Shown here: piece by piece, positions 1 through 64,000 of the stretch
Position numbering within the stretch: the first letter of the stretch is position 1
Layout of the letters: each line of letters opens with the position of its first letter
Source: Sphaerisporangium sp. TRM90804
GTDB taxonomy: Bacteria > Actinomycetota > Actinomycetes > Streptosporangiales > Streptosporangiaceae
Assembly: GCF_029846175.1 (NCBI RefSeq)
Contig: NZ_JARWAC010000002.1
Location: forward strand, 282,028 to 346,027
Direction of reading: 5' to 3'
DNA: 64,000 nucleotides
The notes under the pieces: model-generated
Told to the model about the DNA's origin: nothing
The model's database searches: none
Seen by the model: the letters and a program-made list of their open reading frames with translations, nothing else
Made by a program: the position numbers and the translations under genes

Positions 1-1362
1 GTCGCCGCGCGGCGGGCCGGCGCGGTACGGCCGATCGAGGCGCTGCGTGAGGCGGCGGCCGAGCACCGCGGCATGACGGCCACCCGATGGGTCTTCGGCC
101 TGGCCCTCCCGGCCGGGGTCATCCCGATCGCGCCGTTCCTGGCCACGCCGGAGGGCGGCGCGTACCTGCTGGTGGTGGTCATGCTACTGATCCTCGGCTG
201 CGCGCTCCTGCTCCCGGTGCTGATGCGCCCGTTCGCCTGGGCGCTGACGCCGGGCCGGGGGCCGATCGCCGTCCTGGCCCGGGCCGGGGTCCGCGCCGAG
301 AGCCGGCGGTACGCCTCGGCGATCGCGCCGGTGCTCGTCACGGTCGGGCTGGCCGGCGCCTCGCTCGCGGGCACCGAGACCATCTCGGCGGCGCAGGCCG
401 CCGGCCTCCGCGCCCAGCTCACCGCACCGCTCCTGGTGGTGCCCGCCGGCGAGGCCCGGCTGCCCGACACGGTGGCCCGGGCGGTCGAGGGCGTGCCCGG
501 GGTGACCGCCGCGGCGCGGACGAAGGCGACCACGGTCTTCGACGCCGAAGGGGGCACGATCAAGCAGCGCGCCGCCTGGTACGTGGACGGGCCGGCGGCG
601 GCCCGGGTGCTGCGGCTTCCGCCGCGGTCGGGCTCGTTCGGCGACCTGACCGGCGAGACCGTCGCGGTCAGCTCGTCGATGGCCGCCGGTCACGGGTGGA
701 AGGTCGGCGACCGGGCCGGACTGTGGCTGAACGACGGGGCGCAGTCCTCGCCGCGCGTGGTGGCGGTGCTCGACGACCGGCTCGGCATGCCCGACGTCCT
801 GCTCCCCTGGTCCCTCGCGGCGGCGCACTCCGCCGTCCCGCTGCCCGACTCGGTGTACCTCGCCCTGGCGCCGGGCGCCGACCGCGCCGCCGTCGAGGCC
901 GCGGTCGTGCCCCTGGGCGGCGCCGTGGAAGGGACCGGCACCCACCTGGCCGCGCTGGACGAACGGTTCGACCGGCTGAGCCGGCTCTCCCTGCTGGCGA
1001 TCCTCGGCATGGCGCTGGTGTACACCGCGATCGCCATCGCCAACACGCAGCTCATGGCGACCACCGGCCGGCTGCGCGAGCTGCTGACCCTACGGCTGGC
1101 CGGGGCGACCCGCCGGCAGATCCTGGCCCTCGTCGGCCGGGAAGCGCTCACCGTCAGCGCCGTCGGCGCGCTCTTCGGCGCCCTCGTCACCGGAGCCACC
1201 CTGACCGTCGTGCACGCCGCCCTGAGCGGCCTCGCCGACTCCGTCCCGACCCGGGTGCCCTGGCCGGTGCTCCTCGCCGTCACCGCCTCGTGCACGATGA
1301 TCGCCTTCACCGCGAGCGTCATCCCCGCCTCCGTCGCCCTGCGCCGAACAGCGCGAGGCTAG
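1..1362 (+). CDS. ABC transporter permease, FtsX/MacB family (3' part, 5' end outside window)
   Basis: The reading frame is open from base 1. Residues before the first Met (…RPIEALREAA…) are the linker that follows an internal FtsX core in actinobacterial permeases, so this is the C-terminal part of a longer gene and not a 429-residue protein. Two hydrophobic segments come early, then a periplasmic-type domain of about 200 residues, then the second FtsX core with three membrane helices (SLLAILGMALVYTAIAIA onward) and the cytoplasmic RELLTLRLAGATRRQ coupling motif. Such proteins pair with a LolD/MacB-like ATPase, expected just upstream. The substrate cannot be read from sequence. Confidence 0.85.
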   Translation, partial: VAARRAGAVRPIEALREAAAEHRGMTATRWVFGLALPAGVIPIAPFLATPEGGAYLLVVVMLLILGCALLLPVLMRPFAWALTPGRGPIAVLARAGVRAESRRYASAIAPVLVTVGLAGASLAGTETISAAQAAGLRAQLTAPLLVVPAGEARLPDTVARAVEGVPGVTAAARTKATTVFDAEGGTIKQRAAWYVDGPAAARVLRLPPRSGSFGDLTGETVAVSSSMAAGHGWKVGDRAGLWLNDGAQSSPRVVAVLDDRLGMPDVLLPWSLAAAHSAVPLPDSVYLALAPGADRAAVEAAVVPLGGAVEGTGTHLAALDERFDRLSRLSLLAILGMALVYTAIAIANTQLMATTGRLRELLTLRLAGATRRQILALVGREALTVSAVGALFGALVTGATLTVVHAALSGLADSVPTRVPWPVLLAVTASCTMIAFTASVIPASVALRRTARG

Positions 1363-1394
1363 ACCGGCCCGACATCCGTCCCCCCACGCCGGAC

Positions 1395-1533
1395 GGTCAG
1401 GTGACGGGCTGCGGAGGGCCGCGGCCGTGGCCCCGCGCCGGACGGTGACGGGCTGGGACGGTCATGGGAGGTCAGGTGACGGACTGGGCGGCCCGCGGCC
1501 GAGGGCCCGCGCCGGATGGTGACGGGCAGCGAC
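1395..1533. repeat. imperfect direct repeat, two copies about 64 bp long, 75-bp period
   Basis: Copy 1 (about 1395-1459) and copy 2 (about 1470-1533) both begin GGTCAGGTGACGG and both carry the cores GCCGCGGCC / CCCGCGGCC, CCCGCGCCGGA and GGTGACGGGC. The repeat lies between the permease stop and the NmrA-like gene. No gene or hairpin terminator is apparent in it. Confidence 0.8.
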
Positions 1534-1622
1534 AGGTCCGGGGAGTCCTAGGTCGATGGACCGATGCGGCGGGCGGGCGATGGGACGTAGCGTCGGCGTC
1601 TCATCCACAGAAGGGCTGTTCG

Positions 1623-2450
1623 ATGACGTTTCTGGTGACCGGGGCGACGGGCGCCGTCGGCCGGCACGTGGTCGGCCACCTGCTCCGCGCGGGCCGGAGG
1701 GTGCGTGCGCTGACCCGGGACCCGGCCAAGGCCCGCCTGCCGGAGTCGGTGGAGGTCGTGCGCGGCGACCTCGCCGACCCCGGAACGCTGTACCCGGCCT
1801 TCGAGGGGGTCGAGGGCGTGCACCTGCTGACCGCCGGCGGCGACGACTACGCCACGCTGCGGACCGGGCCGGAGCTGGCCGAGCTGGCGCGGAAGGCGGG
1901 GGTGCGCCGCGTCGCGCTGCTGTGGAACGGCCGGGTGGGCCCGGTGGAGGAGGCCTTCGCGGCGAGCGCCGTCGAGTGGACCAGGCTGCAGCCGGTCGAC
2001 TTCATGAGCAACACGCTCTCCTGGGCGCCAGCCATCAGGGCCCAGGGCGAGGTCCACGTGCCGTTCGCCGACGTCCCCGGCGGGATCGTCGACGAGGCCG
2101 ACGTCGCCGCCGTCGCCGCGACGGTGCTCATGGGCGACGGCCACGCGGGCGAGACCTACGTGCTGACCGGCCCAGAAACGCTCACCCAGCGCGAACGGCT
2201 GGCAGCGATCGCCAAGGCCACCGGCCGCCCCCTCCGCCTGGTAGAACTCACCCGGGAGCAGGCCCGCGAGCGATGGCGGGAGGCGGGCCACGGCGAAGAA
2301 CTCATCGACCTGCTCACCTCCTGGCAGAGCAACCCACCCCCCGAGTCCACCGCCATCTCCCCCGCCGTCCGCGACCTCACCGGCCGCACCCCCCGCCCCT
2401 TCGCCGCCTGGGCCACCGAACACGCCCCCCACTTCACCCCGAAGACATAG
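1623..2450 (+). CDS. NmrA-like NAD(P)H-binding reductase
   Basis: A 275-residue atypical short-chain reductase. The N-terminus has the dinucleotide-binding loop TGATGAVGRHV (residues 5-15), followed by R-x-L-T-R-D-P, typical of NmrA/quinone-reductase-like proteins that bind NADP(H). A DADVAAVAA-like segment (EADVAAVAATVL) and the C-terminal helices fit the NmrA family. The ATG at 1623 is preferred because it begins exactly at the beta-strand before the glycine loop and has a GAAGGGC Shine-Dalgarno-like sequence upstream; the longer reading frame adds low-complexity sequence from the repeat region. It is monocistronic. The substrate is unknown: family members range from redox sensors to quinone and isoflavone reductases. 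Confidence 0.88.
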   Translation: MTFLVTGATGAVGRHVVGHLLRAGRRVRALTRDPAKARLPESVEVVRGDLADPGTLYPAFEGVEGVHLLTAGGDDYATLRTGPELAELARKAGVRRVALLWNGRVGPVEEAFAASAVEWTRLQPVDFMSNTLSWAPAIRAQGEVHVPFADVPGGIVDEADVAAVAATVLMGDGHAGETYVLTGPETLTQRERLAAIAKATGRPLRLVELTREQARERWREAGHGEELIDLLTSWQSNPPPESTAISPAVRDLTGRTPRPFAAWATEHAPHFTPKT

Positions 2451-2661
2451 AAACGCGGCTGCGCTTCCTCGCCCCTCGACGAAGGCATCTCACCCGGCGG
2501 CCACCAGCACGAGCCCGGACCATCCGGATCCTCAGAGCGCGTACCGCGATCAGCGCGAGACGCCCCCTCCCGGGGGAGACGGCCCGCGACCGTCCATGTC
2601 AGCCTCGCAGCCCAAACCACGCGCATTACGCTTAGCATCTGAGTGACTACGCCAGAAGACT

Positions 2662-2985
2662 CTGCGCGGTGACATGCACCGCATGCGCTCACCACGCGAA
2701 GCGGTCGGTCATGAACAACGCGGCGAGCGCTTCGCCGTACTTCTGCAATCCGACGCGCTCGCCGCACTGTCTACGTTGATCGTCGCGCCGACGTCCACGA
2801 GTGCCCGTCCAATGAGCTTCCGTCCCGAGATCGAGTTCAACGGCAAGACGCCGCGCGTCCTCGTCGATCAGCTCAAGGCGGTCGACTCATCCGGACTCGG
2901 CGACTTCGCAGGACGGTTGGACCGAGTGGAACTCGTTGAGATCGACGAAGCACTTCACCTCATGTTGGGTCTGCTCACGACCTAG
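2662..2985 (+). CDS. MazF/PemK-like toxin, start codon unclear, no visible antitoxin
   Basis: The product matches the compact MazF/PemK endoribonuclease fold: an LRGDMHRMR N-terminal strand, a GHEQRGERFAVLLQSD core, VAPTSTSA, a FRPEIE strand, RVLVDQLKAVD and a C-terminal helix ending LMLGLL. The R-G-D and GHEQRG elements lie in the loop that carries catalytic residues in the family. The first ATG (2674) would cut off the conserved RGD strand. The frame is open upstream only to a TGA at 2644, and the only candidate start there is CTG at 2662. No antitoxin-like short gene is recognisable in 2451-2640. It could therefore be a toxin using a rare start or a 5'-decayed relic. Codon third positions are less GC-biased than in the neighbours, in keeping with acquisition. 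Confidence 0.6.
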   Translation: MRGDMHRMRSPREAVGHEQRGERFAVLLQSDALAALSTLIVAPTSTSARPMSFRPEIEFNGKTPRVLVDQLKAVDSSGLGDFAGRLDRVELVEIDEALHLMLGLLTT

Positions 2986-3053
2986 CGATTCGCGGCACGG
3001 GCGGCGCGCGTCCAGCACCGACAGACCATGATGCGCGTCGTGGACGGCGGAGG

Positions 3054-4109
3054 TCAGCCGGTGGGGAGCATCAGGTCGTCAAGGGGGAGGGAACGCAGGA
3101 AGTTCTCGGGGTCGAGGAGTTCACCGGCGGTGGCGGTGCCGGTGGCTCGGACTCGGCCGGTGAGGATGCGCTCGGTGGCCTCGACCACGATCGGGGCGGT
3201 GACGGCGTAGATGTCGCGGCCGAGGGCCGCCGCGCGGCGGTGTTCGTAGCCTCGGCGGACGACGACCTCGACCAGGAAGACCTGGGCCGATCGGCCGTCG
3301 GGGCCGGCGGCCTGCGGGCCCTTGGTCTCCGGGTCGCCGAGGTCCTTCAGAGGGGTGAGGTTCAGGTAGGCGTCGATGCGCGCGGTGTCCAGGTGCTGGG
3401 AGACGGTGACCACGTCGGTGGTGGAGAACTGCCCCACGACCTCCTGGGGCCCGAACGGGTCGGGGAACGTCCAAGTGCTTCTCGGCGGCGGCTCGTCGCC
3501 CGCGAGGACCCGCAGGTGGTGGTCGGCGAAGACCACCCGCCGCCCGGCGCGGCGCTCGCCGGCCAGCAGGGTGCCCCGGGTGGGGTGCCAACTGTCCAGG
3601 GCGACCGCGATCGAGATCTCGTCGGCCGCCGGCCAGTCGCCCATCGCGGCCGTGGCGAGCAGGTCGCCCAGCGCGCCGTAGAACGCCATCACCGGCGCCA
3701 CCACGATGCCCGCCTCCTTGACCCGCGGGTCGTCCCGGTAGGTCTCGAAGGTGCCCATCGCGACGAGGGCCTCGCCGGTGACGTCCAGGTAGTGGATACC
3801 GGCGCGCAGCGCGGCCTCGATCATCGGCGGCGCGGTGTCGCTGAACGGCCCGGCGCAGTTGATCACCGCGCCCGCCCCGGCGATAGCACGGTCGAGCGAG
3901 GCCTGGTCGTCGGCCGAGGCCACCCGCCACTCCACGCCGGGATGAGCGGTGGCGGCCGCCTCCAGCTTCGCCGCGTCCCGCCCGGACAGCACCGGCGTCC
4001 AGCCGCGCTCCAGCAGCTCCGCCGTCACGAACCGGGCCGTGTGCCCGTAGGCGCCGAACACCGCGACCACCGGCTTCGCCCGCCCGGGGCGGTTGTCGGT
4101 CCGCGTCAT
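3054..4109 (-). CDS. saccharopine dehydrogenase-like NADP-binding oxidoreductase
   Basis: A 351-residue protein with an N-terminal Rossmann fold (VFGAYGHTARFV, then SGRD after the second strand) and the INCAGPF signature of saccharopine-dehydrogenase-like and trans-acting enoyl-reductase proteins. Function in lysine metabolism is unlikely, because these short family members act mostly on lipids or unknown substrates. It diverges from the GlxA/AraC-type regulator across only 95 bp, so that regulator is a reasonable candidate to control it. The ATG start is supported by the position of the first strand and an AGGAG motif just upstream (reverse complement of CTCCT near 4115). Confidence 0.85.
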   Translation of the reverse strand: MTRTDNRPGRAKPVVAVFGAYGHTARFVTAELLERGWTPVLSGRDAAKLEAAATAHPGVEWRVASADDQASLDRAIAGAGAVINCAGPFSDTAPPMIEAALRAGIHYLDVTGEALVAMGTFETYRDDPRVKEAGIVVAPVMAFYGALGDLLATAAMGDWPAADEISIAVALDSWHPTRGTLLAGERRAGRRVVFADHHLRVLAGDEPPPRSTWTFPDPFGPQEVVGQFSTTDVVTVSQHLDTARIDAYLNLTPLKDLGDPETKGPQAAGPDGRSAQVFLVEVVVRRGYEHRRAAALGRDIYAVTAPIVVEATERILTGRVRATGTATAGELLDPENFLRSLPLDDLMLPTG

Positions 4110-4204
4110 CAGATCTCCTCCAGCGTGGGGACTGGTTCCGATCCTGCTGAGCGGCGCCGCCGGGGGCCACCGTCCAGGCCGTCAAGCTGCGCTAGGTTCG
4201 CGAC

Positions 4205-5182
4205 ATGCGCGCCCATCACGTCGTCATGGCCGTCACCGACGACATGCCGATCTTCGAAGCGGCCGTCCCGTGCCAGGTCTTCGGCGTCGACCGGCCGCAC
4301 CTGGCCGACCCGTGGTACCGGTTCTCGGTGGTCCCGGTCGGCGACGCGCCGGTGCGGCTGAGCCCGGGATTCACCCTGTCCCCGGTGAGTCGCGGCTGGG
4401 ATCTGGGATCGACGGACACCCTGGTCGTCCCGGCCTGCGAGAACGTGCACGACGACCCGCCGGCGGAGCTGGTGGACCTCGTCCGGGAGGCGTATCGGCG
4501 AGGGATCCGCATCCTGTCCATCTGCTCCGGCGCGTTCGTGCTGGCCGCCGCCGGGGTGCTCGACGGGCGCCGGGCCACCACCCACTGGCTGCACGCCGAC
4601 GAGCTGAGCCGCCGCTACCCCGCCGTCCGCGTCGACCCGTCCGTGCTCTACGTGGAGGACGCCAACGTGATCACCTCCGCCGGGACGGTGGCCGGCATCG
4701 ACGCCTGCCTGCACGTGGTGCGGGTCGACCACGGCGCCGCCGTGGCCGCCGAGCTGGCCCGCCGCCTGGTCACCCCGCCGCACCGCGACGGCGGCCAGGC
4801 CCAGTACCACCGCCCCGCCTCGCCCCCGCCCCGCGGCGACTGGCTACCCGCCCTGCTCGACTGGGCCGCCGAGCACCTGCACCTCCCCCTGTCCACCGCC
4901 GCCCTCGCCGCCCAGGCCAACGTCAGCGTGCGCACCGTCGAACGCCGCTTCGCCGAGGCACTCGGAATGTCCCCGCTGCGCTGGCTCCTGCAGCAGCGGG
5001 TGCGCCGGGCCCAGCAGTTCCTGGAGACCAGCGACCGCCCCATCGCCTGGATCGCCACCACCTGCGGCTTCGGCGGCCCCGCCAGCCTGCGCGCCCACTT
5101 CGCCCGAACCGTCGGCGTCTCCCCCACCACCTACCGCCGAACCTTCCACGAACGCCCCGCCGCACCCCGAGTCGCCAGCTGA
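4205..5182 (+). CDS. GlxA/FtrA-type AraC-family transcriptional regulator
   Basis: A 325-residue two-domain regulator. Residues 1-190 form a DJ-1/PfpI (class I amidotransferase-like) domain with the ICSGAFVLAAAG nucleophile-elbow motif, in which Cys is retained. Residues about 215-315 form a double helix-turn-helix AraC domain (LAAQANVSVRTVERRF and GFGGPASLRAHFARTVGVSPTTYRR, each partly listed). Proteins of this build act as activators or repressors that sense small metabolites through the DJ-1 domain. It is divergent from the saccharopine-dehydrogenase-like gene, whose expression it may control. That link is inferred from position only. Confidence 0.9.
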   Translation: MRAHHVVMAVTDDMPIFEAAVPCQVFGVDRPHLADPWYRFSVVPVGDAPVRLSPGFTLSPVSRGWDLGSTDTLVVPACENVHDDPPAELVDLVREAYRRGIRILSICSGAFVLAAAGVLDGRRATTHWLHADELSRRYPAVRVDPSVLYVEDANVITSAGTVAGIDACLHVVRVDHGAAVAAELARRLVTPPHRDGGQAQYHRPASPPPRGDWLPALLDWAAEHLHLPLSTAALAAQANVSVRTVERRFAEALGMSPLRWLLQQRVRRAQQFLETSDRPIAWIATTCGFGGPASLRAHFARTVGVSPTTYRRTFHERPAAPRVAS

Positions 5183-5188
5183 ACGCCA

Positions 5189-5553
5189 CTACCGCTGCGG
5201 GACGTGCGCGTCAATGGCCTGCCGCTCCATCCGCGCCGCGACAGCGTCAACGTCGTCTCCCAGAAGGGCACGGGCGTACCCCTCGGTCTGAAACAGCCCG
5301 GGAACCATCAAAGGCTGATAGGTACGGAGCGCGATGGCGGCCTGCTCCTTGTCCCGCCACTTCCCGAACCAGTGCGGGAACGCCTGCCCCCTCCTCCAGT
5401 CGAGCAGTCGCGACAGAGTCCCTTCCGTGTCGAGGACCTCGTCACAGCACTGGGCGAACTCAGGGCTGGCGGGCAGTTGGCCGGTCTCCACCCCACTGAT
5501 CAGCGACTCACTGAAGTGCACCTTCTCCGCGAGCTGGTGGCGGGTCAGTGGGG
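5189..5553 (-). pseudogene. fragment of an XRE/DUF5753 (Scr1-type) regulator
   Basis: The minus-strand frame reads LTRHQLAEKVHFSESLIS, GVETGQLPASPEF, LLDWRRGQAFPHWF and then PLMVPGLFQTEGYARALLG. This is the second half of an XRE helix-turn-helix followed by the start of a DUF5753 ligand/partner domain. The first HTH helix and the initiator are missing: the sequence runs into the 3' end of the GH43 gene. A stop follows RQAIDAHVPQR, removing about 130 residues of DUF5753. It is thus truncated at both ends and probably inactive. Complete homologues usually sit beside a small DUF397 gene, which is absent here. Confidence 0.75.
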
Positions 5554-7083
5554 TGGGAGTTCGTGGTATTCGAACCAGTCGAAGTCGGCGACGTTGCCGC
5601 CGGCCGTGCCCTCGCCGGACAGGTACATGCCGACGTAGGCGCCGATGAAGCCTCCGGCGAGGGAGGTGCTGAGCACCCGGCCGTCGACCGGGTCCCCCAG
5701 CGGGCGCCACTGGCCGGGCTCGGTGGCGTACAGCATCTGGTAGTCCTGCTCGTGCGCCTCCACCCCGAGCCAGACCCGCCCGGCCGGCACGTCCGCGACG
5801 ACGAGGGTGCGGTCCACGCCGTCCTCGCGCCTGATCACCTTCAGCCCGTCCGCGTGCAGCGCCAGGACGATGTGGTAGTCGTCGTTCTGCACCAGGGCCA
5901 GGCCCGCGCGGTCCTCGCCCTTGGGCGTGAACTCCATCGCCGCGTGCGCGGCGAAGTGGGCGTGCTGCTGGCGGCGGGCGATGAGGCTCGGGTTCGACCG
6001 GTCGGTGAGCGACTCGGGGCGGCCCCGCAGCCGCAGGAACCCGGGCCGCTCGGTGAGCGTCCAGTAGGGCTCGCGCGGCGTGCGCAGGTGGTTCCAGAAC
6101 GGCGCGAGCCACTCGGCGTCGAAGTGGTCGCAGGCCGGCGGGGCCGGCCACCGGTGGGCCGGCAGGTCGGGCGCCTCGGCGGTGAGGCGCACCTCGTCGG
6201 CGAGCGGCCAGCCGTCCTCCCAGCGGACGCGGGTCAGGAACGTCTCGCGGCCCAGGTTGTAGTGGTAGCCGCCGTACGGCCGCATGGCGAGCAGCACCAT
6301 CCACCACTCCCCGGTCTGGGTCTGCACCAGGTCGGCGTGGCCGGTGCCCACGATGGGGTGCTCGCGGCCGAGGTTGCGGTGGGTCAAGATCGGGTTGCGC
6401 GAGCTGCCGGTGTACGGGCCGGTCACCGCGGAGGCCCTGGCGACGCTGACGGCGTGGTCGTGCTCGGTGCCGCCTTCGGAGGCCAGCAGGTAGTACGCGC
6501 CGTCCACCTTGTAGATGTGCGGGCCCTCCGCCCAGACCGCGCCCTTCACCGCCCCGTCCCACAGCACGTGCTCGGGGCCCACCAGCTTCATGCGGTTCAG
6601 GTCAAGCTCGCGCAGCCAGACCTCGGTGTGGCCCTCGTGCCGCGGCGACCGGGCGGGCCGGGCGCCGTGCACCCACGCCCGGCCGTCGTCGTCGAAGAAC
6701 AGGGACGGGTCGAAGCCCTCGGAGTCCGAGAGCCAGTAGGGCTCGCTCCACGGCCCGGCCGGGTCGGCGGCGGTGACGACGAAGTTGCCCGACTCCATGA
6801 GGCCGTCCACCAGCGTCGTGATCATGTAGAAGACGCCCTCGTGGTGCCGCAGCGTGGGGGCGTAGACGCCCCCGCTCGGGCGGACGCCGTCCAGCGGGAG
6901 CTGGGAGGCGCGGTCCAGCACGTGCCCGATCTGCCGCCAGTGCACCAGGTCCTTGCTGTGGAAGATGGGCACGCCGGGGAACCACTCGAAGGTGGACGTC
7001 ACCAGGTAGTAGTCCTCCCCCACCCGGCAGACCGACGGATCCGGGTGGAACCCGGGCAGGACGGGATTGCTGAATCGCACCAC
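5545..7083 (-). CDS. glycoside hydrolase family 43 (beta-xylosidase / alpha-L-arabinofuranosidase type)
   Basis: A 512-residue, probably cytoplasmic enzyme without a signal peptide. An N-terminal five-bladed propeller holds the GH43 triad: Asp15 in GFHPDPS (base), Asp125 in EGFDPS (pKa modulator) and Glu186 in AEGPHIYK (acid). A C-terminal beta-sandwich (from about 325) of the GH43_C2 type follows, as in xylosidase/arabinofuranosidase subfamilies 11 and 12. GTG 7083 is chosen because AAAAGGAG lies 10 nt upstream and the conserved FSNPVLPGFHPDP begins at once; the longer frame is decayed sequence. It is the last gene of the sugar-ABC operon, so it would hydrolyse imported xylo- or arabino-oligosaccharides. 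The exact substrate is inferred. Confidence 0.9.
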   Translation of the reverse strand: MVRFSNPVLPGFHPDPSVCRVGEDYYLVTSTFEWFPGVPIFHSKDLVHWRQIGHVLDRASQLPLDGVRPSGGVYAPTLRHHEGVFYMITTLVDGLMESGNFVVTAADPAGPWSEPYWLSDSEGFDPSLFFDDDGRAWVHGARPARSPRHEGHTEVWLRELDLNRMKLVGPEHVLWDGAVKGAVWAEGPHIYKVDGAYYLLASEGGTEHDHAVSVARASAVTGPYTGSSRNPILTHRNLGREHPIVGTGHADLVQTQTGEWWMVLLAMRPYGGYHYNLGRETFLTRVRWEDGWPLADEVRLTAEAPDLPAHRWPAPPACDHFDAEWLAPFWNHLRTPREPYWTLTERPGFLRLRGRPESLTDRSNPSLIARRQQHAHFAAHAAMEFTPKGEDRAGLALVQNDDYHIVLALHADGLKVIRREDGVDRTLVVADVPAGRVWLGVEAHEQDYQMLYATEPGQWRPLGDPVDGRVLSTSLAGGFIGAYVGMYLSGEGTAGGNVADFDWFEYHELPPH

Positions 7084-7101
7084 GCGCCGCGTACTCCTTT
7101 T

Positions 7102-7340
7102 CGCTATTCGCCCAGTTCCAGGACCCCCCGGCCCGCCGTGCCCAGGGACGAGCGGCCCGAGGAGTCGTTCCAGGTCACCGCCGAGTGTCCGGCTCGCGCC
7201 GGGTTCGTCCCGGCTCGGCTCGGGCGGCACGTACACCAGCGTGAAGTCGTCGGTGGGTGAAGGGGAAGGTCCGGCCCGCGGACTCGGCGTAGACGCTGAG
7301 AAAGTCCACGTCGCAGGCGATCGTGCATGAACCTTTCAGC
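7102..7340 (-). pseudogene. decayed, frameshifted 3' end of an unidentified gene
   Basis: Read on the minus strand, coherent codon use passes through three frames without a long ORF: DVDFLSVYAESAGRTFPF (about 7310-7257), then TDDFTLVYVPPEPS (about 7255-7212), then AGHSAVTWNDSSGRSS with GRGVLELGE and a TAG stop near 7104. Joined by two frameshifts these look like one C-terminal beta-rich domain, possibly of a carbohydrate-related protein. I do not recognise the family. It occupies much of the 500-bp gap between the GH5 and GH43 genes; the rest (7341-7581) is very GC-rich palindromic sequence with no gene visible. Confidence 0.35.
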
Positions 7341-7581
7341 TCCGCCACCTCCCCGCGGCGGCCGCGGACGGCGCCACCACCCGATCGTAGCCCGGCGCCG
7401 CGCCGGGCGCCGGTGCCTCCGGCGGCGCGCAGCGCGCCGGCGCCGGTGCGCGCCGCGTCCGGGGCCACCCTGACCGTGACCCCGGAACCACGTGGCACCC
7501 ACCCTCGCGGGGTGCCGTCTTGGACGCCGTACGCCGCGTCCCGCGCCCGCGGCCGGTGGTGCCGGGCCGGCCGCGGGGCGG

Positions 7582-8955
7582 TCAGGCGAGGTTGTCGGAC
7601 AGCAGGCCGATGAGGGGGTCGCGGCGCACGCAGTTCTCCAGCGAGAACGAGTCGGCCAGGGCGGTCACCTCGTCGTCGTCCAGCCCGCCGAACAGCTCGG
7701 CGTACTCCGGCAGCAGTGCCTGGGCGATGAGGATGTGCCGGATGAGGTCGTCCACCTGGTAGCGGGCGCCCCACGGGTAGGGCTCCCAGCGCGGGAACTC
7801 CTCCTCGATGAGCCGGTGCAGCGGCGCGAGCACGTCGCCGGCCTCCTCCATCGTGGACCCCCAGCGGTCCGCGCCCAGCGCCTTCTTCCTGGCCACGAAG
7901 TCCCCGAAGCGGCGCAGGTAGGCCCCGTCGGGCGCGGCGTGCACCAGACCCTGCAACCCCACGTCCTTGTACGTCCACAGCGACCAGCCGGCGTCGTACC
8001 CGTCGAAGATCTCGAGCTGGTCGGACAGGATGCGGTAGCGCTGCTCGTCCACCTCGGGGTCACCGGTGTAGACGGGCCCGAACTCCCCGACCCACAGCGG
8101 CGTGCCGGTCTCGCGCTGGAACGCCGTGCGCTTCTCGAACGCCCGCTCCAGGTGGCCGCGGTCGACCCACTCCCCGCGCGTGTACCCCGGGTACGGGCCG
8201 CCGTGGGCGAACCCGGCCAGCGCGTAGTCGTGGCACACGAACACCGTGTTCTCGTACACTTCGCGGAAGATCGAGAAGTCGGTGGAGTAGGTGTTGCCGT
8301 CCAGGAACAGCACGTGCCCGGGGTCCACGGCCCGCAGCGCCTTGACCAGGCGGTCGTAGAAGGGGCCGACCACCCGCCCCTCGACGTCGCCGGGCTCGTT
8401 GATCGGGTTGTACCCGGCGACCCACGGGTTGTCCTTGTAGTGGTCGGCGATCGCCTCCCACAGGTGGACGGCGCGGTCCTGGAAGTGGCGGTGCCGCCAG
8501 AAGTTCGCCACGTGCGTGGGGTTGTCGGAGTGCCAGTGCTGGTTCTGGGAGCCGGGCAGCGCGTGCAGGTCGATCACGCTGTAGATGCGCCGCTCGGCGA
8601 GCAGGCCGATCACGCGGTCGAGATGGCGGAAACCGTCCTGGTTGATCTCCATCGGCCGGTCGTCGGACTCCCAGTGCCGGTAGTTGACCGGGATGCGGAC
8701 GCAGTTCATCCCCGTCTGGGCGAGCAGGTCGGCGTCCGCCGGGCCGAAGAACCGCGTCAGCAGCCGGTCGAAGAACAGCTGCTGCCGCTCCTCGCCCAGG
8801 ACGCCGCGCACGGCGTCGCGCATCGCCGACTCGTTGGCGGGGTAGCCGGTGATGAAGTTCTCCATGTTCATCCAGCCCCCGAGGCCCACCCCTCGCAGCC
8901 GTACGGGGGCGCCGTCGGCCGCGACCAGGCGGGATCCGGACACACGCAGGGTCAT
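7582..8955 (-). CDS. glycoside hydrolase family 5 (cellulase-superfamily enzyme)
   Basis: A 457-residue (beta/alpha)8 clan GH-A hydrolase with the acid/base Glu187 in YNPINEPGD and the nucleophile Glu291 in LWVGEFGP. The substrate loop has RGVGLGGWMN near the N-terminus, VRIPVNYRHW and IDLHALPG, all typical of GH5. No signal peptide is present, so it probably acts in the cytoplasm on imported oligosaccharides. ATG 8955 has AAGGAG five bases upstream. The upstream permease ends 67 nt before it, consistent with one operon. The GH5 subfamily and substrate (beta-glucan, mannan or xylan) cannot be decided by eye. Confidence 0.9.
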   Translation of the reverse strand: MTLRVSGSRLVAADGAPVRLRGVGLGGWMNMENFITGYPANESAMRDAVRGVLGEERQQLFFDRLLTRFFGPADADLLAQTGMNCVRIPVNYRHWESDDRPMEINQDGFRHLDRVIGLLAERRIYSVIDLHALPGSQNQHWHSDNPTHVANFWRHRHFQDRAVHLWEAIADHYKDNPWVAGYNPINEPGDVEGRVVGPFYDRLVKALRAVDPGHVLFLDGNTYSTDFSIFREVYENTVFVCHDYALAGFAHGGPYPGYTRGEWVDRGHLERAFEKRTAFQRETGTPLWVGEFGPVYTGDPEVDEQRYRILSDQLEIFDGYDAGWSLWTYKDVGLQGLVHAAPDGAYLRRFGDFVARKKALGADRWGSTMEEAGDVLAPLHRLIEEEFPRWEPYPWGARYQVDDLIRHILIAQALLPEYAELFGGLDDDEVTALADSFSLENCVRRDPLIGLLSDNLA

Positions 8956-9022
8956 CAGTACTCCTTGATGAGAAGCCGTGGTACAAGCCGCCGAGCCGTT
9001 CGGCGGGTCGTGTGTGGGGCGT

Positions 9023-9901
9023 TCATCCCTTTGACGCCCCCGCGGTGAGGCCACCGATGAGCTGGCGCTCCGCCACGGCGTAGAAGGCCAGGGCGGGCAC
9101 CATCGCCAGCACGACATAGGCGAGGATGCGCGCCGTGTCGGAGGAGTACTGGCCGTAGAACTGCTGGACGCCGAGCGGGAGCGTCCACCAGTTGGGGTCG
9201 TTGAAGACGACGAGCGGGAGGAAGAAGTTGTTCCAGCTCGCCACGATCGCGAGGACCGACACCGTGGCCAGGGCGGGCCGCGCCATCGGAAGCAGGATCC
9301 GCCAGAAGAAGCCGAAGGAGGTGCAGCCGTCGATGGTCGCGGCCTCCTCCACCTCGCGCGGGATGGTCCTGAAGAACGCGCGCAGCACGATGACGGTCAT
9401 CGGCACGCCGAACGCGGCCTGTGGAAGGATCACCCCGAGGGGGTTGTCGAGCAGCCCGAACGTGCGCAGCAGGACGAACAGCGGCAGGATCGCCACCGCG
9501 AACGGGAACATCAGCCCCATGGCGAACAGGGTGTAGATCAGCTCCCTGCCGCGGAACGCGAAGCGCGCGAAGACGAACGCCGCCATCGCCGACAGGACGA
9601 CGACGATCAAAGTCGTGGCGATCCCGATGAACACGCTGTTGAAGAGCTGGCGCCAGAACGAGCCCGACACCAGGACGCTGGTGTAGTTCTCCGGCACCCA
9701 CGGCGCGGGCAGGCCGAACGGGTTCGTGGAGAGCTGGCCGTTGTCCTTGAATCCGCCGACCAGCGCGAAGAGCAGCGGCACGACGACCCACGTGCTCAGC
9801 AGCAGCACGACGCCGTGCAGGATGACCGACTTGAGCCGGGTGTGCCGCCGGGGGGACGGCGGCCGGGCGTGGCGGCGGCCGCCGTCGATCGTCGCGGTCA
9901 T
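9023..9901 (-). CDS. carbohydrate ABC transporter permease, MalG-like
   Basis: A 292-residue inner-membrane permease with six predicted helices (first at about residues 25-47) and the cytoplasmic EAA loop VEEAATIDGCTSFGFFW, which docks on the ATPase. Belongs to the MalG/AraQ group of CUT1 sugar transporters. Its ATG overlaps the stop of the MalF-like gene (ATGA), so the two are translationally coupled. No ATPase gene lies in the operon. Actinomycete CUT1 systems commonly borrow a shared MsiK-type ATPase encoded elsewhere, and that is the likely case here. Confidence 0.93.
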   Translation of the reverse strand: MTATIDGGRRHARPPSPRRHTRLKSVILHGVVLLLSTWVVVPLLFALVGGFKDNGQLSTNPFGLPAPWVPENYTSVLVSGSFWRQLFNSVFIGIATTLIVVVLSAMAAFVFARFAFRGRELIYTLFAMGLMFPFAVAILPLFVLLRTFGLLDNPLGVILPQAAFGVPMTVIVLRAFFRTIPREVEEAATIDGCTSFGFFWRILLPMARPALATVSVLAIVASWNNFFLPLVVFNDPNWWTLPLGVQQFYGQYSSDTARILAYVVLAMVPALAFYAVAERQLIGGLTAGASKG

Positions 9902-10899
9902 CGCTGGTCTCGCATGGAGGTGATGGCTCCTTCTGTGTCGCGGCGCATGACGAAGCGCTGGTATCCGAGGGCGAAGACCAGGCTGATTAGGAACATCACG
10001 ACGCTGATCGCGCTGGCGTAGCCGATCTGGGACCGCTTGAAGCCGAACTGGAACATGGTGACGGCCATGGTCTCCGAGGAGTGGATCGGGCCTCCGGCGG
10101 TCAGCACCCACACCAGGTCGAAGAGCTGGATGGTGCCGATGATGGCCAGGAAGACGCTGATGCGGATCGTCGGCCCGAGCAGCGGCAGCGTGACGTAGCG
10201 GAACTGGGCCCAGCTCCCGGCGCCGTCGATCGCCGCGGCCTCGCCCAGCTCCTTGGGGATCCCCTGGCGCCCGGCCAGGTAGAGGATCATGTGGAAGCCG
10301 AAGTACTTCCAGGTCATGACGAGGAAGACCGAGGTCATGACGGTGGAGGGCTCGGCGAGCCAGGAGGACTCCAGCGCGCTCAGGCCCAGCGAGCGCAGGA
10401 TCTGGTTGGCCAGGCCCGACTCCGGCGAGAGGATGCTCGTGAACAGTACGGCCGTGATCACCTCGGACAGCACGTACGGGGCGAAGAACAGCAGCCGGTA
10501 GAACGCCCGGCCCCGCATCTTCTGGTTGAGCAGCATGGCGATGGCCAGCGAGAGCGGGAGCTGGATCAGCAGCGAGAGGCCGATCAGCAGGGCGCCCCGG
10601 TTGAGGTCGCCGAGGAAGACCTCGTCGGAGAACAGCCGGGTGAAGTTGTCGAGGCCGACGAACTGGGTCGGCAGCCCGCCCAGGCCGTTCCACTTGAACA
10701 CGCTGGTGTACATGGCGACGGCGATGGGCGCCAGCACCAGCAGCCCGAACAGCACGAGCGCCGGCAGCAGGAACAGCGTGATGGTCACCAGCCCGGTCAT
10801 CCGGCGGCGCCGGGCCGTCGGCGGGCCTGACGTCCGCGGCCGGCGCGGTGGGGCCGCCTTCGTCTCCGGTCGTTCGTACGTCAGCGCCGGACGTGTCAT
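9898..10899 (-). CDS. carbohydrate ABC transporter permease, MalF-like
   Basis: A 333-residue permease partner of the MalG-like protein. An Arg/Pro-rich cytoplasmic N-terminus (1-35) precedes six helices. The EAA motif is ELGEAAAIDGAGSWAQFR. It follows the sugar-binding lipoprotein gene after a 115-bp gap that contains a long stem-loop (10953-11006). It overlaps the next gene by four bases (ATGA). Part of the import system for the oligosaccharide handled by the GH5 and GH43 enzymes. Confidence 0.93.
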   Translation of the reverse strand: MTRPALTYERPETKAAPPRRPRTSGPPTARRRRMTGLVTITLFLLPALVLFGLLVLAPIAVAMYTSVFKWNGLGGLPTQFVGLDNFTRLFSDEVFLGDLNRGALLIGLSLLIQLPLSLAIAMLLNQKMRGRAFYRLLFFAPYVLSEVITAVLFTSILSPESGLANQILRSLGLSALESSWLAEPSTVMTSVFLVMTWKYFGFHMILYLAGRQGIPKELGEAAAIDGAGSWAQFRYVTLPLLGPTIRISVFLAIIGTIQLFDLVWVLTAGGPIHSSETMAVTMFQFGFKRSQIGYASAISVVMFLISLVFALGYQRFVMRRDTEGAITSMRDQR

Positions 10900-10952
10900 C
10901 TCGCTCCGCTCCGCGTGCGGGCCGGGCGGCGCCCGGCGGTCGGTCCTGTCAA

Positions 10953-11006
10953 GGGGCGGCGCCGGGCCCCGGCCCGCGTGTCGCGGCCGGGGCCCGGCAC
11001 CGCCCC
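10953..11006. other. intercistronic stem-loop, 22-bp stem with one mismatch
   Basis: Arms 10953-10974 and 10985-11006 are inverted copies (GGGGCGGCGCCGGGCCCC… against its complement) with a 10-nt loop. It begins 9 nt after the sugar-binding-protein stop and precedes the permease gene. There is no T-run, so it is more likely an RNA-stabilising or attenuating element that keeps binding protein in excess over permeases than a full terminator. Confidence 0.75.
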
Positions 11007-11014
11007 GCCCCGCG

Positions 11015-12301
11015 CTACTCCGTCTTGGCCGTCTCGGTGACGGCCTGTGTCACCTGCTCGGGCGTCTTGGAGCCGGCGATGAGGGCCGCCACGCTGTCGT
11101 TGACCTCCTGGCCGACGGCCGGCGGGTAGGCCTGGTCGAGGTAGAGCTGGAACCCGCTGGCCGTGGCCAGCGCCTTGGCCACCACCGCCAGGTTCGGGTC
11201 CTTGACGGCCTCCTCCTCGCCCTTGAGCACCGGCAGCAGCGCCCCGCTCTCCACCGCCTGGCGGTGGACGTCGGCCCGGGAGATGAACTTCACGAAGTCG
11301 ACGGCCGCGGGCGGGGCGTTCACCCCGATGGCGTAGCCTCCGCCGCCTCCGAAGACGTCGGTGGGCGAGCCCTTGCCGCCCTCGACCGCGGGGAAGCCGA
11401 AGAACCCGAGGTCGTCGCCGAGGCCCTTGCCGACGTCGTTCTGCGTGACCGGGGCCCACTGGCCCATCAGCTCCATCGCGGCCTTGCCGTTGGAGACGGC
11501 CGCGGCCTGCCCGTCCGGCGTGCCGTAGGCGGCGCCGAGGAAGCCCTTCTGGAACGGCTGGAGGTCGACCAGTTCCTTCAGCTTCGCTCCGGCGGCGACG
11601 AAGTCGGGCTTGTTGAAGTCGTCGTCGACGGTCGCCTGCTTGAGCGCGTCGAGGCCGGCGATGCGCATGGCCAGGTAGGCCCAGTAGTAGTGGCCGGGCC
11701 ACTTCTCCTTGCCGGCCAGCGCGATCGGCGTGGTGCCCGAGGCCTTGAGCTTCTTGACGGCTTCCAGGAACGCCGTCCAGGTGGTGGGCGGCTCGGTGAT
11801 GCCTGCCTTCTCGAACAGCGCCTTGTTGTACCAGAATCCGACCATGCCGATGTCGCTGGGAACCGCGTAGGTCTTGCCGTCGAACTGGTAGGCCTGCATG
11901 GCCGCGGGGGTGAAGTCGGCGATCCAGGTCGCCGCCTCCGAGGAGATGTCCCTGACGAGACCGGCGTCGATCTGCTGCTTCAGAACGCCGCCGCCCCAGG
12001 TGGAGTAGATGTCCGGGGTCTTGCCGGACTGGGTGACGGTGGAGATCTTGGCCTTGAAAGCCTCGTTCTCGATGGGTACGTTCTTGATGGTGACGTTCGG
12101 GTTGGCGGTCTGGTACTCCTTGACCTTCTGCGCCCAGAACGACTTCAGCGGCTCGGTGGTGGAGATGTTCCACCACTCGACGGTGACCTTCCCGGCCGAG
12201 GCGGACCCGCCCTGCGCGCCGCCGGTGTCCCCCTGTCCGCAGGCCCCAAGCAGTAGCGCGCCCGCCGCCAATAACACCGCACCTCGCCGGCTCAACGACA
12301 T
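11015..12301 (-). CDS. sugar ABC transporter substrate-binding lipoprotein
   Basis: A 428-residue extracytoplasmic family 1 solute-binding protein. The signal peptide ends in the lipobox LLLGAC (Cys at about residue 22), followed by a Gly/Ser-rich tether and VEWWNISTTEP, the usual first strand. ATG 12301 is chosen because the lipoprotein signal starts there. First gene of the minus-strand operon, read from a TTGACG-18-TACTCT promoter (12407-12436), with two candidate LacI operators between promoter and gene. Confidence 0.93.
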   Translation of the reverse strand: MSLSRRGAVLLAAGALLLGACGQGDTGGAQGGSASAGKVTVEWWNISTTEPLKSFWAQKVKEYQTANPNVTIKNVPIENEAFKAKISTVTQSGKTPDIYSTWGGGVLKQQIDAGLVRDISSEAATWIADFTPAAMQAYQFDGKTYAVPSDIGMVGFWYNKALFEKAGITEPPTTWTAFLEAVKKLKASGTTPIALAGKEKWPGHYYWAYLAMRIAGLDALKQATVDDDFNKPDFVAAGAKLKELVDLQPFQKGFLGAAYGTPDGQAAAVSNGKAAMELMGQWAPVTQNDVGKGLGDDLGFFGFPAVEGGKGSPTDVFGGGGGYAIGVNAPPAAVDFVKFISRADVHRQAVESGALLPVLKGEEEAVKDPNLAVVAKALATASGFQLYLDQAYPPAVGQEVNDSVAALIAGSKTPEQVTQAVTETAKTE

Positions 12302-12365
12302 TACAGTGGTTCCCTTCCTCAATAACGGACGCGTTCCACGATCGGAGGAAGCGCTCCGAGGATCT

Positions 12366-12378
12366 CTGAAACTTTCTT
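12366..12378. promoter_or_regulatory. candidate LacI-family operator O1
   Basis: CTGAAACTTTCTT: its complement matches the palindrome CCGAAAGTTTCGG at 10 of 13 positions. Lies downstream of the binding-protein promoter; its centre is 21 bp from that of O2, i.e. two helical turns. Confidence 0.6.
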
Positions 12379-12386
12379 TGACACCC

Positions 12387-12399
12387 CCGAATGTTTCGT
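12387..12399. promoter_or_regulatory. candidate LacI-family operator O2
   Basis: CCGAATGTTTCGT matches CCGAAAGTTTCGG at 11 of 13 positions. It overlaps the expected transcription start of the minus-strand transport operon, the usual place for repression. Confidence 0.65.
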
Positions 12400-12406
12400 G
12401 ATCCGG

Positions 12407-12436
12407 AGAGTACGTAAACCCCGTGTAACACGTCAA
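12407..12436 (-). promoter_or_regulatory. promoter of the sugar transport operon
   Basis: On the minus strand: -35 TTGACG (12436-12431), 18-bp spacer, -10 TACTCT (12412-12407). This is close to the housekeeping sigma consensus of actinomycetes. It reads toward the sugar-binding lipoprotein, giving a leader of about 100 nt. Confidence 0.65.
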
Positions 12437-12522
12437 TAGCCAGCGAGCGAGTGCTGCGTTCGACACGAATCCGATACCCGGGCACCGGGAGCTCCGGGAT
12501 TCGGCACCCCGCGCGGCCGAGT

Positions 12523-12537
12523 TCCGAAAGTTTCGGA
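12523..12537. promoter_or_regulatory. candidate LacI-family operator O3 (autoregulatory)
   Basis: TCCGAAAGTTTCGGA is a perfect inverted repeat apart from its single central base. It ends 13 bp before the lacI start codon and abuts the TACACT -10 hexamer, so a bound repressor would block its own promoter. Confidence 0.75.
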
Positions 12538-12543
12538 TACACT
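12538..12543 (+). promoter_or_regulatory. -10 hexamer of the lacI-type gene, implying a leaderless mRNA
   Basis: TACACT lies seven bases before the ATG at 12551, and no Shine-Dalgarno sequence precedes that ATG. Transcription would start at or within a base or two of the start codon. No good -35 is seen (GGCCGA at 17-bp spacing). Confidence 0.45.
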
Positions 12544-12550
12544 CCCTCGC

Positions 12551-13564
12551 ATGTCAGCGAAGAGGCGGGTCACCATCGCTCTGATCGCCGAGGAGGCCGG
12601 GGTTTCCGTCCCCACCGTCTCCAAGGTCGTCAATGGTCGCCCCGAGGTAGCGCCCGAAACCCGCCGCCGGGTCGAGCGCCTGCTCCATCAGCACGGTTAC
12701 CAGCGGCGCACCGGGCAGAGCGACGGCCCCGTGGGCCTGATCGACCTGGTCTTCGCCGAGATCGAGAGCCCCTGGGCGATGGAGATCATCCGGGGCGCCG
12801 AGACCGCGGCGCGCGAGGCCGACGCCGGCGTCGTCGTCTCGGTGCTGCACACCCACGCCGGGCCCGGCCGCGACTGGCTCGACCGCATCGCCGCCCGGCG
12901 CACCGACGGCGTCGTGCTCGTGGCCTCCCGCCTGACCCGCCGCCAGCACGGCCAGCTCCTGGCGCGCGCCATCCCGTTCGTCATCGTCGACCCCGAGGGC
13001 GAGCCCGCGCCCGACGTCGCCTCGGTCGGGGCGACCAACTGGCACGGCGGCCTGGCCGCCACCCGCCACCTGCTGGAGCTCGGGCACCGGCGCATCGGCA
13101 TGATCGGCGGCCCCGCCGAGATGCTGTGCAGCCGGGCGCGCATCGACGGCTACCGCGCCGCGCTGGAGACCGCCGGCCTGCCCGTGGACATCGGCCTGAT
13201 CCGCTACGGCGACTTCCTGGTCGACTCCGGCCACCTGCACGGCAAGGAGTTCCTCGAACTGGACGACCCGCCGACCGCCATCTTCGCGGGCAGCGACATG
13301 CAGGCGTTCGGCGTCTTCGAGGCCGCCCGCCGTGCCGGGCTGCGCGTTCCCGACGACCTGAGCGTCGTCGGGTTCGACGACCTGCCGCTGGCGCGCTCGG
13401 CCTGGCCGCCGCTCACCACCGTGCGCCAGCCGCTGGAGGAGATGGCCGCGCTGGCCACCCGCATGGCGCTGGAGATCTCCCGGGGGGAGATCCCCGAGAC
13501 CCGGCGGGTCGAGCTGGCCACCGACCTGCTGATCCGCGACAGCACGGCGCCGCCGCGAGCCTGA
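12551..13564 (+). CDS. LacI-family transcriptional regulator of the polysaccharide island
   Basis: A 337-residue repressor. The N-terminal helix-turn-helix is IALIAEEAGVSVPTVSKVV (residues 9-27) with the hinge helix VAPETRRRVERLL. The rest is a periplasmic-binding-protein-like sensor domain (VGLIDLVF, GVVLVASRL, FAGSDMQAFGVF, DLSVVGFDDLPLA) that binds a sugar inducer. It sits between the divergent transport operon and the GH30 operon. Near-identical 13-bp palindromes precede all three transcription units, so it very probably represses both sides and itself. The inducer is presumably the imported oligosaccharide. Confidence 0.93.
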   Translation: MSAKRRVTIALIAEEAGVSVPTVSKVVNGRPEVAPETRRRVERLLHQHGYQRRTGQSDGPVGLIDLVFAEIESPWAMEIIRGAETAAREADAGVVVSVLHTHAGPGRDWLDRIAARRTDGVVLVASRLTRRQHGQLLARAIPFVIVDPEGEPAPDVASVGATNWHGGLAATRHLLELGHRRIGMIGGPAEMLCSRARIDGYRAALETAGLPVDIGLIRYGDFLVDSGHLHGKEFLELDDPPTAIFAGSDMQAFGVFEAARRAGLRVPDDLSVVGFDDLPLARSAWPPLTTVRQPLEEMAALATRMALEISRGEIPETRRVELATDLLIRDSTAPPRA

Positions 13565-13615
13565 CGGGGCTGCCACCGAAAGATTTCGACACCGTTCCAC
13601 CGCGTGGACCGGGTC

Positions 13616-13644
13616 TTGACGCATGCCCGTCGGACGTTTAGGTT
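13616..13644 (+). promoter_or_regulatory. promoter of the GH30 operon
   Basis: -35 TTGACG (13616-13621), 17-bp spacer, -10 TAGGTT (13639-13644), a strong housekeeping-type promoter. Its transcript would run through operator O4 about 30 bp downstream before the GH30 start. Confidence 0.7.
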
Positions 13645-13672
13645 TCGGGGCGCGAAAACTCTCGTAAATCTT

Positions 13673-13685
13673 CTGAAAGTTTCGG
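13673..13685. promoter_or_regulatory. candidate LacI-family operator O4
   Basis: CTGAAAGTTTCGG, part of a longer 17-bp inverted repeat TTCTGAAAGTTTCGGAA (13671-13687). It lies between the GH30 promoter and its GTG start. Confidence 0.75.
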
Positions 13686-13695
13686 AAGGGGTTCC

Positions 13696-15147
13696 GTGCC
13701 CAGACGAGTTCACGCCGCCTTGGCCGCCGGGCTGGCACTGGCCGCGCTCACCGGTTCGCACGCCAGCGCCGCCTCAGGCGCCGGGAACTCCTCACCACCA
13801 CCGGAAAGCGCTTCCCCCTCCATTGTCCTGGACGCGCGTACGCGGCACCAGTCCATCGACGGGTTCGGCTTCTCCCAGGCCTTCCAGCGGGCCGACGTCA
13901 TGCACGGCGCCCGCGGCCTGTCCGAGCAGCACCAGCGCGAGGTGCTCGACCTGCTGCTCAGCCGCGACAAGGGCGCCGGGCTGAGCATCCTGCGCCTCGG
14001 CATCGGCTCCTCGGCGGAAGACCCCTACGACCTCATGCGCAGCATCGCGCCCACCGACCCCGGCGGCCCGGACGCCGAACCGGTGTACGAGTGGGACGGC
14101 GACGACGGCGGCCAGGTGTGGCTCGCCAAGGAGGCCAAGGCCTACGGGGTGCGCCGCTTCTACGCCGACGCGTGGAGCGCCCCGGGCTACATGAAGGACA
14201 ACGGCAGCGACTCCAACGGCGGCACCCTGTGCGGCCTGAGCGGCACCAGCTGCGCCGGCGGCGACTGGCGGCGCGCCTACGCCGAGTACCTGGTGCAGTA
14301 CACCCGGTTCTACGCCCGCGAAGGCATCAAGATCACCGACCTGGGCTTCACCAACGAGCCCGACCTCACGGTGCCCTACGCCTCGATGCGCTTCACGCCC
14401 GAGCAGGCCGCCGAGTTCGTCAAGGTCCTCGGGCCGGTCGCCGCGCGGGCCGGGCTGAAGGTCGCCTGCTGCGACGCCGCCGGGTGGGACGTGCAGGAGA
14501 GGTACACCAAGGCCATCGAGGCCGACCCGCAGGCGGCCCGATGGGTCGCCACCCACACCGGCCACCCGTACGTGGACCCGATCGACCACCCGCTGCCGAC
14601 CCGGCGCCCCACCTGGATGTCGGAGTGGTCGCCCAACGGCACCACCTGGAACGAGAACTGGGACGACGGCAGCGGCTACGACGGGTTCGCCGTGGCGTCC
14701 AACATCCACGAGGCCCTGGCGACCGCGAACGTCAGCGGCTACGTCTACTGGTTCGGCGCCTCCCTCGGCGCCACGCGCGGGCTCATCCAGCTCGACGGCG
14801 ACGCCTACCGGGTGTCCAAGCGCCTGTGGGCGCTGGCCGCCTACAGCCGCTTCATCCGGCCGGGCGCCGTTCGCATCGGCGCGCGCACCACCGCCGAGGG
14901 GCTGAAGGTCTCCGCCTTCCGCAACGCCGACGGCAGCAGGGTCGTCGAGATCCTCAACACCGGCACGGCGGCCGTCTCCGCGAACCTCGTCACCGGCGGC
15001 GGGCGCGCCACCGCCTACCGCACCGACGCCGAGAACTCGCTGACCCCGGTGAACGCCCTGCGCGGCCACGGGGCCCACGCGCGGGCCGAGCTGGCGCCGC
15101 GCTCGCTCACCACGATCGTCCTCGACGGCAGGGGACACGCCGGATGA
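13696..15147 (+). CDS. secreted glycoside hydrolase family 30 (endo-xylanase / endo-galactanase type)
   Basis: A 483-residue enzyme with an N-terminal signal peptide (Arg-rich start, hydrophobic 7-19, probable cleavage after SHASA). The clan GH-A barrel carries acid/base Glu221 in GFTNEPDL and nucleophile Glu310 in TWMSEWS, followed by the beta-sandwich that caps GH30 enzymes (about 385-480). QSIDGFGFSQAF near the N-terminus is typical of the family. It would make the oligosaccharides that the ABC system imports. The GTG start has GGAAGGGG just upstream, partly overlapping operator O4. Its stop overlaps the next start (ATGA). The exact polysaccharide is not determined by sequence inspection. 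Confidence 0.92.
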   Translation: MPRRVHAALAAGLALAALTGSHASAASGAGNSSPPPESASPSIVLDARTRHQSIDGFGFSQAFQRADVMHGARGLSEQHQREVLDLLLSRDKGAGLSILRLGIGSSAEDPYDLMRSIAPTDPGGPDAEPVYEWDGDDGGQVWLAKEAKAYGVRRFYADAWSAPGYMKDNGSDSNGGTLCGLSGTSCAGGDWRRAYAEYLVQYTRFYAREGIKITDLGFTNEPDLTVPYASMRFTPEQAAEFVKVLGPVAARAGLKVACCDAAGWDVQERYTKAIEADPQAARWVATHTGHPYVDPIDHPLPTRRPTWMSEWSPNGTTWNENWDDGSGYDGFAVASNIHEALATANVSGYVYWFGASLGATRGLIQLDGDAYRVSKRLWALAAYSRFIRPGAVRIGARTTAEGLKVSAFRNADGSRVVEILNTGTAAVSANLVTGGGRATAYRTDAENSLTPVNALRGHGAHARAELAPRSLTTIVLDGRGHAG

Positions 15148-16184
15148 TCCGCGTCGCGATCGTCGGAGCCGGCGGCATCGCCGGGATCTGCCACATGCCC
15201 GCCCTGGCCGCGCAGCGGCACCGCGCCGAGGTGGTCGCCGTCGTGGACGTCGACGGCGACCGCGCCAAGGCCTTCTGCGGCGAGCACGGCGTCCCTGGGG
15301 CGTACACCGACCTCGGGGAGATGCTGGCCCGCGAGCGCCCCGACCTGGTGCACGTCTGCACGCCGCCCCACCTGCACGCCCGCCAGGCCGTCGAGTGCCT
15401 GCGCGCCGGGGCGTGGGTGTGGGTCGAGAAGCCGATGTGCCTGTCGCTCGCGGAACACGATCTGATCACGGCGGCGGAGAGCGGCGCCTTCGCCGCCGTG
15501 GTCTTCCAGCACCGCTTCGGCTCGGGGGCGCGCCACCTGCGCGAGCTGGCCGCCTCCGGCGTCCTCGGCCGCCCGATGGTCGGCCTGTGCGTGACCGCGT
15601 GGTACCGCGACCACGCCTACTACGCGGCGCCGTGGCGGGGCCGCTGGGACACCGAGGGCGGCGGCCCGACGATGGGCCACGGCATCCACCAGATGGACCT
15701 GATGCTGTCGGTGCTCGGCGACTGGGAGGAGATCAGGGCCATGGCCCGCCGCCTCGACCGGCCCGTGGAGACCGAGGACGTGTCCATGGCGACGGTCAGG
15801 TTCGCCGGCGGCGCCATGGCGTCGGTGGTGAACAGCGTGCTGTCGCGCCGCGAGGAGAGCTACCTGCGCTTCGACTTCGAGGAGGCGACCGTGGAGCTGC
15901 GCCACCTGTACGGCTACAGCAACCACCACTGGACATCCACTCCCCCGGAACCGTGGAACCCGCCGGACGACGTGCCCAGCTCGCACTCGGCCCAGCTCGC
16001 CGGCCTGCTGGACGCCTACGAGGCCGGGCGCCGCCCCCCGCTCAGCGGGGCCGAGAGCCGGCGCACGCTGGAGTTCGTGACCGGGCTCTACGCCTCGGCC
16101 TTCACCGGCAGACCCGTGCGGCGCGCGGAGCTGACCATCGACAACCCCTTCTACCACCGGCTCGACGGCGGAGGCAGCCTGTGA
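15144..16184 (+). CDS. Gfo/Idh/MocA-family oxidoreductase
   Basis: A 346-residue NAD(P)-dependent sugar dehydrogenase-like protein. The N-terminal Rossmann loop is IVGAGGIAG and the catalytic-domain signature WVEKPMCLSL contains the E-K-P motif with the conserved lysine. HGIHQMDLML supplies the histidine expected at the active site. It starts inside the stop of the GH30 gene (ATGA) and its own stop overlaps the next GTG, so the four genes are translationally coupled. Probably oxidises or epimerises a released sugar or sugar acid; the substrate is unknown. Confidence 0.9.
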   Translation: MIRVAIVGAGGIAGICHMPALAAQRHRAEVVAVVDVDGDRAKAFCGEHGVPGAYTDLGEMLARERPDLVHVCTPPHLHARQAVECLRAGAWVWVEKPMCLSLAEHDLITAAESGAFAAVVFQHRFGSGARHLRELAASGVLGRPMVGLCVTAWYRDHAYYAAPWRGRWDTEGGGPTMGHGIHQMDLMLSVLGDWEEIRAMARRLDRPVETEDVSMATVRFAGGAMASVVNSVLSRREESYLRFDFEEATVELRHLYGYSNHHWTSTPPEPWNPPDDVPSSHSAQLAGLLDAYEAGRRPPLSGAESRRTLEFVTGLYASAFTGRPVRRAELTIDNPFYHRLDGGGSL

Positions 16185-17086
16185 GCGACGACGACTTCGC
16201 GCCCGTGATGAAGGACACCGGGACCGAGCTGGTGGCCGAGGCGGGCGGCGTGGAGCTGATGCGGTACGTCTACCGGCCCCGCATGCCCGCCTTCGAGGGC
16301 CCCAAGCCGTACGTCCATCCGCTGCGCACGCTCGCCGGGGACGTCGTGAGCTGCTACCGGCCGCACGACCACCGCTGGCACAAGGGCCTGCAGATGACCG
16401 TCTCGCACCTGTCGGGCCAGAACTTCTGGGGCGGCGGCAGCTTCGTGCGCGAGCGCAAGGAGTACGTCGACCTGCCGAACGTCGGCACGATGCGGCACGA
16501 GGAGTTCACCGCGCCCGGCCGCGAGCGGCTGACCTGGCACACCCAGGCCGGGGAGCACTGGGTGGACGAGCTGCGCGAGCTGTCCGTGGGCGCCGCCGGG
16601 CCGGGGGCGTGGGCGCTGGACTTCGCCACCGCGATGACCAACGTGCGCGGCGAGCCGCTGCTCTTCGGCAGCCCGACGACGCACGGCAGGCCGCTGGCGG
16701 GCTACAGCGGCCTGTTCTGGCGCGGCCCGCGCGCGTTCACCGGCGGCCGGGTCACCGCCGAGGGCGGGCGGGGCGGCCCGGAGATGATGGGCGAGGCCGC
16801 CTCCTGGCTGGCCTACACCGGCCGGCACGACGAGGTGGACCGCGCCTCGACGCTGCTGTTCCTGGCCGAGCCCGGCACCGCCTGGTTCGTCCGCACCGAG
16901 CCGTTCGCCGCCGTCAACCCCTCGCTCGCCTTCCACGAGGAGGTGGAGCTGGCGCCCGGCGCGACGCTGCGCCGCCGCTACCGCGTGGTGGTCGCCGACG
17001 GCGTCTGGGACCGCGAACGCCTGGCCGCCTACGTCCGCGACCATCCCCTCGGCCCCGCGGACGCGGACGCGGAGGACGGCTCGTGA
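16181..17086 (+). CDS. DUF6807 / PmoA-family protein
   Basis: A 301-residue cytoplasmic protein beginning at GTG, which overlaps the previous stop by four bases. Features of the DUF6807 (PmoA-like) family are a YVHPLRTLAGD segment, PHDHRWHKGLQM (three His clustered) and FGSPTTHGRPLAGYSGLFWRG, partly listed. The name PmoA in databases refers to a family label and there is no sign of methane oxidation here. Members recur beside Gfo/Idh/MocA oxidoreductases in sugar-catabolic loci. A role in processing an uncommon sugar is inferred from that context. Confidence 0.85.
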   Translation: MSDDDFAPVMKDTGTELVAEAGGVELMRYVYRPRMPAFEGPKPYVHPLRTLAGDVVSCYRPHDHRWHKGLQMTVSHLSGQNFWGGGSFVRERKEYVDLPNVGTMRHEEFTAPGRERLTWHTQAGEHWVDELRELSVGAAGPGAWALDFATAMTNVRGEPLLFGSPTTHGRPLAGYSGLFWRGPRAFTGGRVTAEGGRGGPEMMGEAASWLAYTGRHDEVDRASTLLFLAEPGTAWFVRTEPFAAVNPSLAFHEEVELAPGATLRRRYRVVVADGVWDRERLAAYVRDHPLGPADADAEDGS

Positions 17087-17757
17087 GCTTTCCCGGCGGC
17101 GTCGGCGTCTCCGGGCTGCGCGTCTACGACTGGCCCACGGCCGACGGCGTGTGCGGCGGCTCCCCGCACATGCACCTGCTGTGCTCGGAGGCCTACGTGG
17201 TGGTCGAGGGCACCGGCGCCGTCCAGACGCTGACCTGGAGCGGGTACGCGGAGACGCCGCTTGCCTCCGGCTCGGTGGTGTGGTTCACCCCGGGCACGAT
17301 CCACCGGCTGGTCAACGAGGACGGGCGGCTGCGGATCGTGGTGGTCATGCAGAACAGCGGCCTGCCCGAGGCGGGCGACGCGGTGTTCACCTTCCCGCCC
17401 GCCGTCCTGTCCGACCCCGTCCTGTACCGGCGGGTGTCCGCGCCAGGCGACGAGGCCGCGGCGCGGCGGCGGCGCGACGTGGCGATCGAGGGCTTCCTCG
17501 GGCTGCGGGAGGCGGGCAGGGACGCGCTGGCCGACTTCCACCGCCAGGCCGCGGCGCTGGTGTCCGGCAAGCTGGAGGAGTTCGAGAAGCGGTGGCGCAC
17601 CGGGGCGCTCCCGGCGGCGGAGGTCACCGGCGCCCACCTGCAGGCGCTCAGGATGGGCGACGCCGGCCACCTCAGGGAGGCGCGGGTCGTGACGGCGGGC
17701 CCGGAGCCGCGGCTCGGCATGTGCGGCAGGCTCGACACCTACGCCCTGGAGGACTGA
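17083..17757 (+). CDS. cupin-fold protein
   Basis: A 224-residue protein with a single N-terminal cupin barrel: GGSPHMHLLCSEAYVVVEGTG corresponds to cupin motif 1 (His, His, Glu) and FTPGTIHRL to motif 2 (His). The C-terminal half is helical and Arg-rich. GTG 17083 overlaps the preceding stop, so this is the fourth coupled gene of the GH30 operon. Likely a sugar isomerase/epimerase-like or sugar-binding cupin; the reaction is unknown. Confidence 0.85.
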   Translation: MSFPGGVGVSGLRVYDWPTADGVCGGSPHMHLLCSEAYVVVEGTGAVQTLTWSGYAETPLASGSVVWFTPGTIHRLVNEDGRLRIVVVMQNSGLPEAGDAVFTFPPAVLSDPVLYRRVSAPGDEAAARRRRDVAIEGFLGLREAGRDALADFHRQAAALVSGKLEEFEKRWRTGALPAAEVTGAHLQALRMGDAGHLREARVVTAGPEPRLGMCGRLDTYALED

Positions 17758-17780
17758 GCACCCTCCCGGCGGGGCGGCGG

Positions 17781-19064
17781 TCAGGGGACGGAGCGGATCT
17801 TCCACACCAGGCCGGCGCCGAGCAGCGACAGGGCGGCGGCGGTCAGGTAGAGCACGGGGTAGCCGCCGAGACCCGCCACGATCGGCCCGGCGATCACCGG
17901 GCCGAGCACCTGGGGGCCGGAGTTGGCGATGTTGATGACGCCGAGGTCCCTGGCGCGGCCGGACGCGGTGGGCAGCACCTGGGTGATCAGGGCGTTGTCG
18001 ACCGCCAGGTAGACCCCGTACCCGACGCCCATGACGGCCGCCGCGACGATGACCATCGTCCAGCGCGGCCAGAACGCCATGAGCACGGCGGGCACCGCGC
18101 TGACCACGCCCGCCACCGTCACCATGGCCTTCCTGCGGCCCAGCCGGTCGGAGACCACGCCGCCCGCGACCGTGGTGAGCACGACCGCGGCCGTGTAGAT
18201 CAGGATCAGCACGAGCAGGCCGTCCTGGGCCCGGCCGCCGGGGAACACCCGCTCGTACCCCACCGCGTCGGTGAGGAAGTAGAGCAGGTAGAGCAGGACG
18301 ATCGCGTTGCCGAGCTGCATGAGGAAGCGCGTCACCCAGGCCCATGCGAAGTCGGGGTGGGCGCGGGGGCTGATCCACAGGCCGCGCAGCAGGTCGCGGA
18401 CGCCGGCGTGGGGGCGGTGCGCGGCCGGCAGCGGCGCGTCGGGGGTGGCGAGCACGAACGGCAGCGCGGCGAGCGGCACGAGCAGGCCGATCACCAGGTA
18501 GCCGGACGACGTGGTCGTGACGACCACCGTCACCAGCACGACCGCCAGCACCACCCCGAGGGTCTGCGGCACGCCGATCCAGCCCGACACCTCGCCCCGC
18601 TGGGCCACCGGGACGTGGTCGGGCACGCCCGCCGTCAGGGACGCCTGCATGGCGTTGAGACCGGCCTGGGCGAGGCACCACCCCGCCAGCACGCCGAGGA
18701 CCGAGCCCTGGAAGGCCAGGAACACCAGGCCGAGGCCGCCGGCGACGGCCCCGGCCAGCGTCCACGGGTGCCGCCTGCCGTACCGGCCCGCCGTGCGGTC
18801 GGACAGGGCGCCGGCCACCGGGTTGGCGACCATGGCGACCGCGGCGCCGACCCCGGTGACCCACGCCAGGGCGGTCTCCTTGCTCCCGGGCGCCGCCGCC
18901 GCGACCTGCTGGGGCAGCAGCACCTGCAGCGGCCCGAAGTAGGCCATCCACAGCCCCAGGTTGGCCAGGGAGATGAGGGCGATCCAGCGCGGGCCGACCC
19001 GCCTGACGGGCTCGGCCAGCGCGGCCGGGAGATCGTGCGGTGTGACCGGGGGGACAGTGCTCAC
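17781..19064 (-). CDS. MFS transporter
   Basis: A 427-residue major-facilitator permease with about twelve hydrophobic helices and the loop 2-3 motif GALSDRTAGRYGRRHPW, which resembles sugar (GPH-like) and drug transporters. A second copy in the mid-loop is VSDRLGRRK. GTG 19064 with CTGGAG upstream fits better than the longer frame, which reads into repeat-rich DNA. It is convergent with the GH30 operon, 23 bp from the cupin gene. It could take up a mono- or disaccharide from the same pathway. That is an inference from position. Confidence 0.88.
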   Translation of the reverse strand: MSTVPPVTPHDLPAALAEPVRRVGPRWIALISLANLGLWMAYFGPLQVLLPQQVAAAAPGSKETALAWVTGVGAAVAMVANPVAGALSDRTAGRYGRRHPWTLAGAVAGGLGLVFLAFQGSVLGVLAGWCLAQAGLNAMQASLTAGVPDHVPVAQRGEVSGWIGVPQTLGVVLAVVLVTVVVTTTSSGYLVIGLLVPLAALPFVLATPDAPLPAAHRPHAGVRDLLRGLWISPRAHPDFAWAWVTRFLMQLGNAIVLLYLLYFLTDAVGYERVFPGGRAQDGLLVLILIYTAAVVLTTVAGGVVSDRLGRRKAMVTVAGVVSAVPAVLMAFWPRWTMVIVAAAVMGVGYGVYLAVDNALITQVLPTASGRARDLGVINIANSGPQVLGPVIAGPIVAGLGGYPVLYLTAAALSLLGAGLVWKIRSVP

Positions 19065-19210
19065 CGTGGCTCCAGGTGATGAGGCGTGCTGGCAGCGTAG
19101 TCGCCGCACCCCGCGCGAGAAAGGGCCCGGCGGGAGCCCCTCGCCCGCGCCGCCGGCCTCCCGGTTCCGCGTTCGCCCCCGGGCCGCCTCGCGCGGGCGA
19201 CGGGCGCTCA

Positions 19211-19541
19211 TGGGGAGGCCGAGTCCCTGGGCAGCGCCGGGCCACCGCTCGCGCGGGGAACGGGCGGCATCTGGCCGCGCATCCCCTCATGCGCCGACCC
19301 GTCCGCCGCCCGCGCGGGGGACGGGCCGTCTCTCCCGGCCGGCGCGCGGTGCTCGCGCGGAACGGGGGAACCGGCGCCCTTGGGGAGGCCGAGTCCCTGG
19401 GCAGCGGCCGGGCCATCGCTCGCGCGGGGAACGGGCGGCATCTGGCCGCGCATCCCCTCATGCGCCGACCTGACCGCCGCCCGCGCGGGGACGGGCCGTC
19501 TCTCCCGGCCGCCGGCCGGCGCGCGGTGCTCGCGCGGAACG
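19211..19541. repeat. tandem direct repeat, two copies of about 165-170 bp
   Basis: Copy 1 (19211-19380) and copy 2 (19381-about 19541) both begin TGGGGAGGCCGAGTCCCTGG and share GGCGGCATCTGGCCGCGC, CCTCATGCGCCGACC and TCTCCCGGCC. A shorter motif, roughly YCGCGCGGGGRACGGGC, recurs seven times between 19190 and 19542, partly outside the two copies. Together with 19065-19210 this fills the 525-bp gap between the MFS and copC genes. No gene is visible in it. Confidence 0.85.
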
Positions 19542-19589
19542 TAGGAATGGGACCATGGCTGGGTCACTCGGAACCGAAGGAAAGGTCAT

Positions 19590-20216
19590 ATGCCGGTGAG
19601 GCGACTGCTCACGGTGCTGCTGGTGGCCTGTGCGGCCATGGCGACGGCCGTCGCGCCCGCGCAGGCGCACAACGTGCTCACGGGCAGCGATCCCAAGGAG
19701 GGCGCCCGGCTCGGCGCGGTGCCGGGCCGCGTGACCCTGACCTTCGACCAGCCGGTCCGGGCCGAGTTCGCCCAGGTGGCGCTGACCCACCCCGGCGGCG
19801 GCGCCGTGCGGGTCCACGACGTGCGGGTGAGCGGCGCGAAGGTGCGCGCCGCGCTCCCCGCCGACGGCGGGCCGGGCGTCTACGTGGTCGGCTACCAGAT
19901 CCTCTCGAACGACGGCCACCCCGTCACCGGCAAGATCACTTTCACCGTCGCCGCGAAGGAGGGCGCGGGCGCGCCCGCCGAGACGGCCTCGCCGACGACT
20001 CCGGCGACTCCGGCCGAGACCGGGCCGGCGACCGCGGCCCAGCCCGGAGCCCCGCCGGCGGGCCCCCCGCCGCAGGTGCCGGTGTCGGCGCTCCCCCCGC
20101 CCGGCGGTGACGGCGCCTGGGTGTGGGGCCTGCTGGTGGTGGCGCTGCTCCTGTCCGGCCTCGGCATCCTCGTCGTCGCCCGCCAGGGCCGCCCGCGAAG
20201 GGGCGCCGGCGCATGA
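19590..20216 (+). CDS. copC: CopC-domain copper-binding protein
   Basis: A 208-residue exported protein. The signal peptide ends at AQA, exposing HNVLTGSDPKEG, whose N-terminal His is the Cu(II) ligand in CopC proteins. A second His lies in LSNDGHPVTGKITF. A Pro/Thr/Ala-rich stalk (about 128-170) and a C-terminal membrane helix (WVWGLLVVALLLSGLGIL) anchor it outside the cell. It overlaps the CopD-like gene by four bases, so the pair probably passes copper inward or protects against it. Confidence 0.9.
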   Translation: MPVRRLLTVLLVACAAMATAVAPAQAHNVLTGSDPKEGARLGAVPGRVTLTFDQPVRAEFAQVALTHPGGGAVRVHDVRVSGAKVRAALPADGGPGVYVVGYQILSNDGHPVTGKITFTVAAKEGAGAPAETASPTTPATPAETGPATAAQPGAPPAGPPPQVPVSALPPPGGDGAWVWGLLVVALLLSGLGILVVARQGRPRRGAGA

Positions 20217-21301
20217 GCCTCGCAGGCCGGTCCGCCGACCACCCCGTCACCGTGAACGGGACGGGCGAGAGCATCCCCGCCCCGCCCCGCGACGCCCCCG
20301 CCGCCGAAGCCGCCGCCGTGTGGCCGGTGCCGTGGGCCGGGCTGGGCGCGGCGGGGGTGCTGGCCGTGCTCGTCGCGTCCTGGTGGACGTCGCCGGAGGC
20401 CGTGCCCGGGATCCCCCTCCCGGGGCCGCTGGTGGAGTACGGGCTGCCGGTGTCCCGGGTGGCCCTCGACCTGTTCGCGCTGGCCACCGTGGGGCTCAGC
20501 CTGCTGCCCCGGCTGCTCGGGTTCGACGACCCCGCGCGCACCGAGCCGGTGCTCGCGCGGGCGCGGAGTTGGGCGGTGCTCACCGCCTTCGGGTGGGCCG
20601 TCGCCGCCCTGGTGTCCATGGTGCTCGGCGCCGCCGAGGTGACCCCCGGGCAGGCTCCGGACCCCGCGACCTACGTCGACCTGGTCGGCTCGGGGCAGGG
20701 CCTGGTGATCAGCGCGGCCTGCGCGCTGATCTACACGTGCTTCGGCCTGCTCGCCGTGCGCTTCGGTGAGAAGGTGCCCGCCGAGCTGCGCGTCGTCGTG
20801 GCCGTGTTCGGCCTGCTCCCGCTCCCGGTCAGCGGCCACGCCGCCAACTGGTACTGGCACGACGTCAGCATGGTCTCCATGGAGCTGCACGTGGTGGCCG
20901 CGTCGCTGTGGACCGGCGGCCTGGTGGCACTCGGGGTCCTGCTCGCGCGCGACCGCGAGCTGCTCGCCCGCGCGCTGCCGAGGTTCTCCCGGCTGGCGAC
21001 GGTCGCCGTGGTCGTCGTCGGGGTGTCCGGGCTGTTCAACGGCCTGGTCGAGCTGGCGCTCTCCCCCACGACCCGGCTGCCGGGCTCGCTGTTCACCACC
21101 CGGTACGGGGTGCTCGTGCTGGTCAAGGTCGCGCTCATCGCCGCGGTGGCCGTCCTGGGCGCCGTCATCCGCTGGCGGCTGCTCCCGGCCGTGGCCCGGC
21201 GCACGACGACGGCCTTCGCGGCCTGGGCCGCGCTGGAGGCCGTCGTCATGGGCCTGGCCTACGGCGTCGCGGTGGCCCTCACCACGGCCCCGGTGGGCTG
21301 A
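20213..21301 (+). CDS. copD: CopD-family copper resistance / import membrane protein
   Basis: A 362-residue polytopic protein with about eight helices. The CopD domain includes GHAANWYWHDVSMVSMELH, rich in His and Met, followed by LWTGGLVALGVLLA. The N-terminal 35 residues are a Pro/Ala-rich cytoplasmic lead. ATG 20213 overlaps the copC stop (ATGA). CopC and CopD together handle copper at the cell membrane. No copper-responsive regulator is visible nearby. Confidence 0.88.
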   Translation: MSLAGRSADHPVTVNGTGESIPAPPRDAPAAEAAAVWPVPWAGLGAAGVLAVLVASWWTSPEAVPGIPLPGPLVEYGLPVSRVALDLFALATVGLSLLPRLLGFDDPARTEPVLARARSWAVLTAFGWAVAALVSMVLGAAEVTPGQAPDPATYVDLVGSGQGLVISAACALIYTCFGLLAVRFGEKVPAELRVVVAVFGLLPLPVSGHAANWYWHDVSMVSMELHVVAASLWTGGLVALGVLLARDRELLARALPRFSRLATVAVVVVGVSGLFNGLVELALSPTTRLPGSLFTTRYGVLVLVKVALIAAVAVLGAVIRWRLLPAVARRTTTAFAAWAALEAVVMGLAYGVAVALTTAPVG

Positions 21302-21338
21302 CGGCCTCCCGGCCGGGCCTCAGGGCCGGTGGGGGCGC

Positions 21339-22505
21339 TCAGGTGGACGGGGCCGGGGCCTCGGCCGAGGGAAGGGGAAGCGCGCCCGGTGCGGCCTGGT
21401 CGCCGGGGCGGCGGCGGCGTTCGACGCCGAACCAGGCGGCGCCCAGCACGACGGCGGCCACCGGCGCGGACGCCACCATGAACGGCGGGGCGGTGAGCAG
21501 CGCCTGCTGCGCGGCGAGCCCCCCGTACACCGCGGCGGTGGCCATGAGCGCGCCGAGGGCGGCCCGAGCCGCCGGGAGCCGGATCATGAAGGCCACGTCG
21601 ACGCAGACGGCGGCGAGCATCAGGAAGAACGGGACGGCCGAGGGCGGGAAGTCGGCCGCGACGAGCAGCGGCCAGATGGCCGCGCGGTAGGCGACGTAGC
21701 CGCCGGCCACCGCCGTGGCGGTCCACCGCCACCCCACCAGCCTGCGCGCCACGACCAGCACGAGCAGGGCCACGACCCCGAACCACACGGGGTACACCCA
21801 TTCGGGGACGGGCAGCGAGAACTGCACCACCATGCCGCGGTCGATGGGCCGGCCCATCTGGTCGGCCGCGAGCTGCATGAGGATGGGCTCCGCGTACGGC
21901 TGGCCGCGGTCCCACGAGGCGATCTCCAGGATGCCGTACTCCTGGTGCTGGCTCGGGAAGAGCGCGTTCTCCAGGAAGAACGCGAAGAGCCCGCCCAGGA
22001 CGACCGAGCGAAGGCGGCCGTGCGGCGCGCTGACGAACCAGCCCCGGATCACGCCCGCGATCATGAAGGCGGTGCCGATGTAGAGCAGGGCGTGGGAGGG
22101 GCTCCACGAGGTGATGTCGAGGCCGTTCACCCGGTGGTTGATCAGGTCGATGGGCACCGCGATCAGGAAGATGCCGGTGCCCCACTGGATGAGCCGCAGC
22201 GCCGTGCGGTCGACGCCGTAACCGGTGTAGGCGTGCACGATCACCAGGGTGACCACGATGGCCGTGCCCGCGCTGTTGAGCAGGTGCGGCGGCGCGAGGT
22301 CGTCACGCAGCCACTTGAAGTGCCAGGAGACGTCCCAGGAGGCGCCGAGCACCTTGAGGCAGAAGGCCGCGACCCAGCCGAAGTAGAGCACCCGGAGCAG
22401 GTCGGCCGGAGTCTCTCGACCGGCGGGCCCCCGCGTCCAGTACGGCAGGGCCCATTCGATGGCCCGTGTGGCCGTGTCCCGCGCTCGTGAAATCACGGGT
22501 CGCAA
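21339..22505 (-). CDS. polytopic membrane protein of unknown function
   Basis: A protein of up to 388 residues with about nine to ten hydrophobic helices, rich in Trp and His. Notable segments are GASWDVSWHFKWLRDDL, INHRVNGLDITSWSPSHALLY and ENALFPSQHQEYG. I do not recognise the family. The conserved-looking His/Trp/Asp pattern in helices suggests a metal- or haem-related membrane protein, and it is convergent with copC-copD, 37 bp away. The first codon is TTG at 22505; GTG at 22496 is an equally good start. Any tie to copper handling is a guess from position. Confidence 0.75.
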   Translation of the reverse strand: MRPVISRARDTATRAIEWALPYWTRGPAGRETPADLLRVLYFGWVAAFCLKVLGASWDVSWHFKWLRDDLAPPHLLNSAGTAIVVTLVIVHAYTGYGVDRTALRLIQWGTGIFLIAVPIDLINHRVNGLDITSWSPSHALLYIGTAFMIAGVIRGWFVSAPHGRLRSVVLGGLFAFFLENALFPSQHQEYGILEIASWDRGQPYAEPILMQLAADQMGRPIDRGMVVQFSLPVPEWVYPVWFGVVALLVLVVARRLVGWRWTATAVAGGYVAYRAAIWPLLVAADFPPSAVPFFLMLAAVCVDVAFMIRLPAARAALGALMATAAVYGGLAAQQALLTAPPFMVASAPVAAVVLGAAWFGVERRRRPGDQAAPGALPLPSAEAPAPST

Positions 22506-22615
22506 TGTTGCCCGTCCTTGACAACCACCGCAATCAGGGATGTCCCCGAATTTACCCCCGTTACCTCGGGCGAGGCCCTCAGCGATCTCTCAGCCGCCCT
22601 AAGTAGGCTCTCGGC

Positions 22616-25285
22616 ATGAAGCTACGGGGGAGGCGGCCCGCCGCGCTGGTCGTCTCGGCGCTGCTGGTCCTGGGCGCGGCGGTGTGGGCCCTGTGGCCGT
22701 CGCCCCCGCCGGTCAAGGCGCTCGACCAGCGGATCACGGTGGTCGACGGGCCGCGCGACGACCAGCGGGTGAGCCTGGACGCCACCTTCTTCTCCCCTGC
22801 CACCGGCGGGAAGGCCCCCGCCGTCCTGCTCGCCCACGGTTTCGGCGGCAGCAAGCGCGGCATGCGGGCCGAGGCCGAGCGGCTGGCGCGGCAGGGCTAC
22901 GCGGTGCTCACCTGGTCGGCGCGGGGCTTCGGCGCCTCGGGTGGGCAGATCGCGCTGAACTCCCCCGACTACGAGGTCAAGGACGTCCGGCAGCTCGTCG
23001 ACTGGCTCGCGGCGCGCCCCGAGGTGCTGCTCGACGCCCCGGGCGACCCGCGACTCGGCGCGGCCGGCGGCTCGTACGGCGGCGCGATCACGCTGATGGC
23101 GGCGGCGTACGACCGCCGCATCGACGCGATCGTCCCCCAGATCACCTGGTACGACCTCGCCGACGCCCTTTTCCCCGACGCCACGGGCGCCGGCCCCGAG
23201 AACGGCGTGTTCAAGCGCATGTGGGCCGGCCTGTTCTTCAGCATGGCCGTCGACTCCCCGCTGGCCCCGGGCGCGGGCGGCCTCGGCGCGCTCGCCGGCG
23301 CCACGGGGGCAGACGGCCCCGGCGCGGGCGGGGCGGGCGGCGCCGGGTCGCCGGGGACGCCCACCGGCGGGGCGGGCACGCCCACCGGCGCCCCGGCCTC
23401 GCCGGGCACCCCCGGCGCACCGGGCGAGGCACCGGCGGGCGGAGGCGCGCAGGACGTCCAGTGCGGGCGGTTCCTGCCGGCGATCTGCGCGATGTACCAG
23501 GAGGTGGCCGAGACCGGCCGGGCCACCCCCGCCGCCGTCGAGACGCTGCGCCGGTCCAGCCCGATCTCGGTGCCCGGCAGGATCCAGGTGCCGTCCCTGC
23601 TCATCCAGGGCAAGCGCGACTCGCTGTTCCCGCTGGCCCACGCCGACGCCAACGCCAGGGCCATCGCCGCGACCGGCGCCCCGGTGGAGGTCGCCTGGTT
23701 CGACGGCGGCCACGACGGCGGCGACGGCGAGGCCGACTGGGTGGCCGAGCGCACGGCCGCGTGGTTCGACCGCTGGCTGAAGAAGGACGGCACGCCCGCC
23801 GGCGACGCGTTCACCGTGACACGGGACGGCGGCCGCGACCCCGGCACGCGCCGCCCCGTGCTCGTGCACGCGTCCGCCGGCCGTTACCCCGGCCTCGCGG
23901 GCGCCCGGCAGAGCACCGTCCCGCTCGCCGGGCCCGACCAGACGGTCGCCACGCCTCCGGGCGGCTCCCCCGCGGCCATCTCCTCGGTGCCGGGCATCGG
24001 CGGCCTGCTGGGCGGCCTCGGCGGGAGCGCCGGCATCTCGCTCGACATGCCGGGGCAGAGCGCCGCCTTCGAGTCCGCGCCGCTCAGCGCCCCGCTGGAG
24101 GTCACCGGCTCGCCGACGGTCCGCGTCCGGGTGCGGGGCGAGGGCGACGTGACGCTGTTCGCCAAGGTCTACGACATCGGCGGGCAGCGTCCCACGCTGC
24201 CGCAGGGCCTGGTGGCGCCGCTGCGGGTCAAGGCCACCCCGGCCGGCACGGCCGTCGCGGTCACGCTTCCGGCGATCGACCACCGGTTCGACGCCGGCCA
24301 CCGGCTGCGCGTCGTGCTGAGCACCACCGACATGGGGTACGCCTCGCCCTCGGCCGCGGCGGCGCACCGCATCGGCCTGGCGGCGCCCGCGCTCGCCCTG
24401 CCCACCGACCCGTCGCTGCGCTCGACCGGCGCCGGCCTCGCCTGGTGGACGTGGGCGCTGCCGCTGGCCGCCCTGCTCGCCGCGGCCGTCCTGCTGCTGA
24501 CCGGGCGCGTGCGCCGCGCCGACACCCCCGACCCCGAGTCGGCCGGCGTCCCGCTGCGGATCAGCGGCCTGACCAAGAGGTACCGCGACGGCGAGCTCGC
24601 CGTGGACGACCTGTCGTTCCGCGTGGAGCAGGGCCAGGTCCTCGGCCTGCTCGGGCCGAACGGCGCGGGCAAGACGACGACGCTGCGCATGCTGATGGGG
24701 CTGATCCATCCCGACGCCGGCGAGATCCGCATCTTCGGCCGGCGGGTCACCCCGGGAGCGCCGGTGCTGTCTCGGCTGGGGTCCTTCGTGGAGGGCCCGG
24801 GCTTCCTGCCCCACCTGTCCGGCCGGGACAACCTGGAGCTGTACTGGCGGGCCACCGGGCGCCCGGCCGGCGAGGCCCACCTGGAGGAGGCGCTGGAGAT
24901 CGCCGCCCTGGGCTCGGCGCTCGACCGCGCGGTGCGCACCTACTCCCAGGGCATGCGCCAGCGCCTGGCCATCGCGCAGGCCATGCTCGGGCTGCCCGAC
25001 CTGCTCGTCCTGGACGAGCCGACCAACGGCCTCGACCCGCCGCAGATCGCCGAGATGCGCGGGGTGCTGTCCCGGTACGCCTCCGGCGGGCGCACGGTGA
25101 TCGTGTCCAGCCACCTGCTCGCCGAGGTGGAGCAGGTCTGCGACCACGTGGTCGTGATGCACCGCGGCCGGCTGGTGGCCGACGGCCCGGTCAGCGCCCT
25201 GCTCGGCGGCGGCGCCAAGCGCGCCAACGGCGCCAGGGTCCGCCTGGAGGACGTCTTCCTCGACCTGATCGGAGACAAGGCATGA
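22616..25285 (+). CDS. fusion of an exported alpha/beta-hydrolase (S15/CocE-like) with an ABC transporter ATPase
   Basis: An 889-residue protein. Residues 9-28 form a signal anchor. Residues 40-420 are an alpha/beta-hydrolase of the X-Pro dipeptidyl-peptidase/CocE type with nucleophile Ser153 in GGSYGGA, an Asp near GKRDSLFP and a His in DGGHDGG. A Gly/Pro-rich insert of about 65 residues interrupts it at 220-285. Residues 470-600 resemble the C-terminal jelly roll of that family. A membrane helix (about 607-630) leads to a cytoplasmic ABC ATPase with Walker A GPNGAGKTT (about 679), signature YSQGMRQ and Walker B LLVLDEP. The stop overlaps the permease start. One polypeptide thus joins an outer-face hydrolase with the motor of an exporter. 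Confidence 0.88.
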   Translation: MKLRGRRPAALVVSALLVLGAAVWALWPSPPPVKALDQRITVVDGPRDDQRVSLDATFFSPATGGKAPAVLLAHGFGGSKRGMRAEAERLARQGYAVLTWSARGFGASGGQIALNSPDYEVKDVRQLVDWLAARPEVLLDAPGDPRLGAAGGSYGGAITLMAAAYDRRIDAIVPQITWYDLADALFPDATGAGPENGVFKRMWAGLFFSMAVDSPLAPGAGGLGALAGATGADGPGAGGAGGAGSPGTPTGGAGTPTGAPASPGTPGAPGEAPAGGGAQDVQCGRFLPAICAMYQEVAETGRATPAAVETLRRSSPISVPGRIQVPSLLIQGKRDSLFPLAHADANARAIAATGAPVEVAWFDGGHDGGDGEADWVAERTAAWFDRWLKKDGTPAGDAFTVTRDGGRDPGTRRPVLVHASAGRYPGLAGARQSTVPLAGPDQTVATPPGGSPAAISSVPGIGGLLGGLGGSAGISLDMPGQSAAFESAPLSAPLEVTGSPTVRVRVRGEGDVTLFAKVYDIGGQRPTLPQGLVAPLRVKATPAGTAVAVTLPAIDHRFDAGHRLRVVLSTTDMGYASPSAAAAHRIGLAAPALALPTDPSLRSTGAGLAWWTWALPLAALLAAAVLLLTGRVRRADTPDPESAGVPLRISGLTKRYRDGELAVDDLSFRVEQGQVLGLLGPNGAGKTTTLRMLMGLIHPDAGEIRIFGRRVTPGAPVLSRLGSFVEGPGFLPHLSGRDNLELYWRATGRPAGEAHLEEALEIAALGSALDRAVRTYSQGMRQRLAIAQAMLGLPDLLVLDEPTNGLDPPQIAEMRGVLSRYASGGRTVIVSSHLLAEVEQVCDHVVVMHRGRLVADGPVSALLGGGAKRANGARVRLEDVFLDLIGDKA

Positions 25286-26118
25286 GCGCGGGTTACGCGC
25301 CGGGACGCACGCTGCCGCTGCGGGTGGAGTTCGTGCGGCAGTTCAGGCGCCGCCGCACGCTGACGATGTTCGGCCTGCTGCTGGCGCTGCCGTGGATCCT
25401 GGTGGTGGCGTTCACGCTCGGCCCCGAGCCCGCCCAGCAGAGCTCCCTGCGCCTGTCGGACCTCGCGACGCAGGGCGGGCTCAACTTCGCGGCGTTCACG
25501 CTGTCGGTGTCGGCGACGCTGCTGCTGGTGGTCGCCGTCGCGCTGTTCTGCGGGGACACCGTGGCGAGCGAGGCGAGCTGGTCGTCGCTGCGCTACCTGC
25601 TGGCGGCGCCGGTGCCGCGTGACCGGCTGCTGCGCCAGAAGCTGGTGGTCGCCCTCGGCTTCTCCGCCGCGGCGGTGGTGTCGGTGCCGGTCATGGCGCT
25701 GCTGGCGGGCACGCTCGCCTTCGGCTGGAACGACATCCGCCTGCCGGGCACCGGCGAGGTCATCGCGGCCGCCTCGGTGCTGCCGCGGTTCGGCATCGTG
25801 GTCGGGTACGCGCTGGTCAGTCAGCTCGTCGTGGCCGCGCTGGCGTTCCTGCTGTCGGTGAGCACCGACTCGCCGCTCGGCGCCGTGGGCGGGGCGGTCG
25901 GGCTGGTGATCGTGAGCAGCATCATGCAGGCGGTGGAGGCGCTGGGCGTGGTCCGGGAGTTCCTGCCGACCTTCTGGAGCACCGCCTGGCTGGACGCTCT
26001 GGCGCCCGAGCTCGACTGGAGCGGCATGACCAAGGGCGCGGCCCTGTCGGTGACGTACGCCGCGATCCTGGTGGCGGTTGCCTTCCGCCGTTTCCGCCGC
26101 AAGGACATCGTGTCCTAG
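25282..26118 (+). CDS. ABC-2 type transporter permease
   Basis: A 278-residue membrane protein with six helices and the ABC-2 layout: cytoplasmic N-terminus (VEFVRQFRRRRT), first helix at about 29-48, a SEASWSSLRYLLAAPVPR coupling region and a C-terminal Arg/Lys tail (FRRFRRKDIVS). ATGA overlap with the fusion ATPase shows that the two form one exporter. The cargo is unknown; the attached hydrolase suggests a peptide or ester product processed outside the membrane. Confidence 0.88.
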   Translation: MSAGYAPGRTLPLRVEFVRQFRRRRTLTMFGLLLALPWILVVAFTLGPEPAQQSSLRLSDLATQGGLNFAAFTLSVSATLLLVVAVALFCGDTVASEASWSSLRYLLAAPVPRDRLLRQKLVVALGFSAAAVVSVPVMALLAGTLAFGWNDIRLPGTGEVIAAASVLPRFGIVVGYALVSQLVVAALAFLLSVSTDSPLGAVGGAVGLVIVSSIMQAVEALGVVREFLPTFWSTAWLDALAPELDWSGMTKGAALSVTYAAILVAVAFRRFRRKDIVS

Positions 26119-26250
26119 GGCCGCCGTGACGGGTGGGGCGAGGGATGTCTTCCGTGGTCGATATCCATTTCCGTCAACATCGGTACCCGTAGTCTGGAAT
26201 GATCCTCTCGGTAAATCCTGTCGGATATCGAGAATGACGGACAGTGACTG

Positions 26251-27561
26251 ATGCCCCCCATCGATCAGGTAACGACGTTCGCCTCGGACAATCCGGTCGG
26301 CACGGCCATCATCTGCGTGTTCGCCCTGGCCGTTCTGGTGCTCGCCTATTTCGCCCTCCGCGCGGTCTACCGCGCGGCGGCTCACACCTACCGCCGGTTC
26401 GCCCACAACCGTCCGGCCGAGGACATCCTCACCATCGTCGCCGCCAGCATCGCCACCGGCGTCTCCGCCCAGGGCATGTGGCGGTTCTCCGGTGACGTGC
26501 TCGGCTTCGACGGGCCGCTGCGCATCCTGCTCTTCGCCTTCATCGAAGTGGCCGTGATCACCAGCGCCGTCCGGGCGCGGCGGAACATGCGGGAGAACTT
26601 CTCCGCGGGCATCGACGGCATGGCCGTCTGGGTGCTCACCGGCCTGTCGGCGGTGCTGTCGGCCCTGGACGCGCGCAGCCTCGCCGAGGCGATCTTCCGG
26701 CTGGCGGCGCCCCTGGTCGCCGCGTGGCTGTGGGAGCGCGGCATGGCCATCGAGCGGCACCGCATCACCGGACGGTCGCGCATCAAGTGGCGGTTCACCC
26801 CCGAGCGCGCGATGGTGCGCCTCGGGCTCGCCGAGGTGAGCGACCGCACGGCCAGCGAGGTGGACGCCCACCGCAGGCTCACCCGCGTCGCCCTGGCGGC
26901 CAAGCGGGCCCGCGCGCTGCGCGAGGCCGGGGCCTCCGACCGCAAGATGCGCGCCGCGCTGACCAAGCTCGACCGCGTGATGGACCAGGCGGTGGAGCAC
27001 ACCGGCCTGGCGATCGACCAGTCGCGTCAGGAGGCCCTGCTGTCGCAGATCGGCGCCCTGTACAACACCAGCGCGCTGATCGACCTGCGGCCCCCGGTGC
27101 CCTGGCAGCCGGAGGAGGAGCGCCCCGAGCGGGGCGGTCCGCACGCGCTGCCCGTCGCCGCCTCCCCGGTCGCCGCCCACCTGCGCGACGACGACGAGGA
27201 GGAGGCCGAGATGCTCGCCACGGCCCCGCCGGTCGTCGACACCGCCCAGCGGGCGGCCATGATGCGGGCCGCGCGGGCGTACTGGGACAAGCAGATCGAG
27301 CGCAGGTTCGTGCCGCGGGCCGCCGACATCGCCAGGGAGACCGGCCTGCCGCTGGTCACCGCCCGCGAGTACCGCGCGCTGTGGAAGCTGGAGCCCAAGG
27401 CGCACGCCCTGATCGAGGCGGCGTACAACGAGCACGGCATCGTCGACACCGGCACGTTCCCCGCCATCGTGGTCACGGAGGGGCCGGAGCAGCCGGACTC
27501 CGACGAGCCGCGCCGCGAGGGCCGCGTCCTGACGGTCAACGGCTCGGCGTCCGGAGCCTGA
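26251..27561 (+). CDS. membrane protein of unknown function with DUF2637-like N-terminal half
   Basis: A 436-residue protein. Four hydrophobic segments lie within residues 15-160 (TAIICVFALAVLVLAYFAL; DILTIVAASIATGVSA; LLFAFIEVAVITSAV; LTGLSAVLSAL), an arrangement reminiscent of DUF2637/SpdB-type membrane proteins of actinomycete plasmids. This comparison is tentative. A long basic, helical, probably coiled-coil stretch (about 170-270) follows, then an acidic linker and a C-terminal helical region with AADIARETGLPLVTAREY, which looks like a winged-helix or HTH-like segment. It is monocistronic, with a strong terminator immediately after it. Confidence 0.7.
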   Translation: MPPIDQVTTFASDNPVGTAIICVFALAVLVLAYFALRAVYRAAAHTYRRFAHNRPAEDILTIVAASIATGVSAQGMWRFSGDVLGFDGPLRILLFAFIEVAVITSAVRARRNMRENFSAGIDGMAVWVLTGLSAVLSALDARSLAEAIFRLAAPLVAAWLWERGMAIERHRITGRSRIKWRFTPERAMVRLGLAEVSDRTASEVDAHRRLTRVALAAKRARALREAGASDRKMRAALTKLDRVMDQAVEHTGLAIDQSRQEALLSQIGALYNTSALIDLRPPVPWQPEEERPERGGPHALPVAASPVAAHLRDDDEEEAEMLATAPPVVDTAQRAAMMRAARAYWDKQIERRFVPRAADIARETGLPLVTAREYRALWKLEPKAHALIEAAYNEHGIVDTGTFPAIVVTEGPEQPDSDEPRREGRVLTVNGSASGA

Positions 27562-27570
27562 AGCACGACG

Positions 27571-27605
27571 GACGGCCCGGAGACCGCTGAGGTCTCCGGG
27601 CCGTC
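27571..27605. terminator. perfect 15-bp stem-loop terminator
   Basis: GACGGCCCGGAGACC and its exact complement are separated by GCTGA, followed by GTCTT. Lies 9 bp after the stop of the membrane protein gene and between convergent genes, so it may serve both strands. Confidence 0.85.
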
Positions 27606-27660
27606 GTCTTCACTCGACGGGCCCTTCCGGCCTGAGGCCGGGGGCCGTGGACGGGCGGGT

Positions 27661-27825
27661 TCAGTCCCAGTGCGGAGGGCGTTCCTCCAGCAGATGGGAC
27701 ACGTCGTCGGAGGGGCGCCACTCGCCCCAACCGGCGTCGGTGTCGTCGCTCGTCTGGTCGGGCAGCACCGGCGGCCCCTCTTCCGAGAGGTCCACCGGAC
27801 GCAGGTCATCCGGGTGCACGGTCAC
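27661..27825 (-). CDS. small acidic protein of unknown function
   Basis: A 54-residue acidic protein (VTVHPDDLRPVDLSEEG… with C-terminus LLEERPPHWD). GTG 27825 is preceded by a G-rich TTGGGGGC. The composition (Asp/Glu/Pro/Trp, no membrane segment) and the intact frame with GC-rich third positions favour a real gene, and similar tiny acidic proteins ending in a RPPHW-like tail occur in related actinomycetes. No function can be assigned. It is divergent from the STAND ATPase gene. Confidence 0.55.
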   Translation of the reverse strand: MTVHPDDLRPVDLSEEGPPVLPDQTSDDTDAGWGEWRPSDDVSHLLEERPPHWD

Positions 27826-27999
27826 GCCCCCAATGCTACGCGGCGCCGGCCCGCGTGCGATCGTCTGCCCGTCCGGCACCACTCGCCGACCGCCCGGAAC
27901 CGCCCGTCCCGCGGGCATCGGGGCCGAGGACAGCCGGTGGCCGACGCGTATACGATGCGTGGGCATCAGCACGCCGGAACGACCAACGTGAGGCGGCCC

Positions 28000-30129
28000 A
28001 TGGCGACCCCGGCAGGATGGCGGAGAGAGGGCAACCTCCCCGCCGAGCTCACGAGCTTCGTCGGACGCGACCGCCTGCTGGCCACCATCAGGCAGCGTCT
28101 CCACGAGTCCCGCCTCGTCACGGTGACCGGCATCGGCGGGGTGGGCAAGTCGCGCACCGCGCTGCGCGTCGCGCACCAGGTCGCCGGGCAGTTCCCGCAC
28201 GGCGTCTGGTACGCCGACCTGTCGCGCCTGCAGGATCCGACGATGCTCCAGCACACCGTCAACGCGGCGCTGGGCATCGCCGACCAGTCGGCCCGCCCGG
28301 AGGTCGAGACCCTCGTCGAGTGGCTGTCGCGCCGCGAGGTGCTGCTCGTTCTCGACTCCTGCGAGCACGTGGTGGACTCCTGTGCTCACCTGGTGGAGCA
28401 CCTGCTGAGGGAGGTCCCGCAGGTGCGCGTCCTGGCGACCAGCAGGCAGTCGCTGGGCGTGCCGGGCGAGTACTCCATCCCCGTCGCGCCGCTTCGGGTG
28501 CCGGGCGAGGACGCCGGCGAGAGCCCGTTCGTCAACGAGTCGGTGCAGCTGTTCACCGAGCGGGCCTCGGCGGTCGTGCCCGGCTTCGGCGTCGACGAGG
28601 AGAACATCGCGGCGGTGTCCGAGCTGTGCCGCCGGCTCGACGGCATCCCGCTGGCCATCGAGCTGGCGTCGGTGCGGCTGCGGGCCCTTTCCGTGCGGCA
28701 GATGCTCGCGCTGCTGGCCGACCGCTTCAGCCTGCTCGCCGGCGCGAGCCGCACGGCGCTGCCCCGGCACAAGACGCTGCGCGCGGCCATCGGGTGGAGC
28801 CACGAGCTTTGCGAGCCGGCCGAGCGGCTGCTGTGGGCACGGCTGTCGATCTTCTCGGGCGACTTCGAGCTGGACGCCGCCCGCTACGTCTGCGCGAGCG
28901 AGGACCTCCCGGCCGACAAGATCCTCGACGTCATCTCGGGCCTGGTCGAGAAGTCCATCCTGCTGAGCTCCAGCGAGCGCGCCGGGGCGCGGTACACCCT
29001 CATCGACACCCTGCGCCACTACGGCAAGGAGTGGCTCGACAAACTGGAGGAGACCGAGTGGGTGCGGCGCCGCCACCGCGACTACTACCTCCAGCTCGCC
29101 GAGCGGGGTGAGCACGCCTGGTCGGGGCCGCGCCAGGTCTACTGGTTCGGGCGCATGCGCCAGGAGCACGACAACATCCGCGCCGCGCTCGACTACTGCC
29201 TGCACGACCCGGCGGAGGGGCGCACCGGCCTGGAGCTGCTGTCGTCCCTGTGGTTCATGTGGGTCGCGTGCGGGTTCGCCCGCGAGGGCCGCCTGTACCT
29301 GGAGCGCGCGCTGCACGCCTGCCCCGAGCCCAGCAAGGAACGCTGTAAGGCGCTGTGGGTGCTGGCCTACGTGCGCAACGCCCAGGGCGACACCGACGGC
29401 GCGCTGGAGGCGGCCGAGCAGTGCGCCACCGACGCCGTGCGGGTGGGCGACTCCATCGCGGTGATCCTGGCCACCAAGATGCAGGGCAGCACGGCGTGGC
29501 TCCAGGGCGACCTGCACAAGGCGACGGCTCTGCTGGGCGTGGCGATCGAGTTCCACCGCAGCGGGCGCGAGCTGAACCCGGGCCTGCTGCCGGCGATCGT
29601 CGAGCTGGCCGTCGTGCTCACCCAGCAGAACGAGCTGGGTGAGGCCGAGTCGCTGCTGCGCGACTGCCGGCAGCTGTGCGCCGAGCGCGGCGAGCTGTGG
29701 CTGCGGTCGTACGCCGTCTGGGCGACGTCGGCGATCGAGCGGGTCACCGGGCGCACCGAGGACGCCGTGCGCAGCGCGCAGGAGTCGCTGCGCATCAAGC
29801 GGCACTTCCACGACGTGCTGGGCGCGGTGCTGGCGATGGAGACGCTCTCGCAGCTCGCCGTCGACCAGGGCGACGGCGAGCGCGCCGCGCGCATCCTGGG
29901 CGCGGCGCAGACGAACTGGCACCTGTTCGGCATGCCGCAGTTCGGCTCCCCGTTCTTCAGCACCGAGCACGAGCAGCTCGTGAAGGAGTGCAAGAGGATG
30001 CTGGGCGAGGAGCTCTACGTCCGGTCCTACCAGCACGGCACGACGATGAACTTCGAGGAGGCCGTCAGCTACGCCATGGGCGAGATCGACCCCGGCCTGG
30101 ACGAGCCCGGCGAGGCGCCCGGGGCGTGA
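28000..30129 (+). CDS. STAND-type NB-ARC ATPase with TPR-like repeats, no DNA-binding domain
   Basis: A 709-residue protein. Walker A GIGGVGK (44-50) and Walker B LLVLDSCEH define an NB-ARC/AP-ATPase module, with GIPLAIELAS as the GxPLA sensor motif. The C-terminal half (about 380-690) is helical TPR-like repeats. Actinomycete relatives are usually AfsR/SARP or LuxR regulators, but neither an N-terminal SARP/winged helix nor a C-terminal LuxR HTH is present, so this is a signalling ATPase without its own DNA reader. ATG 28000 or GTG 27988 could start it. It converges on the terpene synthase gene 27 bp away. Confidence 0.88.
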   Translation: MATPAGWRREGNLPAELTSFVGRDRLLATIRQRLHESRLVTVTGIGGVGKSRTALRVAHQVAGQFPHGVWYADLSRLQDPTMLQHTVNAALGIADQSARPEVETLVEWLSRREVLLVLDSCEHVVDSCAHLVEHLLREVPQVRVLATSRQSLGVPGEYSIPVAPLRVPGEDAGESPFVNESVQLFTERASAVVPGFGVDEENIAAVSELCRRLDGIPLAIELASVRLRALSVRQMLALLADRFSLLAGASRTALPRHKTLRAAIGWSHELCEPAERLLWARLSIFSGDFELDAARYVCASEDLPADKILDVISGLVEKSILLSSSERAGARYTLIDTLRHYGKEWLDKLEETEWVRRRHRDYYLQLAERGEHAWSGPRQVYWFGRMRQEHDNIRAALDYCLHDPAEGRTGLELLSSLWFMWVACGFAREGRLYLERALHACPEPSKERCKALWVLAYVRNAQGDTDGALEAAEQCATDAVRVGDSIAVILATKMQGSTAWLQGDLHKATALLGVAIEFHRSGRELNPGLLPAIVELAVVLTQQNELGEAESLLRDCRQLCAERGELWLRSYAVWATSAIERVTGRTEDAVRSAQESLRIKRHFHDVLGAVLAMETLSQLAVDQGDGERAARILGAAQTNWHLFGMPQFGSPFFSTEHEQLVKECKRMLGEELYVRSYQHGTTMNFEEAVSYAMGEIDPGLDEPGEAPGA

Positions 30130-30156
30130 CGCGCCGGGCGCGCGGCGCGGCCTCCG

Positions 30157-31149
30157 TCAGCTGCGGTGGCCGAGCACGTGGGCCCTGCCCATGGACTGCC
30201 AGGCGCGGGTGTAGCGGGGGCTTTCGAGCGAGTAGGCGACGCTGCCGCTGATCCAGGTCTCCAGCCCGCCGACGTAGGCGGTGACCGCCTCGGAGCCCAG
30301 GCTCTCCAGCCGGGGCCGCAGGTCGAGCATGCGCACGATGGCGTCGTCGCGCATGCGCCCGATCTGGTTCATCGCCTCCTGGATGGAGCGGTGCCGGTGC
30401 CTGGCCAGCACGCTCACCAGGTTGTTGCGGGCGTTGACCCCGCTCCTCTCCTTGGCGTACGACAGCAGGTCGTTGTCCCACACGACCACGTCGTTGGCGG
30501 CCTGGCTGATGGCCGTCACGTCGGGGTGGCGCCACTCGTCGGGCGTCAGCGGGAGGCCGGTGGCGAGGTCGATCAGCGCGAACACCGTCAGCATGGCGCC
30601 GGTCCTGCGCCGCATGAAGATGTAGTCGCCGTAGGTGGGGACGACGGCGTCCTCGCGGTTGGCGGCCTCCCACACCTGGGCGAACATGTAGTCCTTGGTG
30701 ACGGTGCGCCAGCGGTCGAGCTGGTCGGGGTTGCCTGCCTCGGCCACCCGCCACTTGACGTCCAGCAGCGCGCGGGCGAAGTTGTCCTCCACGCGCGCCC
30801 CGGGCTCGGCGTCGTCGAGCACGGCGAGCAGGTGCGGCAGGGCCCGCGCGATCTCGGCGGCGTGCCGGTCGGACTCGCAGAACGCGTCGTCGAAGGCGAA
30901 CAGCCAGACGCACCAGTCGGTGACCAGGCGCAGCATGTGAGAAGGGGCGTAGGGATAGGTGCGCGCGCCCAGCCAGCCGTAGGCGGCCTCACGGTAGCGC
31001 TCAAGCTCGGCGGGATCCTCGATCATGCGGCTGGCCACCAGCCAGGAGAACGTCTCTCTGTCGACCTCCTCCACCGCGGGATTGGTCAGGCTGGGGAACG
31101 GGCACGACAAACGGGGAAGAATAAGCCCGGACGGCGCTAAATCAGCCAT
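30157..31149 (-). CDS. class I terpene synthase
   Basis: A 330-residue bacterial terpene cyclase. Both Mg-binding motifs are intact: the Asp-rich DDAFCE (Asp87, Asp88, Glu92) and the NSE triad NDLLSYAKE (Asn226, Ser230, Glu234). The pyrophosphate sensor Arg lies in FMRRRTG (about 180-182) and the C-terminal RY pair in SPRYTR (Arg312-Tyr313). The length is that of a single-domain sesqui- or diterpene synthase. No prenyltransferase, P450 or methyltransferase is adjacent, so it would draw on the general FPP/GGPP pool. The product cannot be predicted by eye. Confidence 0.93.
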   Translation of the reverse strand: MADLAPSGLILPRLSCPFPSLTNPAVEEVDRETFSWLVASRMIEDPAELERYREAAYGWLGARTYPYAPSHMLRLVTDWCVWLFAFDDAFCESDRHAAEIARALPHLLAVLDDAEPGARVEDNFARALLDVKWRVAEAGNPDQLDRWRTVTKDYMFAQVWEAANREDAVVPTYGDYIFMRRRTGAMLTVFALIDLATGLPLTPDEWRHPDVTAISQAANDVVVWDNDLLSYAKERSGVNARNNLVSVLARHRHRSIQEAMNQIGRMRDDAIVRMLDLRPRLESLGSEAVTAYVGGLETWISGSVAYSLESPRYTRAWQSMGRAHVLGHRS

Positions 31150-31211
31150 CCCCACATCATGGCAACAAACGGCATCCGTAACTACAGCCTGAAGCGGACC
31201 GGATGTGGGTG

Positions 31212-31643
31212 CTACGGGATTTCTCCCGCGAACCAATCGAGGAACTCGGTCAGCCCGAACATGCGCGCGGTGTCGGCGGCCGACGGCGTGCCCCGGTGCG
31301 GGTCGGCGCCGGCGGCGAGCAGCGCGCGCACCACCTCGGCGTCCTGCTTGAACACGGCCCCGGCGAGCGGGGTCTGCCCGCGGTCGTTGGCCCGCTCCGG
31401 ATCGGCGCCGCGGGCCGTCAGCTCGCGCACCGTCTCGGCGTGGCCGTGGTAGGCCGCCAGCATCAGCAGGGTGTCGCCGCGGTCGTTGTGCAGGTCGACC
31501 GGCACCCCGGCGTCGACGTAGGCGCACAGCTGGGCGGCGCGCCCTTCCCTGGCCATCTGGAACAGCCGGCCCGCCAGCTCCTCGACCTCCGCGTCCTCCC
31601 CCACGTCCCCATTGTGCACCGGGCCCGCCCCTACCCCGGCCAT
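31212..31643 (-). CDS. ankyrin-repeat protein
   Basis: A small soluble protein of up to 143 residues, with about three ankyrin repeats: VDLHNDRGDTLLMLAAYHG, ANDRGQTPLAGAVFK and the capping ADPHRGTPSAADTARMFG. The ATG at 31643 has GAGG seven bases upstream. A GTG at 31602 would give the shorter form that begins right at the first helix and is also plausible. It overlaps nothing. Its ATG lies 77 bp from the divergent PAC2 gene. Probably a protein-interaction module with an unknown partner. Confidence 0.82.
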   Translation of the reverse strand: MAGVGAGPVHNGDVGEDAEVEELAGRLFQMAREGRAAQLCAYVDAGVPVDLHNDRGDTLLMLAAYHGHAETVRELTARGADPERANDRGQTPLAGAVFKQDAEVVRALLAAGADPHRGTPSAADTARMFGLTEFLDWFAGEIP

Positions 31644-31720
31644 CGGTGCCTCGCCCGGCGGAATCCCCAGCGCGTCCCATAGGTTCTCTCTTGAAAGACG
31701 AAAGAAAGGCTGGGACCAAC

Positions 31721-32626
31721 GTGTTCGACCCGACGGATCTCTACCGGCTCGGCGGTGACGTCCCTGAGCTGACCGATCCGGTGCTGCTCTACCATTTTGA
31801 GGGCTTCGTGGACGCCGGTGGGGCCGGAAGGCTCGCCATCGGCCACCTGCTCGCCGAACTGGAGCACCGGGTCGTGGCGACGTTCGATGTCGACCGGCTT
31901 CTCGACTACCGCTCACGGCGCCCGCTCATGACCTTCGACACCGACCGCTGGGTCGACTGCGAGGCCCCCGAGCTGGCCGTACATCTCGCGCACGACGCCA
32001 CAGGCACGCCGTTCCTGCTGATGAGCGGCCCCGAGCCCGACCGCGAGTGGGAGCTGTTCACGCGGGCGGTGAGCGCGCTCGCCACCCGGCTGAAGGTCGG
32101 CAAGCTGGTCACCGTGCACGGCATCCCCATGGCGGCGCCGCACACCCGGCCCCTGGGCGTGACGGCCCACGGCACCCGGCCCGAGCTGCTGTCCGGCCCC
32201 GGCAGCCCGTTCGGCAAGATCCAGGTGCCGGGCAGCGCCGCGGCGCTGATCGAGCTGCGGCTGGGCGCGCGCGGCCACGACGCCCTCGGGTACGCCGTGC
32301 ACGTCCCGCACTACCTGGCCCAGGCCGAGTACCCACGGGCGGCGGTCACCGCGCTGGAGGCCATCACCCGCAGCACGGGCCTGGTGTTCCCGCTGGAGGG
32401 CCTGCGCGACGCCGCCGAGAAGACCACGGCCGAGATCGAGGAGCAGATCGTGGCCTCGGCCGAGCTGTCCACGGCCATCAAGGGCCTGGAGCAGCAGTAC
32501 GACGCGTTCACGGCGGGCGCGGAACGCGAGAGCCTCATGGCCGAGCCCGCTCCCATGCCCACGGGCGACGAGCTGGCCGCGCAGTTCGAGCGGTTCCTGG
32601 CCGAACGCGACGAGAGCGACTCGTGA
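31721..32626 (+). CDS. PAC2-family protein
   Basis: A 301-residue member of the PAC2 (proteasome-assembly-chaperone-like) family found in proteasome-bearing actinobacteria. Family landmarks include YHFEGFVDAGGAG near the N-terminus, TFDVDRLLDYRSRRP, LLMSGPEPDREW and VTVHGIPMAAPHTRP. The C-terminal 60 residues are a charged helix. GTG 31721 fits the usual family start just before DPTDLYRLG. Its stop overlaps the next GTG. Biochemical role unproven. Confidence 0.9.
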   Translation: MFDPTDLYRLGGDVPELTDPVLLYHFEGFVDAGGAGRLAIGHLLAELEHRVVATFDVDRLLDYRSRRPLMTFDTDRWVDCEAPELAVHLAHDATGTPFLLMSGPEPDREWELFTRAVSALATRLKVGKLVTVHGIPMAAPHTRPLGVTAHGTRPELLSGPGSPFGKIQVPGSAAALIELRLGARGHDALGYAVHVPHYLAQAEYPRAAVTALEAITRSTGLVFPLEGLRDAAEKTTAEIEEQIVASAELSTAIKGLEQQYDAFTAGAERESLMAEPAPMPTGDELAAQFERFLAERDESDS

Positions 32627-33675
32627 TCAACGTCGGCCTGGTGGGGTACGGCCCCGCCGGGGCGTTCTTCCACGGCCCGCTCATCGCCGCGACCCCGGGC
32701 CTTCGCCTGGACGCCGTCGTGACCCGCGACCCCGAGCGGTCCGCCCTGGTGCGCCGCGACCACCCCGGGGCGCGGGTGGTCTCCTCGGCCGAGGAGCTGG
32801 TCGGCCTCGGCCCCGACCTCGTGGTCATCGCCTCGCCCAACCGCACGCACGTGCCGTTCGCCACGCTCGCGCTCTCGGCCGGGCTGCCGGTCGTGGTCGA
32901 CAAGCCGCTGGCCGGCACCGCCGCCGAGGCCCTGGAGCTCGTCCGGCTGGCCGGCGAGCGCGGCGTCATGCTCACGGTGTTCCAGAACCGCCGCTGGGAC
33001 GGCGACTACCGCACCCTGTGCGAGCTCACCCTCGGGCGGGTCCACCGCTTCGAGTCGCGCTTCGAGCGCTGGCGCCCGGTGCCCAAGGGCGGGTGGCGCG
33101 AGACCGGCGGGCCCGAGGAGCTGGGGGGCGTGCTCTACGACCTCGGCAGCCACCTGGTCGACCAGGCGCTGCAGTACCTCGGCCCGGTGACCGACGTGTA
33201 CGCCGAAGCCGACGTCCGGCGTGCCGGGGCCGGCGACGACGACGCCTTCGTCGCGCTCACCCACGCGAACGGGGCCCGGTCGCACCTGTGGATGAGCGCG
33301 GTGGCCGGGCAGCTCGGGCCGCGCTTCCGCGTGCTGGGCTCGGAGGCCGCGTACGTCAAGTGGGGGCTCGACCCGCAGGAGGAGCGGCTGCGGGCGGGCG
33401 AGCGCCCCGACGGCCGTCCCGAGTGGGGCGCCGAGCCCGCCGAGCGCTGGGGGGTGCTCGGGGTCGAGGGGCGCAGCCGTCCGGTGGAGACCGTGCCGGG
33501 CGCCTACCTCGACTTCTACACCGGCGTCGCCGCCTGCCTTCGCGACGGCGCGCCGCCTCCGGTCGACCCGTCCGGGGTGGCCGACGCGCTGGCCGTCCTG
33601 CACGCGGCGCACACCTCGGCCGCCGAACGCCGCGTCATCTCCCTGGAACCCCCGCTGACCCCCACCGCCGCCTGA
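32623..33675 (+). CDS. Gfo/Idh/MocA-family oxidoreductase
   Basis: A 350-residue NAD(P)-dependent oxidoreductase. Rossmann loop GLVGYGPAGAFFHGP, second-domain motif VVVDKPLAGT with the catalytic Lys of the (E/D)KP signature, and DLGSHLVDQAL with the active-site His. It is coupled to the PAC2 gene by a four-base overlap. Related proteins are often scyllo-inositol or sugar dehydrogenases; here no catabolic neighbours point to a substrate. The last 17 codons are partly duplicated downstream (see repeat). Confidence 0.9.
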   Translation: MINVGLVGYGPAGAFFHGPLIAATPGLRLDAVVTRDPERSALVRRDHPGARVVSSAEELVGLGPDLVVIASPNRTHVPFATLALSAGLPVVVDKPLAGTAAEALELVRLAGERGVMLTVFQNRRWDGDYRTLCELTLGRVHRFESRFERWRPVPKGGWRETGGPEELGGVLYDLGSHLVDQALQYLGPVTDVYAEADVRRAGAGDDDAFVALTHANGARSHLWMSAVAGQLGPRFRVLGSEAAYVKWGLDPQEERLRAGERPDGRPEWGAEPAERWGVLGVEGRSRPVETVPGAYLDFYTGVAACLRDGAPPPVDPSGVADALAVLHAAHTSAAERRVISLEPPLTPTAA

Positions 33676-33760
33676 TCACCCGGGGCGGCCGGCACACCGG
33701 CCGTCCCGCGGCGCACACCTCGGCCGCCGAACGCCGGGTCAGCCGCCCTGGAACCCCGCC
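33604..33760. repeat. direct duplication of the 3' end of the oxidoreductase gene
   Basis: 33604-33656 (inside the gene) and 33708-33760 (after the terminator) share GCGGCGCACACCTCGGCCGC and CGAACGCCG exactly, then continue with lower identity (CCTGGAACCCC). The distance between copies is 104 bp and spans the stop codon and the terminator hairpin. Confidence 0.85.
33682..33707 (+). terminator. GC-rich stem-loop terminator
   Basis: GGGGCGGCCGG / CCGGCCGTCCC with a CACA loop, 10 of 11 bases paired, 7 bp after the oxidoreductase stop. No T-run follows, as is common in actinomycetes. Confidence 0.7.
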
Positions 33761-33825
33761 AGACGGGGCCGGCCGTGTGGCGCGCCCGGCAGACCCGGCG
33801 GCGCCGGGCCTTCGGGCGTGCGGGG

Positions 33826-34647
33826 TCAGTCCAGGAGGCGGGCGCGCAGGGCGGTCGTGTCGGCGGCCGTCCAGCCGTGGCGGTCCAGCCAGCCGAGCGC
33901 GCCGTCGTAGGTCTCGTCGAGCACCCGCAGGAAGTTCTCCATGAACACCGGGCGCGGCCGGTGGCTCTCGGCGGGGCGGGAGTCCATGTCGGCGCGGTAG
34001 GTGTCGCTCTCCCGCAGGCGCGCGAGGATGCCCTCCAGGCGGTCGCCGGTCGCGGCGTAGTCGGTCACGATGGCCTCGCGGGTGGCTCCGGCGACCGAGA
34101 GGGCCAGCGCGCACACCACTCCGGTGCGGTCCTTCCCGGCCGCGCAGTGGACGATCGCCGCGCCGTCGCCGCTCGCCAGCACGCGCAGCGCCGCGACGAC
34201 CGAGTCGGGCCGGTCGCGCAGGTAGCCGTGGTAGAAGCCGAGCACCCTGCGCTCGGCGTCATCGTGCTCGCGCCTGCCCTGCCAGGGGAGCACCTTGGCG
34301 CCGTCGACGCGGGCCCGCTCGCCGGGGACGCCGGTGTCGGCCTCGACGTCGGTGTTGCGACCGCCCTCGGGGAAGAGTGTCAGATGATGCACGGTGACCT
34401 CGGGCACCCGGGTGAGCGGGCCGGGCCCTTCGAGCGACACCTCGGTGGTGGTGCGCAGGTCCACCACGTCCGCCAGTTTCAGCTCGCCGACGAGGAGCGC
34501 GACGTCGGCGTCGGTGAGGCCCTGGAGGTTGTCGGAGCGCAGCACGCGTCCGAATCGTGTGGTCCCGCCGTCGACCGTGGGAAGACCGCCCAGGTCTCGC
34601 ACGTTCGCGGCGCCGTCTAGAGCTATCCACCTCGTCAGATCGTTCAT
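33826..34647 (-). CDS. protein-tyrosine phosphatase, SiwC/PtpB-like
   Basis: A 273-residue phosphatase with the P-loop HCAAGKDRTG (H-C-x5-R plus the Lys-Asp of the atypical lipid/tyrosine phosphatases such as mycobacterial PtpB). An N-terminal ANVRDLGGLPT and a VVDLRTTTEV strand, then GRREHDDAERRV, fit the family. ATG 34647 follows GGGAAG; a GTG immediately before it would add one residue. It stands alone on the minus strand. Targets are unknown and could be phosphoproteins or phosphoinositides. Confidence 0.9.
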   Translation of the reverse strand: MNDLTRWIALDGAANVRDLGGLPTVDGGTTRFGRVLRSDNLQGLTDADVALLVGELKLADVVDLRTTTEVSLEGPGPLTRVPEVTVHHLTLFPEGGRNTDVEADTGVPGERARVDGAKVLPWQGRREHDDAERRVLGFYHGYLRDRPDSVVAALRVLASGDGAAIVHCAAGKDRTGVVCALALSVAGATREAIVTDYAATGDRLEGILARLRESDTYRADMDSRPAESHRPRPVFMENFLRVLDETYDGALGWLDRHGWTAADTTALRARLLD

Positions 34648-34810
34648 CACTTCCCAGCCTATATGCGCTTAATGTCCGCAAGGGAAATGCCGCGAGAGCA
34701 CAGTGTCAAAAGACACCCCCCGGGCGTGGCGGCTGCCATCGTGGTCGCGGGCCGCGCGTGATGTAAAGAAGCGACCATTCGCTCCTCCACCCGCTTCCAG
34801 AGGAGTTCAC

Positions 34811-35686
34811 GTGAAAACGCGAAGTCCCTCCCCCGGGCTCGTGCTCGATCCCTGGCTGCCGGCCGACATCGCCCGCGTGCTGCGCGACAGCCCCGAAGCA
34901 CTCCAGGCCGTGCGCGCCGGCCGGACGCCGCCCGCGTCCGGGCCCGCCCCCGCCACCCTTCTGGGCATGACGGCGCTGCTGCTGTTCATGCTGCTGCTGA
35001 CCGGCCCGTGGGGCATGGTCACCGTCGGCGCGGTCGCCACCGGCTTCCGCGGCGTCCAGCTGCTCGCGGGGGACCCCCGCGAACGCGAGGCGCGGCGCAG
35101 GCTGCGGATCGCGTCCGCGCACGCCGGCCGTTTCCTGCTGCCCGACGACTTCGACGCCGGATGCGGCGCGCTGATGGCCCGGGCACAGGACGCCGCCGCG
35201 ACGGTGCTCGGCTCGCGGGTCAACCACGCCGGCCTGCTCGACGCGATCGACAACGCGGTCACCCTGCCCGCCGAGCTGTGGCGTCTCGGCCAGCGGCTGG
35301 CCGGTCTCACCCGGACCCGGGCCGAGCACGACCGCATCGTCCCGCGCGACCTGCCCGACGACGTCGCCCAGGCCTTCACCCCCTACGAGGAGGCGCTCGG
35401 CCAGGTTCTGCGCTCGCTGGAGACGCGCGTGGCCGCTCTGGAGGACTACGCCGGGGAGGTGGCGCGGGCGGACGCCGTCTACCTGGCGTACCAGCGGCTC
35501 GGGGTGCTGCGGGAGCGCACCCCGGACTACGAGCGCCTCCTGGCCGAGACCGCCGAGGACGACCCCGCCCTGTCCCCCGTGCTGCGGCTCACCGACCAGG
35601 CGCGGGAGATGGAGCTGACCTTCCGCGCGACCCTCACCACCGCCCGCAGGGCCGCCGACCACCTGCGCGCCCTCACCGCCGCCTGA
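34811..35686 (+). CDS. membrane-anchored helical protein of unknown function
   Basis: A 291-residue protein starting at GTG with AGGAG five bases upstream. After about 45 soluble residues come one or two close hydrophobic segments (LGMTALLLFMLLLTGPWGMVTVG, partly listed). The remaining 200 residues are strongly helical and charged, probably a cytoplasmic coiled coil. No catalytic motif is recognisable. A 12-bp terminator stem follows. Unknown function. Confidence 0.75.
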   Translation: MKTRSPSPGLVLDPWLPADIARVLRDSPEALQAVRAGRTPPASGPAPATLLGMTALLLFMLLLTGPWGMVTVGAVATGFRGVQLLAGDPREREARRRLRIASAHAGRFLLPDDFDAGCGALMARAQDAAATVLGSRVNHAGLLDAIDNAVTLPAELWRLGQRLAGLTRTRAEHDRIVPRDLPDDVAQAFTPYEEALGQVLRSLETRVAALEDYAGEVARADAVYLAYQRLGVLRERTPDYERLLAETAEDDPALSPVLRLTDQAREMELTFRATLTTARRAADHLRALTAA

Positions 35687-35700
35687 GGACCACCCCCCGA

Positions 35701-35738
35701 GCCGGGGCCGGCCGTCCCCCACGCGCGCCGGCCCCGGC
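35701..35738. terminator. perfect 12-bp stem-loop
   Basis: GCCGGGGCCGGC (35701-35712) and its exact complement (35727-35738), 14-nt loop. Lies 14 bp after the stop of the membrane-anchored protein gene. Confidence 0.7.
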
Positions 35739-35778
35739 GCCAAGCACATGCCCGTTCGCACCGACCGCCGGGGGCGCG

Positions 35779-35971
35779 AGGAGGCGACCCCATCGGCCGG
35801 GAGGCGGCGCCGTCAGGAGCCCACTCTCGCCGGTCGCGCAGACGGCGCCGCCGGGAGGAGGCGACCCCCGCCGGTCGGGAGGTGGCGCCGCCGGCAGGTG
35901 ACCTTCGCCGGTCGCGGAGGCGGCGGCGTCAGGAGGAGGCGACCTCGCCGGTCGGGGAGGTCGCGCCGGGG
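35779..35971. repeat. five imperfect tandem units of about 39 bp, running into the STAND gene 3' end
   Basis: Units share the core GGAGGCGACC-x-CGCCGGTCG-GGAGG-GGCGCCG. The last unit (about 35933-35971) encodes the final 13 codons of the STAND gene on the minus strand. The other four lie beyond its stop codon and look like degenerate copies of that end. They fill most of the 242-bp gap. Confidence 0.8.
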
Positions 35972-38595
35972 TGGGTCACCCGGCGAAGGACGCCCTGGGC
36001 GCGGGCCATGCCCGCCTGGTTGCCGAGGCTGCGGTAGAGCTCCAGGGCCTGCGTGACCGGCTCGCGGGCCTGCTCGGGACGGCCGGCGTCGGCGAGCACC
36101 TCGGCCAGGGTGCGCAGGCTCCTGGCCTGCCACCAGCGGTCGTCCAGCGCCTCGAAGCCGGCCACGGCGCGGCGCAGGGAGGCCACCGCGCGGTCGGTCC
36201 GGCCGATGCGGGCCAGGGCACGGCCCTCGGAGACCTCGCTGCGCGCCACGCCCCAGGAGTCGCCGAGCCGTTCCAGCGCCTCCTTGGCGGCCACCACCGA
36301 CGCGTACTCCTGCAGGCCGTTCTCCGGGTCGCCGATCTCCCCCGCCGTCCGCAGGCAGCGGGCCTCCTCCCACTCCTCCCGCCGGTCGCGGAAGGCCTTG
36401 GTCGCGAACAGCAGGGCGTTGCGCGCGATGGCGTACTTCCGTTCGGCGGCCGCGTGGTCGCCCGCCGCCCGAAGCGCGCGGGCCTCGGCGCCCAGCACCT
36501 CGCCGAGCGCGCGCTGGGTCTGGGCCTCGGAGTAGCGGTTGGCGTCCTCCTGGAACACCGCCAGCGCCTCCTCCAGCAGCTCGCGGGCCTCGCCGAGCCG
36601 GCGCTGCGCTATCAGCAGCTCCGCCAGGTTGCGCTGGGTGCGCGCCGACCACCAGCGGTCGCCCTCGGCCTTGAACACGGCGACGGCGTCGACGAGGTAG
36701 CCCTTGCCCCGGTCCAGGCCGCCCTCGTTGAACAGCGCCATGCCGACCGAGCGCATCGCCCGGGCCGCCCACCAGGACTCGCCGAGGCCGGTGAAGATCT
36801 GCAGGGCGTGCTCGGCGTCGCGCAGCGCGTCCGTGCGGCTGCCCTGGCCCCCCAGCACGGCGGCCCGCTCCAGCAGGGCGATGCCGAGGGCGCGCGCGTC
36901 CCCCATCTGGACCGCCGCCTCGTGGGCGGTCTCGGCCGCGATCCGCCAGTCGGACCAGTAGGCGCGCAGCGAGTGGCTGAGCGAGCAGAAGGCCCGCCCC
37001 AGCCCCCAGGCCGGCTCCCACATGCCCAGGGCGCGCGCCTGGTGGACGGCGGCCAGCAGCGCGAACCGCTCGGCGTTGAACCACTCGGCGGCCGGGGCCT
37101 GCTCGTTCACCAGCACCAGCGCCCCGGCCTGGCGCTGCGCGCCGCGACGGCGCCAGTCCTGCGGCCAGCGGGCCGTCGCGGCGGCCTCGGCCCTGCGGCG
37201 GTACCCGCCGAGGACCCGCCCGACGGCGGCACGGCGCGCCTCCTCCGGCTCCTCCAGCACCGCGCGCTCGCGGGCGTAGAGGCGCACCAGGTCGTGCAGC
37301 CGGTACCGCGTCGGCGTGCTCGCGCCCGGGTCGCCCTCCTGGTGGAGGAACTCCACGAGCTGGGCGTCGACCAGCGACTCCAGCTGGTCCTCCCCGTCCA
37401 TCGCCGAGACGCCGAGCAGGTCGCCCGCGACCCAGCCGGGGACGTCGGGCGCGGAGAGCAGGGCCAGCAGGCGCAGCAGGCGCCGCTGGATGTCGGTGCA
37501 GGTGTCGTAGCCGAGCTGGAGCGACGCGCGCACGCTGAGGTCGATCTTGGGCGCGACCTCCAGCTGGTCGAGGCGGCGGCGCTCGTCGCGCAGCCGCTCG
37601 GCGAAGTCGGCGAGCGTCCATCTCTCCCGGGTGCGCAGGCGGCCGCCGCAGATGCTGATCGCCAGCGGCAGCAGACCGCACATGCGGGCGATGCGCTCGG
37701 CCGACTCCGGGTCGGCGGCGACGCGGTCGTCCCCGGCGAGGCGGGCGAGCAGCTCCACCGCCTGGGCCTCGCTGAAGACCGACAGCTTGCGGTCGTGCGC
37801 GTTGAGCAGGAAGAGCGGCTGCCGCGAGGTGACGATGACCGCGCACCCCGAGTCGGGCGGGATGATGTCCCTGACCTGCTCGCCCCGCTCCGCGTTGTCC
37901 AGGAAGATCAGGATTCGGCGGCCCCTGGTCCAGGTCCACCACAGCTTCTGCAGCTCGCGCGGGCCGCCCGGGTCGGTGGTGAGCCGCACCCCCAGCGCGC
38001 GCAGGAACCCGAGCAGCACCTCCTCCGGCTCCACGGGCAGCTCGGTGCCGCGCAGGTCGAAGTAGAGCTGGCCGTCGGGGTAGGCGTCCTTGATCTCGTG
38101 CGCGAACCGCGTGGCCAGCGCCGACTTGCCGACCCCGCCCGGCCCGAAGATCGAGACGGTGAGCGGCGCCGCCGGGGCGTCCTTGCGGCCCGCGCGGCGG
38201 CCGGCGAACGCGCGGCGCAGCTCCGCCAGCGAGTCGCCTCGCCCGGTGAAGTGCTCGATGACCGGGGGAAGCTGCGCGGGCACCCCGTCGTCGCCCGCCG
38301 CCCCGGGCGACCCGGCGTCCTCATGCCCGCCGCCGCCGGTGGTGGCCCAGGTGAGCACCCCGACCAGCAGGGCGGCGAGCATGGTGACCGCCACCTTGAC
38401 GGCGAGCGGCAGGTCCCAGACGTCCAGCGAGGTGGCCAGCACGCTCGCGACGGCGGCGCCGATGCCGGCCATCGAGGGCGCCAGGCGGACCAGCAGCCTG
38501 CGACGACGACGCGCGCCCGCCCGAGGGCCTGGCCGGTGACCGGCGCGGAGCCTCGGGGCGGTTCGCCGATCCAGTGGCCGCGACGGCCGAGGCAT
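35929..38595 (-). CDS. membrane-anchored STAND (NB-ARC) ATPase with TPR repeats
   Basis: An 888-residue protein. A basic N-terminus leads to two helices (about 38-58 and 65-84). NB-ARC follows, with Walker A GPGGVGKS (151-158), Walker B RILIFLDNAE and LLPLAISICGG. A winged-helix-like region at about 390-480 and a TPR superhelix of some ten repeats (about 500-875; several contain WW or WAAR) complete it. There is no LuxR or SARP DNA-binding domain. It is probably a membrane-tethered signal-transduction or defence-like ATPase. ATG 38595 has GGAGGGAC upstream. Only the last 13 codons overlap the tandem repeat, which suggests a recently fluctuating C-terminus. Confidence 0.88.
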   Translation of the reverse strand: MPRPSRPLDRRTAPRLRAGHRPGPRAGARRRRRLLVRLAPSMAGIGAAVASVLATSLDVWDLPLAVKVAVTMLAALLVGVLTWATTGGGGHEDAGSPGAAGDDGVPAQLPPVIEHFTGRGDSLAELRRAFAGRRAGRKDAPAAPLTVSIFGPGGVGKSALATRFAHEIKDAYPDGQLYFDLRGTELPVEPEEVLLGFLRALGVRLTTDPGGPRELQKLWWTWTRGRRILIFLDNAERGEQVRDIIPPDSGCAVIVTSRQPLFLLNAHDRKLSVFSEAQAVELLARLAGDDRVAADPESAERIARMCGLLPLAISICGGRLRTRERWTLADFAERLRDERRRLDQLEVAPKIDLSVRASLQLGYDTCTDIQRRLLRLLALLSAPDVPGWVAGDLLGVSAMDGEDQLESLVDAQLVEFLHQEGDPGASTPTRYRLHDLVRLYARERAVLEEPEEARRAAVGRVLGGYRRRAEAAATARWPQDWRRRGAQRQAGALVLVNEQAPAAEWFNAERFALLAAVHQARALGMWEPAWGLGRAFCSLSHSLRAYWSDWRIAAETAHEAAVQMGDARALGIALLERAAVLGGQGSRTDALRDAEHALQIFTGLGESWWAARAMRSVGMALFNEGGLDRGKGYLVDAVAVFKAEGDRWWSARTQRNLAELLIAQRRLGEARELLEEALAVFQEDANRYSEAQTQRALGEVLGAEARALRAAGDHAAAERKYAIARNALLFATKAFRDRREEWEEARCLRTAGEIGDPENGLQEYASVVAAKEALERLGDSWGVARSEVSEGRALARIGRTDRAVASLRRAVAGFEALDDRWWQARSLRTLAEVLADAGRPEQAREPVTQALELYRSLGNQAGMARAQGVLRRVTHPGATSPTGEVASS

Positions 38596-38936
38596 GCGTC
38601 CCTCCGAGGGGCGTGACGCGTCTTCTGCCCCGATTCAACCAGATGGACGGTGATCGCGCGCTTCGCCGGAAGGCGCGAACCGGCCGGCGGGCGCTCGGCT
38701 TCCTTTCGAACATCGCCCCGCCCGCGAAACACTCTTGTAACGGGGAACGCTTTACCGTGACCGTAATTCAGCTATCCGAAACGTTTAAATCGGACGACAC
38801 ACCCGAAATTTGCCCTTTCCCCGGTAATGCCACTTGCGAGATCATCTCTCCCTTAACCTGCTCTGGGCAAAGATCGGAGGAGCCACCGCGCCGGCTCCTG
38901 GACGCCCGTACGAGAAAGGGGAACGGTGATCCCGTC
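38596..38936 (+). other. 341-bp spacer and probable leader of the ECF operon
   Basis: The region between divergent genes is clearly AT-richer from 38755 to 38875 than its surroundings, as expected for promoters. A short hairpin AGGAGCC-N8-GGCTCCT sits at 38878-38899, about 40 nt before the first GTG. I tried to match the leader to SAM, cobalamin, THF, preQ1 and guanidine riboswitch cores and could not. No gene is visible. Confidence 0.4.
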
Positions 38937-40595
38937 GTGACCGCGCTCATCGAGGTCCGTGACGCGACCGTCCGCTACCTTTCCACCGGGCAGACGGCGC
39001 TCGGCACGACCTCCCTCACGGTGCGTCGTGGCGACCTCACACTCGTGAGCGGGCCGTCCGGCTGCGGCAAGAGCACGCTCCTGCGCCTGCTCAACGGCCT
39101 CATCCCGCACGCCTACCGCGCACAGGTCGGCGGGGAGGTGCTCATCGGCGGCCGGCCGGCGGCCGGGCGCACCATCCGCGACCTCTCCTCGGTGGTCGGC
39201 ACCATGCTGCAGGACCCGCGCAAACAGGTCGTCGGCGCCACGGTCGCGGCGGAGCTGGCCTTCGGCCCGGAGAACCTCGGGCTGTCCCGCGAGGAGATCG
39301 GGCGGCGGATCGCCGAGGTGGCCGCGCGCGTCGGCATCACCCATCTGCTGGAGCGCGCCACCGCCGAGCTCAGCGGCGGGGAGCTGCAGATGGTCGCCTT
39401 CGCGGGCGTGCTGGTGATGCGGCCCTCGGTCGTCGTGGTGGACGAGCCGCTCGCCAACCTCGACCCGGCGGCGAGCCTGCGGCTGATGCGCGAGGTGCGG
39501 CGGTTCGTCGACGAGGGCGGCGCCGCCGTGGTCGTCGAGCACCGGGTCGAGGACATCCTGGAGTTCGGTCCCACCGAGGTGCTCTACCTGGAAGGCGGCG
39601 TCACCGGCTACCAGGGCCCGGTCGCCGAGTTCCTGCGGGTGGCGCCGGTCGGGCACGTCAGGCTGCCGTTCTCCGCGCTGGTGGCCCGGGCCGCGGAGCT
39701 GCCCGAGGTCCCGCCCGCCCCGCCGCGCGCGCGGGAGCGGAACGCCGCGCCGCGCCTGGAGTACCGCGGTGCCCGGCTCGGGTACGGCGAACACACGGTG
39801 CTCACCGGAGTCGACCTCGCCCTGGGCCCGCGTGAGCGGGTGGCCGTCCTCGGGCCCAACGGCGCGGGGAAGTCCACCCTGCTGCGGGCCGCCGTGCTGC
39901 TCGTCGCCGCCTCCGCGGGCGAGGTGCTCGTGGACGGCGCGCCGGTCGCCGAACGGTCGGTGCTCAGCCTGGCCACCACCTTCGGGTACGTCTTCCAGAA
40001 CCCCGGCCAGGCGCTGTTCAGCGCCACGGTGGCCCGCGAGCTGGCGTTCGGGCCGCGCAACCTCGGCCGGAGCCCCGAGGAGATCGCCGAGGAGTCCCGG
40101 CTGGCCCTGCGCGCGGTGCTGCTGGACGACGAGCAGGACGTCATGGAGCGCCCGCCGCGCACGCTGTCGTTCGGCCAGCAGCGGCGCCTCACCGTCGCGC
40201 TGGCGCTGGCGATGCGGCCGCGAACGCTCATCCTGGACGAGCCGACCGCCGGGCAGGACCTGCGCACCACCAACGAGTTCCTCGGCCACGCCCTCGCCGC
40301 CCCCAGCGTGGAGAGCGTCTACTTCATCACCCACGACGTCGACCTCGCCCTGACCCACGCCGACCGGGTCGTGGTCGTGGACGAGGGCCGCGTGGTCGCC
40401 GACGCCTCCCCCGCCGAGCTGGCACGCGACCGGCAGGTGTGGTCGCGCGCGGGCCTGCGCGCCACGAGCCTGGTCGCGGCGGCGCGCGACCACCTGCCCG
40501 ACGCGGGGCCGCTCCCGCACCCGTTCGACCTGGCCCGGCGCCTGTCCACCCTCGAACGTTCCAACCCATCCCCCCAGGAAGGAACCGCACCATGA
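38937..40595 (+). CDS. ECF transporter double ATPase (EcfA1-EcfA2 fusion)
   Basis: A 552-residue tandem ABC ATPase. First half: Walker A GPSGCGKST (39-47), Q-loop region MLQDPRKQ, signature LSGGELQ and Walker B VVVVDEP. Second half: Walker A GPNGAGKST (about 311-319), FQNPGQALFSATVARELAFGP (partly listed, typical of EcfA), the altered signature LSFGQQRR and LILDEP. The non-canonical SFGQQ signature means that one composite site may be less active. GTG 38937 is the best start although its Shine-Dalgarno (GAAAGGGG) is 15 bases away. It overlaps the S-component gene by four bases. It powers vitamin or nutrient uptake together with S and T. Confidence 0.92.
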   Translation: MTALIEVRDATVRYLSTGQTALGTTSLTVRRGDLTLVSGPSGCGKSTLLRLLNGLIPHAYRAQVGGEVLIGGRPAAGRTIRDLSSVVGTMLQDPRKQVVGATVAAELAFGPENLGLSREEIGRRIAEVAARVGITHLLERATAELSGGELQMVAFAGVLVMRPSVVVVDEPLANLDPAASLRLMREVRRFVDEGGAAVVVEHRVEDILEFGPTEVLYLEGGVTGYQGPVAEFLRVAPVGHVRLPFSALVARAAELPEVPPAPPRARERNAAPRLEYRGARLGYGEHTVLTGVDLALGPRERVAVLGPNGAGKSTLLRAAVLLVAASAGEVLVDGAPVAERSVLSLATTFGYVFQNPGQALFSATVARELAFGPRNLGRSPEEIAEESRLALRAVLLDDEQDVMERPPRTLSFGQQRRLTVALALAMRPRTLILDEPTAGQDLRTTNEFLGHALAAPSVESVYFITHDVDLALTHADRVVVVDEGRVVADASPAELARDRQVWSRAGLRATSLVAAARDHLPDAGPLPHPFDLARRLSTLERSNPSPQEGTAP

Positions 40596-41170
40596 CCTAC
40601 GAACCAGCCAACACGGGCGCGGCCGCCCCACGGGAGCCGATCTTCGCGATCTCCTCCCGCACGGTCGTGTTCGGCGCGGTCGGCGCGGCGCTGTACGCCG
40701 TGCTCGGCCTGTTCAGCTTCATCATCCCGGGCACCCAGAGCGTCGCGGTGCGACCCGCGTTCGCGCTGGTGCCGTTCTTCGGCAAGCGCTTCGGCGTCGT
40801 CGCCGGCTTCTTCGTCGGCTTCGTCGGCAACGCGATCATCGACCTGATCTCGGGGTACGGCCTGACGTTCTGGAACTGGAGCGTCGCCAACGGCCTGGTC
40901 GGCGCCTTCGCCGGGCTGATCTTCGCCTACCTGCCGCCGATCAGGGGCGAGGCCCTGCGCCTGGTCGTCACGGCCCTGGGGTCCCTGGCGGCCACCGCGC
41001 TGGGCCTGCTGTTCGTCATCACCGACATCTGGGTGCAGGGCATCGACTTCACCACGTTCCTCACCCTCAACTACGGGCCCGCGCTGCTGGCCAACGGCAT
41101 CGCCGTCGTCATCCTGACCCCCGCGCTGGACGCCGTCTGGGAGCCGCTGTCGAAGCGGACCGGACGGTAA
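40592..41170 (+). CDS. ECF transporter S component (UPF0397-like substrate-binding protein)
   Basis: A 192-residue integral membrane protein with five to six helices. FSFIIPGTQSVAVRPAFAL and FFVGFVGNAIIDLISGYG (partly listed) followed by FWNWSVANGLVGAFAG match the UPF0397 family of ECF S components. AGGAAGGAAC precedes ATG 40592, and the start overlaps the ATPase stop. It determines which nutrient is taken up. The family's ligand is not established; the neighbouring deaminase suggests an amino-substituted heterocycle or nucleoside derivative. Confidence 0.88.
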   Translation: MTYEPANTGAAAPREPIFAISSRTVVFGAVGAALYAVLGLFSFIIPGTQSVAVRPAFALVPFFGKRFGVVAGFFVGFVGNAIIDLISGYGLTFWNWSVANGLVGAFAGLIFAYLPPIRGEALRLVVTALGSLAATALGLLFVITDIWVQGIDFTTFLTLNYGPALLANGIAVVILTPALDAVWEPLSKRTGR

Positions 41171-41172
41171 CA

Positions 41173-41988
41173 GTGGATGTCACGCCGCGCTATCTGGGCG
41201 CGGGGTCCTTCCTGAGCCGCCGCGATCCGCGGGTGCTCCTGCTGGTCCCCGTGCTGTACCTCGTAGCCGTGGCGGGGATCGACGACCTGCGCGCCATCCT
41301 GGCGTGCACGGTGGCCGCGCTCGTGTACTACCGCGCCGCGGGCATCCCGTGGCGCGGTGTGCGGGCCAACTGGGCCTTCATGCTGGCCTTCACCACCCTG
41401 CTCGTCGTCGTGAACAGCGTCATCACCTCGACCGACACCCGCGCCGGCGGCGAGGTGCTCTTCACGGTCCCGCTCACCGGCAGCGACATCACCTGGGCCA
41501 CGCTGTCGTACGCCGCGACCGTTCTCGTGCGGTACATCTCCCTGGCCATGGTGAGCTTCCCGGTGGCGTTCAACATCCGGCCGTCCGACCTGGGGGTGGC
41601 GTTCGCGCGTCTCGGGCTGTCGCAGCGGCTGGCCTACGGCGTCGACCTGACGTTCCGCTTCCTGCCCTCCACGTGGGCGAGCTTCCGCGAGACCATCGAC
41701 GCCCAGCGCATCCGGGGCTACGAGCACCCGCGCGGCCGCAACCCGGTGAAGCGGCTGCTCGCCCTGAAGCCGGTGGTCATCCCGGTGACCGTCAACGCGC
41801 TGATCGACGCCGAGGACACGGTCAACGCGATGGACCTGCGGGGGTTCGGCGGCCGCACGCGCACCTGGATGCGGGAGCTGGCCTTCGACCGCGTCGACTA
41901 CTCGATCCTGGCGGGGTTCGCCGCCATGGCCGCGGTGATGGTGGCCGCCCGGTTCCTCGGCCTGACGGAGTCGGTATGGGTGCCGTGA
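41173..41988 (+). CDS. ECF transporter T component (EcfT)
   Basis: A 271-residue scaffold protein with about five helices and the two cytoplasmic coupling motifs containing Ala-Arg-Gly/Arg: IDAQRIRGYEHPRGRNPVK and VNAMDLRGFGGRTRTWM, which bind the two ATPase halves. GTG 41173 follows the S-component stop by two bases. It overlaps the amidohydrolase start by 13 bases. Completes the ECF module. Confidence 0.92.
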   Translation: MDVTPRYLGAGSFLSRRDPRVLLLVPVLYLVAVAGIDDLRAILACTVAALVYYRAAGIPWRGVRANWAFMLAFTTLLVVVNSVITSTDTRAGGEVLFTVPLTGSDITWATLSYAATVLVRYISLAMVSFPVAFNIRPSDLGVAFARLGLSQRLAYGVDLTFRFLPSTWASFRETIDAQRIRGYEHPRGRNPVKRLLALKPVVIPVTVNALIDAEDTVNAMDLRGFGGRTRTWMRELAFDRVDYSILAGFAAMAAVMVAARFLGLTESVWVP

Positions 41989-43283
41989 TCCACTCCGCGC
42001 CGCTGGTCATGCCGGTCTCCCGTCCCCCCGTCGCCGACGGCGCGGTGGCCGTGCGGCACGGCTGCGTGCAGGCCGTGGGCTCCCGCCGCGACGTCCTGGC
42101 CTCACACCCGGGGGCCGAGGAGATCCGCTGGCCGGGCATGCTGGTGGCCGGGCTGGTCAACGCCCACACGCACCTGCAGTTCACCCGCATGGCCGACGTC
42201 GGGCGCCGGGTGTACAGCACGTTCGAGGAGTGGTCGGGCGCCTTCGACGCGGTCTACTTCTCCTCCGCAGGCGCCGACTGGGCGTCGGCCGCCCGGGAGG
42301 GCGCGCTGCTCGCGCTGCGCCACGGCACGACGGCGGTCGCCGACGTCGTCACCGACGTCGAGGCGGTGCCCGTCCTCGCCGAGACGGGGCTGGCGGGCAT
42401 CTCGTACCTGGAGGTGCTCGGCGACACCGACACGAGCTGGGCCCAGGCCGGGCGCCACAGGCTGGCCACCCACGTGCACGAACTGGGCGACTCCGCCGCG
42501 ATCGGCGTCTCGCCGCACGCGCCGTACACCCTGGACACCGGAGTGCTGGCCGACCTCGCCATCCTCACCCGCGCGTTCGGGCTGCGCCGGCACATCCACC
42601 TGCTGGAGTCCGCGCACGAGCGGGAGTACACGGTGTCCGGCACCGGGCCCATCGCCCAGCTCGTCAGGGACCTGGGGTTCGACTTCGAGATCCTGCGCGT
42701 GGGCGGCACCGGGCACGGGCCGGTGGCGTTCCTTGACTCCCTCGGCCTGCTCGGACCGCAGTGCCACGTCGCGCACGGCGTCCACCTCGACGCCTCGGAG
42801 CGCGCGCTGCTTCGCGAGCGCGGCGTCAGCGTGGCCCTGTGCCCGCGTTCCAACCGCACCCTCGGCCTGGACGGCCCGCCGGTGGCCGCGCTGCTCGACG
42901 AGGGCGGCCCGATCGCGGTGGGCACCGACTCCCTGGCCTCCTCGCCCTCGCTCGACCTGCTCGAAGACGTCCGCCTGCTGCGCGACCTCGCCCGCGAGCA
43001 GGGCTACCGGGCGCCCGACCTGTCGCGGCGGCTGGTCGAGGCCGCGACGGCCGGCGGCGCCCGCGCCCTGGGCCTTTCCGCCGGGCCCGGCCGCATCGGC
43101 TCCCTCGCCCCCGGCTCGCGCGCCGACTTCGCCGTCTTCTCCGTCGACCCGGACGGGCGCGACCCGTACGACGCGCTGGTCGCCGACGGCGCGGGACGGT
43201 GCGTCGCCACCGTCACCGGCGCCGGGCGGGCAGGCCGCGTCCACCTTGCCGATTCCACCGCGGAGGTACGTCGTGGGTGCTGA
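41976..43283 (+). CDS. metal-dependent amidohydrolase / deaminase (MTA-SAH or aminofutalosine deaminase group)
   Basis: A 435-residue amidohydrolase-superfamily enzyme. Metal ligands: NAHTHLQF after strand 1, HIHLLES in mid-barrel, a further His in VAHGVHLD and the Asp of VGTDSLASS. CPRSNRTLG is shared with deaminases acting on adenosine-like ligands and aminofutalosine. It starts within the T-component gene and ends 11 bases into the kinase gene, so its product probably converts the nutrient imported by the ECF transporter. The substrate is an inference: methylthioadenosine, aminofutalosine or a purine/pyrimidine analogue are candidates. Confidence 0.88.
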   Translation: MGAVIHSAPLVMPVSRPPVADGAVAVRHGCVQAVGSRRDVLASHPGAEEIRWPGMLVAGLVNAHTHLQFTRMADVGRRVYSTFEEWSGAFDAVYFSSAGADWASAAREGALLALRHGTTAVADVVTDVEAVPVLAETGLAGISYLEVLGDTDTSWAQAGRHRLATHVHELGDSAAIGVSPHAPYTLDTGVLADLAILTRAFGLRRHIHLLESAHEREYTVSGTGPIAQLVRDLGFDFEILRVGGTGHGPVAFLDSLGLLGPQCHVAHGVHLDASERALLRERGVSVALCPRSNRTLGLDGPPVAALLDEGGPIAVGTDSLASSPSLDLLEDVRLLRDLAREQGYRAPDLSRRLVEAATAGGARALGLSAGPGRIGSLAPGSRADFAVFSVDPDGRDPYDALVADGAGRCVATVTGAGRAGRVHLADSTAEVRRGC

Positions 43284-45315
43284 CCCCACAGTGAACGTCG
43301 CGGACCCGGGCCGGGCTCCGCGCCGGATCGCCTTCCCCCGGCCGAACGCCAGGCACGCGGACCCGGCGCTGCGCAACCGCACGATCCGCTTCAAGCTGTA
43401 CTCGCTGCTCAGCCTGCCCATCGCCGCGCTCATCCTGCTGTGGGTGTTCATCACCGGGCACATCGTGGGCGACTTCTTCGAGCAGCGCAGGGCTGCCACG
43501 CTGTACGACCAGGTGGCGGCGCCCGCGCAGATGCTGGCCGAGCGGCTCGGGCTGGAGCGCCGGCAGTCCGCGCTGTTCCTCAGCGGCACCGGCCCCGAAG
43601 GCGGGCGCCTCGGGCCGGCGCGGCACGCGACCGACCAGGCGGTGGTGCTGTTCCACCAGCGCGCCACCTCCTTGGAGGGGCAGTCGGCCACCGGGCCCGA
43701 GGTCGTCGAGCGGGTGGTCGAGCTGGAGAGACAGCTGGAGAGCCTGACGGTGATCCGCGAGGACGTGGACGGCCGGGTGATGAGCCGCCTGCGCGCCATC
43801 CAGGAGTACACCCGCATCCAGGACACCCTCTACCGCCTTTACGACGGGCTGGTCACCGTCCCGGAGCTGTCGCTCTACCGGCAGGCGGTCGGGCTGCAGA
43901 CCATCACCAGGGCGCGGGAGCTGCTCTCGCAGGAGGACGCCCTGCTCTCAGGGGCGATCGAGCAGGGTTCGCTGCCCGCCGAGGAGCAGCGGGCCTTCGC
44001 CCAGACGGTCGCCGGGCGGCGGCTGCTGCTCGGCCGCGGCGTCCAGGCGCTGGACGCCGAGCTGCGCCCGCCGTACGACCGGCTGCTGGACTCCACCGAG
44101 TACCGGCGGTTCACCACCATGGAGAACCAGGTCGTCTCGCGGGGCGACCTGCCCGTGGACGCCACCGCCTGGCAGCCGCTGGCCCAGACGCTGGGGGCGC
44201 GCATGGACACGCTCGCCGCCGACCGGGCCCGGATGCTCAACGACCGGGCGAGCGCCGGCGCGTCGGTCATCATCACGCAGATCGTGGTCGCGGGCGGCGT
44301 CGGCCTGCTGGCGATCCTGGCCGCGGTGGTGCTGTCGACCCGGCTCGGCCGCGGGCTCGCGCGTGAGCTGACCGACCTTCGCAGCGCGGCCCTGGACCTC
44401 GCCGACGTGCGGCTGCCGCGCGTGGTGGCCAAGCTGCGCGACAGCGAGCCGGTGGACGTGGACACCGAGGCGCCGCCCATCGTCATCGACGGCACCACGG
44501 TGGAGGCGCAGGACGTCGCCCAGGCGTTGTCGACGGTGCGGCGCACCGCGGTCGAGGCCGCCGTCGGGCAGGCAGACCTGCGCAAGGGCGTCAGCCAGGT
44601 GTTCCGCAACCTGGCCCGGCGCAACCAGTCGCTGCTGCACCGCCAGCTCACCCAGCTCGACACGATGCAGCGCAAGACCAACGCGCCCGACGCGCTGGCC
44701 GACCTGTTCCGCCTGGACCACCTCACCACGCGCATGCGGCGCCAGGCCGAGGGCCTGATCATCCTCTCGGGCGCCCCGGCGGGCCGGGCGTGGCGCAAGC
44801 CCGTGCCGATGCACGACGTGGTGCGCGGAGCGGTCGCCGAGGTCGAGGACTACAAACGCGTCACCGTGCTGCCGATGTCGGACACCGCGCTGGTGGGGAC
44901 CGCGGTCGCCGACGTGATCCATATGCTGGCCGAGCTGGTCGAGAACGCCACCGTGTTCTCCCCGCCGAGCACCCGCGTCACCATCAGGGGCCAGCTCGTG
45001 GGCCGGGGCTTCGCCGTCGAGATCGAGGACCGGGGCCTCGGCATGAACGACGAGGACCGCGCCGAGGTCAACCGCCGTCTCATCGACCCCCCGGAGTTCA
45101 ACCTGGCCGACAGCGACCGTCTGGGCCTGTTCGTGGTGAGCCGCCTGGCCTCCCGCCACGACGTGATGGTCACCCTCCGCCGCTCCCCCTACGGCGGCAC
45201 CACCGCCGTGGTCCTGCTCCCCCACTCCTTGATCATCCCCCCACCCCAAGACCCCCCGGCCCCCGACCGCCCCCCGACCCCCGCCGACCAGCCCGCCACC
45301 ACCGACCCCCACTAG
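43273..45315 (+). CDS. NIT-domain sensor histidine kinase, conservon CvnA-like, orphan
   Basis: A 680-residue membrane kinase. Helix 1 at about 42-62, an extracytoplasmic all-helical NIT (nitrate/nitrite-sensing-like) domain at about 63-335, helix 2 at about 337-358, a HAMP-like linker, then ARRNQSLLHRQLTQLD and LDHLTTRMRRQAEG as dimerisation helices, and an HATPase with N-box ELVENATVFSPP and GLGMNDED. The C-terminus is Pro-rich. In conservons such a kinase is followed by roadblock, DUF742 and GTPase genes, but here none follow; the next gene is an opposite HAD hydrolase. GTG 43273 has GGAGGT six bases upstream and overlaps the amidohydrolase stop, so the kinase is made together with the ECF operon. 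Confidence 0.9.
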   Translation: MGADPTVNVADPGRAPRRIAFPRPNARHADPALRNRTIRFKLYSLLSLPIAALILLWVFITGHIVGDFFEQRRAATLYDQVAAPAQMLAERLGLERRQSALFLSGTGPEGGRLGPARHATDQAVVLFHQRATSLEGQSATGPEVVERVVELERQLESLTVIREDVDGRVMSRLRAIQEYTRIQDTLYRLYDGLVTVPELSLYRQAVGLQTITRARELLSQEDALLSGAIEQGSLPAEEQRAFAQTVAGRRLLLGRGVQALDAELRPPYDRLLDSTEYRRFTTMENQVVSRGDLPVDATAWQPLAQTLGARMDTLAADRARMLNDRASAGASVIITQIVVAGGVGLLAILAAVVLSTRLGRGLARELTDLRSAALDLADVRLPRVVAKLRDSEPVDVDTEAPPIVIDGTTVEAQDVAQALSTVRRTAVEAAVGQADLRKGVSQVFRNLARRNQSLLHRQLTQLDTMQRKTNAPDALADLFRLDHLTTRMRRQAEGLIILSGAPAGRAWRKPVPMHDVVRGAVAEVEDYKRVTVLPMSDTALVGTAVADVIHMLAELVENATVFSPPSTRVTIRGQLVGRGFAVEIEDRGLGMNDEDRAEVNRRLIDPPEFNLADSDRLGLFVVSRLASRHDVMVTLRRSPYGGTTAVVLLPHSLIIPPPQDPPAPDRPPTPADQPATTDPH

Positions 45316-45365
45316 GCCACCATCCAGCGCCGCCACCCACCGTCTCCCGTCTCGCCTCGGGGCGG

Positions 45366-46022
45366 TTACAGGAGGTCGGTGGCCAGGGCTTGGGGGAGGT
45401 CGGTGATGCGGTTGACGACGAGGTCGGCCAGGGCGGCGTCGGGGCGTTCGGCGTGGAGGTGGCCCCAGGGGCCGCGGCGGAGCAGGGCGGTGCGCATGCC
45501 GGCGGCGCGGGCGGGGAGCACGTCGTTGTCGAGGCGGTCGCCGACGTAGAGGATCTCGGCGGGGTCGCGGCCGACGACGGCGGCGACCTTCGCGAAGAAC
45601 GCCTGGTCGGGCTTGCTGACGCCCCACCCCGCCGAAGTGTGGACGGAGTCGGCCGGGAGGTCCATCGCGGTCAGCGCGTCGTAGGCCTGGGGGGGCTGGT
45701 TGCCCGCGATGACCACCCGGTACCCGGCCTCGCGCAGCGCCGCCAGGCCGGGGCGCACGTCGGGATACAGGTCGTCGGCGTCGAAGTTCTCCCTCAGGCC
45801 GTCCGGATCCTCCCGCCGCCAGGCGTCGATCTCGGCCGCGAGGTCGAGGCCGGGCCGCACCACCTGGAAGGCGTGCGCGTGCGGCAGGTCGAGCGCGGCC
45901 ATGCCGCCGAGCACGCCGAGCATGGTGAACCGCGACACCCCCAGCCGGTCGGCCCAGCGCGACCAGATGCGCGTCTCGTCGATGAGCGTCTCCCCGACGT
46001 CGAACACCAGCGCACGGATCAC
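45366..46022 (-). CDS. HAD-superfamily hydrolase
   Basis: A 218-residue haloacid-dehalogenase-like phosphatase. Motif I FDVGETLIDE (Asp nucleophile, with Gly-Glu-Thr replacing the common D-x-D-G-T), motif II VIAGNQ, motif III Lys in SKPDQAFF and motif IV YVGDRLDNDV. A helical cap occupies residues 15-90. GTG 46022 begins exactly before the first strand. The replaced second Asp is usual in the epoxide-hydrolase-like/dehalogenase-like subgroup. The substrate is unknown. Convergent with the kinase gene. Confidence 0.88.
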   Translation of the reverse strand: MIRALVFDVGETLIDETRIWSRWADRLGVSRFTMLGVLGGMAALDLPHAHAFQVVRPGLDLAAEIDAWRREDPDGLRENFDADDLYPDVRPGLAALREAGYRVVIAGNQPPQAYDALTAMDLPADSVHTSAGWGVSKPDQAFFAKVAAVVGRDPAEILYVGDRLDNDVLPARAAGMRTALLRRGPWGHLHAERPDAALADLVVNRITDLPQALATDLL

Positions 46023-46215
46023 CCGGACAGTCCTCTCTCTCGGCCCGTCACGACCCTACTCGCCGTCGTTCCTCACCTTTCCGGCGGTGCCCCGCCATGC
46101 TCACAGAGCTCCAGAGAACCCGCCGGCCCCTTCAACCGCGTTCCGGTGCATTTCGTGATATATGAGCATTTATATTCGCCCACCTGGCCGAAAGCGGACA
46201 GGCAGGCACAGCCAA

Positions 46216-46244
46216 TTGCCCCGAATATTCGTCTGATTTACACT
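46216..46244 (+). promoter_or_regulatory. promoter upstream of the zincin gene
   Basis: TTGCCC (46216-46221), 17-bp spacer, TACACT (46239-46244). It lies in the AT-rich 319-bp gap (46023-46341) between divergent genes and gives a leader of about 90 nt. Nothing else is seen in the gap. Confidence 0.5.
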
Positions 46245-46341
46245 GCTCAAGCTGCCGATTCCCGCTTGATTTCTCGCCCCGCCATTCGGCGACGACTTCC
46301 CTCTGATCTGCACGACAAACCCTCTACGGAAGGGGCTCTTC

Positions 46342-47721
46342 ATGATGCCCGTCCAGCCCTCCCCCGACAGCGCCATGCGTGGTGATCGGACGAGGCCGAA
46401 GCCCGAACCGGGGAAGCCCGCGCCCACCGACTTCCAGCTGCTGCTGGCCCGGCTGGAAGACCATGTGAAGGAAGCCGGCGTCACCCAGGTGATGATCTCC
46501 CAGCCCGCGCTGAACCTGTTCCAGGCCGCCGTCGCCGACCCCGGCATCGACGCGCTCCCCGCCCACCAGAAGCAGAACCTCGACGTCCACGTGGACGCGG
46601 CGATGCACGCCTGCGCCTTCATGGTCGCCGGCAGCTCGGTCCAGGGGTACGTGGACATGGTCACGCTGAAGGCGGCCGCGTCGTACGGGGCGGACGTCCT
46701 GCACCACGAAGCGACCGAGGCCGAGAGGGAGCAGGTGAAGGCACGGGTGCGCGCGCGGTTCGAGCCGCACGTCGTCGCCGCCGAGCGGCAGGTCTACGCG
46801 AACACGGCCGCGATCCCCGCCGACATCAAGGCCCTGATCGCCAACCACGCGCCCAACTCGCTGAAGGACCCGCTCACCGAGGCCGCCGAGCAGGTCCGCG
46901 CCGCGAGCCATATGCCGGTCGACCCCGACGTCGGCCAGAAGGCCAAGCTCGCCGAGGCCCTGGAAGCGCTGCCGGTGGTGAAGGCCATGTACAGCGGCAA
47001 GATCGCCAAGGGCTCCGGCGCCGAGGGCGGCAGCCTTCCCAAGATCGTCGCGACCGACGGGGCCAAGACGCAGAAGCACTTCCAGAAGCACGCCGAGGCG
47101 TTCTACAAGAACGCGCCGATCGGGATGATGATCTACGCCGCCCTCGTCCTCCCGTCCCGCCGCCCGCCGGAGCAGCACGTCGCGAACATCGAGATCACCG
47201 AGGACACCGTCGAGCCCGGCCGGTTCTGGATCGGCACCCGCGTGACGAAGTACCGCGCGAACGCCGCGCGCGTCGGCAACAAGGTGTGCCTCTCGGTGAT
47301 GGACGAGATCTCCACCGTCGTGCACGAGATCGGCCACCAGGTCGAGTTCTACCTGCCCGTGGTCGAATGGATGCGCCTCCAGCGCATTCTCCACACGCGC
47401 ATGAACGGCGCCGTGCTTCTCGACATTTACGGCGACGGAAAAGAACCCGCCTACGACGTGACCGCGATGCCCGCCTTCGAGCATTACTACGGGCTCAAGG
47501 GACAGAGCAGAACCGGAAAGCTGTATCCCGCCAAGGTGTATTCGTCGGGCGACACCGAGCTGGTCTCGATGACCATGCAGTTCTTCAGCCAGCCGGACAC
47601 CGCGAAGCTCATGATCCAGCTCGACCCGGTGCTGGCCGGCACCGTCCTGCGCGCCATCCGCCCCGACGACTTCGCCGCCGACAGGTTCCCCGTCGACATG
47701 GCCCAGCTCCTCCCGTCCTGA
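46342..47721 (+). CDS. predicted zincin metallopeptidase (HExxH), uncharacterised
   Basis: A 459-residue soluble protein with no signal peptide. The N-terminal 280 residues are mostly helical and match no family I know. A metalloprotease-like core follows: VVHEIGHQVEF (His328, Glu329, His332) and, 74 residues later, DTELVSMTMQF with Glu406 as the probable third zinc ligand. The segment YPAKVYSSGDTELVSM followed by LDPVLAGTVLR resembles the zincin-like C-terminal domain of some phage head-associated proteins. GGAAGGGG precedes two adjacent ATG codons (46342 and 46345). Unknown target; it may be an internal protease or an antiviral or competition protein. The AT-rich leader differs from its surroundings. 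Confidence 0.75.
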   Translation: MMPVQPSPDSAMRGDRTRPKPEPGKPAPTDFQLLLARLEDHVKEAGVTQVMISQPALNLFQAAVADPGIDALPAHQKQNLDVHVDAAMHACAFMVAGSSVQGYVDMVTLKAAASYGADVLHHEATEAEREQVKARVRARFEPHVVAAERQVYANTAAIPADIKALIANHAPNSLKDPLTEAAEQVRAASHMPVDPDVGQKAKLAEALEALPVVKAMYSGKIAKGSGAEGGSLPKIVATDGAKTQKHFQKHAEAFYKNAPIGMMIYAALVLPSRRPPEQHVANIEITEDTVEPGRFWIGTRVTKYRANAARVGNKVCLSVMDEISTVVHEIGHQVEFYLPVVEWMRLQRILHTRMNGAVLLDIYGDGKEPAYDVTAMPAFEHYYGLKGQSRTGKLYPAKVYSSGDTELVSMTMQFFSQPDTAKLMIQLDPVLAGTVLRAIRPDDFAADRFPVDMAQLLPS

Positions 47722-47818
47722 CCACGCTCCAGGCGGGGAGGGCGGAGCACGCCACAGCCTCACGGGCGCTTCCCGCCGCCCACCCGCGAACACCGGAGAG
47801 GTCACTCAGCTAGACCCA

Positions 47819-47845
47819 GGAGGGCCGGGCCACCCCCGGCCCTCC
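47819..47845 (+). terminator. perfect 11-bp stem-loop terminator
   Basis: GGAGGGCCGGG-CCACC-CCCGGCCCTCC, about 100 bp after the zincin stop. Confidence 0.75.
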
Positions 47846-47979
47846 CGCATGTCCGGCCCTCCACGCCTCCAACCTTCCACACTTAGTCAGCGGAAGATCA
47901 CCCACCGCGTTCAACACCCTTCCGCACGCCTCACCTGGAATACTGAGTGTGTCCGACCGAACACGGAAAGGACCGAACC

Positions 47980-48735
47980 ATGGCCACCACGACGAAGAAG
48001 TCCCGCACCAAGCGCGTCCCCCCTTCGCCCCCGTCCCCCCCGCCCGCCATTGAGTTCGCGGACCTCACGCAGCCGCAAGAGGAGACCGCCGCACTCCAGC
48101 CGCCCCCCGGCCCGCAGCCGAAGCCGGAACCACGGCCACCGGCACGACATGCCACGTTCGTTCCTTCGCCGGAATCGGGGGACCTTCCCCTCCCGACCAC
48201 ACCGCGCGAACTGTTCGACGCCCTGCCACAGCTTCCCCTCCACATCGAGATTCTCAACGGGAGAATGATCGTGAGCCCGATGGGCACCCCCGAGCACGGC
48301 CGTTCCGCCATGCAGTTGTACCGCGCCCTCCTGCCGTGCATCGACGCGCGGGGCTGGGAGGCGTTCACGGGAAACGTCGACGTGTGCGCCGAGGGGCCAC
48401 GTGAGCCGCTCGTTCCCGACTTCGTGCTCGCGCCCGTCGACTGCCCGCGCTGGGGCCTGCGCGAGCTGCTGTCCTCCGGTCTGGTGCTGGTGGCCGAGGT
48501 GGTGTCGGCGGGCAGCGTTCGTGAGGATCGAGAGGAGAAGCCCCGCGTCTACGCGCGTGGGAACGTCCCGATGATGCTCGTGATCGACCCGGTGGCCTCG
48601 CCGCCGGCGGTCAGCCTGTTCGGCGATCCCGAGGACGGCCGGTATCAGACGGTCACCCAGGTCACCATGGGCAAGCCCCTGCACCTGCCCGAACCGATCG
48701 ACTTCGACCTCGACACCGCGATCTTCCTCCCCTGA
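47980..48735 (+). CDS. Uma2-family (DUF820) restriction-endonuclease-fold protein
   Basis: A 251-residue protein. The N-terminal 65 residues are a Lys/Pro-rich low-complexity extension not usual for the family. The core has LHIEILNGRMIVSPMG, VPDFVLAPVD (active-site Asp), VLVAEVVSAGS (active-site Glu) and REEKPRVYARGNVPMML (Lys), the PD-(D/E)xK arrangement of Uma2. GGAAAGGACC precedes ATG 47980. The family is very frequent in actinobacteria and cyanobacteria; nuclease activity is presumed from the fold. Monocistronic. Confidence 0.88.
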   Translation: MATTTKKSRTKRVPPSPPSPPPAIEFADLTQPQEETAALQPPPGPQPKPEPRPPARHATFVPSPESGDLPLPTTPRELFDALPQLPLHIEILNGRMIVSPMGTPEHGRSAMQLYRALLPCIDARGWEAFTGNVDVCAEGPREPLVPDFVLAPVDCPRWGLRELLSSGLVLVAEVVSAGSVREDREEKPRVYARGNVPMMLVIDPVASPPAVSLFGDPEDGRYQTVTQVTMGKPLHLPEPIDFDLDTAIFLP

Positions 48736-48800
48736 GCGCCCGGCCGGTGGGCCGACACGGTCGCGGGGCGGGCCAGGCACGGGCGCCGACGGTGGGCGGA

Positions 48801-51800
48801 TCAGGGGAGCAGGTCGGCCATGGCCTTGCGGATGCGTTTCTCCGAGACGGGGTACGGGGTGCCGAGGGTCTGGGCGAAGAAGCTGACCCGGAGCTCCTCC
48901 AGCATCCAGCGGACGGCGACGACGCGCTCCTCGGTGCGGCGCTCGGGCGGGAGGCGGTCGAGGGTCTCCTCGTAGGCGGCGTGGATCTCGTCGAGCTGGA
49001 GCATCCGCTCCCGGTCGCGGTAGGGGTCGTCGGGCAGCTTCTCCAGGCGGCGTTCGACCGCCCTGAGATAGCGCTGCAGGTCGGGGAGCCTGCGGAAGCC
49101 GGTGCCGGTGACGAAGCCCGGGTGGATCAGGCCCGACAGGTGCTCGCCGATCTCCTCCAGGGTGTCCGCCGGGCTCTTCATGCCGCTCAGGGTGGTGCGG
49201 GCGGCCTGCCAGACGGTGAGGATTCCCTCGACGCGCGAGACGACCTCGGACGTCGTGTCGTACAGCTCGGCGCGCACGTGGTCGTGGATGCGCCTGAAGT
49301 GCTCGGCGGTCCAGGCGGGGCCGCCGGCCTCGGCGATGAGCTTGTCGGCCGCGCAGGTGACGCAGTCCTCGAACAGCGCGGCGGCGTCGCGGTGCGGGCT
49401 GTGGCTGAGGGCCAGCTTCTGCCTGGTGGTGAGGCCGCGCAGGATGGCCTTGGCCGGTGAGGTGACGTTCAGCAGCACCAGGCGGCGGGCGCCGGCCCAC
49501 ATCGCGGCGCGCTGCTCGGCCTCGGTCTCGAAGACGCGGACGGCGACCCCCGCGCCCTCGTCGACCAGGGCGGGGTAGGCGCGCAGGCGGCCCTGCTCGA
49601 ACACCTTGGGCAGCTCGCCGATGGTCCACGAGCGCAGGCCCGAACGTTCGAGATGCTCGCCCGCGCGGGCGAGCGTGGCGCGCATCTTGGGGGCGAGGCG
49701 TCGTTTGAGCGCCGTGAGGTCCTTGTCCTCGGCGACCGTGCGCCTGCGCTCGTCGACCACGCGGTAGGTGACGCGCAGGTGGTCGGGCAGGCGCGCCGGA
49801 TCCCAGGCGTCCGGCGGCACCCGTACGCCGGTGAGGTTGAACAGCTCGCGGCCGACGGCCTCGGTCAGCGGCTCGCCGCCCGGGGTCACCCGCTCCAGGA
49901 CCCGCTTGGCGAAGTTCGGCGCGGGCACGAAGTTGCGGCGCACCGGCTTGGGCAGCGAGCGGATCAGCTCGGTGACCAGCTCCTCGCGCAGGCCGGGGAT
50001 CTGCCAGTCGAAGCCGTGGTCCTCGACCTGGTTGAGCACCTGCAGCGGGACGTGCACGGTGACGCCGTCGGCGTCGGCGCCCGGCTCGAACTGGTAGCTG
50101 AGCCGCATGCGCTGGCCCTGCTGCCGCCACACGTCGGGGTAGGCGTCCTGCAGGCCGCCGGCGTCCGCCCCCTGGTTGATGAGCATGTCGGTGGAGAACG
50201 TCAGCAGCTCGGGCTCGGACTCGCGCGCGGTCTTCCACCAGGAGTCGAAGTGGGCGGCCGACACCACGCTCTCGGGCACCCGCTGGTCGTAGAAGTCGAA
50301 GAGCGTCTCGTCGTCCACCAGGATGTCGCGGCGCCTGGCGCGGTTCTCCAGCTCCTCGACCTCCGACAGCAGCCTGCGGTTCTCCTTGAGGAAGCCGTGG
50401 TGGGTCTCCCAGTCGCCCTCGACCAGGGCGTGCCGGATGAACAGGTCGCGCGACAGCTCCGGGTCGATGCGGCCGTAGTTGACCTTGCGGTCGACCACGA
50501 TGGGCACCCCGTACAGCGTGACCTTCTCGAGCGCGACGACGGCGCCCTGGTTGCGCTCCCAGTGCGGCTCGCTGTAGTTGCGCTTGACCAGGTGGGCGGC
50601 GAGCGGCTCCACCCACTCGGGCTCGATCTTGGCGACCACCCGCGCCCACAGCCGGGAGGTCTCCACCAGCTCGCCGGCCATCACCCAGCGGGGCTGCTTC
50701 CTGGCCAGCGCCGAGCCGGGGAAGATGGCGAACCGCGCGTTGCGCGCCCCGACGTACTCACGCATCGGACGCCGGCGCGGGCCTTCGTCCTTCTTGTCGG
50801 CCTTCTCGACGTCCATCAGCCCGATGTGCGACAGCAGCCCGGCCAGCAGGGAGACGTGGATGCGCTGCGCGTCGGGCCGGACGGTGTTGAGGGTGACGCC
50901 CATGCCCTTGGCGACCTGCTTGAGCTGGCTGTAGATGTCCTGCCACTCGCGCACGCGCAGGTAGTTGAGGAAGTCGGCCTTGCACATGCGCCGGAACTGG
51001 CTGGAGGACAGCTCGCGCTGCTGCTCGCGGATGAACTCCCACAGGTTGAGATAGGTGAGGAAGTCCGACTCCTTGTCGACGTAACGCGCGTGCTTCTGGT
51101 CGGCCTGGGCCTGCTTCTCCGAGGGCCGCTCCCGCGGGTCCTGGATGGACAGCGCGGCGGCGATCACCATGACCTCGGCGGCGCAGCCGTTGCCGTCGGC
51201 CTCCAGCACCATGCGGGCCAGGCGCGGGTCGATCGGGAGCTGCGCGAGCCGGCCGCCGACCGGGGTCATCTTGCGGTGCTGGTCGAAGGCGCCCAGCTCG
51301 ATGAGCAGGTTGACGCCGTCCTTCACCTGCCGCTGGTCGGGCGGCTCGACGAACGGGAACGCCCCGATGTCGCCCAGGCCGAGCGAGGTCATCTGCAGGA
51401 TGACCGACGCCAGGTTGGTGCGCAGGATCTCCGGGTCGGTGAACTCCGGCCTGCCGGTGAAGTCGTCCTCGTCGTACAGGCGGATGCACACGCCGTCGGA
51501 GGTGCGCCCGCAGCGGCCCTTGCGCTGGTTGGCGGACGCCTGCGAGATCGGCTCGATCGGCAGGCGCTGCACCTTGAGCCGGTGGCTGTAGCGGGAGACG
51601 CGGGCGAAGCCGGGGTCGACGACGTACTTGATGCCCGGCACGGTGAGCGAGGTCTCGGCGACGTTGGTGGCCAGCACGATCCTGCGCCCGCGGTGCCGCT
51701 GGAACACCCGGTGCTGCTCGCCCGCCGACAGCCGGGCGTACAGCGGGAGGACCTCCTCCTGGCGGCCCTTGAGCGCCTCGGCGGTGTCCCTGATCTCGCG

Positions 51801-52691
51801 CTCGCCGCTGAGGAAGACCAGGATGTCGCCGGGCCCCTCGGCGCACAGCTCGTCGACCGCCTCCACGATGGCCTGCGCCTGGTCCTCCTGCTCCTCGGTG
51901 ATCGGCCGGTAGCGGACCTCGACGGGGTAGGTGCGGCCGGACACCTCGACGATGGGCGCGCCGCCGAAGTGGCGGGAGAACCGGTCGGGGTCGATGGTGG
52001 CCGAGGTGATGACGACCTTCAGGTCGGGCCGGCGGGGCAGCAGCTGCTTCAGGTAGCCGAGGATGAAGTCGATGTTGAGGCTGCGCTCGTGCGCCTCGTC
52101 GATGATCAGCGTGTCGTACCGGGACAGAAGCCGGTCGCGCTGCATCTCGGCCAGCAGGATGCCGTCGGTCATCAGCTTGACCAGGGTGCCCTCGCCGGAG
52201 TGGTCGGTGAAGCGCACCTTGTAGCCGACGGCCTCGCCCAGCGGGGTGTCCAGCTCCTCGGCGATGCGCTCGGCCACCGTGCGGGCGGCGATCCGCCGCG
52301 GCTGGGTGTGCCCGATCTGGCCCCTGACCCCCCGGCCGAGCTCCAGGCAGATCTTGGGGATCTGCGTGGTCTTGCCGCTGCCGGTCTCCCCCGCGACGAT
52401 GACCACCTGGTTGTCGCGGATGGCCGCCAGGATGTCGTCCTTGCGCTGGCTGACCGGCAGGTTCTCGGGGTAGGTGATCGGCGGCGTCAGCGCCCGCCGG
52501 GCGCCGACCCGGGCCTCGGCCGCCTGGATCTCGCTGGCGACCTGCTCGGTGATCGCCCGCAGCGCCTTGCCGTCCCTGACCCTCCTGGCGCCGTCGAGGC
52601 GCCGGCGCAGCCTGAGCTCGTCGCGCAGCATGAGCGCGGGCAGGCGGTCCTGAAGGTCGGTGAGGGGTGATTTCAACGCAGGCGTTCCCAT
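48801..52691 (-). CDS. hrpA: ATP-dependent RNA helicase HrpA
   Basis: A 1296-residue DEAH-box helicase, the normal HrpA length. Motif I GETGSGKTTQ (101-110), motif II DEAH (198-201), motif III ITSATI, motif V ATNVAETSLTVPGI and motif VI QRKGRCGR, followed by the helicase-associated domains (LGLGDIGAFPFVEPP) and the long C-terminal DUF3418 region typical of HrpA. Unwinds structured RNA and rescues stalled ribosomes in E. coli. Monocistronic, ATG 52691. Confidence 0.95.
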   Translation of the reverse strand: MGTPALKSPLTDLQDRLPALMLRDELRLRRRLDGARRVRDGKALRAITEQVASEIQAAEARVGARRALTPPITYPENLPVSQRKDDILAAIRDNQVVIVAGETGSGKTTQIPKICLELGRGVRGQIGHTQPRRIAARTVAERIAEELDTPLGEAVGYKVRFTDHSGEGTLVKLMTDGILLAEMQRDRLLSRYDTLIIDEAHERSLNIDFILGYLKQLLPRRPDLKVVITSATIDPDRFSRHFGGAPIVEVSGRTYPVEVRYRPITEEQEDQAQAIVEAVDELCAEGPGDILVFLSGEREIRDTAEALKGRQEEVLPLYARLSAGEQHRVFQRHRGRRIVLATNVAETSLTVPGIKYVVDPGFARVSRYSHRLKVQRLPIEPISQASANQRKGRCGRTSDGVCIRLYDEDDFTGRPEFTDPEILRTNLASVILQMTSLGLGDIGAFPFVEPPDQRQVKDGVNLLIELGAFDQHRKMTPVGGRLAQLPIDPRLARMVLEADGNGCAAEVMVIAAALSIQDPRERPSEKQAQADQKHARYVDKESDFLTYLNLWEFIREQQRELSSSQFRRMCKADFLNYLRVREWQDIYSQLKQVAKGMGVTLNTVRPDAQRIHVSLLAGLLSHIGLMDVEKADKKDEGPRRRPMREYVGARNARFAIFPGSALARKQPRWVMAGELVETSRLWARVVAKIEPEWVEPLAAHLVKRNYSEPHWERNQGAVVALEKVTLYGVPIVVDRKVNYGRIDPELSRDLFIRHALVEGDWETHHGFLKENRRLLSEVEELENRARRRDILVDDETLFDFYDQRVPESVVSAAHFDSWWKTARESEPELLTFSTDMLINQGADAGGLQDAYPDVWRQQGQRMRLSYQFEPGADADGVTVHVPLQVLNQVEDHGFDWQIPGLREELVTELIRSLPKPVRRNFVPAPNFAKRVLERVTPGGEPLTEAVGRELFNLTGVRVPPDAWDPARLPDHLRVTYRVVDERRRTVAEDKDLTALKRRLAPKMRATLARAGEHLERSGLRSWTIGELPKVFEQGRLRAYPALVDEGAGVAVRVFETEAEQRAAMWAGARRLVLLNVTSPAKAILRGLTTRQKLALSHSPHRDAAALFEDCVTCAADKLIAEAGGPAWTAEHFRRIHDHVRAELYDTTSEVVSRVEGILTVWQAARTTLSGMKSPADTLEEIGEHLSGLIHPGFVTGTGFRRLPDLQRYLRAVERRLEKLPDDPYRDRERMLQLDEIHAAYEETLDRLPPERRTEERVVAVRWMLEELRVSFFAQTLGTPYPVSEKRIRKAMADLLP

Positions 52692-52796
52692 GATCGCTTT
52701 CCCGGCCGTCCCGTCGGACGGCCGCCACCCGAAAGGATAAGCAACCCGCCCCCGGTCACCGCCAATCGATTACCGGGAGCGATCAGGCCGGGCCCG

Positions 52797-53258
52797 TCAG
52801 CGGGAGATCAACATCAGCCCCGGCGAGTCTTCGACGAACTTCAGCGTCTTCTCCAGGCACACGATCGCGCCCCTGCGCGGACGGTTGCTGAAGCGCACGT
52901 CGTCGGCGAGCGCGCGCATGATCTGCAGCCCGCGGCCGTTCTCGGCCATGGGAGAGCCGTCCTCGCCGAGGTCGAGCGGGGACTTGCTGCCTTCGACCTG
53001 CTCGGGGGTGAACCCGCTGCCGGTGTCGACCACGGTGATCACGCACTGGTCTCCGGCGAGCTCGACGCTGACGGTGTACTCGTCGGCCTCGGTGGCGTGC
53101 CTGATCACGTTCGAACACGCCTCGGAGAGCATCAGCTCGATGTCGTCCCTGATCGAGCGCTCGACCCCGAGCACGTCCAACTCCGCTCCGAGCACCTGCC
53201 GGGTGACGGACACGCTCGCCGCGTCCCGCGGCAGGCGCAAAGAGATGGTCACCTCCAT
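52797..53258 (-). CDS. RsbW-like anti-sigma factor / serine kinase
   Basis: A 153-residue HATPase (GHKL) protein of the anti-sigma regulatory factor family. N-box LSEACSNVIRHA, G1 box VVDTGSGF and G2 box ENGRGLQIM are intact. Such proteins bind and phosphorylate anti-anti-sigma partners or sequester a SigB/SigF-type sigma factor. Neither partner is adjacent. ATG 53258 follows GGAGG (reverse complement of CCTCC at 53261). Confidence 0.9.
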   Translation of the reverse strand: MEVTISLRLPRDAASVSVTRQVLGAELDVLGVERSIRDDIELMLSEACSNVIRHATEADEYTVSVELAGDQCVITVVDTGSGFTPEQVEGSKSPLDLGEDGSPMAENGRGLQIMRALADDVRFSNRPRRGAIVCLEKTLKFVEDSPGLMLISR

Positions 53259-53379
53259 GCTTCCTCCATCCCAAGCATCCGCGTGTGTCTCATCGTCCGT
53301 TACTAGGTGCCCTCAGAGACCGGCCCAAACACCGAGGTCGTCCGTCAACGACGATCTCCCCCGCGCAGGGCCGCTCCCT

Positions 53380-54138
53380 TCAGGCGCGCACTCCCGCGCC
53401 CACGGGGGGAACGGCCGCCAGCGCCGCGCCGATGATGCCCGCGTTGTTCTGCAGGGCGGCGGTGACGACCGGCGTGTTCGGCAGGTGGATGTGCGGGAGG
53501 AACCGCTCGGGCTTCTTGCTGACCCCGCCGCCGATGACGATCAGGGACGGCGACAGCAGCATCTCGACGTGCTCCAGGTACTCCTGCACGCGGTGCGCCC
53601 ACTTGTCCCAGCTCAGGTCGTGCTTCTCGCGGGCGTGGTCGGAGGCGCGGTGCTCGGCCTCGTGGCCGTCGATCTCCAGGTGCCCGAACTCGGTGTTCGG
53701 GACGAGCACGCCGTCCATGATCAGGGCGCTGCCGATGCCGGTGCCGAAGGTGAGCATGAGGATCAGGCCCTTGCGGCCCCGCCCGGTGCCGAACCGCGCC
53801 TCGGCCACGCCCGCGGCGTCGGCGTCGTTCAGGACGACCACCTCCCGGCCGGTGGCCTCGGTGAACAGCTTGCGCGCGTCCAGGCCGATCCACGCGCGGT
53901 CGACGTTCGCGGCGGTGCGGGTCACCCCGTCGGCGACCACGCCGGGGAAGGTGACCCCCACCGGGCCCGTCCACGAGAAGTGGTCCACGATCTGGCGGAC
54001 CACCTCGGCGACCGGCGCGGGCTCCGAGGGGGACGGCGTAGGGATGCGGAAGCGCTCGCCCAGCAGCGTCCCGGCCTCCGTGTCGACCGGGGCGCCCTTG
54101 ATGCCCGACCCGCCGATGTCGATACCCAGTACGTTCAT
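53380..54138 (-). CDS. ppgK: polyphosphate glucokinase
   Basis: A 252-residue ROK-family kinase that phosphorylates glucose with polyphosphate (or ATP). [16 protein letters not shown] is the phosphate-binding loop with the polyphosphate-glucokinase type sequence, followed by [21 protein letters not shown] and [12 protein letters not shown], then EFGHLEIDG and the C-terminal [14 protein letters not shown] 54138 starts right before the first strand. Common in Actinobacteria, where it feeds sugars from polysaccharide breakdown into glycolysis. Confidence 0.94.
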
Positions 54139-54290
54139 GACACTCCTCACCGAAGCCCGTGCGGCCGGGCGCCTACGTCTTCGTCCCGTCTTCCCGCGCG
54201 GGGGCGGGTCGAACAGGCCGAGAAGGCACATCTACCACTGGATCACCGGATCGGCGGTATCGAGGGGACCGATCTGGTAGGGATGTCTAG

Positions 54291-55367
54291 GTGATTCCCA
54301 TCCGCGTTCCCCTGGTGACGGCCCTGGCGACCGCGGTGCTGACCACCGGCACAGTGGGCTGCGCCGCCCCGGCGGCACCGGTCTCCGGCTCCGGCGCGCC
54401 GGCCCCCGCCTCCGGGGCCCCCGCCTCCGCCGCGACGCCGGCCGCCTCCGGCGGCACGCCGACGGCCGGCGCCAACGGGGCACCGGCCTCCGCCGGCACG
54501 AGCACGCCCCCGCGGCCGGCCTCCGCCACGGCGCCGCGCGTGCCGGCCGGCACCACGGCGGCGTACATGGTCGTCGACCGGGTCACGGGCAAGGCGACGC
54601 TCTCCCGCAACGCGCACGCCCGGTTCAGGTCGGCGTCCGTGGTCAAGATCCTGATCGCCCTGGACTACCTGGAGTCCCGCGAGGCGGGCGCCGAGATCCC
54701 GTCCGGCGACCGCGCCCTGCTCGCCCGCATGCTCCGGTCCAGCGACGACGACGCCGCCACCTCCTTCTGGGGACGCGGCGGCCAGGGAAAGATCATCTAC
54801 CGCATGGCGCGCCGGGCCGGGCTGCGCGACTCCGGGCCGCCGCCCGCCGGAAAGCCCGGCTTCTGGGGCTACACCGCGCTCAGCGTGTCCGACGTGGTGC
54901 GCACCTACCGCTACCTGCTCGATCACGCCAGGCCCGCGAACCGCGCGCTGATCCTCGGGCACCTGCGCGCCGCCACCGAGTGCGCCTCCGACGGCTTCGA
55001 CCAGTACTTCGGCATCCCGCGCGCCGTCCCCCGACCCTGGGCCGTCAAGCAGGGCTGGTCGGGCTACGGCACCGTGCCCGCGGTTCCCTGCTCCGGCGCG
55101 GCCGGCGCCTCGCCGCCCGCGGGCGGCGCGTCCGGCCCCGCGAGCACCCCGGCCCCGGCGCGCACGCCCGCGCCCGGCACCGTGCGCCTCACTCCCCCGG
55201 TCGACCTCAGCCGCCCGGTCCTGCACACGACGGGCCTGGCCGGCAAGGGCGACCGCCTGATCCTCGCCGTGCTCACCCTCCAGCCGGCCGGCTCGTCGTA
55301 CCGCGACTCCGCCGCCCGCCTGACCACCCTCGCCAAGCAGGTCTACCTCGCCGGCCGTCCGGGCTAG
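54291..55367 (+). CDS. lipoprotein with beta-lactamase / transpeptidase-like serine hydrolase domain
   Basis: A 358-residue exported lipoprotein: lipobox TGTVGC (Cys about 24), then a 60-residue Ala/Pro/Ser/Gly tether. The catalytic domain has the SxxK motif in RSASVVKILIAL, a second-motif-like SSDDDAAT and a third-motif-like KQGWSGYG (K-x-G). This is the order of class A beta-lactamases and related serine hydrolases. A low-complexity Ala/Pro/Gly insert interrupts the fold after PAVPCSG. It may be a D,D-carboxypeptidase-like or sensor protein rather than a true lactamase. GTG 54291. Confidence 0.82.
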   Translation: MIPIRVPLVTALATAVLTTGTVGCAAPAAPVSGSGAPAPASGAPASAATPAASGGTPTAGANGAPASAGTSTPPRPASATAPRVPAGTTAAYMVVDRVTGKATLSRNAHARFRSASVVKILIALDYLESREAGAEIPSGDRALLARMLRSSDDDAATSFWGRGGQGKIIYRMARRAGLRDSGPPPAGKPGFWGYTALSVSDVVRTYRYLLDHARPANRALILGHLRAATECASDGFDQYFGIPRAVPRPWAVKQGWSGYGTVPAVPCSGAAGASPPAGGASGPASTPAPARTPAPGTVRLTPPVDLSRPVLHTTGLAGKGDRLILAVLTLQPAGSSYRDSAARLTTLAKQVYLAGRPG

Positions 55368-55433
55368 ACGCATGGGTCTCCCGTGGCCGGCGAGTCGGGC
55401 CGGCGGCCGTACCGACCGAAGGGAGCCCCGGCG

Positions 55434-56186
55434 GTGATCGTTATCGCCCACCTCAGCGACGTCCACGTCGACGACGACCGGCGCAGCGTCGAACGCACGC
55501 GCGCCGTCATGGAATACCTGGAGGATCTCCCCTACGACCTGGACGCCGTCCTGGTCACCGGGGACATCGCCGACCACGCCCTGCCGGCCGAGTACGAGCG
55601 GGCCCGCCGGCTGCTGACCTCCCGGCACCCGCTGCTGATCTGTCCCGGCAACCACGACGAGCGCGCCGCGTTCCGGCGGCACATGCTCGGGCAGCCGGAG
55701 TCGGCGTCACCGGTCAACCAGGCGCACCACGCGCCCGGCGTCGTCATCGCCCTGTGCGACTCCTCCGTGCCCGGCAAGGACGAGGGCTTCCTGGAGGACG
55801 AGACGCTCGCGTGGCTGGACGACGTCCTGGCGCGGGCCCCGGCCGGGGTGCCCGTCCTGGTCGGCTTCCACCACCCGCCGGTCCCGCTGCACATCCCCTA
55901 CGTCGACGCCATCCGCCAGTTCGGCGCGGAGCGCCTCGCCGCGATCGCGGCCCGCCGCCCCAACCTCACGGCCTTCCTGGCCGGGCACGCCCACACCTCC
56001 GCGGCGACCACCTTCGCCGGGCGCCCGCTGCTGGTGGCGCCGGGAGTCGTCTCCACGCTCCGGCTCCCCTGGGAGCACCGGGCGCACGCCGAGGACCCCC
56101 TCGACCTCGCGCAGCCGCCCGGGGTCGCCTTCCACGTCCTGGACGACGCGGGGCGGCTGACCACCCACTACCGGGTCGTCCCGTGA
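55434..56186 (+). CDS. calcineurin-like metallophosphoesterase (CpdA-type)
   Basis: A 250-residue binuclear metallophosphoesterase with every metal-binding block: AHLSDVHVD, VTGDIAD, CPGNHDERAAF, FHHPP and AGHAHTS. The length and motif order are those of cyclic-nucleotide phosphodiesterases of the CpdA group. AAGGGAG lies nine bases before GTG 55434. It may hydrolyse cyclic nucleotides or phosphodiesters; the activity is not proven by sequence. Confidence 0.9.
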   Translation: MIVIAHLSDVHVDDDRRSVERTRAVMEYLEDLPYDLDAVLVTGDIADHALPAEYERARRLLTSRHPLLICPGNHDERAAFRRHMLGQPESASPVNQAHHAPGVVIALCDSSVPGKDEGFLEDETLAWLDDVLARAPAGVPVLVGFHHPPVPLHIPYVDAIRQFGAERLAAIAARRPNLTAFLAGHAHTSAATTFAGRPLLVAPGVVSTLRLPWEHRAHAEDPLDLAQPPGVAFHVLDDAGRLTTHYRVVP

Positions 56187-56241
56187 ACGGCCGGACGCCC
56201 GCCGCCGGCGGTGCCGGGGCGGGCGTCCAGGCGTCCGGGCG

Positions 56242-57648
56242 CTAGCGGGGGGACATGGCCGGGGCGCGGTCGGCGGGCGGGGCCGGGGGCGGTGCCGAGT
56301 TGCCGGCGTGGTCGTCCACCAGGGTGGCCTCGTCGAAGGGAGCCCGGCCGGCGAGGACCTCCTCGGCGCGGTCACGGTCGAAGTCGTCGACCCACGTGGC
56401 GATCAGGACGGTGGCCACGGCGTTGCCGGCGAAGTTGGTCAGCGCGCGCGCCTCGGACATGAACCGGTCGATGCCGACGATGAGGCCCACGCCGTCCACC
56501 AGGGCGGGGCGGTGCGACTGGAGCGCGCCGGCCAGCGTGGCGAGGCCCGCGCCGGTGACGCCCGCGGCGCCCTTGGAGGCGATCATCATGAAGATCAGCA
56601 GGGAGACCTGCTCGCCGATCGACAGCGGGGCGCCGGTCGCGCTGGCCACGAACAGCGTCGCCATCGTCAGGTAGATCATGGTGCCGTCGAGGTTGAACGA
56701 GTAGCCCGTCGGCACGGTGATGCCGACGACCGTGCGGCTCGCCCCGAGGTGCTCCATCTTGGCGATCAGGCGGGGAAGCGCCGACTCCGAGGAGGACGTC
56801 GACAGGATGAGCAGGAACTCGCGGCCCAGGTAGCGCAGCAGCGACCAGAGGTTGATACGGGCGACGAGCCACAGCACAGGGCCGAGCACGAAGCCGACGA
56901 ACAGCACGCAGGTCAGGTAGAAGCCCAGCATGAGCATGCCGAGGCTCGCCAGCGCGTCGAACCCGCCCGCGCCGGTGACCGCCGCCATGGCGCCGAACGC
57001 GCCGATCGGGGCGGCCCACATGATCATGGCCAGGATGCGGAACACCAGCCGCTGGATGTGGGCGATGCCGGACAGGATCGGCGCCCCGCGGGTGCCCATG
57101 AGCTGCAGCGCGAAGCCGGTGAGCAGCGCCACCAGCAGCGTCTGCAGCACCTGCCCCTCGGTGAACGCCGAGACCAGCGTCGTCGGGATGATGCCGAGCA
57201 GGAAGGTGACCGTGTCGCTCTCGCCGCCCTTGGCGGCCTGCTCCTCGCCGGCCTTGCGCAGCTCGTCGGTCAGCAGCAGGCCCTCGCCCGGGTGGACCAG
57301 GTTGCCCACCACGAGGCCGATGAGCAGCGCGACCAGGGACATGGTGATGAAGTAGCCCAGCGCCAGGCCGCCCACCTTGCCGACCTTGGCGGCCTGCGCC
57401 ACCGAGCCGACGCCGAGCACGATGGTGCAGAAGATGATGGGGCTGATCATCATCTTGATCAGGTTGACGAAGCCGGTGCCGAGCGGCTTCAGGGCCACCC
57501 CGGCGTCGGGGGCCGCCAGGCCGACCGCGATGCCCGCGATCACCGCGATGATCACGCCGATGTACAACCAGTGAGTGCGGTCCCGGTGCGCCGGGCGCGG
57601 GGACGGGTCCGGGGGCTGAGGCGCCGCCGGGGGCGTAGGCGTGGTCAC
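56242..57648 (-). CDS. dctA: C4-dicarboxylate/proton (DAACS) symporter, DctA-like
   Basis: A 468-residue secondary transporter. The re-entrant-loop motif STSSSESALPRL and the unwound-helix motif TGYSFNLDGTMIYL are diagnostic for the dicarboxylate/amino-acid:cation symporter family. The tail is acidic and Pro-rich. Divergent from a CitA/DcuS-type two-component system, as in many C4-dicarboxylate uptake loci, so its expression is probably switched on by malate, fumarate or succinate. A CRP-like palindrome sits in its upstream region. GTG 57648. Confidence 0.92.
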   Translation of the reverse strand: MTTPTPPAAPQPPDPSPRPAHRDRTHWLYIGVIIAVIAGIAVGLAAPDAGVALKPLGTGFVNLIKMMISPIIFCTIVLGVGSVAQAAKVGKVGGLALGYFITMSLVALLIGLVVGNLVHPGEGLLLTDELRKAGEEQAAKGGESDTVTFLLGIIPTTLVSAFTEGQVLQTLLVALLTGFALQLMGTRGAPILSGIAHIQRLVFRILAMIMWAAPIGAFGAMAAVTGAGGFDALASLGMLMLGFYLTCVLFVGFVLGPVLWLVARINLWSLLRYLGREFLLILSTSSSESALPRLIAKMEHLGASRTVVGITVPTGYSFNLDGTMIYLTMATLFVASATGAPLSIGEQVSLLIFMMIASKGAAGVTGAGLATLAGALQSHRPALVDGVGLIVGIDRFMSEARALTNFAGNAVATVLIATWVDDFDRDRAEEVLAGRAPFDEATLVDDHAGNSAPPPAPPADRAPAMSPR

Positions 57649-57710
57649 GCGGCCCTCCTTGTCGTGGTGAGGATGGTGTTACGTCCGGTCGAGCGACTAT
57701 GCCGCGCGCA

Positions 57711-57724
57711 GTGACCTAGGTCAC
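57711..57724. promoter_or_regulatory. CRP-like palindrome
   Basis: GTGACCTAGGTCAC, a perfect 14-bp inverted repeat. It fits the cAMP-receptor-protein pattern GTGA-N6-TCAC, and also GTG-N6-GNCAC described for Streptomyces Crp. Located 62 bp upstream of the symporter start, between divergent genes. Confidence 0.65.
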
Positions 57725-57888
57725 CATTGCGTACATTTCGTGCATTGCGGTGGTTGGCCGTAGTGTGCCCGCGACGAGCAGGAACGCGCTCCGGCGGCCA
57801 TGACGGCTCGCTACCCCCGGAGACGCCCGACCATGTGAAGCCGGCGGTGATCCTTGAACAGCCCCGCTGAGCCCCCACGTCCAAGCCG

Positions 57889-59517
57889 ATGAACGCGACG
57901 GTACCGAGAAGGATCAAGGCACGCCTGGGACGGCTGAGCCTGGCGCGCCAGATGCTCGCGCTCCAGGTGGTGGTCGTCGGCGTCACCGTGGCGGGCGGCA
58001 TCATGCTCGCCGCCTTCCAGACCCGCGACCTGCTCGTCGACGAGGCCGCCAGGACGGCCGGCGCGACGGCGGTGAGCGTCGCCGCGTCCCCGTCCGTCCT
58101 CGACGCGCTCGACGACCCCGACCCCTCCGCCGCGCTCCAGCCGTACGCCGAGCGGGTGCGCCTGGAGGCCGGGCTGGACTTCATCACGATCATGAGCACG
58201 GCCGGGCTGCGGTACACCCATCCGGACCCCGGGCGCATCGGAGGCCGGTTCCTCGGCAACACGGCGCCCGCCCTGGCCGGGACCACGTTCACCGAGACCT
58301 ACACCGGCACGCTGGGGCCGTCGGTGCGCGCCGTCACGCCGGTGCGCGACGCCGGCGGGCGGGTGCGCGCGCTGGTCAGCGCGGGCATCACGATCGAGAA
58401 GATCAGCGCGCAACTCCGCGAGCGGGTGGTGGGCGCGGTGCTCACCGGCGCGCTCGGGCTGTCGGCGGGCACCGCGGGCACGTACCTGGTCAGCGCGCGC
58501 CTGCGCCGCCAGACCCACGGGATGCGGTCGGCCGAGCTGAGCCGCATGTACGAGTACCACAACGCGATCCTGCACGCGGTGCGCGAGGGGCTCCTGCTGC
58601 TGGACGGCGAGCACCGGCTGACCCTGTCCAACGACGGCGCGCGGGAGCTGCTCGGCCTGCCCGCGGGCGCCGAGGGCCTGCACGTCGCCGACCTCGGGCT
58701 GCCGCCCTCCCTGGCCGAGTCCCTGGACTCCGGCGAGGACCGCGCCGACGAGATCCACCTGACCGGCGATCGGGTGCTCGTGGTGAGCTGCGCCGTCGTC
58801 CGGTCAGGCTCACGCTCGCTGGGCACGGTGGTGACCCTGCGCGACCACACCGAGCTCCAGGCGCTCACCGGCCAGCTCGACGCCGAGCGCGGGTTCGCCG
58901 AGTCGCTCCGCTCGGCCGCGCACGAGGCGGCCAACCGGCTGCACACGGTGGTGACGCTCGTCGAGCTCGGCCGGGGCGAGCAGGCGGTGGCGTTCGCCAC
59001 GGCGGAGCTGCGGGCGGCCCAGCAGCTCACCGACCGCGTGGTCGGCGCGGTGCGCGAACCCGTGCTGGCGGCCCTGCTGCTCGGCAAGACCGCCGAGGCT
59101 GCCGAGCGGGGCGTCGAGCTGCGCATCGACCCGGAAAGCGAGCTGGACGACGTCACCCTCGACGCCCGCGACCTGGTCACCATCCTCGGCAACCTGATCG
59201 ACAACGCGGTGGAGGCGGCGACGGGCGGCGCCCCGCCCGCGGTCGTTTCCGTCCGCCTGCGCGGGGACGACGGCGTGTTCCTGTTCCGCGTCACCGACAG
59301 CGGGCCCGGGCTGGGCCCGGAGGCGGCCGAGGAGGCGTTCCGGCGCGGATGGACGACCAAGGGCGACGGCCGGGGCCTGGGGCTGGCGATGGTGGCCCAG
59401 GCGGTCCGCCGGCTGCGCGGCACCGTCGAGGTCGCGCGGGCCGGCGAGGGCACGGTCTTCAGCGTCCGGCTGCCCCTCCCGGACGCCGCGCCGGGCTCGG
59501 GGAGGGACGAGCCGTGA
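57889..59517 (+). CDS. CitA/DcuS/DctB-type sensor histidine kinase
   Basis: A 542-residue membrane kinase. Helix 1 at about 20-42; a PAS-like extracytoplasmic sensor (43-175) with YTHPDPGRIGGRF and ETYTGTLGPSVRAVTPV, typical of dicarboxylate/citrate sensors; helix 2 at about 185-205; a cytoplasmic PAS; the SpoOB-like H-box LRSAAHEAANRLHTV; and the HATPase with N-box NLIDNAVEA and GRGLGLAMV. The usual phenylalanine of HEFxN is Ala here. It overlaps the response regulator by four bases. Confidence 0.92.
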   Translation: MNATVPRRIKARLGRLSLARQMLALQVVVVGVTVAGGIMLAAFQTRDLLVDEAARTAGATAVSVAASPSVLDALDDPDPSAALQPYAERVRLEAGLDFITIMSTAGLRYTHPDPGRIGGRFLGNTAPALAGTTFTETYTGTLGPSVRAVTPVRDAGGRVRALVSAGITIEKISAQLRERVVGAVLTGALGLSAGTAGTYLVSARLRRQTHGMRSAELSRMYEYHNAILHAVREGLLLLDGEHRLTLSNDGARELLGLPAGAEGLHVADLGLPPSLAESLDSGEDRADEIHLTGDRVLVVSCAVVRSGSRSLGTVVTLRDHTELQALTGQLDAERGFAESLRSAAHEAANRLHTVVTLVELGRGEQAVAFATAELRAAQQLTDRVVGAVREPVLAALLLGKTAEAAERGVELRIDPESELDDVTLDARDLVTILGNLIDNAVEAATGGAPPAVVSVRLRGDDGVFLFRVTDSGPGLGPEAAEEAFRRGWTTKGDGRGLGLAMVAQAVRRLRGTVEVARAGEGTVFSVRLPLPDAAPGSGRDEP

Positions 59518-60185
59518 TCTCGGTTCTGATCGTCGAGGACGAGGAGCTGACCGCCGAGGCGAACCGCCTGCACGTCCAGCGGGTGCCCGGCTTCGAGGTC
59601 GTGGGCGTGGCCCGCTCGGGCGGGGAGGCGCTGCGGTTCCTGCGCACCCGCCGCGCCGACCTGGTGCTGCTCGACCTGTACCTGCCCGACATGCACGGCC
59701 TCGACCTGTGCCGGACGCTGCGCGCGGCCGGCGTGCTGTGCGACGTGATCGCCGTGACGTCCGCGCGCGACCTGTCGGTGGTCCGGTCGGCGGTGTCGGT
59801 GGGGGTCGTCCAGTACCTGCTCAAGCCCTTCGGCTTCGCCGCGCTGAGCGAGAAGCTCGAACGCTACGCCGAGTTCCGCTCCTCGACGGGACGCGCCGGG
59901 GAGGTCAGCGGCCAGGGTGAGGTGGACCGCGCGCTGTCGGCTCTGCGGGGGACGGGGAGGTCGGCGCTGCCGAAGGGGATGACCGAGGCCACCCTGGAGG
60001 CGGTGGCGGCCGAGCTGCGCAAGGCCCCGGAGGGGATGTCGGCGCAGGCCGTGGGCGCGGCCATCGGCGTCTCCCGGGTCACGGCCCGGCGGTACCTGGA
60101 GCACCTCGTCGAGACGGGCGCCCTGCGCCGGGTCCCGCGGTACGGCGGGCTCGGACGGCCGGAGCTGGTCTACCAAGGGACCTGA
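59514..60185 (+). CDS. CitB/DcuR-type response regulator
   Basis: A 223-residue regulator. Receiver domain: acidic pair VEDEELTAEA, phospho-acceptor Asp in LVLLDLYLPD, Thr in VTSARD and Lys in LLKPFGF. The C-terminal half has a winged-helix/HTH region (MSAQAVGAAIGVSRVTARRYLEHLVETG, partly listed) of the CitB type. GTG 59514 overlaps the kinase stop. Expected to activate the divergent symporter gene. Confidence 0.93.
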   Translation: MISVLIVEDEELTAEANRLHVQRVPGFEVVGVARSGGEALRFLRTRRADLVLLDLYLPDMHGLDLCRTLRAAGVLCDVIAVTSARDLSVVRSAVSVGVVQYLLKPFGFAALSEKLERYAEFRSSTGRAGEVSGQGEVDRALSALRGTGRSALPKGMTEATLEAVAAELRKAPEGMSAQAVGAAIGVSRVTARRYLEHLVETGALRRVPRYGGLGRPELVYQGT

Positions 60186-60226
60186 CGCCGGCGAGTCCTC
60201 CGCGGAACCCGGATAACTTCAGTGAA

Positions 60227-60418
60227 TCAGCTCTTCGCTAGTGATTTGCTGACGGCGTTCGGGCCGTCGTACGCCTGCTCCGGGAGCCGCTCCAGCGCCT
60301 TCATCGCCTGCCCGTCCGCGTTCTGCTTCCTGGCGTGCTCGATGAGGGCTTGCTTGGTCGCCGGATAGTCAACTCCGGACAAAAATTTCTGGACGTGGAT
60401 GAAGTCCACCTGAGTCAT
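60227..60418 (-). CDS. DUF2795 small protein
   Basis: A 63-residue protein: MTQVDFIHVQKFLSGVDYPA opens it, and ALIEHARKQNADGQAMKALERLP follows (in part). This matches the small DUF2795 fold found in many actinobacteria. GGGGGAA precedes ATG 60418. Function unknown. It converges on the two-component genes. Confidence 0.85.
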   Translation of the reverse strand: MTQVDFIHVQKFLSGVDYPATKQALIEHARKQNADGQAMKALERLPEQAYDGPNAVSKSLAKS

Positions 60419-60917
60419 GATTCCCCCTAAGTCCTGAGAAGGATCGTGTCCAGCACCGGAGCGGAGAAACCCGCCGACCCCACCTCCGAGAAACCGGCTG
60501 CGCGAGTCTTTACGCCCCTGGTGCAGCCCGAAAAAGGACCGGCGAGGGGTCGGCGGAGGCTTACACGAGACCGATTCGGGTTCGGCTCCGCCAGTCAAGC
60601 TGGTAAGACGGCACCGCCGGCGGCCACGGCCGCCCTCGACGGGCCCGGCCGTCCGGCCGGCCGGAACACACTTCGGCCGCAGGCCAGGGGGTGTATCCAG
60701 CGGGCTGTATCCCTCGTATGACCGTAACCCAGGAAATTTGCTCAAGTCAGGGACTTGTCTGGAGATGAGGAATCACAGGTCAATGAGGCCGACTGTGACG
60801 AGAGTCATGAAACCAATAGTGACATGTGCATATGTCGGCAATGGAAAGCGTCACTAGGCACGGCTGGGGTTATCCGTAATTCTCCTCCTAGCGATCGAAC
60901 GGGAGAGGGTGCGACGG
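60419..60917 (+). other. 499-bp intergenic region upstream of the lanthipeptide locus
   Basis: No gene is supported. The second half (60730-60900) is clearly AT-richer than the genome average here and contains the inverted repeat at 60821-60836 plus a possible -10 (TAATTC near 60878) without a clear -35. The locus promoter is expected here. Confidence 0.5.
60821..60836. promoter_or_regulatory. inverted repeat, candidate regulator-binding site
   Basis: GACATGTGCATATGTC reads the same on both strands at 14 of 16 positions. It lies about 80-97 bp before the LanKC start, where a RamR-like activator or another regulator could bind. Confidence 0.45.
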
Positions 60918-63713
60918 GTGATCGACAAATACGAGATGTATTGCCTGGCCGATCCACTGTTTTACGACACCCTTGACAACCAGCGCACCAGGTACCCTGA
61001 CTACGCTATAGCAGGGAATGAGGTACCGGCCGGCTGGCAGCACCGCGCCACCGAAACCTGGCTCCACTACGTGCCCGAGGACAACTCACTACCCCTTCAG
61101 GGCTGGAAGATTCATGTGTCCTCCTGCCTGGAGGACGCGGAGCGCACTCTTGAGGCCGTCTGGGACTACTGCGTGGGCCGCCGGCTGCCGTTCAAGTTCC
61201 TGCGCGGGCCGCGCGTCGTCATCATGCTCAACTCCAAGTACGCCGACCGGGGCAGCAGCGGCAAGCTGGTGACGATCTACCCGTCGGACGAGAACGAGAT
61301 GGAGCTGGTGCTCAAGGAGCTCGGCGAGCTCCTGCACGGCGTCCGCGGGCCGTACATCCTCAGCGACCTGCGCATCGGCGAGGGCCCGCTGTTCGTCCGG
61401 TACGGCGGCTTCGCCGAGCGGTACTGCCTGACCAGCGGCCGCGAGCGTGTCCTGGCCATCGAGGACGCGGACGGCGTCCTGGTGCCCGACCGGCGGGGGC
61501 CCACGTTCTCCCCTCCCCCGTGGATCACGCTGCCCGACTTCCTGGAGCCGCACCTCGCCGCGCGCAACGCGGTGACCGTCGGCGACCTGCCGTACAAGAT
61601 CGAGAAGGTGCTGCACTTCTCCAACGGCGGCGGCGTGTACAAGGCGGTCGACACCCGCACCGGCGAGGTCGTGGTGCTCAAGGAGGCCAGGCCGCACGCC
61701 GGGCTGGACGCCATCGGACGCGACGCGGTCGCGCGCCTCCAGTACGAGGCGCAGATCATGCGCCGCCTGGAGGGGCTGCGGGTCGTCCCGGCCATCCGCG
61801 ACTACTTCACGCTGGGCGACCACCACTTCCTGGTGGAGGAGTTCATCGACGGCACCACGCTGAGCCAGGAGTCGATCCACCGCCACCCGCTCACCCGGGC
61901 CCACATCTCCGACGAGGACGCCGCCGAGTTCACCGAGTGGGCGCTCGACATGCTCGCCCGCGTCGACGAGGCCGTCAGCGCCCTGCACGAGCGCGGAGTC
62001 GTCTTCGGCGACCTGCACCCGTTCAACATCCTGGTGGAGGGCGACCGGGTCGTCCTGATCGACTTCGAGGTGGCGACGCTCGCCGAGCAGAAGGCGCGGC
62101 CGACCCTGGCCCACCCCGGCTTCTGCCCGCCGCCCGACCGCCTCGGCGTGGAGGCCGACAAGTACGCCCAGGCGTGCCTGCGACTCGGCCTCTTCGCCCC
62201 CATGTCGACGGTGCTGATCCCGCTCCACCGCGCCAAGGCGATCCACCTGGCCGAGATGGTGCGCACCACCTTCCCCGTGCCGCGGGAGTTCGTGGACGAG
62301 GCCGTCCGCACCATCCTGGGCGACGACGCCGGCACCCTCGGCGCCCCGGCCGCGGAGACGTCACCGGTGGACGCCGGGCGCCCCGCCGCGGCCACCGAAC
62401 GGACCTCTCCCGCGAGCGCCACGCAGCCGCCCGCGGGAGAGGTCGGCCAAGCGGCCTCGACGGACCGCAAGGAGACCCCGGCGATGGACGCCGCCGCGCG
62501 CAGGCCCGGCCAGGGCACCGGCAGCGCCGGACGCACGGCCATGCGGGAGCTCCCGATGCCCGGCCGCGCGTCCTGGGAAGAGGTGCGCGCCGCGGCCTGC
62601 CGCGCCATCGTGGCCTCGGCCACCCCTGACCGCGCCGACCGGCTCTTCCCCGGCGACGTGGTGCAGTTCCAGCCCGGCGGGGGCCTCAACCTGGCGACCG
62701 GCGCGGCGGGTGTCCTGTACGCCCTGGCGGTGACCGGCGCCGGCCGCTTCCCCGAGTACGAGGCCTGGCTCAAGAAGCACGCCCTGGCCCCCCGGCCCGG
62801 CACCGGCCTCGGCTTCTACGACGGCCTGCACGGCGTCGCCTACGCGTTCGACGCGCTCGGCGACCGGCAGGGCGCCCTCGACCTGGTCGCCCTGCTGCAG
62901 CGGGAGCGGTGGGAGCAGCTCGGCCAGAGCCTGTACGCCGGGCTCTCCGGCATCGGGCTCAACCTCCTGCACTTCGGCCGCACGGCCGGCGAGCCCTCCC
63001 TGGTGGAGGCCGCGGTCAAGGTGACCGGCATGGTGGCCGACCGCCTCGGCTCCGTCGACAGCGTGCCCGAGGTCAGCGGCGGCACCAACCCGCACGCGGG
63101 ACTGCTGCGCGGCTCCTCGGGACCGGCCCTGCTGTTCCTGCGCGTGTACGAGGCCACCGGCGACCCCTCCCTGCTCGACCACGCGGCCGTCGCCCTCCGG
63201 CAGGACCTGCGTCGCTGCACCCACCGCGACGACGGACAGCTCCAGGTGCAGCAGGGATGGCGGACCAATCCGTATCTCGACGAGGGGTCGGCGGGTATCG
63301 GGCTCATCCTCGCCCAGTACCTGGCCCACCGCGAGGACGAGGAGTTCCGGCGGGCGCTCGGGGACATCGCCCCGGTGGCCACCCTGGACTACTACGTGCA
63401 GTCGGGCCTGTTCGCCGGCCGGGGTGGCATGATCTCGGCGCTGTGCGCGGGGATCCGCCCCGGGGTGGACCGCACCTCGCCGCTGGTGGCGGACCAGATC
63501 CGCCGCCTGGCCTGGCACGCGATCCCCTACGGCGACGGGCTCGCCTTCCCCGGCAACCAGTTGCTCCGGCTCTCGATGGACCTCGCGAGCGGCACGGCCG
63601 GCGTGGTCTTCGCACTGGGCACCGCGCTGCACGACCAGCCGGTGCACCTGCCCTTCATCTCGCCTCCCGGCAATCCCGCCGGGCCGGTGGACTCCGACCA
63701 GGAAGGGAGGTGA
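60918..63713 (+). CDS. lanKC: class III lanthipeptide synthetase LanKC (RamC/AmfT-like)
   Basis: A 931-residue three-domain synthetase that phosphorylates Ser/Thr of the precursor, eliminates phosphate and cyclises with Cys. N-terminal lyase domain (1-215; starts YEMYCLADPLFYD). Central Ser/Thr kinase-like domain (about 223-460): Gly loop HFSNGGGVYKA, Lys255 in VVLKEA, catalytic GDLHPFNIL (Asp365, Asn370), IDFEVA (Asp382). A 90-residue Ala/Pro/Thr linker precedes a LanC-like domain (about 555-931). There the zinc-ligand positions read DEGSAGIG and GLFAGRGG instead of Cys and Cys-His, so it lacks zinc ligands as is normal in class III. GTG 60918 is preferred to GTG 60909 because GAGAGGG lies eight bases before it. 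Confidence 0.94.
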   Translation: MIDKYEMYCLADPLFYDTLDNQRTRYPDYAIAGNEVPAGWQHRATETWLHYVPEDNSLPLQGWKIHVSSCLEDAERTLEAVWDYCVGRRLPFKFLRGPRVVIMLNSKYADRGSSGKLVTIYPSDENEMELVLKELGELLHGVRGPYILSDLRIGEGPLFVRYGGFAERYCLTSGRERVLAIEDADGVLVPDRRGPTFSPPPWITLPDFLEPHLAARNAVTVGDLPYKIEKVLHFSNGGGVYKAVDTRTGEVVVLKEARPHAGLDAIGRDAVARLQYEAQIMRRLEGLRVVPAIRDYFTLGDHHFLVEEFIDGTTLSQESIHRHPLTRAHISDEDAAEFTEWALDMLARVDEAVSALHERGVVFGDLHPFNILVEGDRVVLIDFEVATLAEQKARPTLAHPGFCPPPDRLGVEADKYAQACLRLGLFAPMSTVLIPLHRAKAIHLAEMVRTTFPVPREFVDEAVRTILGDDAGTLGAPAAETSPVDAGRPAAATERTSPASATQPPAGEVGQAASTDRKETPAMDAAARRPGQGTGSAGRTAMRELPMPGRASWEEVRAAACRAIVASATPDRADRLFPGDVVQFQPGGGLNLATGAAGVLYALAVTGAGRFPEYEAWLKKHALAPRPGTGLGFYDGLHGVAYAFDALGDRQGALDLVALLQRERWEQLGQSLYAGLSGIGLNLLHFGRTAGEPSLVEAAVKVTGMVADRLGSVDSVPEVSGGTNPHAGLLRGSSGPALLFLRVYEATGDPSLLDHAAVALRQDLRRCTHRDDGQLQVQQGWRTNPYLDEGSAGIGLILAQYLAHREDEEFRRALGDIAPVATLDYYVQSGLFAGRGGMISALCAGIRPGVDRTSPLVADQIRRLAWHAIPYGDGLAFPGNQLLRLSMDLASGTAGVVFALGTALHDQPVHLPFISPPGNPAGPVDSDQEGR

Positions 63714-63720
63714 AGACGAC

Positions 63721-63843
63721 ATGGCACTCCTCGACCTGCAGGACATGGCCCCTGACGGTGGTCACGGCGGCGGCGGCAGCAACCTGAGCCTCCTGGGATG
63801 CACCCCGCACGAGAACAGCAGCCTCAGCATCCTCTGCGGCTGA
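63721..63843 (+). CDS. lanA1: class III lanthipeptide precursor 1 (RamS/AmfS family)
   Basis: A 40-residue precursor too short for most gene finders. The leader begins MALLDLQDM, containing the LLDLQ helix recognised by class III synthetases, followed by a short linker with GGHGGGG. Core: SNLSLLGC (Ser20, Ser23, Cys27; S-x2-S-x3-C) and SSLSILC (Ser33, Ser36, Cys39; S-x2-S-x2-C), joined by TPHEN. Each motif could make a labionin or a lanthionine. ATG follows the LanKC stop by seven bases with a strong GGGAGG. Confidence 0.93.
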   Translation: MALLDLQDMAPDGGHGGGGSNLSLLGCTPHENSSLSILCG

Positions 63844-63896
63844 CGTTCCAGCACGACCAGCACGAGTCAGAAGACATCACGAAAGGACGAAACATC

Positions 63897-64000
63897 ATGG
63901 CGCTTCTCGACCTGCAGAACATGGACGTTCCCACCGGCGGCGGCGGTGGCGGCTCCAACCTGAGCCTCGTCGGGTGCACCCCCCACGAGAACAGCAGCCT
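63897..64000 (+). CDS. lanA2: class III lanthipeptide precursor 2 (cut by window end)
   Basis: The first 34 codons are present. The leader MALLDLQNM and the core SNLSLVGCTPHENSSL are nearly identical to precursor 1 (LLGC replaced by LVGC); the linker is TGGGGGG. AAAGGA lies eight bases upstream. The second ring motif and stop lie beyond the window. Clearly a tandem duplicate of precursor 1. Confidence 0.92.
   Translation, partial: MALLDLQNMDVPTGGGGGGSNLSLVGCTPHENSS

What the first reader, a model, noticed from the sequence alone, without database searches (positions are those of the whole stretch)
63721..64000. Two tandem class III lanthipeptide precursors with a short second ring motif and a Gly-rich leader end
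SapB/RamS and AmfS carry S-x2-S-x3-C in both ring regions. Here the first motif has it (SNLSLLGC) but the second in precursor 1 is S-x2-S-x2-C (SSLSILC), so its ring would be one residue smaller. The leader ends in GGHGGGG / GGGGGG, unlike RamS leaders. Two near-identical copies that differ at one core residue suggest a two-component or variant product. Family assignment comes from the LLDLQ leader motif and the adjacent LanKC. Novelty of the product is inference.
Basis: partly seen in the sequence, partly recalled or inferred. Interest (0 to 1): 0.8.

Follow-up and report, generated by a model that had tools for sequence, protein, structure and literature searches.

The report
Small-ring cousin of the SapB peptide
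This actinobacterium carries a five-gene set of the known SapB/AmfS kind (one modifying enzyme, two near-identical small peptides, two exporters) that is predicted to make a two-ring peptide which likely helps aerial filaments rise; one spacing in the peptide is a residue shorter than in SapB, so its second ring would be smaller, and the related loci examined that share this spacing fall on a single branch.

Summary
Precursor 1 (63721-63843) and precursor 2 (63897-64000, finished on contig C23) both encode S-x2-S-x3-C, then S-x2-S-x2-C; their cores differ only at residue 25 (Leu/Val). A LanKC gene lies upstream, two ABC exporter genes downstream. Both precursors pass the NCBIfam and Pfam cut-offs of the SapB/AmfS/RamS family, so the kind is known. 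The short second motif is no error: 48 of 48 copies from 26 loci of six Streptosporangiaceae genera have it, while the 55 other loci fetched fit x3 (three could be read either way). LanKCs of short-motif loci form one clade (SH-aLRT 95 and 99) beside x3 relatives, and two cyclase-domain residues (His726, Asn784) follow the trait. The Gly-rich leader end is shared with x3 relatives. Tandem copies are conservative variants, which argues against a two-component lantibiotic. The published class III motif already allows S-x2-S-x2-5-C. Chemistry, leader protease and morphogen activity are inferred. Verdict: a clade-specific variant of a known kind, of modest interest.

The parts
60918..63713 (+). 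lanKC: class III lanthionine synthetase, 931 aa from GTG 60918 (a GTG at 60909 is also possible; by eye a GGGAGAGG-like ribosome site fits 60918 better)
   Evidence: NF038151 1073 bits (cut-off 575) and Pfam RamC_N, Pkinase, LANC_like; PDB class III LanKC chains 8sao/8sap/8sam, E about 1e-82; only LanKC above cut-off in the genome
62061..62069 (+). DFE motif of the kinase domain (residues 382-384)
   Evidence: DFE is said to be conserved in class III enzymes shown to make labionin (PMC10604976, passage)
63093..63095 (+). LanKC His726: His in 25 of 26 x2 LanKCs (1 Tyr), Arg in 10 of 10 sister x3 and 47 of 51 others
63267..63269 (+). LanKC Asn784: Asn in 26 of 26 x2 LanKCs, Leu in 10 of 10 sister x3, Met/Leu/Val in 51 of 51 others; four residues before the former zinc position
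63279..63281 (+). LanKC Asp788, at the position of NisC zinc ligand Cys284 (ThurKC Ser726); zinc ligands absent
   Evidence: alignment read by hand with a 3-residue numbering offset, ligand names from PMC10604976 (passage), conservation
63411..63416 (+). LanKC Phe832-Ala833, at the positions of NisC Cys330-His331 (ThurKC Phe770-Asp771)
63721..63843 (+). lanA1, precursor 1 (40 aa)
   Evidence: NF033212 49.5 bits, PF19402 43.2 bits; same place between LanKC and exporters in relatives
63757..63777 (+). Gly-rich end of the leader of lanA1 (GGHGGGG)
   Evidence: clade-wide and shared with x3 relatives
63778..63801 (+). first ring motif SNLSLLGC (S20-C27), S-x2-S-x3-C
63817..63837 (+). second ring motif SSLSILC (S33-C39), S-x2-S-x2-C
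63897..64000 (+). lanA2, precursor 2, first 104 nt; the last 19 nt are L004:99-117 (contig C23)
   Evidence: NF033212 55.0 bits. The two ABC exporter genes follow at L004:201-1994 and L004:1991-3742, outside the window

Best explanation
This is a SapB/AmfS-family class III lanthipeptide gene set (one LanKC synthetase, two tandem precursors, two ABC exporters) whose product is predicted to be a secreted two-ring amphipathic peptide that likely helps aerial hyphae emerge, with a second ring that would be one residue smaller than in SapB. Predicted steps: LanKC recognises the LLDLQ leader, phosphorylates and eliminates Ser20, Ser23, Ser33 and Ser36, and its zinc-free cyclase domain adds Cys27 and Cys39 to close two rings (lanthionine, or labionin with the inner Ser). 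The Gly-rich linker is then cut by an unclustered protease and the ABC pair exports the product. The two gene copies likely serve dose, or supply two conservative variants of one product. Shown here: genes, order, motifs, family membership, clustering of the short second motif on one branch of the LanKC tree, and conservation of the core. Inferred: dehydration, ring type, cleavage site, export, function. The loss of one residue in ring 2 likely happened once, in the ancestor of a Streptosporangiaceae subgroup, and may have been accommodated by LanKC changes near the cyclase site (Arg726His, Leu784Asn).
For: Family HMMs above curated cut-offs for LanKC and both precursors. Exporter pair right after precursor 2. 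Of 80 related loci fetched, 25 are x2, and all 25 have LanKC, 1-3 precursors and both ABC genes in this order. Ring 2 is x2 in 48 of 48 copies from 26 loci with the window; 55 of 55 other loci fit x3, three of them also readable as x2. Among 184 proteins held, x2 in 65 of 65 full-length PHENSSLS proteins against x3 in 118 of 118 others; the remaining one is the fragment P0060. LanKC tree of 75 rows: 26 x2 rows on one side of a branch, SH-aLRT 95; 6 broken or over-long x3 rows dropped. With x3 Streptosporangiaceae added and thinned by hand from 89 to 51 rows, the 20 x2 rows are again one clade, SH-aLRT 99. Median dN 0.067 against dS 0.323 over the 20-codon core, 1080 between-locus pairs. SapB and AmfS are morphogens, and a variant of durhapeptin, a same-family product, raised aerial hyphae in 4 strains (PMC13380574, passages).
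Against: No chemistry is seen: ring type and ring size are read from motif spacing only. Ser34 offers an alternative partner, so ring 2 might close elsewhere. No function of an x2 member turned up in the searches. 2 of 11 genomes of the genus lack the family, so it is not needed by the whole genus. No RamR-like regulator was noticed beside it, but the flanks were not scanned for one; [quoted passage not shown] The inter-ring spacer is polar and invariant, which a bare surfactant would not need; but that invariance is partly ascertained, since one of the two patterns of the scan was [GA]CTPHENS and I counted copies by the string PHENSSLS. dN/dS pairs are not independent and the core is short. 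In the same assay that supports the morphogen role, durhapeptin did not act on its own producer or on the SapB and AmfS producers.
Confidence: 0.72

Rival explanations
1. The two precursors make a two-component (alpha/beta) lantibiotic in which both peptides are needed for antibacterial action.
For: Two tandem precursors; 19 of 26 x2 loci have two or three.
Against: Cores are identical in 7 of 19 multi-copy loci and otherwise differ only at residues 25, 26, 37, 38; 7 of 26 loci have a single copy; one LanKC above cut-off in the genome. Roseocin, a two-peptide lantibiotic, has a conserved leader but diverse cores (PMC10027976, abstract in search listing). In a 2020 survey 57% of class III precursors were the only one in their cluster, so several copies are common (PMC7268733, passage).
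Confidence: 0.05
2. The second motif does not give a shortened SapB-type lanthionine ring but closes as a labionin (11- and 13-membered rings by my count) or from Ser34, so the 'one residue smaller' comparison is wrong in detail.
For: Class III products of this group are Lan-only, Lab-only or mixed and are hard to predict from the synthetase (PMC13380574, passage); DFE kinase motif present; Ser34 invariant in 48 of 48 copies.
Against: SapB and AmfS, the characterised relatives, contain two lanthionines (PMC13380574, passage), and SapB carries the same extra Ser in its SSLS (recalled).
Confidence: 0.4
3. An extracellular signal recognised by a receptor rather than a surfactant: the invariant PHENSSLS face is the recognised part.
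For: 14 of 20 core positions invariant in 48 copies of six genera while the ring hydrophobics vary within I/L/V; amf orthologues are described as unusually diverged (PMC4255298, passage) and durhapeptin acted on some species only.
Against: No receptor candidate was looked for; conservation can also come from LanKC recognition or from folding of the rings; copies were selected by PHENSSLS (see above).
Confidence: 0.2
4. The short motif is a sequencing or assembly artefact at a contig end.
For: The window ends inside precursor 2 at a contig end with a 98-base overlap.
Against: Precursor 1 lies wholly inside contig C1, and the same spacing is in 25 other loci; flanking order matches the unbroken contigs L023 and L024.
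Confidence: 0.01

Closest known systems
SapB (RamS/RamC/RamAB, Streptomyces coelicolor) and AmfS (S. griseus)
   Same: LxLQ leader, adjacent zinc-free LanKC, two thioether-ring motifs, two ABC exporters; NF033212/PF19402 membership
   Different: Ring 2 motif has x2, not x3; longer polar spacer CTPHEN between rings; Gly-rich leader end; tandem precursors; no RamR noticed beside it. SapB/AmfS core letters are recalled, not fetched.
Durhapeptin (S. durhamensis)
   Same: SapB/AmfS-family annotation, LanKC of the RamC/AmfT group, proposed morphogen (PMC13380574, passages)
   Different: Two SXXSXXXC motifs, two labionins supported by experiment; one precursor gene
x3 relatives in the window's own family, Kribbella, Jiangella, Amycolatopsis (core STLTxLxC....PSNLSLLLCH)
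   Same: Same gene order, Gly-rich leader end, some with 2-3 tandem copies; sister LanKC clade for ten of them (no Kribbella LanKC was in the tree)
   Different: Second motif x3, spacer letters variable, C-terminal His
Bacinapeptins/paenithopeptins (Firmicutes class III)
   Same: The motif S-(X)2-S-(X)2-5-C is printed for this group and for class III in general (PMC8960859, passage)
   Different: One ring motif, M16B protease pair
Noursin (NorKC, LanKC-Hbt)
   Same: Class III synthetase; core holds a His
   Different: One Cys; His joined to the residue three before it; synthetase group apart from RamC (PMC10206099, passages)

Membership tests
SapB/AmfS-family class III lanthipeptides (NF033212, PF19402) | Precursor over the curated family cut-offs, LxLQ leader | tested here: met
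   49.5 and 55.0 bits (cut-off 25); 43.2 and 47.7 (cut-off 24.3)
SapB/AmfS-family class III lanthipeptides (NF033212, PF19402) | Adjacent LanKC (lyase-kinase-cyclase) over cut-off | tested here: met
   NF038151 1073 bits, cut-off 575; class IV model below its cut-off (372.5 of 650)
SapB/AmfS-family class III lanthipeptides (NF033212, PF19402) | Cyclase domain without zinc ligands | tested here: met
   Asp788, Phe832, Ala833 at the ligand positions, read by hand with PMC10604976 (passage); conservation
SapB/AmfS-family class III lanthipeptides (NF033212, PF19402) | Class III ring motif S-(X)2-S-(X)2-5-C, twice | tested here: met
   x3 and x2; range from PMC8960859 (passage)
Strict SapB/AmfS ring pattern (both motifs S-x2-S-x3-C) | x3 in both motifs | tested here: not met
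   Second motif x2 in both precursors and in all 48 clade copies. Hence filed as a variant, not as a plain SapB.
SapB/AmfS-family class III lanthipeptides (NF033212, PF19402) | Two ABC exporter genes in the cluster | tested here: met
   L004:201-1994 and 1991-3742; no C39 peptidase domain among the Pfam matches listed
SapB/AmfS-family class III lanthipeptides (NF033212, PF19402) | RamR/AmfR-type regulator nearby | tested here: inconclusive
   The neighbouring two-component pair is DcuS/DcuR-like and among the x2 loci was matched only in the five Sphaerisporangium loci; the wider flanks were not scanned for LuxR domains
SapB/AmfS-family class III lanthipeptides (NF033212, PF19402) | Lanthionine/labionin in the product; aerial hyphae activity | not testable with these tools
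   needs MS/NMR and genetics
Two-component lantibiotics | Two diverged, complementary cores | tested here: not met
   cores differ by Leu/Val at residue 25 only; clade-wide only conservative changes
LanKC-Hbt (noursin-like) | One Cys in the core and Thr three residues before His | tested here: not met
   two Cys, Thr28-His30 spacing is two
LanKC-Hbt (noursin-like) | Synthetase in the separate NorKC cyclase group | not tested
   no NorKC sequence was compared

The most novel reading that the evidence does not exclude
The x2 clade makes a peptide of a new topology in which the shortened second ring and the invariant inter-ring PHEN spacer work together: His30 (with Glu31/Asn32) would be a metal ligand or a cross-link partner for a dehydrated Ser33/Ser34, installed by a LanKC whose cyclase site was retuned by Arg726His and Leu784Asn, and the product would be one nearly unchanged developmental signal shared across six genera, unlike the species-diverged SapB/AmfS of Streptomyces.
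Probability: 0.07. Interest if true: 0.7.

Novelty: new variant of a known kind. Interest (0 to 1): 0.36.

Why it matters
SapB-type peptides are the textbook lanthipeptide morphogens of Streptomyces; whether other spore-forming actinobacteria use the same kind is open. Here a subfamily with a one-residue contraction, a clean clustering on one branch and two candidate enzyme residues that track it gives a natural experiment on how a zinc-free LanKC sets ring size, and a conserved core to test whether such peptides are mere surfactants or specific signals.

Tried and rejected
Rejected: sequencing error or pseudogene (same spacing in 25 other loci). Two-component lantibiotic. Gly-rich leader as a mark of novelty or as a double-glycine site for a C39 exporter (75 of 75 PSN[LV]S-type x3 precursors share it; no C39 domain listed for the ABC proteins). 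First reading of the zinc position as Ser791 was wrong: the alignment with ThurKC carries a 3-residue numbering offset against the paper, which puts the ligand position at Asp788. Leader protease: none seen in the locus; the genome holds two matches to the S9 prolyl-oligopeptidase N-terminal family, one to M16_C and three to M1, none tied to this locus. A solved structure for the precursor family: none. In one search precursor 2 of the window was cut one base out of frame, which touched only the DNA identity means; one search repeats that count correctly. Literature: I saw the listings (25 of 32 papers; 3 of 3; 30 of 60; 5 of 5; 10 of 23; 10 of 76; 12 of 18); in these I saw no paper on a Streptosporangiaceae SapB-type peptide, and in the ten rows no occurrence of HENSSLS or LGCTPHEN. 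Two wanted papers are not held. The library is open-licence PMC only.

Full report
What is there. The window ends at the very end of contig C1 (G000:C1:282028-346027). Upstream to downstream lie lanKC (60918-63713), lanA1 (63721-63843) and lanA2 (63897-64000, cut). Contig C23 starts with 98 bases identical to window 63903-64000, completes lanA2 at L004:117, and continues with two ABC exporter genes, the first from ATG L004:201. That the two contigs adjoin is inferred from this overlap and from order: in unbroken contigs of the same genus (L023, L024) the matches to the upstream transporter and two-component pair, lanKC, two precursors, two ABC genes, Asp23-family gene and sigma factor follow each other on one contig.

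Identity of the parts. LanKC passes the class III equivalog model (1073 bits, cut-off 575) and not the class IV one (372.5, cut-off 650), with RamC_N, kinase and LanC-like domains; its best solved relatives by sequence are class III LanKC chains 8sao/8sap/8sam. At the three zinc-ligand positions of NisC (named with their ThurKC counterparts in PMC10604976, passages) it has Asp788, Phe832, Ala833; the placing is by hand from the alignment, whose chain numbering is three behind the paper's. Both precursors pass NF033212 and PF19402. Pfam lists no C39 peptidase for either ABC protein. The genome has one LanKC over the cut-off and no precursor of this family beyond the two (one search lists three places, two of which are the same overlap).

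Is the short second motif real and general? A phmmer search with precursor 1 gave 95 proteins at E <= 1; a profile search with 20 diverse precursors gave 2352 proteins at E <= 0.001 from 7980 scored candidates, of which only the best 120 are listed. Of the 184 distinct proteins held, 65 contain PHENSSLS and all 65 are x3 then x2; 118 others are x3 then x3; one fragment, P0060, is cut before its second Cys. Caveat: one of the two scan patterns was [GA]CTPHENS, the other the leader MALLDLQx[ML][ED], so conservation of the spacer is partly ascertained; I also counted x2 copies by PHENSSLS. In the window's own family an exact DNA pattern for C-T-P-H-E-N-S-S-L was found in 31 of 341 genomes and 6 of 68 genera (a lower bound: one search finds a second copy in G227 that the pattern misses). 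In the genus, 9 of 11 genomes carry the family, 2 none. Of 61 genomes drawn from the family, 22 carry the wider SapB/AmfS family; ten of the loci read there have x3 in both motifs.

One origin. In a LanKC tree of 75 rows the 26 x2 rows lie on one side of one branch (SH-aLRT 95, 0 of 500 label shuffles as clustered). I then fetched 14 more loci of the family; in all 14 the last ring motif of the precursors found is x3. Rebuilt with 51 rows, x2 is again one clade (20 rows, SH-aLRT 99), next to ten x3 rows (98), eight of the window's own family plus Jiangella and Amycolatopsis, all 30 inside a clade at 99. The parsimonious reading is a loss of one residue, x3 to x2, once. Rooting was at the midpoint, for drawing only, so direction is inferred. 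A different contraction exists: L136 (G052) has x2 in its first motif (STLSLLC) and x3 in the second, so x2 rings as such arose more than once.

What the enzyme changed. Scanning LanKC columns (87 rows) for residues fixed in at least 25 of 26 x2 rows, absent from the ten sister x3 rows and near-uniform there gives five positions: 316, 323, 429, 726, 784. Two lie in the cyclase domain: Asn784 (26 of 26; sister Leu 10 of 10; others Met 26, Leu 24, Val 1 of 51), four residues before the former zinc position, and His726 (25 of 26; sister Arg 10 of 10; others Arg 47 of 51), five before the position that aligns with ThurKC Asp667 (placing by hand). Clade-specific residues are expected in any clade, so these are candidates, not causes.

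The core under selection. In 48 copies, 14 of 20 core residues never vary, and ten of these 14 positions still use two codons. Median dN 0.067, dS 0.323 over 1080 between-locus pairs; pairs are not independent. Variation is confined to residue 21 (N/S/Q), 25 (L/V/I), 26 (G/A), 28 (T/V), 37 and 38 (I/L/V). Streptomyces-centred work calls amf orthologues unusually diverged (PMC4255298, passage); I did not measure the x3 cores the same way, so the contrast is untested.

Tandem copies. 19 of 26 x2 loci have two or three copies and 7 have one. Cores are identical in 7 of 19; in 12 they differ only at 25, 26, 37, 38. Core DNA is more alike within a locus (mean 0.947, 25 pairs) than between loci (0.891, 1103 pairs); the window's own pair is 0.883. 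At least four of the x3 loci read also have tandem copies with x3 in both motifs (L128, L130, L132, L134), so duplication is older than, or independent of, the ring change. This fits dose or minor variants, not a two-component system.

How it most likely works (inferred beyond the genes). LanKC binds the LLDLQ leader; Ser20/23/33/36 are phosphorylated and eliminated; Cys27 and Cys39 add to give two lanthionine or labionin units; a protease encoded elsewhere removes the leader in the Gly stretch (searches show only that candidate families are present in the genome); the ABC pair exports it. As lanthionines the rings would be 25 and 22 atoms (my count). Two hydrophobic rings around a polar spacer suit a surface-active peptide, the role proposed for SapB (PMC9011353 and PMC13380574, passages). 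The genera concerned are aerial-mycelium formers (recalled).

Place in what is known. The class, family, gene order and even the x2 spacing range are known; databases already name many of these proteins 'SapB/AmfS family lanthipeptide', and more than 4,000 sequences of that name are said to exist (PMC13380574, passage). What I did not find described, within the listings, is this x2 second-ring clade with its conserved spacer. I therefore call it a new variant of a known kind, interest modest.

Noticed in passing
window 56242-60185: DctA-like transporter, DcuS-like sensor kinase and DcuR-like regulator beside lanKC; among the 80 loci matched only in the five Sphaerisporangium loci L005, L006, L007, L023, L024 (tblastn E <= 1e-10 within the fetched flanks; families), so probably neighbours rather than parts of the cluster.
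   Followed up: partly
L136 (G052:C213), precursor at 3633: A separate ring contraction: first motif STLSLLC (x2), second SSHSITIC (x3), in a LanKC locus outside the x2 clade.
   Followed up: partly
L137 4434 and L138 3578: Class III precursors with an extra S-x2-S-x2-C-like stretch (SSHSKSC, SHYSRGC) before a C-terminal S-x2-S-x3-C ring.
   Followed up: no
L139, L140 (G021, G056): LanKC loci with ILDLQ leaders; three of the four precursors seen carry a single S-x2-S-x3-C ring of the SYLSLLLC kind.
   Followed up: no
G000:C77:394467-395264: A 453-aa frame matching the cyclase part of the LanKC model (38.5 and 28.1 bits): perhaps a LanC-like protein of another cluster in the same genome.
   Followed up: no
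L004:3894-7065 (contig C23): A run of small genes right after the exporters; the first passes PF03780 Asp23 and is matched in the same place in Sphaerisporangium loci; the rest were not scanned.
   Followed up: no
L057 (record named Streptosporangium nondiastaticum): Carries a Streptomyces-type x3 precursor almost identical to those of S. klenkii and S. roseoverticillatus; the record name may be wrong or outdated.
   Followed up: no
window 63903-64000 / L004:1-98: 98-base overlap of two contig ends, as a de Bruijn assembler can leave; perhaps broken by the tandem precursor repeat.
   Followed up: partly
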